Of a stretch of DNA of 37,039 nucleotides, positions 1-37,039 are shown in pieces. Below the pieces are notes generated by a model. It was not told the DNA's origin. It made no database searches and saw only the letters and a program-made list of their open reading frames with translations. The first letter of the stretch is position 1. Each line of letters opens with the position of its first letter. A program made the translations under genes and the position numbers. The DNA comes from Holophagaceae bacterium (GTDB lineage: Bacteria; Acidobacteriota; Holophagae; Holophagales; Holophagaceae), in NCBI GenBank assembly GCA_025361205.1, contig JANYAS010000128.1, positions 1-37,039 of the forward strand, given 5' to 3'.

Positions 1-742
1 CCTCGGTGAGGGCTTCGCCGCCGAGATACTTGTCCATCAGGGACTCGTCAGTCTCGGAGACCATTTCGATCATCTTGTCGCGCCACTCCTTGGCGGTCTC
101 CACCAGCTCGGCGGGGATCTCGCCGTAGATCACCTTGAAGCCCTTGTCACCATCATCGAAGGTGAGGCCCTTCATGGTCACCAGGTCGACCACGCCATGG
201 AAGTTCTCCTCGGCCCCGATGGGGATCTGGATGGGCATGGGACGCGCCTTCAGGCGGGTCTTCATCATTTCAACGACCCGGAAGAAGTCCGCGCCGGGGC
301 GGTCCATCTTGTTCACGAAAGCCATGCGGGGCACGCCGTACTTGTCGGCCTGGCGCCACACGGTCTCGGACTGGGGCTCAACACCACCCACCGCGCAGAA
401 CACGGCGCAGGCGCCGTCCAGCACGCGCAGGGAGCGCTCCACTTCGGCCGTGAAATCCACGTGGCCGGGGGTATCGATGATGTTGATGCGGTGTTCGGTG
501 CCCTTCATCTTGCCGGTCTGGGGTGTCCAGGAGGCAGTGATGGCGGCAGAGGTGATGGTGATGCCCCGCTCCTGCTCCTGCACCATCCAGTCGGTAGTCG
601 CAGCACCTTCATGCACCTCGCCGATCTTGTGGATCTTGCCGGTGTAGAAGAGGATGCGCTCCGTCGTGGTGGTCTTGCCGGCATCGATGTGCGCCATGAT
701 GCCGATATTCCGGTAGCGATCAAGGGGGGTCTGGCGGGCCAC
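1..742 (-). CDS. fusA: Elongation factor G, N-terminal part (cut by window edge)
   Basis: Translational GTPase that drives tRNA-mRNA translocation on the ribosome. About 247 residues are visible; the rest lies beyond position 1. The GTPase domain shows the P-loop AHIDAGKTT at residues 17-25, then RGITI (switch I), DTPGHVDF (G3) and NKMD (G4). The start is a GTG at 740-742, chosen because a perfect AGGAGG (748-753) sits 5 nt upstream and the protein then begins [14 protein letters not shown], as EF-Gs do. It is the last visible gene of an rpsL-rpsG-fusA (str) operon. The 103-nt gap after rpsG carries a strong hairpin. The family assignment is certain; only the C-terminal domains cannot be checked. 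Confidence 0.97.
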
Positions 743-801
743 TGCGGCCTCCTGAATGGGTGAAACGGAATCAAAATCGGGGGTGCTTCAAAGACCTTCG
801 C

Positions 802-832
802 GGAAGGAGCCGCCCGGTTGGCGGCTCCTTCC
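802..832 (-). promoter_or_regulatory. 13-bp hairpin in the rpsG-fusA gap
   Basis: A perfect inverted repeat, GGAAGGAGCCGCC (802-814) and GGCGGCTCCTTCC (820-832), with a 5-nt loop. In the direction of str-operon transcription no U-tract follows; the next bases are GCGAAGGTCTTTG. It is therefore unlikely to be a full Rho-independent terminator. A processing site, a partial attenuator that sets the fusA to rpsG ratio, or a protein-binding site would all fit. The role is inference. Confidence 0.6.
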
Positions 833-845
833 GGTCAAAGGGCTG

Positions 846-1725
<880 letters not shown>

Positions 1726-1849
1726 ACCATCCTCCAAGGAAGGCACCGGTATTTCCGGGCCTGAGCCCGAGAGGTTCGCCGAAAAATGAGCCTCGGGGAA
1801 CATCGGACGGATGAAAAACCTGCTCCGACCCACGGGGCCGGAACCATCT

Positions 1850-1877
1850 AGGCTATCGGAAAGCGCCCCGAAGTCAA
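1850..1877 (-). promoter_or_regulatory. Candidate str-operon promoter
   Basis: On the minus strand TTGACT (1872-1877) is followed after 16 bp by TAGCCT (1850-1855), a near-consensus -35 with a weaker -10. It sits between the end of the zinc-ribbon gene and rpsL. It would give an mRNA leader of about 115 nt before the rpsL GTG. Found by eye; no other well-matched pair was seen in this gap. Confidence 0.45.
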
Positions 1878-1905
1878 CGCATCAAGTGCGAATATGGGGT
1901 GGGGA

Positions 1906-2184
1906 TCACTTAGCAAGGGGGCAACCGCAACCACCCGCACCGCAGCCAGGGCCACTCTTGGGAGTCTCCGCTGCCGCCGATGGGGAAGCCGGTGCCACCG
2001 GCTCGGAGGCTGCGCTCTTGTAGACGCCCCCGCCCGACAGCGAGAAGGCGGCCACAGACAGCTGACGCTTCATGCCGTCACCCACCCCGCAAGCCGGGCA
2101 GGCGTGCATCATGGGTGCCGTCAGACTTTCGAGTTTCTCTTCGGGCCGTCCGCAAGCTTCACAACAGTATTCATAGAGGGGCAT
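1906..2184 (-). CDS. FmdB-type zinc-ribbon protein
   Basis: Small cytoplasmic protein of the FmdB/CxxC_CXXC_SSSS zinc-ribbon family, often annotated as putative regulatory protein; its molecular role is not established. In the 92-residue product, [12 protein letters not shown] supplies the first metal pair (C8, C11) and ACPACG the second (C29, C32). After an Ala/Ser/Pro-rich linker comes an unusual Gly/Cys tail, [15 protein letters not shown], with three more cysteines that could bind another metal. The ATG at 2182-2184 has GGGAGAAG just upstream. The gene is divergent from rfaE2 and lies upstream of, and in the same direction as, rpsL. Confidence 0.85.
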
Positions 2185-2239
2185 GGCAAACTTCTCCCGG
2201 GAATCGTCCCCGAACCGTACATCTTATTCTGAAGTTGAG

Positions 2240-2728
2240 ATGCCGTCACCGACCCGTTTCTTTCAAAGCCCCGAAGCCTTCCTGGCGACCGTGCCCCGCC
2301 CGGGAATCCTGTGTTTCACCAACGGCTGCTTCGACTTGATCCATCCCGGCCACGTGCAGTACCTGGCCGATGCCCGGGCCTTTGGCGACTACCTGGTGGT
2401 TGGCCTCAACAGCGACGCCTCCACCGCCCGTCTGAAGGGCCTGGGCCGGCCCCTGCAGGATGAGGCCGCCCGGGCTGCCGTGCTGCTGGGTCTCCGCAGC
2501 GTAGACGCGGTGGTGCGGTTCGACGAGGACACGCCGCTGGAACTCATCCGAACCCTCCGGCCCGACGTGCTCGTGAAGGGCGGCGACTACACGCCCGAGA
2601 CCGTGGTGGGGCGCGAACTCGTGGAAGGATGGGGTGGACGGCTCGCCCTCATCCCCTTCCTGCCGGGCCACAGCACGTCGCGCATCGAGCAGCGAATCCG
2701 CAACGGACGGGGCGTCACCCTCGAGTAG
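2240..2728 (+). CDS. rfaE2: D-glycero-beta-D-manno-heptose 1-phosphate adenylyltransferase
   Basis: Transfers AMP from ATP to heptose 1-phosphate, forming ADP-heptose for the lipopolysaccharide inner core. This is the stand-alone nucleotidyltransferase half of HldE (RfaE domain II, also called HldC), 162 residues. The cytidylyltransferase-type signature is clear: [13 protein letters not shown] at residues 26-38, with the HxGH motif at 35-38. Further on come GLNSDAS and [18 protein letters not shown]. An in-frame ATG at 2183 would add 19 residues without similarity and overlap the divergent gene, so 2240 was preferred. The kinase half is not in this window. Presence of the gene implies an LPS outer membrane. 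Confidence 0.92.
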
Positions 2729-2814
2729 ATCGTTCGGATGACGCCCCGGTACCACGTCTCCGCTAAGCTGGGTTTTGGCCCCCATCCCTGTGGGTCAATT
2801 GTCTCGGAGGTTGC

Positions 2815-3390
2815 ATGCGTCGCTCCCTTTTCATTGCCCTCGCCCTCGTGGGCGCCACCCTCTCAGCCCAGGACATCACTGGCGGCCTGCACACCGGTCT
2901 ATCCCTGCCCGTGGGCGACTTGAAGGACAAGTCGGATTTCGGCACCAACCAGTTCTTTGGCGCCCACGTGGGCGGCCACCTGGACTTCAATCTCACGCCT
3001 CACCACCAGGTCCGCGGCCAACTCACCTTTCAGTCCTTCCCCGGCTCCGGGTGGGGGGGAGGTGCAAATTTCAAGAACGACTACAAGCTCTTCCAGGTAG
3101 GCGCCGATTGGGTCTACAACTTCCAGAGCCGAGACCAGGGCTGGTACACCGTCGCCGGCGCCACCATCAACAGCATCAAGAACGAATGGGAAACCAACAA
3201 CACCAGCGGTAGCAGCAGCCAGAGCGGCAAGATAGGCGTCCGCGGCGGCGGCGGCTTCACCTTCAACCGCATGTTCTCCCTTGAGGGCACGCTGAATCAG
3301 GTGTCGGTGGACAAGAATTTGAACGACGGCTTTGGCTCCGACTCGGCCACTTGGGTTCAGGTGAGCGCCGTCTTCCGGTTCGGACGCTAG
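2815..3390 (+). CDS. Outer-membrane beta-barrel protein
   Basis: Secreted protein of 191 residues. It begins with a clear signal peptide (MRRSLFIALALVGATLSA, cleavage near residue 18-19). The rest shows alternating hydrophobic and polar strands rich in Gly, aromatic residues and Asn, and ends VFRFGR, an aromatic C-terminus typical of BAM-assembled barrels. Size and pattern suggest an 8-stranded OmpA/OmpX-like porin-family barrel. A Gly-Gly-rich loop lies near residue 80 and a Ser/Gly/Asn-rich one near 130. GGAGG (2806-2810) sits 4 nt before the ATG. Substrate and function are unknown. The gene stands alone and is followed by a strong terminator. Confidence 0.8.
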   Translation: MRRSLFIALALVGATLSAQDITGGLHTGLSLPVGDLKDKSDFGTNQFFGAHVGGHLDFNLTPHHQVRGQLTFQSFPGSGWGGGANFKNDYKLFQVGADWVYNFQSRDQGWYTVAGATINSIKNEWETNNTSGSSSQSGKIGVRGGGGFTFNRMFSLEGTLNQVSVDKNLNDGFGSDSATWVQVSAVFRFGR

Positions 3391-3407
3391 GCCATCCTGA
3401 TCGCATG

Positions 3408-3435
3408 AAAACGGGCCGCACATGTGGCCCGTTTT
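3408..3435. terminator. Bidirectional Rho-independent terminator
   Basis: AAAACGGGCC (3408-3417) and GGCCCGTTTT (3426-3435) form a perfect 10-bp stem around an 8-nt loop, with a T-run on the plus strand and an A-run that becomes a T-run on the minus strand. It lies between the converging barrel gene (stop 3390) and glnN (stop 3456), so it can end transcription from both sides. Confidence 0.9.
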
Positions 3436-3455
3436 CGTGCGGGGTCAAGGACCGC

Positions 3456-5618
3456 TTAGACCAGCGGGGAGAGCAGCTGCCAGTACTTCGGCAGGGGCCA
3501 AAGATCGGCGTCACAGGCCTCTTCCAGGTGGTCCAACACCTCCCGAAGGGCGTGCTTGGACTGGTTCACCTGGTTGCCGAAGGCCTCGGTGCGGGCATGG
3601 TTGTCTTCGATGGCCTCGGCGGCGGCAAGGGCCACCTTCATGGCCGAAAGCCTGGCCATGGCTTCTCCGGCCAGCGTGGTTTGGGCCTGGAGGGCCTGCT
3701 GTAGCGTCTCCGGTACGGCGATGCCCAGGGCGGTCAGCTTGCCCAGGCTATCGGCGCGGGCCCCGAGATCGGCCGTGATGGAGGGCAGGATCTGGGTCTC
3801 GGCCATCTGACGCAGCACTTGGGTTTCGATGGCGATGGCCTTCTGGTACTGCTCGTGGCGGATGTGGAGCCGCGCTTCCAGCTCGCCTTCCGACAGGATG
3901 CCGGGCCTTGAGAACACGGCCTTGGATGCGGGGTTTTCCCATACGTGCAGGGCACTCACAGTGTCCTTGGCGTGGGGCAGACCGCGGCGCTCGGCCTCGA
4001 TCTTCCACTCGTCCGAGTAGTTGTTGCCCTCGAAGCGGATGGCCTTGGTCTCGATGATGGCCTGCCGCACCACGGAGAGAACCGCGGCCTTGGACTCCTT
4101 CCCCGCCTTGAGCTCGGCTTCCAGCCGGGTATTCAGGGAATCCAAGGCTTCTGCCACGGCGGCATTGATCACCGTCAGCGGCAGGGCGATGGGCTGGCTG
4201 GACCCCACGGCGCGGAATTCGAACTTATTGCCGGTGAAGGCGAAGGGACTGGTGCGGTTGCGGTCCGTGGCGTCCTTTTCGATGCGGGGTAGGTTGCCGA
4301 TGCCGAGGTCGATGAGGTGCTGCATCGAGACGTCGACGACGTCACCCTTCTCGATGGCGTCCAGGATGTGGTTCAACTGGGCGCCCAGGAAGGCGGACAT
4401 GATGGCCGGGGGGGCCTCGTTGGCGCCGAGGCGATGATCGTTTCCGGCGCTGGCGATGGCCGCGCGGAGCAGGCCGCCGTGGGTGTGGATGGCCTTCAAC
4501 GTGGCGCAGAGGAAGTAGAGGAACTGTAGGTTTTCTTCGGGCGTCTTACCGGGCTCCAGCAGGTTGTGGCCCTCATCCGTGGCCAGGCTCCAGTTCACGT
4601 GCTTGCCGCTGCCGTTGACGCCGGCGAAGGGCTTCTCGTGGAGCAGGATGGCCAGGCCATGCCGCTCGCCGACCGCTTTCAGAATCTCCATCAACAGCTG
4701 ATTGTGGTCACTGGCGAGGTTGGCCGCCTCGTAGATGGGCGCGATCTCGAACTGATTGGGAGCCACCTCGTTGTGCCGGGTCTTGGCGGGAATGCCCAGC
4801 TTGAAGCACTCCAGCACGACATCCTGCATGAAGCCGAGCACCCGCTCCTTAATGCTGCCGAAGTAGTGGTCCTCCAGTTCCTGGCCCTTGGGCGGCTTGG
4901 CGCCCTGCAGGGTACGGTTGGCGAACATCAGGTCGGGCCGCTGCTGGGCCAGCTCGAGGTCCACCGCGAAGTACTCCTGCTCGGGGCCACACTGGGCCAC
5001 CACGGATTCCGTGCGCACGCCGAAGTGGAGCAGGGCCTCCTTCGCGTTGCGCGACAACGCACCCATGGACCGCAGCAGGGGCACCTTGTGGTCCAGGGCC
5101 TCCCCGTGGTAACCGACGAAGGCGGTGGGGATGCAGAGGGTCTTGCCCAGGGGTCCCTCCATGATGAAGGCGGGACTGGCGGGATCCCAGGCCGTGTAGC
5201 CGCGAGCCTCGAAGGTGGCGCGGAGACCGCCGCTGGGGAAGGAACTGGCGTCGGGCTCGCCCTGAATGAGCTGGCTCCCGCTGAAGCGCTCAATGACCTG
5301 TCCGGGTTCGTCGTCCCAGGTAATGAAGGCGTCGTGCTTCTCGGCGGTGGCACCGGTCATGGGCAGGAACCAGTGGGTGAAGTGGGTGCAGCCCTGCTCC
5401 AGGGCCCACTCTTTCATGGCCAGCGCCACGCTCTTGGCGACCTCCAGAGGCAGGGCCTCGCCGCGCTTCAGCGCCTGGCGATAGGCCTTGTGTACATCCT
5501 TCTGCAACCGATCGCGCATGGTGCGCTCGCTAAAGGTGTTGCAGCCGAAGTACTGGCTGACCTTGGTCTGATCCAGCCGTGAGATGCTGGATGTCTCGAA
5601 CCCCTGCGCCTTGGCCAT
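3456..5618 (-). CDS. glnN: Type III glutamine synthetase
   Basis: Condenses ammonia and glutamate with ATP to form glutamine. The 720 residues match the GSIII (GlnN) family (about 700-730) rather than the 440-470 residues of GSI. Family motifs include RHNEVAPNQFEIAPIYE (about residues 280-295), GVNGSGKHVNWSL (about 333-345) and NRTSPFAFTGNKFEFR (about 452-467). The GSIII-specific N-terminal region (QYFGCNTFSERTMRDRL) and C-terminal helical region are present. The ATG at 5616-5618 follows a run of G's that can pair with 16S rRNA; a start 12 codons upstream lacks such a site. Single gene, divergent from nadA. No GlnK, AmtB or GOGAT gene is nearby. Confidence 0.96.
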   Translation of the reverse strand: MAKAQGFETSSISRLDQTKVSQYFGCNTFSERTMRDRLQKDVHKAYRQALKRGEALPLEVAKSVALAMKEWALEQGCTHFTHWFLPMTGATAEKHDAFITWDDEPGQVIERFSGSQLIQGEPDASSFPSGGLRATFEARGYTAWDPASPAFIMEGPLGKTLCIPTAFVGYHGEALDHKVPLLRSMGALSRNAKEALLHFGVRTESVVAQCGPEQEYFAVDLELAQQRPDLMFANRTLQGAKPPKGQELEDHYFGSIKERVLGFMQDVVLECFKLGIPAKTRHNEVAPNQFEIAPIYEAANLASDHNQLLMEILKAVGERHGLAILLHEKPFAGVNGSGKHVNWSLATDEGHNLLEPGKTPEENLQFLYFLCATLKAIHTHGGLLRAAIASAGNDHRLGANEAPPAIMSAFLGAQLNHILDAIEKGDVVDVSMQHLIDLGIGNLPRIEKDATDRNRTSPFAFTGNKFEFRAVGSSQPIALPLTVINAAVAEALDSLNTRLEAELKAGKESKAAVLSVVRQAIIETKAIRFEGNNYSDEWKIEAERRGLPHAKDTVSALHVWENPASKAVFSRPGILSEGELEARLHIRHEQYQKAIAIETQVLRQMAETQILPSITADLGARADSLGKLTALGIAVPETLQQALQAQTTLAGEAMARLSAMKVALAAAEAIEDNHARTEAFGNQVNQSKHALREVLDHLEEACDADLWPLPKYWQLLSPLV

Positions 5619-5934
5619 GTGCCCCCCCTGTTGGATGAAAAGGCATGAATCCACCTAGACCTGGACCGATGTCCGCCTCAGAAGGGCAGCCACCGGATTC
5701 CCACATCCACCTGGACCCTGCGATCCGCCCCCAGGATAGCCCAAACCCACTTGTGGCAACAGGCTTTGATGCCTGTGAACGGGCGATTTCCCTTCTCGGA
5801 AACCTCCAAGGTCTCCAGGGGGGGCTACCGCGCCCCGCTGCCCTGGCCTGGGAGCGCGCCGTCTTCGCTGAAGTCTTCGACCACCCGGAGCCTAGTCGGC
5901 GCATCCGGCGGTTCCTGGATCTAGAATAGAAACC
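5619..5934. other. Intergenic region between divergent glnN and nadA
   Basis: This 316-bp stretch should hold both promoters. An open frame of 94 codons (5645-5929, plus strand) fills most of it and stops 5 nt before nadA. It has no recognisable motif, and its third-position GC looks lower than in the flanking genes by eye, so I treat it as probably non-coding. TAGAAT at 5922-5927 is a good -10 match only 7 bp before the nadA ATG. I see no clear NtrC-type site or hairpin. Confidence 0.5.
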
Positions 5935-6903
5935 ATGGACCTGTCCACTCCCTACGCCCCCGACCTCGAGAGCATCCCAGCCGGCCTCGACCTGCCCGCG
6001 GAGATCCGGCGCCTCAAGGGCGAACGCCGGGCCGTGATCCTGGCCCACTATTACCAGGAGCCCGAGATCCAGGATCTGGCCGACTTCGTGGGGGACAGCC
6101 TCCAGCTCAGCCAGCAGGCGGCCAAGGCCGACGCCGATGTGATCGCCTTCTGCGGCGTCCACTTCATGGCCGAGACCGCCAAGATCCTCAACCCCGCGAA
6201 AACCGTGGTGATCCCCGACATGGACGCCGGCTGCAGCCTGGCCGATCGCTGCCCGGCGGACTTCTTCGCCCAGTGGCTAACGCAGTACCCGGATCATGAC
6301 GTGGTGACCTACATCAACTGCTCGGCGGGCGTGAAGGCCCTCAGCACCGTCATCTGCACCAGCAGCAATGCCGTGCGCGTGGTGGAGAGCCTCCCGAAGG
6401 ATCGCAAGCTCGTCTTCGCCCCGGACCGCCACCTGGGCAAGTGGGTGATGAAGCAGACCGGCCGCGACATGGCCCTGTTTCCCGGTTTCTGCATCGTCCA
6501 CGAGCAGTTCACGGCCAAGCGCCTCGCTGCCATGAAGGCCCTGCATCCCGACGCCAAGCTGATCGCCCATCCCGAATGCGACGCCACGGTGAGCCAGTTG
6601 GCGGATTTCGTGGGCTCCACGGCAGCCCTGCTCAACTTCGTGGCCAAGGACAGTGCCCGGTCCTTCATCGTGGCCACCGAGGCCGGCATCCTCCACCAGA
6701 TGCGCCTGCGGCGCCCCGAGGCCGAGCTGATCCCTGCCCCCGCCGATAGCGGCTGCAACTGCAGCCTCTGCCCCTACATGAAACTCAACAACCTGGAGAA
6801 GCTCTATCTCAGCCTCCGGGATCTGAAACCCGAAATCCGCCTGGATGAGGCGCTAAGGGTTCGTGCCCTCAAGCCCCTGGAGCGGATGCTGGCCCTGGGC
6901 TGA
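5935..6903 (+). CDS. nadA: Quinolinate synthase NadA
   Basis: [4Fe-4S] enzyme that condenses iminoaspartate with dihydroxyacetone phosphate to quinolinate in de novo NAD synthesis. It has 322 residues. The segment LAHYYQEPEIQDLADFVGDS opens the first of the three pseudo-repeated domains. The three cluster cysteines are C73 (FCGVHFMAET), C141 (ICTSSNAV) and C279 (CNCSLCPYM). The ATG at 5935 has no Shine-Dalgarno sequence, but TAGAAT lies 7 bp upstream, which would fit a leaderless or nearly leaderless mRNA. The nadB and nadC partners are not in this window. Confidence 0.96.
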   Translation: MDLSTPYAPDLESIPAGLDLPAEIRRLKGERRAVILAHYYQEPEIQDLADFVGDSLQLSQQAAKADADVIAFCGVHFMAETAKILNPAKTVVIPDMDAGCSLADRCPADFFAQWLTQYPDHDVVTYINCSAGVKALSTVICTSSNAVRVVESLPKDRKLVFAPDRHLGKWVMKQTGRDMALFPGFCIVHEQFTAKRLAAMKALHPDAKLIAHPECDATVSQLADFVGSTAALLNFVAKDSARSFIVATEAGILHQMRLRRPEAELIPAPADSGCNCSLCPYMKLNNLEKLYLSLRDLKPEIRLDEALRVRALKPLERMLALG

Positions 6904-6950
6904 TGGCCTACCAGGCGCTACTCTGACCGCACCCTTCGCGTCGAGCCGCC

Positions 6951-8522
6951 ATGCACCGTCACCGCACCTCCCGTTTCCGAGCCATGCACCCCGGCCTTGG
7001 GCCGTCGCGCTGGCAGCGCCTGCAGCAGCGGAGCGGCATCGTGCTCTTGGTCCTGGCCGGACTGGCCACCGCGATCCTCCTCATCGCCGCCCCCCGGTTC
7101 TACCTCAGGGACCAGTTGGCCAACAGTAGCCAGGCCTTCATGGAGGCCCACTGGGTGGATTTCGAGGCGGTGGAGCGCCACTGGAAGACACTGCCCATTC
7201 TCCAAACCATCCAGCGAGGCGATGAGCCGGAGGTGCGCCGGTTCCTGGCGGACCAACCCCTCGTGGTGGCCCTCCTGAACCGGTTCGAAGGGCGCCATCT
7301 CTGGTTCCGCGAGGGGGACCGGCTGGTGAAGCCGAAGGATCCCGCCCTGGCCCAACAGTACCTGGGGTGGTTTGCCCACGCCGAGATGGCTCAGCGGTTC
7401 GAGTGGAACCCTTCCAAGGCGCAGGACCCCGATTTCGGGAAGGTCGCCACCGTGCTGCTTTTGTCCGACCGCTGGCTGGTCATCAAGCGCTGGCGCCCCG
7501 GATCTCCCGACGTCGAGCGGGAACTCGTCGCAGCTCTTTCGCCTAATCGAGCCCTGCGCATGGGCCTGATCCGAGATCCCGACTTTGAACGCACCGATTT
7601 GAAGCCGGAGCCCTGGGGTGCTGAACCCCATCTCCAGGTTGATCCGAAACGGCTCGCCACCCTGCCGCTCGGCACCGTGACGAAAACCAACGCCTTCGGG
7701 GACGGTTGGAACCTGGCCGGCGTGGGCTTCGATGACCAGCAGACGGCCTTCCGAAAGTCGCTCAAACGCCAGCGCTGGATGGCCACTGGGGTGGCCTCGC
7801 TGATCGGGGCCGCCATCCTTCTTGGGATGTGGCTCCGCCATCACACCCGGCGGAAGGCCTTGCTGGACGCCGATCGGCTGGCTTCGATGACGCACAGCCT
7901 CAAGACCCCCCTCGCCATCCTGAAGTTCCGCTGCGATTCCCTGCGCCTGGGGCGCCTCAGTCCCGAGCGCGCCGATGAGGAGCTGATGAAGATCAGCGAG
8001 GAGGTGGACCACCTGACCACCTTGATCGAGAGTGGACTCCGGGTGATCCGCGGGGGGGGGCCCTCGGGACCGCGTGGTCAGGCGACCCGCACCTGGTTCC
8101 AGGACGTCGCAGAGGATCTCCAACCAGGCTTCGAAATGGAGGGGCGCGGCCTGAACCTCCACCTGACAGAGGAGGCGGGGAATGCCCCGCTCCCCTCGCT
8201 GCGGGCTGCGGTGCTTACCCTGGTGGAGAACGCCCTGGGCCACGGCAAGGGGCTTGTCACCCTGGAGACCTGGCGGGTCCGGCGCCGGTTCTGCATCCAG
8301 GTGAGCGACGAGGGGCAGGGGCTGGAACTGCACCAACTCAAGGTCCTCGGCAAACCCTTCCAGCGCCTGCGTGAGCAGGGCAAGGAGGGCTTCCAGCGCG
8401 AGGGCCAGGGCCTGGGCCTTAGCCTGCTCATCCAGGTGGCGGGACAGGAAGGCTGGGGCCTCACCTTCTCCTCGGCTCCGGGCGAGGGGTTCTCCGCCCT
8501 GCTGGAAGTCCCGGCCGCATGA
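6951..8522 (+). CDS. Membrane sensor histidine kinase
   Basis: Two-component sensor kinase of 523 residues. One membrane segment is at about residues 28-50 and a second at about 275-295 (WMATGVASLIGAAILLGMW). Between them is a periplasmic sensor domain of about 220 residues that I do not recognise. The HisKA dimerisation helix carries the phospho-accepting H315 in MTHSLKTPL. The ATPase domain shows an N-box (LVENALGHG), DEGQGL and GQGLGLSL. The ribosome binding site is weak and an ATG at residue 12 is an alternative start. An OmpR-type regulator follows 105 bp downstream and is the likely partner (inference from position). Confidence 0.88.
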   Translation: MHRHRTSRFRAMHPGLGPSRWQRLQQRSGIVLLVLAGLATAILLIAAPRFYLRDQLANSSQAFMEAHWVDFEAVERHWKTLPILQTIQRGDEPEVRRFLADQPLVVALLNRFEGRHLWFREGDRLVKPKDPALAQQYLGWFAHAEMAQRFEWNPSKAQDPDFGKVATVLLLSDRWLVIKRWRPGSPDVERELVAALSPNRALRMGLIRDPDFERTDLKPEPWGAEPHLQVDPKRLATLPLGTVTKTNAFGDGWNLAGVGFDDQQTAFRKSLKRQRWMATGVASLIGAAILLGMWLRHHTRRKALLDADRLASMTHSLKTPLAILKFRCDSLRLGRLSPERADEELMKISEEVDHLTTLIESGLRVIRGGGPSGPRGQATRTWFQDVAEDLQPGFEMEGRGLNLHLTEEAGNAPLPSLRAAVLTLVENALGHGKGLVTLETWRVRRRFCIQVSDEGQGLELHQLKVLGKPFQRLREQGKEGFQREGQGLGLSLLIQVAGQEGWGLTFSSAPGEGFSALLEVPAA

Positions 8523-8530
8523 CAGGGCGG

Positions 8531-8612
8531 TTGAAATGGCCCTTTCATGGTGATATTTCCAAGAATTTATCATTAGGCTTAGGAAATTAATTGTATTTTC
8601 TGATTGTTTTTC
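8531..8612 (+). promoter_or_regulatory. AT-rich promoter region before the response regulator
   Basis: An unusually AT-rich island in a GC-rich neighbourhood, between the kinase stop and the regulator start. TTGAAA (8531-8536), a 17-bp spacer and TATTTC (8554-8559) form one candidate promoter. TTATCA (8567-8572) with TTGTAT (8591-8596) is a weaker one. It suggests the regulator can be transcribed separately from the kinase. Confidence 0.4.
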
Positions 8613-8627
8613 CCATCGAGGGACGCC

Positions 8628-9356
8628 ATGGTGAATTCACCAGTCCTTGAGCGAGATTCCGTGATCCACATCCTCGTGGTTGAAGACGAACCCTCCCTCT
8701 GCCAACTCCTTGTGAACAACCTGACCTTTGAAGGTTATTCCGTGGCGGCGGCCGGAGATGGTGTGCCAGGCCTGGCCGCCCATGCGGCACGACGAGCCGA
8801 CCTCATTGTGTTGGACCTGATGCTCCCGCAGATGGACGGCTTTGCCGTCTTGAAATCCCTGCGGGACCGCAGGGACGAGGTGCCTGTGCTCATGCTCACC
8901 GCCCGGGGCGAGGAGACGGATCGCTTGCAGGGCCTGAGCCTGGGCGCCGATGACTACCTGGTGAAGCCCTTCTCGGTGCTGGAGCTCATCGCCCGAGTGA
9001 AGGCGATCCTTCGGCGCACACGACCGGTAGACCACCCCCCCCTGCTGCGCTCGGGTCCCTTCCGGTTTGATCTGCCGCGCCTTGAGGCGAAACGGGAGGG
9101 CCGGATGCTCGAGCTCACACCCCGGGAATTCCGCATTCTTGAGATCCTCATCACCCACCCTGGCCGCACCCACAGCCGCAAGGAGGTGCTGCAGCTGGCC
9201 TGGGAGCCCGATGCCAGGCCCAGCGCACGGACGGTGGATGTCCATATCGCCAACCTCCGCCGGAAACTCGGCGAGGAAACGGGTGCCCCGTGGATCGCCA
9301 CCGTGGGCGGCGAAGGCTACCGATGGGTCACGTCGGTGGAGACCGACCCGCTCTAG
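8628..9356 (+). CDS. OmpR/PhoB-family response regulator
   Basis: DNA-binding response regulator of 242 residues. The receiver domain begins IHILVVEDEPSLCQ; the phospho-acceptor is D63 (IVLDLMLPQMDG) and the conserved lysine is K113 (LVKPF). The C-terminal winged helix shows LTPREFRILEILITHPGR, then RTVDVHIANLRRKLGE and GEGYRW. The ATG at 8628 has GAGGGA 5 nt upstream; a TTG at 8604 would add eight residues without support. It lies downstream of a membrane histidine kinase and probably receives its signal. Target genes are unknown. Confidence 0.93.
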   Translation: MVNSPVLERDSVIHILVVEDEPSLCQLLVNNLTFEGYSVAAAGDGVPGLAAHAARRADLIVLDLMLPQMDGFAVLKSLRDRRDEVPVLMLTARGEETDRLQGLSLGADDYLVKPFSVLELIARVKAILRRTRPVDHPPLLRSGPFRFDLPRLEAKREGRMLELTPREFRILEILITHPGRTHSRKEVLQLAWEPDARPSARTVDVHIANLRRKLGEETGAPWIATVGGEGYRWVTSVETDPL

Positions 9357-9362
9357 CAGGCT

Positions 9363-9394
9363 GGGCTCGGAAGCCCATTCCGGTCCAGAATGGG
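9363..9394 (+). promoter_or_regulatory. Two mutually exclusive hairpins covering the DAHP synthase ribosome binding site
   Basis: GGGCT (9363-9367) can pair with AGCCC (9372-9376). Alternatively CCCATTC (9374-9380) can pair with GAATGGG (9388-9394), which buries the GGGG run just before the ATG at 9397. The two structures share bases 9374-9376 and cannot form together. This looks like a translational switch or attenuator, but the stems are short and no ligand or leader peptide was identified. Confidence 0.4.
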
Positions 9395-9396
9395 GT

Positions 9397-10725
9397 ATGA
9401 CCTCCTGGAACCCCCACAGCTGGCAGCGTTCCCCGGCCCAACAGCAGCCGGTCTACGACGATCCTTCGGAACTCGAGGCCGTGCTGGCCCGCCTGCGCCG
9501 CATGCCACCCCTCGTGGTACCCGAAGAGGTCAACCGCCTGCGCCACCTGCTCGCGGAAGCCGCCGCAGGCAGGCGCTTCCTGCTCCAGGGCGGCGATTGC
9601 GCCGAGCAGTTCAAGGACTGCACCCCGCCCTCCATCGAAGGCAAGCTCCGCGTCCTGCTGCAGATGTCGGTGGCCCTCACCCACGGCGGGCGCAAGCCGG
9701 TAGTGCGCGTGGGTCGCATCGCTGGCCAGTTCGCCAAACCCCGGAGCAAACCCACCGAGACCCTCCGGGGGCGCGAATTCCCCAGCTACCGGGGGGATCT
9801 CATTAACGGGCTGGAGGCCACCGCGGCCGCCCGCAGGCCCGATCCCGGCCGCATGATGGAGGCCTACTTCCACGCCGCCGCCACCCTGAACCACCTGCGG
9901 GCCCTCACCGCCGGGGGCTTCGCGGATCTGCACCATCCCGAGCGGTGGGAGCTCCCCGGGGGGACCGGCGAGGTGCCCGCCTACCGCCGCACGCTCGATC
10001 AGGTGCGGGAATCCCTCGATTTCCTCGAGGCCCTGGGCGGCGTCCAGCGAGACGTGCTGGAGCGCATCGACTTCTTTACCAGCCACGAGGCCCTGCTGTT
10101 GCCCTACGAAGAAGCCCTGACCCGTTGGATCGACGAAGATGCGAGCTACTACAACCTCGGCGCTCACACCCTCTGGGTGGGGGAGCGCACCCGCCAGCTG
10201 GACGGTGCCCACATCGAGTACCTCCGGGGCATCCGCAACCCCATTGGCGTGAAGGTGGGCCCCAGTGCCACGCCTGAGCACCTGGTCGACCTCCTGGATC
10301 GGCTCGATCCTGACCGCGAACCTGGGCGCATGACCTTGATCTCCCGCTTCGGCGCGGAGAAGATCCAGCAGGCCCTGCCGCCGCTGCTGAAGGCCGTCCA
10401 GGCCACGGGCCATCCGGTGCTTTGGAGCTGTGACCCCATGCACGGGAATGGCATCGAGAGCGCCGGCGGCCTGAAGACCCGCCACTTCGGCGCCATCCTG
10501 TCGGAACTCCGCCAGGCCTTCGAGCTCCACCGGGGCCACGGCTCCCACCTGGGCGGTGTGCACATCGAACTTACGGGGGAGGCCGTTACCGAATGCACCG
10601 GCGGCACCGAGGGTCTGTCCGAGGCCGACCTCGCCAAGGCCTACGAAACCGGCTGCGACCCCCGCCTCAACGGCACCCAGAGCCTCGAGATGGCCTTCCT
10701 CATCGCCGAGATGATAAGGGGCTGA
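9397..10725 (+). CDS. 3-deoxy-7-phosphoheptulonate synthase, class II
   Basis: First enzyme of the shikimate pathway, joining phosphoenolpyruvate and erythrose 4-phosphate. It belongs to the class II (plant and Mycobacterium AroG) family; 442 residues is the usual size. Motifs are LLQGGDCAEQF with the metal cysteine C68, RVGRIAGQFAKPRS, KVGPSATPEHL, WSCDPMHGNG and GGVHIELTGEAVTEC. The start is the ATG at 9397; a much longer open frame upstream overlaps the response regulator and is a shadow. It follows that regulator by 40 nt and has a possible hairpin switch over its ribosome binding site. No other aro gene is nearby. Confidence 0.96.
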   Translation: MTSWNPHSWQRSPAQQQPVYDDPSELEAVLARLRRMPPLVVPEEVNRLRHLLAEAAAGRRFLLQGGDCAEQFKDCTPPSIEGKLRVLLQMSVALTHGGRKPVVRVGRIAGQFAKPRSKPTETLRGREFPSYRGDLINGLEATAAARRPDPGRMMEAYFHAAATLNHLRALTAGGFADLHHPERWELPGGTGEVPAYRRTLDQVRESLDFLEALGGVQRDVLERIDFFTSHEALLLPYEEALTRWIDEDASYYNLGAHTLWVGERTRQLDGAHIEYLRGIRNPIGVKVGPSATPEHLVDLLDRLDPDREPGRMTLISRFGAEKIQQALPPLLKAVQATGHPVLWSCDPMHGNGIESAGGLKTRHFGAILSELRQAFELHRGHGSHLGGVHIELTGEAVTECTGGTEGLSEADLAKAYETGCDPRLNGTQSLEMAFLIAEMIRG

Positions 10726-10734
10726 GAGTGGCTG

Positions 10735-11484
10735 CTATTGCACCGTGGGGTGCACGCCCTCGGGCCCAAGGCGCAGGATCAGTTGCTCAAAGCCCGCGCT
10801 GAGGCGGACCTCGGCCCCGGCGGGCAGTTCCGTGAACGGTTTCAGATGGGCTGGGGGGAGCAACAGCACTTCCCCGGCCCGCAGCGCCGGGAGGTCCAGG
10901 CCCTCCCAGGCCTTCAGGGACACACTGCGGCGGGCGGAGCCCACCCTGAGCTCCAGGTTGCCGAGGGGCCAAACATCCGTCATCCAGGCCCCCAGGACCA
11001 GGCTTCCAGCCTCCTCCAGCGCCAGGCAGAAGCCGGCGACGCTGCCCCCAGCCAAGCCCACGGCCGCCAGGGCGGGCTGGGGCAGGGCCGAGAGGTCCGC
11101 GCCCGGGCCCCGGACCCCGAAGCGGTCGAGGAGGGACCCGTCCATCCGCCGGAGGGACGCGGGCCGGGGTAGGCAGGGGCCCAGGTCCATCGTCGCAATC
11201 GCCGGGGTGAGGGCCGCCGGCAGGGTGCCCCGATGATCCCACTTCTCGGCGTAGGCCACCGCCTGGCGCACCCGGGCCAGGGCCCTGGGCCCCCCTTCCA
11301 GCACACGCCGCAGGCTCGCAGGCACCAGGACGCCCGCCAGCCCATCGGGATCGCCTTCGCCCAGCTTCCGGAGCCGGATGGCTTCGATGCGGTTGAGGTC
11401 CGCCAACCGGCCCGATTCCAACCGCGCCACCAGGGCCCGGCGTCCGGCCGATCCCTCGGCCCAGGTGGCGGTGCCCAACAACAT
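10735..11484 (-). CDS. Hypothetical protein coupled to a thioesterase
   Basis: Unrecognised protein of 249 residues. It is Ala/Leu/Gly/Arg-rich with no signal peptide or membrane segment and no cysteine pair or nucleotide-binding motif that I can name. The C-terminal third has an alternating hydrophobic pattern (GSLVLGAWMTDVWPL, GEVLLLPPAHLKPF) suggesting a small beta-rich domain. I chose the ATG at 11482-11484 because it overlaps the thioesterase stop as TGATG, a typical arrangement for translational coupling; a start 7 codons earlier is possible. It converges on the DAHP synthase gene with a 9-nt gap. Function cannot be inferred. Confidence 0.75.
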   Translation of the reverse strand: MLLGTATWAEGSAGRRALVARLESGRLADLNRIEAIRLRKLGEGDPDGLAGVLVPASLRRVLEGGPRALARVRQAVAYAEKWDHRGTLPAALTPAIATMDLGPCLPRPASLRRMDGSLLDRFGVRGPGADLSALPQPALAAVGLAGGSVAGFCLALEEAGSLVLGAWMTDVWPLGNLELRVGSARRSVSLKAWEGLDLPALRAGEVLLLPPAHLKPFTELPAGAEVRLSAGFEQLILRLGPEGVHPTVQ

Positions 11485-11879
11485 CAGTTCTGGGCTTCGA
11501 GCCACTCGCGCGTCGAAGGCACGAGAGGTCGCGGCCGATGGGTGGCAAAGTCCAGCATCACCTGCACGGTCTTCCCTTCCGCAAACAGGTCGCCATCGAG
11601 CCCCTTGGTGAGGCGGTAGCTCAGCTCGAAGGAGCTGGTGCCCACCTTCGTGCAGTGCAGTTCCACCCGCACGTCATCCCCCAGCAGGATCGGGATCCGG
11701 TAGTCCACCTCGGCCCGGGCGATGAGGAACCCTTCGTCCTGGAACTTCCGCCCCCCCAGGAACGTGCGCCACCACTGGAACCGAGCCTGTTCCATGTAGC
11801 TCACGACCACGGCATTGTTCACGTGGCCCATGACGTCCAGGTCGCTGAATCGCACCTCGAGGGGATGGGAAAAGGGCAT
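11484..11879 (-). CDS. Acyl-CoA thioesterase, 4HBT/YbgC family
   Basis: Hot-dog-fold thioesterase of 131 residues. The segment RFSDLDVMGHVNNAVVVSYMEQAR near the N-terminus is the 4-hydroxybenzoyl-CoA thioesterase signature, with the probable catalytic Asp at D15. The helix that follows (ARFQWWRTFL) and LLGDDVRVELHCTKVGTSSFEL are also typical. The ATG follows TGGAGG. The likely reaction is hydrolysis of an acyl-CoA or acyl carrier thioester; the substrate cannot be read from the sequence. First gene of a two-gene unit with the unknown protein downstream. Confidence 0.87.
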   Translation of the reverse strand: MPFSHPLEVRFSDLDVMGHVNNAVVVSYMEQARFQWWRTFLGGRKFQDEGFLIARAEVDYRIPILLGDDVRVELHCTKVGTSSFELSYRLTKGLDGDLFAEGKTVQVMLDFATHRPRPLVPSTREWLEAQN

Positions 11880-11892
11880 GGGGCCTCCAGAG

Positions 11893-11905
11893 GTTAAACC
11901 TTAAC
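11893..11905. promoter_or_regulatory. GTTAA-N3-TTAAC dyad between divergent genes
   Basis: A perfect 5-bp dyad with a 3-bp centre lies in the 50-bp gap between the divergent thioesterase and DCC-family genes. It is AT-rich, unlike its surroundings, and could be an operator or part of overlapping promoters. The assignment rests on symmetry and position alone. Confidence 0.25.
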
Positions 11906-11929
11906 GCCAACTCATGGCATCATGCGCAC

Positions 11930-12298
11930 GTGCCACCCCTCCTCCTCGCCTACGATCCCGCCTGCACCCTGTGCTGCCGCATGGCCCTGTGGCTGGCCCG
12001 GCGGGACCGGCAGGGCCTGCTGTACATCGTCTCCCTGCGCGATCCCGACCTGCTGGCCTGGGCCCCGGAACTGGCTGGTAGGCCCCTCGAAAAGGAGATC
12101 CACGGCCTGGACCTGGGCACCCGGGAGGTCCGCGCCGGGGCCGACCTGCTGCGTCCCATCATCCGCCGTCTGCCGGGATGGGGGTGGCTCTCTCCGCTGC
12201 TGGGAATCCCTGGCCTCCCCGCCCTGCTGAACCGCGGCTACCTCCGCTGGTCGGCCTGGCGGTTCCGGCGCACGGGACGCCAGCCCTGGAGCCCCTGA
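11930..12298 (+). CDS. DCC-family (DUF393) thiol-disulfide protein
   Basis: Small protein of 122 residues. The N-terminal YDPACTLCC carries a CxxC at residues 12-15 directly after the Y-D pair, which is the DCC family hallmark (predicted thiol-disulfide oxidoreductases, YuxK-like). The later part LLRPIIRRLPGWGWLSPLLGIPGLPALLNRGY also matches the family C-terminal pattern. The start is a GTG at 11930-11932 with only a weak ribosome binding site. The CPBP protease gene begins 20 nt downstream, so the two are probably co-transcribed. Family function is predicted, not proven. Confidence 0.75.
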   Translation: MPPLLLAYDPACTLCCRMALWLARRDRQGLLYIVSLRDPDLLAWAPELAGRPLEKEIHGLDLGTREVRAGADLLRPIIRRLPGWGWLSPLLGIPGLPALLNRGYLRWSAWRFRRTGRQPWSP

Positions 12299-12318
12299 CA
12301 ATCGCGTAGCCTGGAGCC

Positions 12319-13665
12319 ATGCCCCCCGAACCCTCCTCACCCTGGCACCCGAACCGTCGCTGGGCCGATCCCCTCATCGCCCTGCTGATGCTACTGAACC
12401 TGCTGGCGGTGGGGTTCACCCTGCTGGCCCGGCAGCGAGCCGCCCGACGCCCCTCGGAGCGGGTGAGCCTTCAGGGCCGGATCACCGAAGTGGTCCTAGC
12501 GGGCCCCCGCCTGCTGAGGGGCGGTGAACTGCAGGCCCGGGAGTGGACCAAGGCTGAGGCTCAGCTGACAGAGCCCTGGGACCGGGCCCTGCTGGGGGTG
12601 CTGAGGGCGGAGCTGGGCGGCCAAACCGGCGATGCCACCCTCTGGATTGAAGGGGTGACCCCGGCCGGACCGGCGGGGGCCCGTTTCCGCCGAGTCGGTT
12701 TCGCTGCCTACGCCGGGGCACCCTTGCCAGACCGCGCCGACCGGGACGAGATCCACCGCCGCCTGGGAGGTGGCTACGCCGCCGACTTACTGGAAATTCG
12801 GCTTCGGGACCGGGAGGGTACATTGGGAGGGGAAGCGCTCCGCGCCCAGGCTCGGAAGGCCCTGCTGACCCGCCTGGCCGGGCTCGGCCTCCTGGGGCTG
12901 GCGGTGCTGGGCTGCGCTGCGGGCGGCGTCGCTGTGGGCCTCTACTTGGGGGTGACCCGCGGGAAGCCCCTTCCTCAACCCATGCCCGAATGGGGTCTGT
13001 CCGGGCGGGCCGCCGCCCTGGTCTTCCTGGGATGGTTCCTCGTGTTCTTCGTGGCAGGCAACCTGGCGGGGCTGCTCCTTTCCCCCTGGCCCGGACTGCG
13101 CTGGGTGGCCGTCCCCCTGGGTTATGCCCTGCACGCGGCCTTCGGCATCCGCCTCCTCTGCGGGGCGGAACGCATCGGCCTCACCACCCTTTGGCACCGG
13201 GTGGCGCCAGGCCGAATGGGCCGCGACCTGGCCTGGGGGGGCGCCTTCCTCGCCCTGGCGGTGCTGCTGGTCATGGCCGTAGCGCTGATTTCGGGGCTGA
13301 TCCTGAAGCCCGACCAGAGTCCCCAGCGGGAGCTGCAGGACCTGCTGCGCGGCCTGTCGGGCTGGGGGCCCAGCCTGGTCCTTTTCCTGGCCGTGGCGGG
13401 GCTGGCGCCCTTCTTCGAGGAACTGCTCTTCCGGGGTTTCCTGCTGCCCGTCCTGGCCCGGAATGGGCGGATGGCCGTGGCACTGGTTGGTTCGGCCCTG
13501 CTCTTCGGCGCCATTCACCTCCAGCCCACCGGCCTGCCCACCCTCGCCACCCTCGGCTTCGTGCTGGGGCTGGCCATGCGTCACACCGGCAGCCTGCGTA
13601 CCCCCATGCTCGTCCACGCTTTCTGGAACGGGACTCTTTTCCTCCTGATGCGGGCCTTCGCCTAG
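12319..13665 (+). CDS. CPBP-family intramembrane metalloprotease
   Basis: Integral membrane protein of 448 residues. It has one N-terminal membrane segment (about residues 20-38), a soluble region of about 150 residues, then several membrane spans. The CPBP/Rce1-like (Abi) motifs are complete: EELLFRG with E367, E368 and R372; FGAIH with H400; and HAFWN with H433 and N437. The soluble insert after the first span is unusual in size, and I do not recognise it as a domain. The gene converges on a Ser/Thr kinase gene with only 4 nt between stops. Bacterial substrates of this family are mostly unknown. Confidence 0.9.
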   Translation: MPPEPSSPWHPNRRWADPLIALLMLLNLLAVGFTLLARQRAARRPSERVSLQGRITEVVLAGPRLLRGGELQAREWTKAEAQLTEPWDRALLGVLRAELGGQTGDATLWIEGVTPAGPAGARFRRVGFAAYAGAPLPDRADRDEIHRRLGGGYAADLLEIRLRDREGTLGGEALRAQARKALLTRLAGLGLLGLAVLGCAAGGVAVGLYLGVTRGKPLPQPMPEWGLSGRAAALVFLGWFLVFFVAGNLAGLLLSPWPGLRWVAVPLGYALHAAFGIRLLCGAERIGLTTLWHRVAPGRMGRDLAWGGAFLALAVLLVMAVALISGLILKPDQSPQRELQDLLRGLSGWGPSLVLFLAVAGLAPFFEELLFRGFLLPVLARNGRMAVALVGSALLFGAIHLQPTGLPTLATLGFVLGLAMRHTGSLRTPMLVHAFWNGTLFLLMRAFA

Positions 13666-13669
13666 CTCG

Positions 13670-14893
13670 TCAGGGCTTGAGTTGGATTCTCGAGAGCGCG
13701 GGCGCCAGCCACCAGAAGAGCTGGAGAAGCAGAAACACCAGGACCGCCCACTTGAGGATCGACCCCCAGTTTGTGCCGTCGGATCGGTAGTCCATGACGT
13801 GCTTCCGGGAGGCCAGGTAGCTCTCGACGGGGTCCTCCGCCAGACTGATCTTCAACGGCTGACTCTGACGTAGCCGCGAGTCCGTAGGGTTCGAACCACT
13901 GTCATCGGGTGCCAACATGCCTGGAAGCCGGAACCGGGCCGTCGAGACGCTGCTGCCATCGTCATCCTGGCCCAGGGCCGAAAACAGGCGTGCCCGCATG
14001 CTCGCCGGTCCAGGCAGGGCGTCGATCAGTTCCTCCATGAACTCCGGCAGGGTGGTGTAGCGGTCGTCCGGGTCGAGGGCGAGGGCCCTCTGAAACACCG
14101 CGGCGAGCCCGGGCGGCATCTCGGCCGGGATGGTGATCGGTTCCCGGAGGATGTGGATGATGATCGCTGTCAGTCCGCTGCCGGGGTGGGGAAGCTGGCC
14201 CGTCAGCAATTCGAAGGCCGTGGCGGCAAAGCTGTAGCGGTCCGAGGCGGGGGTGCCTTCACCCCCCTTCAGGACTTCGGCGGGAGCGTAGGCCGGTGAC
14301 CCGAGAAAATCGCCCGTGGAGGTGAGGCGCAGCGCCAGGGTCTGGACGTAGCCGTCGGGGGCACCCTCGTCCAGCATCGGTGCGTCCAGGGGAAGCTCGG
14401 GGTTGTGGCTCATGTGGCCCATGGTGCGGGCGATGCCAAAGTCCATGAGCTTGGCCCGGCCCTCCTCGCTCAACAGGATGTTCTCGGGCTTCACGTCGCG
14501 GTGGACGATGGCGCGTCGATGGGCGGCCCGCAGGGCCCGCATGGCCTGAATCAACACCCGTGCGGCGGTCTCCTGATCCAGATCCTTCTCCCGGATGTGC
14601 TTCCCGAGGCTCTTCCCCTCTACATACTCCATGGCCAGGAAGGGCCCCAGGTCCTCCTCGACCCCCACGTCGAAGATGGTCACCAGGTTCGGATGGTTCA
14701 GCTGGGCACTGATCTCCGCTTCGCGGCGGAACCGCAGCATGGCCTGGTGCCGGGCGGCTCCCGTCACGCGGACCACCTTGATGGCCACCCGCCGTTTGAG
14801 CAGCGGGTCCTCCGCCAGATAGACCGTCCCCATGCCGCCCTGGCCGATGGGGCGAAGAATCTGATACCTGCCGATGGATTTGGGATCCGCCAT
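13670..14893 (-). CDS. Ser/Thr protein kinase with C-terminal membrane anchor
   Basis: Hanks-type kinase of 407 residues. The kinase domain begins at about residue 10: glycine loop GQGGMG (17-22), ATP lysine K39, catalytic HRDVKPEN with D133, and DFG at 151-153. The APE position reads APAE, as in many bacterial Pkn kinases. A low-complexity cytoplasmic linker follows (about 290-375). A single membrane segment (about 381-400, WAVLVFLLLQLFWWLAPAL) lies almost at the C-terminus, leaving no extracellular sensor domain. The ATG has no clear ribosome binding site; TAGAAT lies 9 bp upstream. No phosphatase gene is adjacent. Confidence 0.93.
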   Translation of the reverse strand: MADPKSIGRYQILRPIGQGGMGTVYLAEDPLLKRRVAIKVVRVTGAARHQAMLRFRREAEISAQLNHPNLVTIFDVGVEEDLGPFLAMEYVEGKSLGKHIREKDLDQETAARVLIQAMRALRAAHRRAIVHRDVKPENILLSEEGRAKLMDFGIARTMGHMSHNPELPLDAPMLDEGAPDGYVQTLALRLTSTGDFLGSPAYAPAEVLKGGEGTPASDRYSFAATAFELLTGQLPHPGSGLTAIIIHILREPITIPAEMPPGLAAVFQRALALDPDDRYTTLPEFMEELIDALPGPASMRARLFSALGQDDDGSSVSTARFRLPGMLAPDDSGSNPTDSRLRQSQPLKISLAEDPVESYLASRKHVMDYRSDGTNWGSILKWAVLVFLLLQLFWWLAPALSRIQLKP

Positions 14894-14968
14894 GGAACTG
14901 AGATTCTAACCAGGAGATCGCCTTCCAAAGACGGGATACAATGGAGGATTCGACATTCTGGAGTTCCC

Positions 14969-15544
14969 ATGGCCGCCCTGCTCGAAGCCATTGCGATCAA
15001 ACGCAAGATGTACTTTGAACTGGAAGGGACGCCCTTCCAGTGCATGGACGTGGAAACCTCCACACCCACGGCCCGGGGCGGTCAGACCTTGGTGCGCATC
15101 AAGATGCGGAACCTGCTCACCCGGGCGGTCTTCGACAAGACCTTCAAGGCCGGCGACAAGTTCAAGGAGCCTGATCTCGCCCTCGCATCCGCCAGCTACC
15201 TCTACAGCGATGGCGAAGGCTCCCACTTCATGGATCAGGAGACCTACGAAACCCACACGCTGGGCTCGGATCTGTTGAGTGATGCCCTGAACTACCTCAC
15301 CGATGGCCTCCTGGTGCAGATCCAGAAATTCAACGGGAGCCCCATCGGCCTGCAGATGCCCAGCCAGGTGGAGTTGATCGTCACCTACACGGAGCCCGGC
15401 GCCCGGGGCGACACGGCCAGCGGCAACGTCACCAAGCCCGCCAAGCTGGACACCGGCATCGAGATCAAGGTCCCGCTCTTCATCAAGGAAGGCGAAAAGG
15501 TGAAGGTCAGCACCGAAACCGGCGAGTTCGCGGGCCGCGCATGA
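14969..15544 (+). CDS. efp: Elongation factor P family protein with EfpL (YeiP)-type loop
   Basis: EF-P-like translation factor of 191 residues. It binds between the P and E sites and relieves stalling at proline stretches. The three-domain architecture is intact (KOW-like N-domain, then two OB-type domains ending KVSTETGEFAGRA). The tip loop reads TPTARGGQT with Arg36 where canonical EF-P has a modified Lys in PGKGQ. It matches the loop of E. coli EfpL/YeiP (SPTARGAAT) in length and key residues. It is thus more likely the EfpL paralogue type than lysine-modified EF-P. TACAAT (14937-14942) is a possible -10. rsgA follows after 16 nt. Divergent from the Ser/Thr kinase gene. Confidence 0.92.
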   Translation: MAALLEAIAIKRKMYFELEGTPFQCMDVETSTPTARGGQTLVRIKMRNLLTRAVFDKTFKAGDKFKEPDLALASASYLYSDGEGSHFMDQETYETHTLGSDLLSDALNYLTDGLLVQIQKFNGSPIGLQMPSQVELIVTYTEPGARGDTASGNVTKPAKLDTGIEIKVPLFIKEGEKVKVSTETGEFAGRA

Positions 15545-15560
15545 CGGCCTCGGCGGCCTG

Positions 15561-16679
15561 ATGACCCGCAAGTTCCGTCTCGGCCAGAGCCGGGAGGCCC
15601 AGGACCTGGACCACCGGGAGGTCTACTCCCGGGAGCGCTCGACCGACAGCAAGCGGCGACAGCGCGGGGCCGAACGGCTCGAGACCGGCATCGAAGCCCA
15701 TGATGCCCAGGCCCTGCTGCGGCTTCCGGACCCGGCCCCCTGGATGCACCTGCCCGAAGCCACCCTGATCCAGCGCTTCAGCCAGTGGGTGGATCTGGAG
15801 CTGGCCGATCGCTCGGTGCTGCGCGCCACCCTGGGGGGCAAGCTGAAGGGCGTCCATCTCGTGTGCGGCGACCGGGTGCGCTATTCCCCCATCCCCATCG
15901 AAGCAACGGACGCCAAGCGGCCCCAGGCGCAGGTGGTGGCAGTGATGCCCCGCCGCTCCCTGCTCAAGCGAGGCGGCAGCGACGACCGCGAGCCCTGGCA
16001 GTTCATCTGCGCCAATGCCGACGAACTGTGGATCTGCGCCGCCGTGGTGGACCCGCCCCTGCGGTCTGGCCTGCTGGAGCGGGCGCAGCTATTGGCCCTG
16101 GATGCCGGGCTCACCTTCCGGGTGCTCATCACCAAGCGGGACCGGGCTTCCGTGAAGGACACCCTGCCCGAACTCGACCCCCTCCGGGAACAGGGGGTGG
16201 CCATTCATGAGACGTCGGCCCTGAAGGGCGAGGGTGTCGAGCCCCTGCGGAGCCTGCTCCGGGACCGGGTGGTGGTGCTGCTGGGCCACAGCGGCGTCGG
16301 CAAGAGCACCCTGGTGAACGCTCTTCGCCTGGGTCCCGAGCTGAAGACCGGCGGCCTCACCAAGTTCGGCACCGGCAAGCAGACCACCACCGCCGCCCGG
16401 TGGCTGCCCCTGGTCCCCGAAGAGGGCCCCGGCGGGGGCACCCTGGTGGACACCCCCGGCATCCGCACCCTCAGCGTCCGCGGCTTCGACCGGGCCCTGC
16501 TGGCCAAGGTGTTTCTTGAGTTCCCGACCCAGGTGCTGGAGGATCCTCTCGCCTTCGACGCCGGTGACGACGATACCCTGGACCGCCTGAATCTGGCCTA
16601 CCCGGAACGCCTGCAGAGCCTCCAGCGGCTCTGGCTGGAAATGGACGCCCGCAATCCCAACCAGAATGTTTGGAAGTAG
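15561..16679 (+). CDS. rsgA: Ribosome small-subunit-dependent GTPase RsgA, lacking zinc domain
   Basis: Circularly permuted GTPase that checks and releases factors during late 30S assembly. It has 372 residues. An OB-fold region (about 75-130) precedes the permuted G-domain: G4 as TKRD (191-194), then P-loop GHSGVGKST (242-250), then DTPGIR. The OB-fold to permuted GTPase order is diagnostic. The C-terminal zinc-binding region of normal RsgA (Cys-rich with a His) is absent: no cysteine occurs after the G-domain, and the protein ends in an acidic then helical tail. There is also a charged N-terminal extension of about 50 residues. Four nt lie between its stop and the next ATG, so a lost frame is unlikely. 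Confidence 0.9.
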   Translation: MTRKFRLGQSREAQDLDHREVYSRERSTDSKRRQRGAERLETGIEAHDAQALLRLPDPAPWMHLPEATLIQRFSQWVDLELADRSVLRATLGGKLKGVHLVCGDRVRYSPIPIEATDAKRPQAQVVAVMPRRSLLKRGGSDDREPWQFICANADELWICAAVVDPPLRSGLLERAQLLALDAGLTFRVLITKRDRASVKDTLPELDPLREQGVAIHETSALKGEGVEPLRSLLRDRVVVLLGHSGVGKSTLVNALRLGPELKTGGLTKFGTGKQTTTAARWLPLVPEEGPGGGTLVDTPGIRTLSVRGFDRALLAKVFLEFPTQVLEDPLAFDAGDDDTLDRLNLAYPERLQSLQRLWLEMDARNPNQNVWK

Positions 16680-16682
16680 ACC

Positions 16683-17630
16683 ATGCAGGATCGCATGCAG
16701 TCCGATTCCAAACTCCTGGGCCTCGCCTATGGCGCCGTCTTCGGGACGCTCTTTCCCTTGTTCCACTTCTTGGCCCGGTCCATTGCACGCCGAGAGCGCG
16801 GCCATGAGATCGCGGACCAGGTGGCCAACGCCTTCATGGCACTGCGGCCCAGGTACCTGGTGGCGATCCTCAGCAACACCGCTCGGGTACTGGGGCTGAA
16901 ACCCGACCACCCGTCCGTGGCGCGCGTGGCCCGGGAGATGGTGCGGCAGCATGCCCGGTCCTGGGTGGATTTCTTCTACTTCGGCCAGCGGCCTGCTGAG
17001 GAGGCCCTGGCCCTGTTCGCGGGCATCGAGGGACTGGACCGGCTGGACGCGGCTATCGCCGAAGGCCGGGGCGTCATCCTGCTCACAGCCCACGCGGGCA
17101 ACTACGAACTGGGCGGTATCCTGCTCCGCACCAGGAACCTGAAGATCCACGCCGTCTACAAGCCGGACCGCTTCGAGGCCGTGGAGCGGATGCGCGAAGA
17201 GATGCGCGCCCGGGGTGGGGTGGTGGGCATTCCCGTGGATGGCGTCGGGTTCTCCACCCTGCCCCTCGTGAAATTGTTGCGGGAAGGGGCCATGGTGGGC
17301 ATGCAGGGGGACCGCGACTTCAGCCTGAACGGCGTGCCCATGCCCTTCTTTGGCAGGGAGGTGCCCTTCCCCCGGGGACCCTGGGAACTGTCCGCCATGA
17401 CCGGCGCCCCCATCGTCACCAGCTTCCTCTACACGGACGGAGAGGGTCGGTTTCATGCCCACTTCGGGGAACCCATCCGGGTCCTGGGGGGCCGCGGGGA
17501 GCGCATGGCCGCCATCGAAGCGGGGATGCGGGCCTATGTGGGAGATCTGGAGCGTTTGATTCTCCAGCACCCCAGCCAGTGGTACTGCTTCTATCCTTTT
17601 TGGGACGACCCGGCGAGGAACGAGGTGTAA
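16683..17630 (+). CDS. LpxL/HtrB-family lysophospholipid acyltransferase
   Basis: Inner-membrane acyltransferase of 315 residues, of the type that adds secondary acyl chains to lipid A. There is an N-terminal hydrophobic segment (about residues 12-32). The HX4E catalytic motif is HAGNYE with H137 and E142, and GMQGDRD lies further on. The latter and PFFGREVPFPRGP fit the LpxL family binding site. It starts 4 nt after the rsgA stop, so it is probably translated from the same mRNA. Other acyl acceptors, such as ornithine or phosphoglycolipids, cannot be excluded. Together with rfaE2 it supports an LPS-bearing cell envelope. Confidence 0.88.
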   Translation: MQDRMQSDSKLLGLAYGAVFGTLFPLFHFLARSIARRERGHEIADQVANAFMALRPRYLVAILSNTARVLGLKPDHPSVARVAREMVRQHARSWVDFFYFGQRPAEEALALFAGIEGLDRLDAAIAEGRGVILLTAHAGNYELGGILLRTRNLKIHAVYKPDRFEAVERMREEMRARGGVVGIPVDGVGFSTLPLVKLLREGAMVGMQGDRDFSLNGVPMPFFGREVPFPRGPWELSAMTGAPIVTSFLYTDGEGRFHAHFGEPIRVLGGRGERMAAIEAGMRAYVGDLERLILQHPSQWYCFYPFWDDPARNEV

Positions 17631-17745
17631 GTGCCGCGCATCAAAACCGAAGGACTCACTGGCCGCCGTGTCGCCGATCATAGGATGATTGGCTTAACAT
17701 TGGGCTTCTCCGGCCCCTTCCCGGTTCCTTCAAGGAGTTCCATCC

Positions 17746-18519
17746 ATGCGCGGTGCCCTTCCCCTGCTTCTCGTCCTCACGGCCACTGTCGGCTGCCAGT
17801 CCAACAAGGCCAAGGGCTCGGATCCCATCGTGGCCGCACCCACCCAGGCCTCCGGGATGATGCCCCCAGCCGGCGCCCCTGCCCCCACCGGAAGCATCAC
17901 CGGCAAGGTGCTAGAGCGGATTGACGCGGCTCCCTACTGCTACCTGCGCCTTCAGACGGCCCGGGGTGAGGTCTGGGCCGCCGTTCCGGAAGCCAAGATC
18001 GAGAAGGGCACGGACGTCACCGTGGTCAATCCCATGCTGATGTCCAACTTCGAATCCAAGACACTGAACCGGACGTTTGCCGAAGTCTACTTTGGCGTCG
18101 TGGCGCCCGCCGGCGGGGCCGTGGCCGCACCAGCAGCCCCGGCCGGCATGCCCACGATGATGGGTGCACCCGGGGCCACTCCTGTGGCCATCGGCAAGGT
18201 CGACAAGGCCACCGGCCCGGAGGCCCGCACCGTGGCCGAAGCCTGGGCCCAGAAGGGCAGCTTGAAGGAGAAGGTCGTCAGCATCCGCGGCAAGGTGGTT
18301 AAGTACAACGCCGGCGTCATGGGCAAGAACTGGCTGCACCTGCAGGACGGCAGCGGCGATGCCACGAAGGGCACCCACGACATCACGGTCACCTCCATGG
18401 ATAGCGTAGCCAAGGGGGACACGGTCACCATCAAGGGCACCCTGCGACTGGACAAGGATTTCGGCTCGGGGTACACCTACGCGGTCATCGTCGAGGACGC
18501 CAAGGTGGTGAAGAAGTAG
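17746..18519 (+). CDS. Lipoprotein with two OB-fold-like domains (NrfJ-like)
   Basis: Predicted lipoprotein of 257 residues with a lipobox ending VGC (C17). An Ala/Pro-rich linker precedes the first domain (about 48-115: GSITGKVLERIDAAPYCYLRL, then VWAAVPEAKIEKG and MLMSNFESKTLNRTF). This resembles NrfJ-type periplasmic domains found near cytochromes. A second Ala/Pro/Met-rich linker precedes another OB-like domain (about 175-257: VVSIRGKVVKYNAGVMGKNWLHLQDG, GDTVTIKGTLRLDKDFG). Both halves share the pattern 'GKV...Y..L...G..VTV', suggesting an old duplication. Its function is unknown. The gene converges on the YiiX-like hydrolase gene. Confidence 0.78.
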   Translation: MRGALPLLLVLTATVGCQSNKAKGSDPIVAAPTQASGMMPPAGAPAPTGSITGKVLERIDAAPYCYLRLQTARGEVWAAVPEAKIEKGTDVTVVNPMLMSNFESKTLNRTFAEVYFGVVAPAGGAVAAPAAPAGMPTMMGAPGATPVAIGKVDKATGPEARTVAEAWAQKGSLKEKVVSIRGKVVKYNAGVMGKNWLHLQDGSGDATKGTHDITVTSMDSVAKGDTVTIKGTLRLDKDFGSGYTYAVIVEDAKVVKK

Positions 18520-18544
18520 CTCTCTGGGCCGTGGGCTCTAGGTT

Positions 18545-19312
18545 TCAACTGCGGGCGTGCTCGGGCGCCCGCATGGGGGCCGAGGCCAGGTGGATCTTCA
18601 GCACCTGAAAGTTGGGGCTGAGGTCAAAGTCCCTCGGCATGATGTAGCTGGGGTGGCGGGCGATCACGGCGCGCCGTCCCGCGCCACTGGGTTCCCCCAC
18701 CATGGGCTGGACGGGAAAGCCCACCTGGTAGAAGGCCTTGGCCAGCAGGGCTGAGCAGATGACCTCCCGGCTGCTCGAGCTGCCCAGGTACAGTGGCCGT
18801 CGCCGCCAGCGGACCGGCAGCAGGTGAAAGGGCGTGAGGTAGCGACCCAGGTCGAAGATGTTGCGCTGGTCGTAGCGCAGGCCCAGGTGCCGCAGCATCT
18901 CCGCCACCACCCGTTCGGTGTCTTCGGTGGAGAGCCCCAGGGGGCGGCAGACCCGCAGGTTGTGATCTCCGTACCAGGCCACCGGGCTCACGCGCACGCC
19001 TTCGGCCATGTCGCTTTCCAGCACCAGGTGGGCCGCCTCGGGCCCGAACCGCTCCAGTGCGGCGTCCGCATGGGGCCCTCCCCAGCGCAGCAGGGCGTCC
19101 CCGATGTACATGCTCGCGTGGCTCCAGGAACTCTGCGTGAGGGTCATGATCATGCGGCTGATCCGCGACTTACCCTCCACCAGAACCACGTCCCCGGGCC
19201 GCAGTTCCGCCCGAAGCCGGTCCATGTCGTTCGGCACCCGGCGCTGGTAGGTGGGCAATTCGGCCGTGAGGTAGCGCACCAGCCCCCGGGTCAACTGATC
19301 GTGGAGGAACAT
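18545..19312 (-). CDS. YiiX-like permuted NlpC/P60 cysteine hydrolase
   Basis: Protein of 255 residues resembling the YiiX/YebB group of permuted papain-like hydrolases. LRPGDVVLVEGKSRISRMI is followed by SSWSHASMYIGD, giving the catalytic His (H65), and REVICSALLAKAF gives the nucleophile (C186). The order His then Cys is the permuted arrangement. No signal peptide is evident. The targets of this group are uncertain; amide or ester bonds of lipid or peptidoglycan origin have been suggested. The ATG follows GAGGAGGG. It lies 18 nt after the NuoG-like gene on the same strand and is probably co-transcribed with it, which is an odd pairing. Confidence 0.8.
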   Translation of the reverse strand: MFLHDQLTRGLVRYLTAELPTYQRRVPNDMDRLRAELRPGDVVLVEGKSRISRMIMTLTQSSWSHASMYIGDALLRWGGPHADAALERFGPEAAHLVLESDMAEGVRVSPVAWYGDHNLRVCRPLGLSTEDTERVVAEMLRHLGLRYDQRNIFDLGRYLTPFHLLPVRWRRRPLYLGSSSSREVICSALLAKAFYQVGFPVQPMVGEPSGAGRRAVIARHPSYIMPRDFDLSPNFQVLKIHLASAPMRAPEHARS

Positions 19313-19330
19313 GGTCCCTCCTCTCTTCCG

Positions 19331-20779
19331 CTAGGCGTGTACGGGAACGGCAGACAGCTCTTTCACCCAGGCGGGGACGGTGCGCACGCCCTTGGGCGGC
19401 TGCAGGGCCTTCTGGTAGCGCCGCAGGTCGCCGTCATGGTTGACGATAAAGTCACTCTCCTCGGCGAGGTTCGTGATGGGCAACCAGGCCGTGGCCATCC
19501 GGCCCAGGTCGGAGGGTTCCACTTCCATCGCCAAGCTGAAGGCCGCGACCTTAAGGATCTGACCCAGCAGCTCATTTTCCTTGGCGCTGGTGAAGGCGGC
19601 ATCATGCAGCAGCACCACGGCCTTGACCTCGCCCTTCTGCACCTTCCCGAGCAACTCCTCCAAGGCGCCAAAGCGGAAGCCCCGATCCATGAAGCCCCGG
19701 CGGTTGAGGATGCCATCGGCGCTCGTCTGGTACTTGGGCAGCACCACGGCGAAGGTTTTGCCGCCGCTGCCGTAGCGCAGGTCGGCGGAGGAAGCCAGCT
19801 CACCCAGGCGCTGGGCCGCATCGCAGCCGAAGGTGCCCTGGCCGATCACGGCCAGGGATCCGGCAGCCTGCAGCGCCTCGCGAATGGACTCGGAGGAGGC
19901 CCCCGCGCCCTTGAGCATCGCGGCTGGAGCCCGGCCCGTGCGGTTGTAGCTCGAATAGGCGTTGCGCTCTTCGTCGCTGATGAAGTGCGTGGTCTCCTTC
20001 CCTTCCAAGGGCCGGGGCCGGAACCGGTGGATCTCGTTGCCCTCGTGATCAATCCAGATGGGGCTGCCCAGGGCCGAGTGGCGGCTGATGGAGGGCACAC
20101 TCTTGAGGTACCAGACCCGCTTGCGGAAGCGGAAGTCCCGGTTGGTGAGGGCGCCCACCGGGCAGAGGTCCACCACGTTCCCCGCGAAGGGGTTCTGGTC
20201 GAGGCTCTTGCCAATGTACGTTGTGACCTCGAGGTGGGCGCCGCGCTGGGCCACGATCAGCTCGCCGCCGCCGCTGATTTCGCGGGTGAACCGGACGCAG
20301 CGCGTGCAGTGGATGCAGCGGTTCTTGTCGATGACGATTTTCGCGCCCAGATCCTCGTAGCGGTAGCGGCGCTTCACCTCGGCCATGCGGGAATCGCCGC
20401 TGCCGTAGAGATACGAGTAGTCCTGCAGCTTGCATTCGCCGGCCTGATCGCAGATGGGGCAGTCGAGCGGGTGGTTGATGAGCAGGAACTCCATCACACC
20501 GGCCCGGGCATCGGCCACGGCGGGGGTGTTGGTGAAGACCTCCATCACCACGGCCTCCGGATGGTCCTTCGGCGCCAGCGGCACGGTGGTGGTGCAGCTG
20601 GTCGCCAGCTTGGGCTGGCCCTTGATCTCCACCAGGCACATGCGGCAGGTGGCCACGGGTGTGAGCGCCGGGTGATAGCAGTAGTGGGGGATGTCGATCC
20701 CCACCCGTCGACAGGCGTCCAGCACGAGGGTGCCGGGGGTCACGCTCAGTGCAACGTCGTTGATCTTGATCGTCGGCAT
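19331..20779 (-). CDS. nuoG: Short NuoG-like iron-sulfur protein
   Basis: Fe-S subunit of an NADH:quinone oxidoreductase or related NAD(P)H-linked complex. It has 482 residues. The N-terminal [2Fe-2S] ligands are C34, C45, C48 and C62. The His-Cys [4Fe-4S] set is H103, C107, C110 and C116. A further [4Fe-4S] set is C155, C158, C161 and C206. The C-terminal half is a short molybdopterin-oxidoreductase-like remnant without the extra N7-type Cys cluster, so the protein is well below the roughly 700-900 residues of full NuoG. No nuoE, nuoF or other nuo gene is adjacent. The gene could serve complex I encoded elsewhere or a soluble diaphorase. Confidence 0.88.
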   Translation of the reverse strand: MPTIKINDVALSVTPGTLVLDACRRVGIDIPHYCYHPALTPVATCRMCLVEIKGQPKLATSCTTTVPLAPKDHPEAVVMEVFTNTPAVADARAGVMEFLLINHPLDCPICDQAGECKLQDYSYLYGSGDSRMAEVKRRYRYEDLGAKIVIDKNRCIHCTRCVRFTREISGGGELIVAQRGAHLEVTTYIGKSLDQNPFAGNVVDLCPVGALTNRDFRFRKRVWYLKSVPSISRHSALGSPIWIDHEGNEIHRFRPRPLEGKETTHFISDEERNAYSSYNRTGRAPAAMLKGAGASSESIREALQAAGSLAVIGQGTFGCDAAQRLGELASSADLRYGSGGKTFAVVLPKYQTSADGILNRRGFMDRGFRFGALEELLGKVQKGEVKAVVLLHDAAFTSAKENELLGQILKVAAFSLAMEVEPSDLGRMATAWLPITNLAEESDFIVNHDGDLRRYQKALQPPKGVRTVPAWVKELSAVPVHA

Positions 20780-20880
20780 GGGCCCACTCCAGGCCTTTCA
20801 GGATGGGGCTTGACGCCTTGAAGGTAAAGGTGGGCACCGCAAGATCCTGATGTACAGCCCGGGGGCCGTGTCGCTGGAGC

Positions 20881-21219
20881 TCAGCCCTTGCCGACGGCCC
20901 CGACCATGCACCGTCGGCAGAAATCCAGGAAATCCTCCAGGTCCGGGATATCCACATTCACTGTGGCGGGGATCACATTCGGGACGACGACCCGTTTCCG
21001 CAGTTCCCCGGTGGCCTCCAGGGAGAACACGAACCAGGCGAGGCGATCCTTCTCGGACGACAGGGTGAGGCTCACCTGCTTGGTCTCGAAGAATAGGTCG
21101 GGGGCTCCCCCATCGGCAGGCGTCTTCCAGCCCGGGATATGGCCCCGCTGGACGAACTCAGCCTTCAGCTGTTCCATGGTGTGTTGGACCGTGAACTGCA
21201 CCTCGACCTGGACATCCAT
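20881..21219 (-). CDS. Hypothetical 112-residue protein
   Basis: Unrecognised small protein, 112 residues, probably cytoplasmic: no signal peptide or membrane segment. It starts MDVQVEVQFTVQHTMEQLKAEF and has alternating beta-like stretches (VSLTLSSEKDRLAWFVFSL, KRVVVPNVIPATVNVDI), then DLEDFLDFCRRCMVG. The two neighbouring cysteines near the end are the only ones. An excellent AGGAGG stands 6 nt before the ATG, supporting a real gene. It is divergent from purH and lies 101 nt upstream of the NuoG-like gene on the same strand. Confidence 0.75.
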   Translation of the reverse strand: MDVQVEVQFTVQHTMEQLKAEFVQRGHIPGWKTPADGGAPDLFFETKQVSLTLSSEKDRLAWFVFSLEATGELRKRVVVPNVIPATVNVDIPDLEDFLDFCRRCMVGAVGKG

Positions 21220-21261
21220 CGCAGCCTCCTGTCACTTCCCTTTTCGGCCGGACCGCCGGGA

Positions 21262-21295
21262 ACCCAAGCTTGGGTATCCATTCCCTTCCGAATGG
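21262..21295. promoter_or_regulatory. Two adjacent dyads upstream of purH
   Basis: A perfect 14-bp palindrome, ACCCAAGCTTGGGT (21262-21275), is followed 2 bp later by CCATTC-N6-GAATGG (21278-21295). Both lie between the divergent 112-residue gene and purH. The second dyad uses the same half-sites as the hairpin before the DAHP synthase gene, there with a 7-bp centre. Operators or RNA hairpins are both possible. Confidence 0.35.
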
Positions 21296-21334
21296 GGCCA
21301 AGGCGTGGAAAAATAAAGGGTTCAGGGGGCGGAC

Positions 21335-22879
21335 ATGCCAACGGCATTGATCTCGGTGTATGACAAGGTGGGGCTCATCCCTCTGGCCGAGGGACTTTTG
21401 GCCCATGGCTGGCAGATCCTGGCCACCGGGGGCACCCTGCGCACCCTCCAGGAAGCCAAGCTCGAAGCGCTCGAGGTAGCTGCCTACACCGGCGCTCCGG
21501 AATGCTTCGATGGCCGGGTGAAGACCCTCCACCCCCGCATCCATGGCGGCCTGCTCTTCCGCCGGGATCTGGCCGACCATGTGGCCGATGCCAAGGCCCA
21601 GGGCATCGAACCCATCGACCTGGTGGTGATCAACCTCTACCCCTTCGAGGCCACCATCGCCCGGGAAGGCGTGACTGCGGCGGAGGCCATCGAGCAGATC
21701 GATATCGGCGGCCCCAGCATGATCCGCAGCGCCTCGAAGAACCACGCCGCCGTGACGGTGCTGACCGACCCGGCCCAGTACCGACCCTTCCTCGACAAGC
21801 TCGAAGCCGGCACCTGGAACCTGGAGGACCGCCGCCGCTGCGCCCTGGAGGCCTTCCGCCGCACCGCCGCCTATGACGCCGCCATCTCCAGCTGGATGGA
21901 ACGGGAACTCATTTCGGGGCCATCCTCGGAACTGCCCCACCACCTCTGCTTGAACCTGGTCCAGCAGCAGGGCCTACGCTACGGAGAGAACCCGCACCAG
22001 GCCGCAGCCTTCTATGTTGAACCCGGCCGGAAGGTCGAGGGCATCTCCGCCTGCCACCAGCACCAGGGCAAGGAACTCAGCTTCAACAATCTGCTCGACG
22101 CGGACGCCTGCGCCCGCCTGGTCTGGCAGTTCCCCGCCCCGGCCTGCGTCATCGTCAAACACAACAACCCCTGCGGCGTGGGCCAGGGCCCGCACGCGCT
22201 GGAGGCTTTCATGCGCGCCCAAGCTGGGGATCCCATCAGCGCCTTTGGCGGCATCGTGGCCTTCAACCGCCCCGTCGGCGTCGAGGTGGCCCGCGTCATG
22301 GCCCAGAATTTCTGGGAAGTCATCCTGGCGCCTGCCTTCACCGGCGAAGCCCTGGAGGTTTTTGCCGCCAAGAAGCAGCTCCGCATCCTGCAAACCCCCA
22401 ACCAGTGGCCCCAGAGTGCCGAGGGCCTGGATAGCCGCTCCATCGGCGGCGGCTACCTGGTGCAGCGCGCGGACGACGCCTTCATACCCTTCGAAGACTG
22501 GGAGGTGAAAGCCAGTGGCCAAGGGGCCAAGCCCCGGACCGAGGACCTCATGCTCGCGCAGCGGGTGGCCAAGGCTGTGAAATCCAACGCCATCGTCCTC
22601 GTGAAGGACGGGGCCACCGTAGGCATCGGCGCCGGCCAGATGAGCCGGGTGGATTCGGTCGAGATCGCCTGCCGCAAGGCGGGCGCGCGTGCCCGGGGCG
22701 CGGTGCTGGGCAGCGATGCCTTCTTCCCCTTCGCGGACGGCCTGGAACTGGCCGCCCAGCACGGGGTCTGCGCCGTCGTCGAGCCCGGCGGAAGCCTCCG
22801 CGACAACGAAGTCATTGTCGCCGCCCAGAAACTGGGCGTCTGGCTGTTCTTCACCGGCATGCGGCATTTCAGACATTAG
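21335..22879 (+). CDS. purH: Bifunctional AICAR transformylase/IMP cyclohydrolase
   Basis: Last two steps of de novo purine synthesis: formylation of AICAR, then ring closure to IMP. It has 514 residues, the usual size. The N-terminal cyclohydrolase domain (about 1-195) shows ISVYDKVGL, GGRV-type FDGRVKTLHPRIHGG and GGPSMIRSASKN. The transformylase part shows KHNNPCG with the catalytic Lys-His pair, GDPISAFGGIVAFNR and KSNAIVLV. It ends with PGGSLRDNEVI and TGMRHFRH. The ATG at 21335 has AGGGGGCGG upstream. The gene stands apart from other pur genes and is followed by a palindromic GC-rich block before alaS. Confidence 0.97.
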   Translation: MPTALISVYDKVGLIPLAEGLLAHGWQILATGGTLRTLQEAKLEALEVAAYTGAPECFDGRVKTLHPRIHGGLLFRRDLADHVADAKAQGIEPIDLVVINLYPFEATIAREGVTAAEAIEQIDIGGPSMIRSASKNHAAVTVLTDPAQYRPFLDKLEAGTWNLEDRRRCALEAFRRTAAYDAAISSWMERELISGPSSELPHHLCLNLVQQQGLRYGENPHQAAAFYVEPGRKVEGISACHQHQGKELSFNNLLDADACARLVWQFPAPACVIVKHNNPCGVGQGPHALEAFMRAQAGDPISAFGGIVAFNRPVGVEVARVMAQNFWEVILAPAFTGEALEVFAAKKQLRILQTPNQWPQSAEGLDSRSIGGGYLVQRADDAFIPFEDWEVKASGQGAKPRTEDLMLAQRVAKAVKSNAIVLVKDGATVGIGAGQMSRVDSVEIACRKAGARARGAVLGSDAFFPFADGLELAAQHGVCAVVEPGGSLRDNEVIVAAQKLGVWLFFTGMRHFRH

Positions 22880-22885
22880 TGCTGT

Positions 22886-22960
22886 CCGGGGGACCGCGCT
22901 GCGCGCTACACCCCCGGAGCCCCCGCGCGCGGCTCGGGCAAAGCCCGCCCCACGCTTTTT
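22886..22960 (+). repeat. GC-rich nested palindromes between purH and alaS
   Basis: CCGGGGG (22886-22892) pairs with CCCCCGG (22911-22917) around GCGC-TGC-GCGC. A CGCGCGCG run follows, then the hairpin CGGGC-AAA-GCCCG (22935-22947) and, 8 nt on, TTTTT (22956-22960). It ends the purH transcript region and may work as a weak terminator. The composition resembles REP-type palindromic elements; that resemblance is recollection and was not searched. Confidence 0.5.
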
Positions 22961-22995
22961 CCTCAGGTTGGTTCGTTCGTTCACATTGGATCCCC

Positions 22996-25617
22996 ATGAA
23001 AACTTCTGAAATTCGGCAGCGATTCCTTCAGTACTTCGAGCGGCAGGGGCACCGGCGGGTGGCTTCCAGCGCGGTCATCGGTCCCGCCGACGATCCCACG
23101 GTCATGTGGACGAACTCGGGGATGATCCAGTTCAAGGATGTGTTCCTGGGCAAGGAACACCGCGACTACCGCCGCGCCACCTCCAGCCAGAAGTGCCTGC
23201 GGGCCGGCGGCAAGCACAACGACCTGGACATGGTCGGCTTCACGGCCCGCCACCACACCTTCTTCGAGATGCTAGGCAACTTCAGCTTCGGCGACTACTT
23301 CAAGGCGGACGCCATCCGCTTCGCCTGGGAGTTCCTCACGGGCCCGGTTGAGCAGGGGAACCTGGGGATGGATCCCTCCAGGCTGTGGATCACGGTCTTC
23401 GAGGGCGCCGAGGGAGTGCCTGCGGACACCGAGGCCGAGGAGTTGTGGAAGGCCGTCGGCGTGCCCCCTGAGCGCATCCTGCGCTTCGGCAAGCAGGACA
23501 ACTTCTGGCAGATGGGCGACACCGGTCCCTGCGGACCCTGCTCGGAAATGCACTATGACCGCGGTGCCCACGTGGCCGGAGACGCCACGCCCAATGGCGA
23601 TGGCGACCGGGTCATGGAGATCTGGAACCTGGTCTTCATGCAGTACGAGCGCGACGCCAAGGGGGTGCTGACGCCCCTGCCCCGGCCCAGCATCGACACC
23701 GGCATGGGCCTGGAGCGCACGGCCAGCATCCTCCAGGCCGTGGACAGCAACTACGAAATCGACCTCTTCGCCCCCATCTTCGAAGCCATCTGGAAGGTGG
23801 CGAAGGTGAGGCCGGAGGAGCGCCAGGATCACACCAACCGCACGGCCTCCCAGGTCATCGCCGATCACATCCGCGCCGCCACCTTCATGTGCTTCGACGG
23901 CGTGGGACCCGGCAATGAGGGCCGCGGCTATGTGCTGCGCAAGATCATCCGCCGCGCCCTGCGCTTCGGTCGGAAACTTGGCATCGACGGTCTCTTTTTC
24001 GCCGACCTGGCCCCGGCCGTGTTCCAGTCCATGGGCGATCAGTATCCAGAGCTGCTCGGCGAACTGGGTCGCATCCAGAAGTCCCTCCACCGAGAGGAGC
24101 AGCAGTTCAGCCAGACGCTTTCCACCGGCCTGAAGCTCCTGGAATCCAGCGATGTGGCCGGCGGCGCGCTGTCGGGCTCCGACATCTTCCGGCTCTATGA
24201 CACCTATGGCTTCCCCGTGGACCTCGTGGAGGACTGGTGCCGGGAGCGCGGCATCCGCCCCGACCTCGCCGGGTTCCAGCAGGAACTGAACGCCCAGCGC
24301 ACCCGTGCCCGGGCCGCCATGAAGATCCACGACCTGCGCCTGGCGGGGGACCTAGCCATCCTGGCGGAACTCCCGCCCACCCGCTTCACGGGCTACGACC
24401 ACCTCGAGGGCCAGGCCCATGTGGTGGCCCTCTTTGATGCCGAGTACCACCGGGTGAAGCAGCTCACCGGCGAAGGCTACGCCCTGCTGGACCGCACGCC
24501 GTTCTACGCCCAGTCCGGCGGCCAGGTGGGCGACACCGGTCAGTTCCGGTTCGAGGGCGGCCACGCCGATGTGCTGGACTGCCTGGCCCCCGCCCCCAGG
24601 CGGCATCTGCACAAGGTGCAGGTCCAGGGCGCGCTGGTCGAAAACATGACCGTCAACGCCCTCGTGCACCCCATTCGCCGCCGCCGGGTCCGGGCCCACC
24701 ACACGGCCACCCACCTGCTGCACGCCGCCCTGCGGGAAGTGCTGGGCACCCATGTGAAGCAGGCGGGCAGCGTGGTGGACGCCTCCCGCCTGCGCTTCGA
24801 CTTCACCCATTTCGCCCCACTGGAACCGGGCCAGATCGCTGAAATCGAGCGCCTGGTCTCCCGGGAGGCTTTGAAATCGGTGGATACGACGGTGCGGGAG
24901 ATGGACATCGAGGAGGCGCTCTCCTCCGGCGCCATGGCCCTCTTTGGCGAGAAGTACGGCGAGGTGGTCCGGGTCGTGCAGGTCCCCGGCTTCTCCACCG
25001 AATTGTGCGGCGGCACCCATGTCCCCAACACCGGGGAGATCGGCGTGGTGAAGATCCTCTCCGAAGGCGCCGTGAGCGCCGGGGTTCGGCGCATCGAGGC
25101 CGTGGCCGGCGAGATGGCCCTGGAACTGCTCCAGGCCGACGAGGCCCTGATCCAGGGCCTGGCCCGCCAGGCCAATACGGGCCGGGAGGCCCTGCCCGAC
25201 CTGCTGACCACCAAGGATCAGCGTATCGCCCAGCTCGAACGGGACTTGAAGGAGGCCAAGCTGAAGGCCGCCAGTGGCGGCGGTAGCGCGGAACAGGCTG
25301 AGCAGGTCCAGGGCGCCACCCTGGTCACCGCCCTGGTCGAGGGCCTGGAGGGGAATGCCCTGCGGGAATTCATGGACCAGGTCCGGACCCGGCATCCCAG
25401 CGCCATCATCGTGCTCGCCTCGAAGGTGGCTGAGGACAAGGTGGCCGCGCTAGTCTCGGTCTCTTCGGACCTGCACTACGACGCCGGTGACCTCTTCCGC
25501 GCCATGCTCCCGGCCATGCACGGCCGGGGCGGCGGCAAGAAGGACCTGGCCCAGGGCGGCGGGAGCAATCCGGCCGGCCTGCCCGAGGCCATGGCCGCCC
25601 TCAGGGCGGCCCTGTAA
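22996..25617 (+). CDS. alaS: Alanyl-tRNA synthetase
   Basis: Charges tRNA-Ala and edits mischarged Ser and Gly. It has 873 residues, normal for the bacterial enzyme. Class II catalytic core: MWTNSGMIQFKDVFLG, SSQKCLRAGGKHNDLDMVG and HHTFFEMLGNFSFGDYFK. The editing domain has the complete zinc set H569, H573, C671 and H675 (HTATH and CGGTHV). The C-Ala/DHHA1 domain ends in GRGGGKKDLAQGGG. The open frame extends upstream to 22879, but alaS proteins start at MKTSEIRQRFLQYFE, so the ATG at 22996 is used. Its ribosome binding site is weak. It lies in the same direction as purH but is separated by a palindromic block. Confidence 0.97.
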   Translation: MKTSEIRQRFLQYFERQGHRRVASSAVIGPADDPTVMWTNSGMIQFKDVFLGKEHRDYRRATSSQKCLRAGGKHNDLDMVGFTARHHTFFEMLGNFSFGDYFKADAIRFAWEFLTGPVEQGNLGMDPSRLWITVFEGAEGVPADTEAEELWKAVGVPPERILRFGKQDNFWQMGDTGPCGPCSEMHYDRGAHVAGDATPNGDGDRVMEIWNLVFMQYERDAKGVLTPLPRPSIDTGMGLERTASILQAVDSNYEIDLFAPIFEAIWKVAKVRPEERQDHTNRTASQVIADHIRAATFMCFDGVGPGNEGRGYVLRKIIRRALRFGRKLGIDGLFFADLAPAVFQSMGDQYPELLGELGRIQKSLHREEQQFSQTLSTGLKLLESSDVAGGALSGSDIFRLYDTYGFPVDLVEDWCRERGIRPDLAGFQQELNAQRTRARAAMKIHDLRLAGDLAILAELPPTRFTGYDHLEGQAHVVALFDAEYHRVKQLTGEGYALLDRTPFYAQSGGQVGDTGQFRFEGGHADVLDCLAPAPRRHLHKVQVQGALVENMTVNALVHPIRRRRVRAHHTATHLLHAALREVLGTHVKQAGSVVDASRLRFDFTHFAPLEPGQIAEIERLVSREALKSVDTTVREMDIEEALSSGAMALFGEKYGEVVRVVQVPGFSTELCGGTHVPNTGEIGVVKILSEGAVSAGVRRIEAVAGEMALELLQADEALIQGLARQANTGREALPDLLTTKDQRIAQLERDLKEAKLKAASGGGSAEQAEQVQGATLVTALVEGLEGNALREFMDQVRTRHPSAIIVLASKVAEDKVAALVSVSSDLHYDAGDLFRAMLPAMHGRGGGKKDLAQGGGSNPAGLPEAMAALRAAL

Positions 25618-25689
25618 CCCTGCCCAGGCTCACCCCCGGGCCAGTCACGTCCGACAAGGGGGCAGAGACCACCGGGAGAACCCCGCCCC

Positions 25690-25998
25690 ATGTTGCCCAT
25701 CCGCCGCCTGCTGCTCAGGGATCTTCTGGTCCTCATGGCGGGCGTGTCCGTCCTGATTCTGGGCTTGGCCTGGTGGAGCCAGCAGCAGGCCCTGATCCGC
25801 CAATCGACGGCCAGGACCCAAACGGCCCTCCGGCACCTGGACGAATCGCTGCGCCAGCAACTGGAGGCATCCCAGTCGCTCGGAGGGGTGGTGCGAGGCT
25901 GGTGGCTGAACGGCGCCCTGGACCCCGCAAATCCAGGGGAAGCGGCGCGCATGCTCTCATGCCCATGCTGGCGTCCCAGCGCAGCATCACGAGCCTGA
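25690..25998 (+). pseudogene. N-terminal fragment of the frameshifted hybrid kinase
   Basis: This 102-codon frame encodes the missing start of the sensor kinase that continues in another frame. There is a membrane segment at about residues 10-30 (LLVLMAGVSVLILGLAWW), then the first helix of a Cache-type sensor domain (LRHLDESLRQQLEASQ, ending NPGEAARML). At about 25951-25962 the meaning moves to the other frame: GEAARML in this frame is naturally continued by LMPMLASQRSITSL in the next. One missing base or two extra bases would restore the gene. The ATG has GGGAGAA upstream. After the break this frame encodes only about 14 unrelated residues. Confidence 0.7.
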
Positions 25999-28004
25999 AC
26001 CTAGCCCGCACGGATGGACGGTCGCTGCTGTTCCTCCGCCTCGGCGGCGTGTGGTCCATGCGGGAGTTAACCCAACCCGGGCCCAACGCCCAGGTGCGGT
26101 GGCATCGGTTTGACCTGCCGGGGGGCGGGTCGCGGACCGAACCGTGGACGCCCATGGCCTACGACCCCCGCACGCGCCCCTGGTACCAGGCCGGCATGTC
26201 CATGCACACGCCCGCCTGGATCCAACCCTACGCCTTTTACACCACCCAGGACCCAGGCATCACCTACACCCTGCCGATCCAGGATCAAAGCGGGTTCCGG
26301 GGCGTCGCGGCACTGGACTTCCTCCTCGACGATCTGACGGCCCGGGTCTGGTCCGCCCCGCCGACGCCTCGCAGCCACTGCCTGGTGGTGGATACCCTCG
26401 GCCGGGCCTTGATCCTCCCCAAGGATCCAGCCTTTCAATCGACCGAGGCCCGACGGAAGGCCTTCCTGCAGCCCCTCGGCCCCGGTTTCCTGGAGGCTCA
26501 ATCCGGCCTGGTCGCCTTGATGGATCGCTCGGAAAGTCCCCTGCGGTTCAATTACAGGGGGGACCCGATGGTGGGCCTGGTCACCGCCTTCCAGGGCCTC
26601 CCGGGGATTCACTGGCACCTCTTCCTGACCGTGCCTGAGGAAGATCTGCTGGGTCCGGCACGGTTCCGGATCTGGAGCCTGCTCGGCCTGACGATCCTCA
26701 GCCTGGGGCTGGCCGCCTGGCGCATCCGGCATATCGCGGCCCGGGTGGCAGGCCCCATCGCCCAGCTGGGAGCGGCCGCCGAGGCCCTGGGCCAGGGCGT
26801 GGCTCCCCCTCCGTTCCGGTCCAACATCCTGGAGCTCCGCAGCCTGGACCGGGCCCTGCGCCAAGCCAGCCAAATCCTGACGGATCAGGCCGTACTCCAA
26901 CGCCAGCTGGAGCACAGCCAGCGCATGGAGACGGTGGGGACCCTGGCCGGTGGCATCGCGCACGATGTGAACAACCAGCTGGCGGCGATCCTGGGCCAGC
27001 TCCACCTCTGCCGGGAATTCCTGCCCGAAGCCCATCCCGTCCTCAGGCGGATCCAGCGGGCCGAAGAAGCCACCCTCCGCTGCGCGCAGACCACCAAGGC
27101 CCTCCTCTCCTTCAGTCACCAGTCCCGTCCCGAATTGAGGCGCATGGATCTGAACACCCAGGTCCAGGAGACGGCGGCCATCCTCGACCGCCTCCTGGGA
27201 GGGCGCATCCGCCTGACGCTATCCCTGGCCGAGACCCTGCCTCCCATCGCCGGAGATCCGGTCCAGCTGGAGCAGGTGCTCATGAACCTGGCCGTCAACG
27301 CCCGGGATGCCATGCCCCAGGGCGGCAACCTGAACCTCCGGACCTACCTCCAGTCGGATGGCCAGGTGGGGCTCGAGGTCCAGGATTCGGGGCCGGGCAT
27401 CCCGGAGGTCCTCCTGCCCCACATCTTCGAGCCCTTCATCACCACGAAGGAGGTGGGGAAGGGGACGGGGCTTGGCCTCGCCATGGTGTTTGGCATCCTG
27501 AGGGCCCATCACGGGCACATCGTCGCCGACAACCCTCCGGGTGGGGGGGCGCGTTTTCGGATCACGCTGCCCACCGCGGAGGCGGGTCTCTGGTCAGGAC
27601 CCGCGCCCCGGACTGATATCGTGGCCGCGGGGGCCCATCTCGCGGGACGACGGGTGCTGGTGGCCGAGGACGAGCCCCCCCTCAGGGATCTGCTGGCCGA
27701 TGCGCTCACGCTGGCCCGCGTCCAGGTCACCCCCGCGCCGGACGGTGCCGTGGCCTGGCGCGCCTGGCAGGCCGGCGCCTTCGACCTGGTCCTCAGCGAT
27801 CACCGGATGCCGGACTGCACGGGCCTGGAACTCCTCGGCCGGATCCGGGCCAGCGGGTCGCAGGTTCCCTTCATTCTTGTGAGCGGGCAGGGGCTGGAGA
27901 GTGCCGAAGAGGGGCTGTCTCGCGACCCAAACGTGCGCCTGCTGCCAAAGCCCTTTGATCTGCCCCGCCTGATGGCTCTCATGCAAGAGTTGCTTTCAAC
28001 CTAG
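25959..28004 (+). CDS. Hybrid sensor histidine kinase/response regulator (5' end frameshifted)
   Basis: Main part of a hybrid kinase, 681 residues from the internal ATG at 25959. The Cache sensor remainder shows YDPRTRPWYQAG, and a second membrane segment follows (about residues 230-248). The HisKA helix has H335 in GGIAHDVNNQ. The ATPase domain shows NLAVNARDAMP, DSGPGIP and GKGTGLGLAMV. The C-terminal receiver has D614 (LVLSDHRMPD) and ends with LPKPFDLPRL. The open frame extends back to 25773, but those residues are a shadow of the N-terminal frame. No ribosome binding site precedes 25959, so without frame restoration the kinase would lack its first membrane segment. Confidence 0.85.
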   Translation: MPMLASQRSITSLNLARTDGRSLLFLRLGGVWSMRELTQPGPNAQVRWHRFDLPGGGSRTEPWTPMAYDPRTRPWYQAGMSMHTPAWIQPYAFYTTQDPGITYTLPIQDQSGFRGVAALDFLLDDLTARVWSAPPTPRSHCLVVDTLGRALILPKDPAFQSTEARRKAFLQPLGPGFLEAQSGLVALMDRSESPLRFNYRGDPMVGLVTAFQGLPGIHWHLFLTVPEEDLLGPARFRIWSLLGLTILSLGLAAWRIRHIAARVAGPIAQLGAAAEALGQGVAPPPFRSNILELRSLDRALRQASQILTDQAVLQRQLEHSQRMETVGTLAGGIAHDVNNQLAAILGQLHLCREFLPEAHPVLRRIQRAEEATLRCAQTTKALLSFSHQSRPELRRMDLNTQVQETAAILDRLLGGRIRLTLSLAETLPPIAGDPVQLEQVLMNLAVNARDAMPQGGNLNLRTYLQSDGQVGLEVQDSGPGIPEVLLPHIFEPFITTKEVGKGTGLGLAMVFGILRAHHGHIVADNPPGGGARFRITLPTAEAGLWSGPAPRTDIVAAGAHLAGRRVLVAEDEPPLRDLLADALTLARVQVTPAPDGAVAWRAWQAGAFDLVLSDHRMPDCTGLELLGRIRASGSQVPFILVSGQGLESAEEGLSRDPNVRLLPKPFDLPRLMALMQELLST

Positions 28005-28157
28005 CGCTTTTCGGGACAGCCCGGACAGGTAAAGAGCTTGGCATCCGGACTGCGCCAGTAGACGCTGTCTGCCCCCGACCTCCTTGCGCAGGACCCCGGG
28101 TACCCGGGGCCAGGAGAAGCTGAAGGCCCCGGTTCCGTCGGCCCTGACCTCCTTCAT
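28001..28157 (-). pseudogene. Possible frameshifted small gene
   Basis: On the minus strand an ATG at 28155-28157, with GGAGG 9 nt upstream, opens MKEVRADGTGAFSFSWPRV and continues to RKEVG. At a run of five C (28072-28076) a one-base change gives ADSVYWRSPDAK, then LFTCPGCPEKR and a TAG. That stop overlaps the kinase stop in a shared CTAG, a common layout for converging genes. The restored product would have 51 residues with a CPGC motif. As given, the frame runs instead to a TGA at 27996 (53 residues). No family is recognised. Confidence 0.25.
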
Positions 28158-28325
28158 GGAGAGCGGCCTCCGTGAAGGCCGCCGCGTATTCGGTTGGTGG
28201 AAGGAAGACCAGCGCCCACGATCTCTGCTGGGCCCATATCCCGCTTGGAACCTGATCCTTAGGCATTACGGTCTAGTGCCTTGACCGTTGCTCTGGCCTG
28301 GCCAATGGCCTACTCTCGAGCTTCC
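28005..28325. other. Intergenic region between the hybrid kinase and the propeller kinase
   Basis: About 320 bp without a confident gene. Apart from the possible frameshifted minus-strand gene (28001-28157), the remaining part (28158-28325) shows no recognisable protein or strong hairpin. It should contain the promoter of the propeller kinase. TTGACC at 28281-28286 resembles a -35, but no well-placed -10 was found. Confidence 0.5.
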
Positions 28326-31298
28326 ATGGGCCCGCTGCTTGCAGGAAATCGATCCTCCCAAAGGGGATTCATCCAACGGCTTGTCACCGTCCTGGCATGG
28401 CTCTGGGCCTCCCTCACCGTTTTTGCACTGGATCCGTCCCGGCCCCTCTCCACCCATGCCCACCACACCTGGCGGAGTGAAGACGGGCTCCTGCAGGACA
28501 CCGCCACGGCCCTGCTCGAATCCCAGGACGGCTTCCTGTGGATCGGTACCGAGGGCGGCCTGACGCGTTTTGACGGGGTCGCCTTCGAGCACTATTCGCG
28601 GATCAATGTGCCGGGGTTTACCCACAATGAGGTCCAGTGCCTCGCCCAAGGCCCGGGCGGTGCCCTCTGGATCGGAACCTCCGAACCTGGGCTCTACCTG
28701 CTTCTGCGGGGCTCCATCCGCGCTTTCGGCCCGGCGGAAGGATTGCCCGACCGACCCATCCGCCGGTTGCTGAGAGATCGCCGCGGCACGCTCTGGGCGG
28801 CCCCCTCGGAAGGTCCCCTGCTCCGCTTCGACGGGACGAAATTCCAGGCAGTACCGTCGGATGGGACACACCTGCGGATCCGAGCCCTCGCCGAAGACAA
28901 GGACGGCACCCTCTGGGTAGGCGCGGCCGGTTCGGGCCTTTGGCGCCTCCGGGAGGGCCGTCTGGTCCTGGCCGCTCTCACGGCGGCGGAGATCACCGCC
29001 CTCGACACGGGGGCTGAGGGGGAAATCTGGGTGGGGACCAAGGCCCAGGGGCTCTTGGCCTTGACCGAGGGACGGCTCGAAACCCCAGCCTGGGCTCGGA
29101 GCCTGCCCGCCAAGCCCATCACGATCCTGCTGTGCGACCGGCAGGGCAGCCTGTGGATCGGTGTCGAACATGCTGGGGTTTTCCGCCGAACACGAGAGGG
29201 GCCGCTGGAGGCGGCGCCCCCGTCCATGGGCACCCGCTGGACCCCGTTGTCGCTGCTGGAGGACAGCTCCGGCGCCCTGTGGTCGGGGAGTGAGGACCGC
29301 GGGTTGAAGGTGCTCTACCCCGTACCCTTCCAGACCGTGCCCGTGTCCGGCGGCAATCCGGAGGAACCCGCCTGGATGGTCTGCCAGGACAGCCAAGGTA
29401 CCGTCTGGTGCCTGACGGGGGACCAGAGGCTCGGGGCGATCCGGAAAGGACGCATCGAACGCCTGCCTTCCGATGCTCAGCCCGGGGCCCCCCTTTCGGC
29501 CCTCTGGCCCCGCCGGGCTGGGGGACTGTGGGTCGGCACGCGCAATGGCGAGCTGTACGCCATGGATCAACACCAGTTTCGCCGGGTGCGATGGCCGGAA
29601 GGTCCACGGCCTGATGCCATCCTGTCCCTGTACGAGGACCCGCAGCAGGTCCTGTGGGTCGCCACCGCCCACCAGGGGCTCATGCGCTTCCCCCCGGACG
29701 GAGTGCCCACGCTGTTCCCGGCGATCCAGGGCGTGCAAACCATGGCCGGAGGCGGCACGGGTCCGCTGTATCTGGCCAATCTGACCCAGGGCCTGGGCGT
29801 CCTTGAGTCCGGCCAGGTCCGCTGGCTGGGCCGTGCGGAAGGGCTCGGATCGAGCGGTGTCCAATCCTTGTATCTGGATGGGGAAGGCTTCCTCTGGCTG
29901 GGCACCGTGAATGGCCTGCGGCGGTACCGGGACGGCGACTTCCAGACCTTTGGCGACCCAGCCAATGCCCTGCTGCTGGACATCCACACCATTCTAGAGG
30001 ACACCCACCACCAGATGTGGTTCAGCACCAGCCAAGGCGTCCTCAGGGTCTCCCGCCGGGCCCTGTTCAAGAGCTTGGGTGAGGCCGGACCCCTTTCAGC
30101 CATGGTCTTCGACCACCGCGATGGGATGCCCTCCCGCGAGACCCGGGGTGGCAGTCAGCCCGCCGCCTGGCTCACCCGGGAGGGGAATCTGTTCTTCTCC
30201 ACCAATCGGGGCCTGGCGCACATGAAACAGCGCGGGGAAACGCCCGCGGGACCGCCCCTCCGCCTTCACATCCTCAAGGCGGAAAGCGACGGAACCGTCC
30301 TCCCAGAGACCGTTCCCCTCCAGGTCCCCCCCGGTACCCATCGCTTCGAGGTGTCCTACGCCGGTACCTCCTTGACGCGACCCGAAAAGGTCCGCTACCG
30401 CTATCGGCTCGAGGGGTGGGAGCACACCTGGAACGAGGTGGGTGATCGCCGGTTCTCGGCCTACTCCAACCTGCCTTCGGGATCTTACCGCTTCGTGCTC
30501 CAGGCCTGGCGACTGGGCGAGGAGGGCCCCCATCAAGAGCGGTCCATCGCGGTCCACGTGCAACCCTTCGTCTATCAGCGACCGGTCTTCTGGGTGCTGT
30601 GTGGTCTTGGTGCAGCGGCCTTCGCCTGGTGGCTGCTGCGCCTGCGGCTCCAACAACTGGAGTCCCGCTCCGCCGTGCTGGCCGAACGGAACCGCATGGC
30701 CCGCGAAATCCATGACCACCTGGCCCAGGGCTTCACAGGTGTGCTGCTCCAACTGGAGGCCGCCGAAGCCAAGCTTTCCCGCATGGAGGGTGATCCGACC
30801 CCTGTCCTGACCCGCCTTGACCACGCGCGAAACCTCGCCGTCGCCAGCCTGCAGGACGCCCGGCGATCCGTGATGGCCCTCAGCCCACGGAAACCCGAGG
30901 GTGCCGATCTGTTGGGCGCCCTGCGCCTGCTGGCGGACCGGTTGCTGGCGGGTACCGACATCCAGGTGGAATTGGCCCAAACCGGAGAACCCCGTCCCCT
31001 CCGCAACCGTCTGGAGGAGGAACTCCTCCGCATGGCCCAGGAGATGCTCACCAACTCCCTGCGGCATGGCAAGGCGCGCTGGGTGCGCGTGGTGCTGCAA
31101 TTCGAGGGGCGGCAGGTGCGCCTCAGCATCGAGGATGACGGCCAAGGTTTCGACCCCTCCGCCAGCGCCGCTGGGTACGGCATGCGCAGCATTCGCGAAA
31201 GCATCAAACAACTTCGTGGCAACCTTGATATCGACAGCCTGCCGGGATTCGGTTCCCGCATCACCATCACCCTGCCCACCCGGAGGTGGCGCCCATGA
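28326..31298 (+). CDS. Two-component regulator propeller-type sensor histidine kinase
   Basis: Large sensor kinase, 990 residues from the ATG at 28326; ATG 28305 and TTG 28281 are alternatives and none has a good ribosome binding site. A signal or membrane segment (about 20-40) leads into about 14 short repeats of the Reg_prop type (for example DGFLWIGTEGGLTRFDG), expected to form a periplasmic beta-propeller. A Y_Y_Y domain follows (YRYRLEGWEHTWNEVG), then a membrane segment (about 755-775). A HisKA_3-type kinase ends the protein, with H796 in REIHDHLAQG, an ATPase N-box (EMLTNSLRHGKA) and EDDGQGFD. The stop overlaps the start of its NarL-type regulator by 4 nt. Confidence 0.92.
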   Translation: MGPLLAGNRSSQRGFIQRLVTVLAWLWASLTVFALDPSRPLSTHAHHTWRSEDGLLQDTATALLESQDGFLWIGTEGGLTRFDGVAFEHYSRINVPGFTHNEVQCLAQGPGGALWIGTSEPGLYLLLRGSIRAFGPAEGLPDRPIRRLLRDRRGTLWAAPSEGPLLRFDGTKFQAVPSDGTHLRIRALAEDKDGTLWVGAAGSGLWRLREGRLVLAALTAAEITALDTGAEGEIWVGTKAQGLLALTEGRLETPAWARSLPAKPITILLCDRQGSLWIGVEHAGVFRRTREGPLEAAPPSMGTRWTPLSLLEDSSGALWSGSEDRGLKVLYPVPFQTVPVSGGNPEEPAWMVCQDSQGTVWCLTGDQRLGAIRKGRIERLPSDAQPGAPLSALWPRRAGGLWVGTRNGELYAMDQHQFRRVRWPEGPRPDAILSLYEDPQQVLWVATAHQGLMRFPPDGVPTLFPAIQGVQTMAGGGTGPLYLANLTQGLGVLESGQVRWLGRAEGLGSSGVQSLYLDGEGFLWLGTVNGLRRYRDGDFQTFGDPANALLLDIHTILEDTHHQMWFSTSQGVLRVSRRALFKSLGEAGPLSAMVFDHRDGMPSRETRGGSQPAAWLTREGNLFFSTNRGLAHMKQRGETPAGPPLRLHILKAESDGTVLPETVPLQVPPGTHRFEVSYAGTSLTRPEKVRYRYRLEGWEHTWNEVGDRRFSAYSNLPSGSYRFVLQAWRLGEEGPHQERSIAVHVQPFVYQRPVFWVLCGLGAAAFAWWLLRLRLQQLESRSAVLAERNRMAREIHDHLAQGFTGVLLQLEAAEAKLSRMEGDPTPVLTRLDHARNLAVASLQDARRSVMALSPRKPEGADLLGALRLLADRLLAGTDIQVELAQTGEPRPLRNRLEEELLRMAQEMLTNSLRHGKARWVRVVLQFEGRQVRLSIEDDGQGFDPSASAAGYGMRSIRESIKQLRGNLDIDSLPGFGSRITITLPTRRWRP

Positions 31299-31939
31299 CC
31301 ACAACCCCGTCTGATCGGATCCGCCTGCTCATTGTGGACGACCACCCCGTCGTGCGAGACGGGCTCGTCTCCATCCTTCACGAAGGCGAGCCGGACCTTG
31401 AAGTTGTAGGCGAAGGGGGCGACGGGAAGGAGGCCGTGGTCCTTTGGAGAACCCTGCAGCCCACCGTGACGATCATGGATCTCCAACTGCCTGGCCAAAC
31501 CGGGGTGGAGGCCATCCAGGCCATCCGCCGGGAAGATCCCGAGGCCAAGATCCTGGTGCTCACCACCTTCGATGGCGATGCGGACATTCAGCGGGCCCTC
31601 GAAGCCGGCGCCCGGGGCTACCTGCTCAAGAGCGTGCGCCGCGCCACCCTCATCGAGGCCGTGCGGGCCGTGGCCGCCGGCCAACGGTATCTCCCCCCGG
31701 CGACCGCGGCCCGCCTGGTCGAAGCCATGGAAGCCGAGCGGTTGACCCCCCGGGAACTGGACGTGCTCCGCCTGCTGGCGCTGGGGGAGCGCAACCGCGA
31801 GATCGCCGATACCCTGGGCTTAGCCGAGCCCACCGTGAAAATCCACGTGAACAACCTGCTGCGAAAGCTGCAGGCCAAGGACCGCACGGAGGCAGCCATG
31901 ATCGCCCTCAAGCGCGGGCTGATCCACCTCGCGCCCTAA
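31295..31939 (+). CDS. NarL/LuxR-family response regulator
   Basis: DNA-binding regulator of 214 residues. The receiver begins IRLLIVDDHPVVRDG, with phospho-acceptor D62 (TIMDLQLPG) and K112 (YLLKS). The C-terminal LuxR-type helix-turn-helix is LTPRELDVLRLLALGERNREIADTLGLAEPTVKIHVNNLLRKL. The ATG overlaps the kinase stop as ATGA, so the two are translationally coupled. The pairing of a HisKA_3 kinase with a NarL regulator is the usual one and makes them a very likely cognate pair. GGAGG lies upstream within the kinase gene. Targets are unknown. Confidence 0.94.
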   Translation: MTTTPSDRIRLLIVDDHPVVRDGLVSILHEGEPDLEVVGEGGDGKEAVVLWRTLQPTVTIMDLQLPGQTGVEAIQAIRREDPEAKILVLTTFDGDADIQRALEAGARGYLLKSVRRATLIEAVRAVAAGQRYLPPATAARLVEAMEAERLTPRELDVLRLLALGERNREIADTLGLAEPTVKIHVNNLLRKLQAKDRTEAAMIALKRGLIHLAP

Positions 31940-31974
31940 GCGATCATACGGATTCGCATTCAAAAAGATAAGGA

Positions 31975-32099
31975 TCACCACCAAGACACCAGTAATCATT
32001 TCGCCTCTTGTATCGCCGCAGGCGAAACCGAGAGGGCACCAAGAAAAGCGAAAGCCAATATCGATGCACTTCTTGGTGCCCTTGGCGCCTTGGTGGTGA
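31975..32099. repeat. Nested inverted-repeat element (MITE-like or structured RNA)
   Basis: Three nested or adjacent inverted repeats fill the gap between converging genes. The outer pair is TCACCACCAAG (31975-31985) with CTTGGTGGTGA (32089-32099), 11 bp. The inner pair is AGGGCACCAAGAA (32033-32045) with TTCTTGGTGCCCT (32070-32082), 13 bp. A separate hairpin is TTTCGCCT (31999-32006) with AGGCGAAA (32020-32027). All are perfect. The repeated unit CACCAAG recurs in both arms. No protein is encoded. It may be a non-autonomous mobile element, a family of intergenic repeats or a bidirectional terminator. Confidence 0.7.
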
Positions 32100-32135
32100 A
32101 TTTGCCATTTCTTTCGTTCTGAACGCTCGTTGGTA

Positions 32136-35100
32136 TCAGGCCTCCAAGACTCCCTGGATCTTGGCCAGCAGATCCCGGGGACCGTACGGCTTCTGTATGA
32201 AACCCTTCAGGCCCTTGCCCATGAAGCGGCCCATGGCCTCGAGCTCGTTGTAGCCAGAGCTGAGGATCACCCGCAGGTCGGGCCGGAGGAGCCGCATCTC
32301 CCGGAAGGCAGCCTCGCCGCCCATGTGGGGCATGGTCATGTCCAGCAGGACGAGGCCAATGGCCCCCCCGTGTTCCTCCACCAGGTCCACCGCCACGCGT
32401 CCATCGTGCGCCTCCAGGACCCGGAAGCCCTTGAACTCCAATGCCTGTCGCGCCACCGCACGCACGGTCTCATCATCGTCCACCACCAGAATCAGCGCAC
32501 TGCCCCGCCAGGCTGTCTCGCGAGACGGGCCCGCGCTCGCTTCGGCGCTGGCGCCCGCTGCGGGTAAGAGCACCTTGAAGGTCGTGCCCTTGCCGACCTC
32601 GGAGTAGACCCGCAAAGCCCCCTTGTGGCCGCGGACGATGCCCATGATGGCCGAGAGACCCAGGCCCCGGCCCGTGAACTTGGTGGTGTAGAAGGGTTCA
32701 AAGATGCGGTCCAGAGTCTCGGCATCCATGCCGCACCCGGTGTCCGTCACTTCCAGGTACACGTAGAAACCCGAGGGGGCGTCCTGACCGACCAGCATCC
32801 TGCCCATGGCGGTCGTGTCGAGGTGCTGGGCTCCCGTGGCGAGGGTGATGGCGCCGGACGCATCGCCGATGGCCTCGGCGGCGTTGATCATCAGATTCAT
32901 GATCACCTGCTGGATCTGGGACGCGTCCGCCGACACCGCCGGGAGACGCCTGTGGAGATCCAGGTTGAGTACCACCGTCTTGGAAAGGCTCACTTCGAGG
33001 AGGTGCATCATTTCCTCCACCTGGGACGTGAGATCCAGGGTTTGCACGACGAACTGTCCGCGGCCGGAATAGGCCAGCATCTGCCGCGTGAGATCCGCCG
33101 CGCGCAACCCCGCCTTCTGAATGGCCTCCAGGTTCCGCCGGGCCGGATGCAGCGGATTCAGCTGCTCGAGCGCCAGCCCTGCGTGGCCTAGCACCCCCAT
33201 GAGGAGGTTGTTGAAGTCATGGGCGATGCCCCCGGCCAGGACCCCCAGGCTTTCCGTTTTTTGGGATTGGAACAGCTGGCGTTCAAGCGTGACCCGTTCC
33301 ACCTCGGCCCGCTTCTGGGCGGTGATGTCGCGGATGACGGCATGGTAGGTCCGCTGTGTGCCCAGAAGATACTGGGTGATGGCCACCTCACAGGTCAGCT
33401 CGCGTCCCGTCGCATGGAGGAAGGTCCACTCGAACCGGTTGCGTTCGCCGGCTTTCACTTCCACCAGGAAGGTCAAGGCGGCTTGGTCGCTGGGCACGCC
33501 GGACGGCTGCAGGGTCGGACTCAATCGGGTGGGATTGGCCCCCACGAGGCCCTCGATCGGGTACCCGAACAGGGCTACCGTGGCTTGGTTCACATCCACG
33601 ATCAGGCCGCGCACGAGAAGCGCGATGGGATCCGGTGATTGTTCAAAAATGAGGCGGAACCGCGCTTCCTCATCCTCCAAGGCCTTTCGTGCATGGAGGC
33701 GATTCAAGACGAGCCCCGCGGTCTCGGCCAGGCTCTCCAAGGCCTTGAAGCGGTCATCGGAGACCGGGACATGCCCCTGATCCCCGAACGATCCCCCGTT
33801 GAGCGTCCCGGCTACGTCTCCTTCATGGAGCAGGGGAAGGCTCACCAGCGTGCGAAAGGGCCAGAGACCGACGTCTGGGAGGTCGGGATGCCCTTCGCAC
33901 CTGGGAATGAGCGTGGCTAAATGACGCTTGTGAATGTCTACAAGGGTGGGGCTGTCATCAATGTAGACCGCACGCTGGATGTCTTCGGCCGTCCCGAAGG
34001 CTTCAAGACCGGGGGTCCATTGGGTGGTGGTGGCGGTCCGCGTGCCGGGATCGTAGCGGTTGAGCCACCACTCCGGCAAGGGAGCCAGCCGGGCCGCCCA
34101 ATGGAAAAGGGTCGCCACCAGGGCCTTCTCCTCGGCCGCCCCGGCCAGATCCCTCACGGCGGCTGCGAGGTTCCGGGCCAGCCCTGCCGAGGCCTCCAGG
34201 CGAATCTCCGCCTGCAGGCGCTCCAGGGCCAGGGCCGCAATCCGGGCCAGGTTCTGCAGCACCGAACACTGGGCCTCGCGGGGTGAGAACGGGGGCTCGT
34301 CCTGGAACCCCACCGCGAACAGAATGCCCGTAATGCGGCCTTCGAAGACCAGGGGAACTCCGAGCAGGCTCCTCAGCGCATGGGCCTGCGCAATGGCGGG
34401 ATGGATCATGTCCGGAGCGGCCAGGGCATCCGCCACGAAACACAACCGGCGGTGGTCGCAGACCTCCCGCGCCAAGCCCGTGTCGAAGATGGGGATGCCG
34501 AGTCCCTCGATGGTCGGTCCGATGCGCGCGCGGAGGGAGGGCGTCCAGCCCTCAAGGGCCACTGTCCTCTGCCCCTCCTCGGATTCGACCCGGCCGAGGA
34601 ACCAGTGGGGTCCAGGCAGGACGGCCGCAGCCCGGCCCATCAGGACCTGGAAGGCCTCTTTCCGCGTCCGGGTGAGGCTGAGGGAATAGATCCCCTCCGC
34701 CAGATGACGCTGAAGGTCGATGCTCTCCCTTTGACGGTCCGCCCGCAGCTGCTCCTCGGTGTGATCCCGGCTCCAAATGAACAAGCGGTCTCCGGCCTCG
34801 GTGCGCAGGCCCACCACCGAGAGTCGGACCGGCAGGACGCTTCCGTCCTGCCGCAGCCAGGTGGCGGCCTGGAAGGCCTCCCCTGCCCGATCGAAGGATT
34901 GGAGGAACCATGCCCGGGCCTGGTCCGGCGGCAGGTCCTGGCGAAGGCGCTCAAATCCGATACCCGAGAGATCCCCGTCCGCCACGCCGAGAAATTCCAT
35001 GAATCGCGGATTCGCGTGCAGCACCCGACCCGTGCGATCCATCACGTGGAAGGCCATGGACGTGTGTTCAAAGAGACCGAAGAGGGCCTCCTCCCCAGCC

Positions 35101-35147
35101 GCACTAAGCGGCCCGGTCGCGGGGGGCAGGGATGGTGCTGCGTCCAA
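32136..35147 (-). CDS. PAS/GAF hybrid sensor histidine kinase with receiver
   Basis: Soluble hybrid kinase of 1003 residues with no membrane segment. Order: PAS (about 20-135, FEHTSMAFHVMDRTGRVLHANP), GAF (about 155-315), a second GAF-like region (about 335-495), PAS (about 505-625, FRLIFEQSPDPIALLV), HisKA with H643 (GGIAHDFNN), ATPase (NLMINAAEAI, DTGCGMD, GRGLGLSA), and a receiver with D936 (LVLLDMTMP) and K986 (IQKPY). The start is a TTG at 35145-35147 with GGGGA upstream, the only start that keeps the first PAS whole. No output regulator is adjacent on this strand. The lack of a membrane anchor suggests sensing of a cytoplasmic signal. Confidence 0.92.
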   Translation of the reverse strand: MDAAPSLPPATGPLSAAGEEALFGLFEHTSMAFHVMDRTGRVLHANPRFMEFLGVADGDLSGIGFERLRQDLPPDQARAWFLQSFDRAGEAFQAATWLRQDGSVLPVRLSVVGLRTEAGDRLFIWSRDHTEEQLRADRQRESIDLQRHLAEGIYSLSLTRTRKEAFQVLMGRAAAVLPGPHWFLGRVESEEGQRTVALEGWTPSLRARIGPTIEGLGIPIFDTGLAREVCDHRRLCFVADALAAPDMIHPAIAQAHALRSLLGVPLVFEGRITGILFAVGFQDEPPFSPREAQCSVLQNLARIAALALERLQAEIRLEASAGLARNLAAAVRDLAGAAEEKALVATLFHWAARLAPLPEWWLNRYDPGTRTATTTQWTPGLEAFGTAEDIQRAVYIDDSPTLVDIHKRHLATLIPRCEGHPDLPDVGLWPFRTLVSLPLLHEGDVAGTLNGGSFGDQGHVPVSDDRFKALESLAETAGLVLNRLHARKALEDEEARFRLIFEQSPDPIALLVRGLIVDVNQATVALFGYPIEGLVGANPTRLSPTLQPSGVPSDQAALTFLVEVKAGERNRFEWTFLHATGRELTCEVAITQYLLGTQRTYHAVIRDITAQKRAEVERVTLERQLFQSQKTESLGVLAGGIAHDFNNLLMGVLGHAGLALEQLNPLHPARRNLEAIQKAGLRAADLTRQMLAYSGRGQFVVQTLDLTSQVEEMMHLLEVSLSKTVVLNLDLHRRLPAVSADASQIQQVIMNLMINAAEAIGDASGAITLATGAQHLDTTAMGRMLVGQDAPSGFYVYLEVTDTGCGMDAETLDRIFEPFYTTKFTGRGLGLSAIMGIVRGHKGALRVYSEVGKGTTFKVLLPAAGASAEASAGPSRETAWRGSALILVVDDDETVRAVARQALEFKGFRVLEAHDGRVAVDLVEEHGGAIGLVLLDMTMPHMGGEAAFREMRLLRPDLRVILSSGYNELEAMGRFMGKGLKGFIQKPYGPRDLLAKIQGVLEA

Positions 35148-35209
35148 GGGGATCCCCGGTCAGCTGTGGCGATATCTGTCAGGACTGTATCAGACGGGGA
35201 CCTGGTACC

Positions 35210-36850
35210 TTAGCGGGCAATTTCCACAGCCCGCAGCTCTCGCATGACGGTGACCTTGATCTGGCCGGGGTACTGCATCTCGGCCTCGATGCGGCGGGAG
35301 ACATCCTTGGCGATCCAGTAGGCCTGGTCGTCATTCACCGCGCCAGCGTCCACCAGGATGCGGATCTCCCGGCCCGCCTGCATGGCGAAGCTCTTCTGCA
35401 CGCCCTTGTAACTGTTGGCGATGCCCTCGAGCTGCTCGAGGCGCTTGACGTAGGTCTCCAGGATCTCGCGGCGGGCCCCGGGCCGGGCGGCGCTCAGGGC
35501 GTCCGCGGCGGTGATGAGCATGGCTTCCACCGTGCGGGGCTCGAAATCGCCGTGGTGGCAGCTCATGGCGTGGATGACTTCTTCTTTTTCCCCGTACCGC
35601 TGCATCAGCTGCATGCCGATCTCGATGTGGGTGCCTTCCACCTCGCGGTCGATGGCCTTGCCGATATCATGGAACAGCCCGGCGCGCCGGGCCAGCCGGG
35701 CGTCCGCGCCCATCTCTCCGGCCATGTACTCGGCGATGCGGGCCACTTCCTTGGTGTGCTCCAACACGTTCTGGCCGTACGACGTGCGGTAGTTCAGGCG
35801 ACCCACGAGCTTGTGCATCTTCGGATGGACGTCGGGAAAGCCCAGCTCGATGCAGGCGGCCTCGCCGATCTCCTTCAGGTGCTGGTCCATGTCCACCTTG
35901 ACCTTCTCAACCACCTCCTCGATCCGCGCGGGGTGAATGCGACCGTCGGCCAACAACTTGAGGATGGCCTGCCGGGCTACCTCGCGGCGGATGGGATCGA
36001 AGCTCGAGACGACGATGCTTTCTGGCGTGTCGTCCACGATGAGGTCGCAGCCCGTGGCCTTTTCTAGGGCCCGGATGTTGCGGCCCTCGCGGCCAATAAT
36101 GCGGCCCTTGAGGTCGTCGCTGGGCAGCTGGACGGAACTCACGGCCTGCTCGGTCACCACATCCGAAGCCACCCGTTGGATGGCGGCGCCGATGGTCCAC
36201 CGGGCCTTCTTAGCGGCCTCCTCCTGGGCCTCCTCATCGATGCGGCGCACCAGCTTGGCAGCGTCCATCCGTGCGGAGTATTCGAGCTGAGAGATCAGTT
36301 CCTTCTTGGCGTCGTCGCGGGTGAGGCCGGCCACTTCTTCCAGGCGCCGGGCCTGGGCCTCCACCAGTTGCTTGGCCTCGACCTGCTGGGCTTCGAGCTT
36401 CTCCAGTTCGGCCTTGCGCTTATCGGTCAGAGTCTCCAGGTCCTTGGCCTTCTGGTCCACCTGCTGGAGCTTCTTGTCGAGGCCCTCCTCCTTAGACTGG
36501 AGGCCTTGTTCCTTCGCCTGGATCCGCTCTTCCTGCTTTTCCAGGTTCTTCTGCCGCTCGGTCAGCAGCTTCTCGGCTTCCTGCCTGGCCGTGAGGGCTT
36601 GTTCCTTGGCCTTGAGCTCGGCTTCCTTGCGGACGGTCTCGGCTTCCTTCTCACTGCGGTCACGCAGTCGATGGGCGTCACGCCGCGCCTCCTCGAGCAG
36701 GCGCTCCCGCTCGGCCTTGGTGTCGGCCTCCGCTTTCGCCTGGGCCTGGGAGCCATCCAGGGCCGCCTTCTGCGCCCGCACCGACATCAGGTACGCCACC
36801 GCACCGGCAGCCAGGGCTAGGGCCAGAAAGATCCAACTGATCAAATTCAT
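35210..36850 (-). CDS. rny: Ribonuclease Y
   Basis: Membrane-anchored endoribonuclease that starts mRNA turnover. It has 546 residues. An N-terminal membrane helix (about 4-24) is followed by a long charged coiled coil (about 30-200). The KH domain follows (GRIIGREGRNIRALE), then the HD domain with HDIGKAID and HHGD. It ends PGQIKVTVMRELRAVEIAR, a typical RNase Y C-terminus. The ATG at 36848-36850 has TTGGAG upstream; a TTG four codons earlier was rejected. A TATAAA on the minus strand (36940-36945) could be its -10. Confidence 0.96.
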   Translation of the reverse strand: MNLISWIFLALALAAGAVAYLMSVRAQKAALDGSQAQAKAEADTKAERERLLEEARRDAHRLRDRSEKEAETVRKEAELKAKEQALTARQEAEKLLTERQKNLEKQEERIQAKEQGLQSKEEGLDKKLQQVDQKAKDLETLTDKRKAELEKLEAQQVEAKQLVEAQARRLEEVAGLTRDDAKKELISQLEYSARMDAAKLVRRIDEEAQEEAAKKARWTIGAAIQRVASDVVTEQAVSSVQLPSDDLKGRIIGREGRNIRALEKATGCDLIVDDTPESIVVSSFDPIRREVARQAILKLLADGRIHPARIEEVVEKVKVDMDQHLKEIGEAACIELGFPDVHPKMHKLVGRLNYRTSYGQNVLEHTKEVARIAEYMAGEMGADARLARRAGLFHDIGKAIDREVEGTHIEIGMQLMQRYGEKEEVIHAMSCHHGDFEPRTVEAMLITAADALSAARPGARREILETYVKRLEQLEGIANSYKGVQKSFAMQAGREIRILVDAGAVNDDQAYWIAKDVSRRIEAEMQYPGQIKVTVMRELRAVEIAR

Positions 36851-36862
36851 GAACGACTCCAA

Positions 36863-37039
36863 GGAAGAGAATCCAAAGAGCCACCAGCACCCGATTTGAA
36901 AATCCCCGCTCAGTCGTGGAGGCTTGCCGAGTTCCCTAGTTTATAGGGGGGAAACCAGAGTCCCTGGCTAAGGCGCGCCGTCGCGCGGAACGCACAGGAC
37001 AGGGGGAAGGTCTCCCGTGTCGACTTACGGAACAAGAGC
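36863..37039 (-). other. Structured region upstream of rny
   Basis: The last 177 bp hold no gene. On the minus strand TATAAA (36940-36945) may be a -10 for rny. Further upstream CACAGGA (36993-36999) pairs with TCCCGTG (37013-37019), and CGCGC (36974-36978) with GCGCG (36983-36987), in a dense GC-rich arrangement that continues to the window end. It could be the 3' part of a structured RNA, for example 6S RNA, which lies near rny in some bacteria. That identity is a guess from position. Confidence 0.3.

Follow-up and report, generated by a model that had tools for sequence, protein, structure and literature searches.

What is the nested inverted repeat that lies between two two-component genes of this Holophagaceae genome, and how did it arrive there? 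Named matches and kinship tables point to Geothrix, a soil bacterium of the Holophagaceae (Acidobacteriota), as the genus. In the window (the whole stretch of 37,039 nt analysed here), a NarL/LuxR-type response regulator gene on the plus strand (31286-31939) is followed by a PAS/GAF hybrid histidine kinase gene on the minus strand (32136-35147, stop codon TGA), so that the two neighbours converge. The original prediction placed between them a GC-poorer element at 31975-32099 and proposed that it was a MITE-like mobile element, a member of an interspersed repeat family or a structured transcript. Our gene calls end at 31939 (plus) and 32136 (minus), G+C is 0.49-0.56 inside versus 0.60-0.77 around, and the element carries no genes. 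All three of the inverted repeats that had been described (11, 13 and 8 bp, the outer pair enclosing the rest) were recovered in place. The boundaries, however, had been drawn too short: similarity among aligned copies from the same genome continues past them, left as far as TCATACGGATTCGCATTC and right as far as GAACGCTCGTTGGTATCA, and the element with its target duplication spans 31944-32138. Its parts are as follows.

31944-31946, no strand: left target duplication TCA, 3 bp; direct TNA duplications are seen across copies
31947-32135, no strand: whole element, very probably MITE-like, 189 bp between the target duplications; its ends are common to copies across the genome and the genus
31947-31961, plus strand: left terminal inverted repeat TACGGATTCGCATTC, following the pattern TNATACN6GCRWTC
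31975-31991, plus strand: outer part of the CACCAAG hairpin's left arm, covering the first unit and the beginning of the second; across 110 copies the first-unit columns are all but invariant
31992-32032, plus strand: module B, a third-level repeat nested in the left arm, which it interrupts; independent copies occur elsewhere, and it is absent from similar copies such as L009
32005-32032, plus strand: module B hairpin CTCTTGTATCGCCGCAGGCGAAACCGAG with one bulged base; in the 21-copy alignment the window copy is decayed (G to T, T to A)
32033-32045, plus strand: inner left arm, 13 bp perfect, the remainder of the interrupted left arm
32046-32069, plus strand: hairpin loop, 24 nt; its orientation varies among orthologous copies in other species
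32070-32099, plus strand: uninterrupted right arm TTCTTGGTGCCCTTGGCGCCTTGGTGGTGA, three units
32121-32135, minus strand: right terminal inverted repeat GAACGCTCGTTGGTA (minus strand reads TACCAACGAGCGTTC), found almost solely at element ends
32136-32138, minus strand: right target duplication TCA, which on this strand reads TGA and ends the PAS/GAF kinase frame

The terminal repeats TACGGATTCGCATTC and GAACGCTCGTTGGTA are imperfect. Within them, the outer arm repeat (31975-31991/32083-32099) is 17 nt long at 88% identity and perfect over its outermost 11 bp (TCACCACCAAG/CTTGGTGGTGA), and the 13-bp repeat pairs 32033-32045 with 32070-32082. The 8-bp repeat TTTCGCCT/AGGCGAAA (31999-32006/32020-32027) is present but largely incidental. 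It hangs on one base (GATACC to GAAACC), because a T-to-A change in the decayed module B of the window copy creates it, a change shared with one other copy (L003); the stem conserved in most copies is CTCG[CT]GTATCGCC/GGCGATACCGAG, unlike this repeat. The element folds far better than dinucleotide shuffles on each strand (z -5.7 and -6.9; 0 of 200 shuffles as good).

A survey of the element's own genome, by query matches and by reading of stretches, placed it in a large family, and the single-copy outcome that would have spoken against mobility was not seen. The genome gave 87 BLAST matches, including several near-full-length copies at 88-94%; the arm end CTTGGTGGTGA occurs 57 times, versus 3 for controls, and TNA followed by TACN6GCRWTC occurs 28 times, versus 1 for the reversed-pattern control (21 versus 0 in the complete genome G040). 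Distribution is patchy: counts of the arm motif range from 0 to 90 among Geothrix genomes, and 27 of the 297 Acidobacteriota genomes have it (control zero). The same ends also enclose other interiors: sister elements carry CACGAAG or CGCCAAG arms, and a 43-bp element (L252, flanks TCA/TCA) has no core at all. A CACCAAG copy (L380) holds one CACGAAG-type sister, flanked by TGA/TGA, in its loop. At the orthologous junction in a sister species (G009, the closest match over both flanks), a 116-bp sequence of a different kind stands in place of the element, and in most other Geothrix inspected the site holds different sequence or additional genes. The insertion is thus specific to its lineage. Many Geothrix cores lack ends of the TNATACN6GCRWTC type altogether, and for cores without terminal repeats we saw no clean empty site or duplication.

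Other repeats share these neighbourhoods. Six loci of the same genome (L071, L074, L077, L078, L079 and L082, on C10, C127, C150, C140, C79 and C182) hold another interspersed family, gatgccaggcgggatgctcatc ... gaagggcccgcagggcgatgtggttcatcgttcaa, which carries the same mini-hairpin as module B and has several copies at contig ends. In the right flanks of L004, L019 and L011 (C166, C146, C86), a further common repeat, part of which reads ...tcgccctgcgggcgcgcgaaaggcgatcggacag, adjoins the element or takes the place of parts of it.

The flanks of the element ends record how copies were inserted. Automated end finding gave identical flanking trinucleotides in 10 of 19 pairs (shuffle p 0.017; 0 in the inverted sense), and a wider automated list gave 24 of 44 candidate pairs, some of them overlapping or implausible. 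After these were removed from the 44 by hand, a curation that is itself a weakness, the TNA flanks were identical in 22 of 34 Geothrix pairs (shuffled mean 9.8, p about 1e-5), leaving about one third of end pairs with flanks that do not match. Since the identical pairs comprise TAA, TCA, TGA and TTA, with all four middle bases, the duplication rule is TNA; a pyrimidine is common just before it. A paralogous empty site shows the duplication directly: GCAGCCGC-TCA-element-TCA-GATCCTG at L008 corresponds to GCAGCGGC-TCA-GATCCTG at L434, one TCA having become two.

The 189-bp element is thus short, non-coding and multicopy, with common terminal inverted repeats, and it shows target-site duplication in both the TNA pairs and the empty site; an autonomous partner is usual for MITEs and not strictly required. 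Many copies with the same ends and flanking duplications, in this genome and its relatives, bear out the MITE-like or interspersed-repeat reading. Imperfect terminal repeats, shared ends in many copies, the TNA duplication, the empty site, the patchy copy number and the sister nested in a loop together make it very probable that this is a non-autonomous MITE-like transposable element of Geothrix, moved in trans.

What moved it was sought among the Y1, DUF4096 and PF01609 families, in which no transposase with these ends was found. The element's own genome contains no Y1 (PF01797) and no DUF4096 transposase gene; it has two PF01609 loci, and no element ends were seen at the one inspected. The copy-rich complete genome G040 gave no PF01609 or DUF4096 match, and no paired ends at gene-length distance, the mark of an autonomous relative, were found in G000 or G040. 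Across the genus, the DUF4096 and PF01609 loci inspected had no matching ends, which speaks against these IS5-type elements as the mobiliser. One Geothrix genome (G019) carries a DUF4096 insertion sequence in about ten nearly identical copies (L248, L259, L261-L268), and the element's ends were not found at those loci. The mobiliser is likely a transposase that has been lost or that lies outside those examined.

One candidate association, with genes for the 23S rRNA intervening-sequence protein (PF05635, a four-helix bundle), was discarded, as the hairpin does not flank them.

The window copy lies exactly at a stop codon, and this proved to be a common position. Using a codon-usage score trained on the window's long reading frames, we tested canonical ends whose duplication reads TGA or TAA outward. 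The kinase coding frame ends exactly at the right TCA (32136-32138; log-odds 29.2), and a coding frame ends exactly at the duplicated trinucleotide in 18 of 29 eligible ends. Stop codons make up 140 of 837 non-coding or stop-codon TNA sites (about 17%) in the Geothrix loci, those of relatives and the window, a null built on simple gene calls from loci that themselves contain elements; against it, the binomial probability of at least 18 of 29 is about 5e-8. One such gene has an orthologue in the element's own genome that lacks the element and stops at the same codon (L210 versus L046). The excess shows an association rather than targeting, because insertions elsewhere may simply be lost.

These observations suggest the following course of events. 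A DDE-type transposase with a TNA target would have cut and pasted the element in trans. At this locus the insertion would have hit the kinase's TGA stop and doubled it, leaving the PAS/GAF kinase intact. The CACCAAG palindrome is a separable interior module, and a smaller REP-like hairpin would later have inserted into one of its arms. Copies would persist mainly at gene 3' ends, where they are harmless, and might incidentally act as two-way terminators or mRNA-end hairpins. A bolder version, which we consider unlikely, has the transposase itself preferring stop codons (TNA plus a favoured flanking base, perhaps with 3'-end context), so that it rebuilds TGA or TAA and spares genes, with the CACCAAG palindrome as a separately mobile cargo that has crossed phyla.

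Two of the layers can be followed on their own. The palindrome is also present, with no such ends, in Azospirillum, Rhodocyclaceae, Phycisphaerales and Syntrophobacteraceae. In Geothrix the element's interior varies: at L010 it is inverted relative to the ends, the hairpin loop is oppositely oriented in one orthologous pair (L118 versus L124), and in another, from two species (L282 versus L328), flanks and loop are identical and the copies differ by one CACCAAG unit in both arms, which suggests coupled gain or loss of units. The phages searched for the element and the plasmids searched for the Azospirillum form gave no match, although such short repetitive queries may be filtered. In the window as a whole (1-37039), CACCAAG occurs 15 times versus 5.1 expected, 11 of them outside the element. 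In a distant Acidobacteriota family (G071:C115, about 1120-1541), CACCAAG motifs lie on one strand at a spacing of ~100-200 bases, resembling a tandem array.

The hairpin of module B is 28 nt long and has a 12-pair stem starting CTCG, one bulged base and a 3-nt loop. Copies were found at several other places, and orthologous copies of the element (L144/L169, L321/L131) differ in whether they carry it at a given position. In the alignment of 21 copies, 96% of cells are paired and 19 are double-change cells, a level reached by 0 of 500 shuffles and with little signal when the pairing is slid. The CACCAAG arms give no support to the structured-transcript reading, since their variable position shows no covariation over 110 copies; compensatory change is found in the nested mini-hairpin only. 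Rfam returned no match at gathering score, and with arms of this kind the element does not qualify as a structured-ncRNA family.

Could the hairpin instead be kept for what it does? It may be a functional two-way transcription terminator, or a stabiliser of mRNA 3' ends, that is under selection, with mobility as history only. The neighbours of 114 classable cores are 61 tandem, 51 convergent and only 2 divergent, compared with 86, 42 and 23 when every gene pair of the reference loci is counted (p about 1.5e-6). The fold is very stable, the hairpin is followed on either strand by a T-rich stretch (about 5.4 T of 12), and at some orthologous junctions a copy persists in as many as five species despite changes of units and loop. 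However, a terminator consensus scan of the window gave no hit, the arms do not covary, the side facing transcripts is barely richer in T than the other (5.42 versus 5.22), and presence is patchy across species; the GAT-side versus ATC-side type of flank shows no association with gene direction. We hold this account to be possible and somewhat doubtful, and keep the selfish-element reading as primary, with two-way termination as a possible by-product.

Two further accounts start from the inner layers. A nucleoid or global regulator protein could bind the unit arrays as paired sites, and selection for this binding could have spread them: the CACCAAG columns hardly change over 110 copies or between phyla, the loops vary, orthologous copies differ in unit number, and a similar role has been proposed for the heptanucleotide-repeat pairs of Geobacter metallireducens (PMC2700814). 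Such sites would leave the terminal repeats, TNA duplications and empty site unexplained, the sisters with the same ends have CACGAAG arms or, in one case, no core, and the DNA-binding protein is putative, all of which makes this account quite improbable. We give still less credence to a REP-type element mobilised as a single-stranded hairpin by a RAYT (HUH) transposase. Module B, as a small bulged hairpin with compensatory changes, would suit it, and REPs likewise lie between tandem and convergent genes (PMC3733652), but the element's own genome has no PF01797 gene and the outer element shows the hallmarks of a double-strand transposon, so that for the whole element this reading is weak. Nor does module B belong to the GTAG/CGTC REPs: it lacks GTAG, and its stem and loop depart from the CGTC type, which is defined by an unpaired tag, an 8-9 bp stem starting with AT pairs and a loop of 4-5 nt (PMC3733652).

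The preferred reading, a non-autonomous transposable element, has wider implications. A 3-bp TNA duplication that rebuilds the stop codon would give a small transposon a simple route to fill a compact genome and leave genes unbroken. Because the three layers (terminal repeats, CACCAAG palindrome and mini-hairpin) are each found without the others, the order of events can be read, and the same palindrome core in several phyla poses the question of transfer versus retention by a common binding factor.

Among known systems, the IS1031 group of the IS5 family, with the MITEs that descend from it, comes closest in target choice: its members, such as ISLrh, use TNA targets with an exclusive 3-bp direct repeat that includes TGA (PMC12016507), as the Geothrix element does. 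The terminal repeats differ, however, ISLrh ends beginning GAACC... and those of Geothrix TAC..., and the DUF4096 transposase is the one absent from this genome, with no shared ends at the DUF4096/PF01609 loci inspected. Eukaryotic NuwaII and PIF-Harbinger (PHIS) elements also duplicate TNA, preferring C before and G after it (PMC4482050), which recalls the pyrimidine before TNA in Geothrix, although this is a likeness of target, and to a eukaryotic system. REP and CGTC-tagged repeats, for which the CGTC type has no dedicated transposase (PMC3733652), are likewise small intergenic hairpins downstream of genes; the outer Geothrix element differs from them in its terminal repeats and TNA duplication, and module B in its bulged 12-pair CTCG stem. 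The paired tandem-heptanucleotide sites of G. metallireducens (classes 1-4) are also intergenic, multicopy arrays of short tandem units paired on opposite strands, but their unit sequences differ and they are putative regulator sites, not transposable elements (PMC2700814). BOX, RUP and SPRITE of Streptococcus pneumoniae are likewise small and intergenic and insert inside each other (PMC10969869), a nesting like that seen here, with different sequences and, for RUP, TA targets (PMC2229807) rather than TNA. The exact strings of the element were not found under a published name in the open-access literature. The kind of element is thus known, and the combination of a TNA/stop-codon duplication, a palindrome built of units and a nested mini-hairpin appears to be new.
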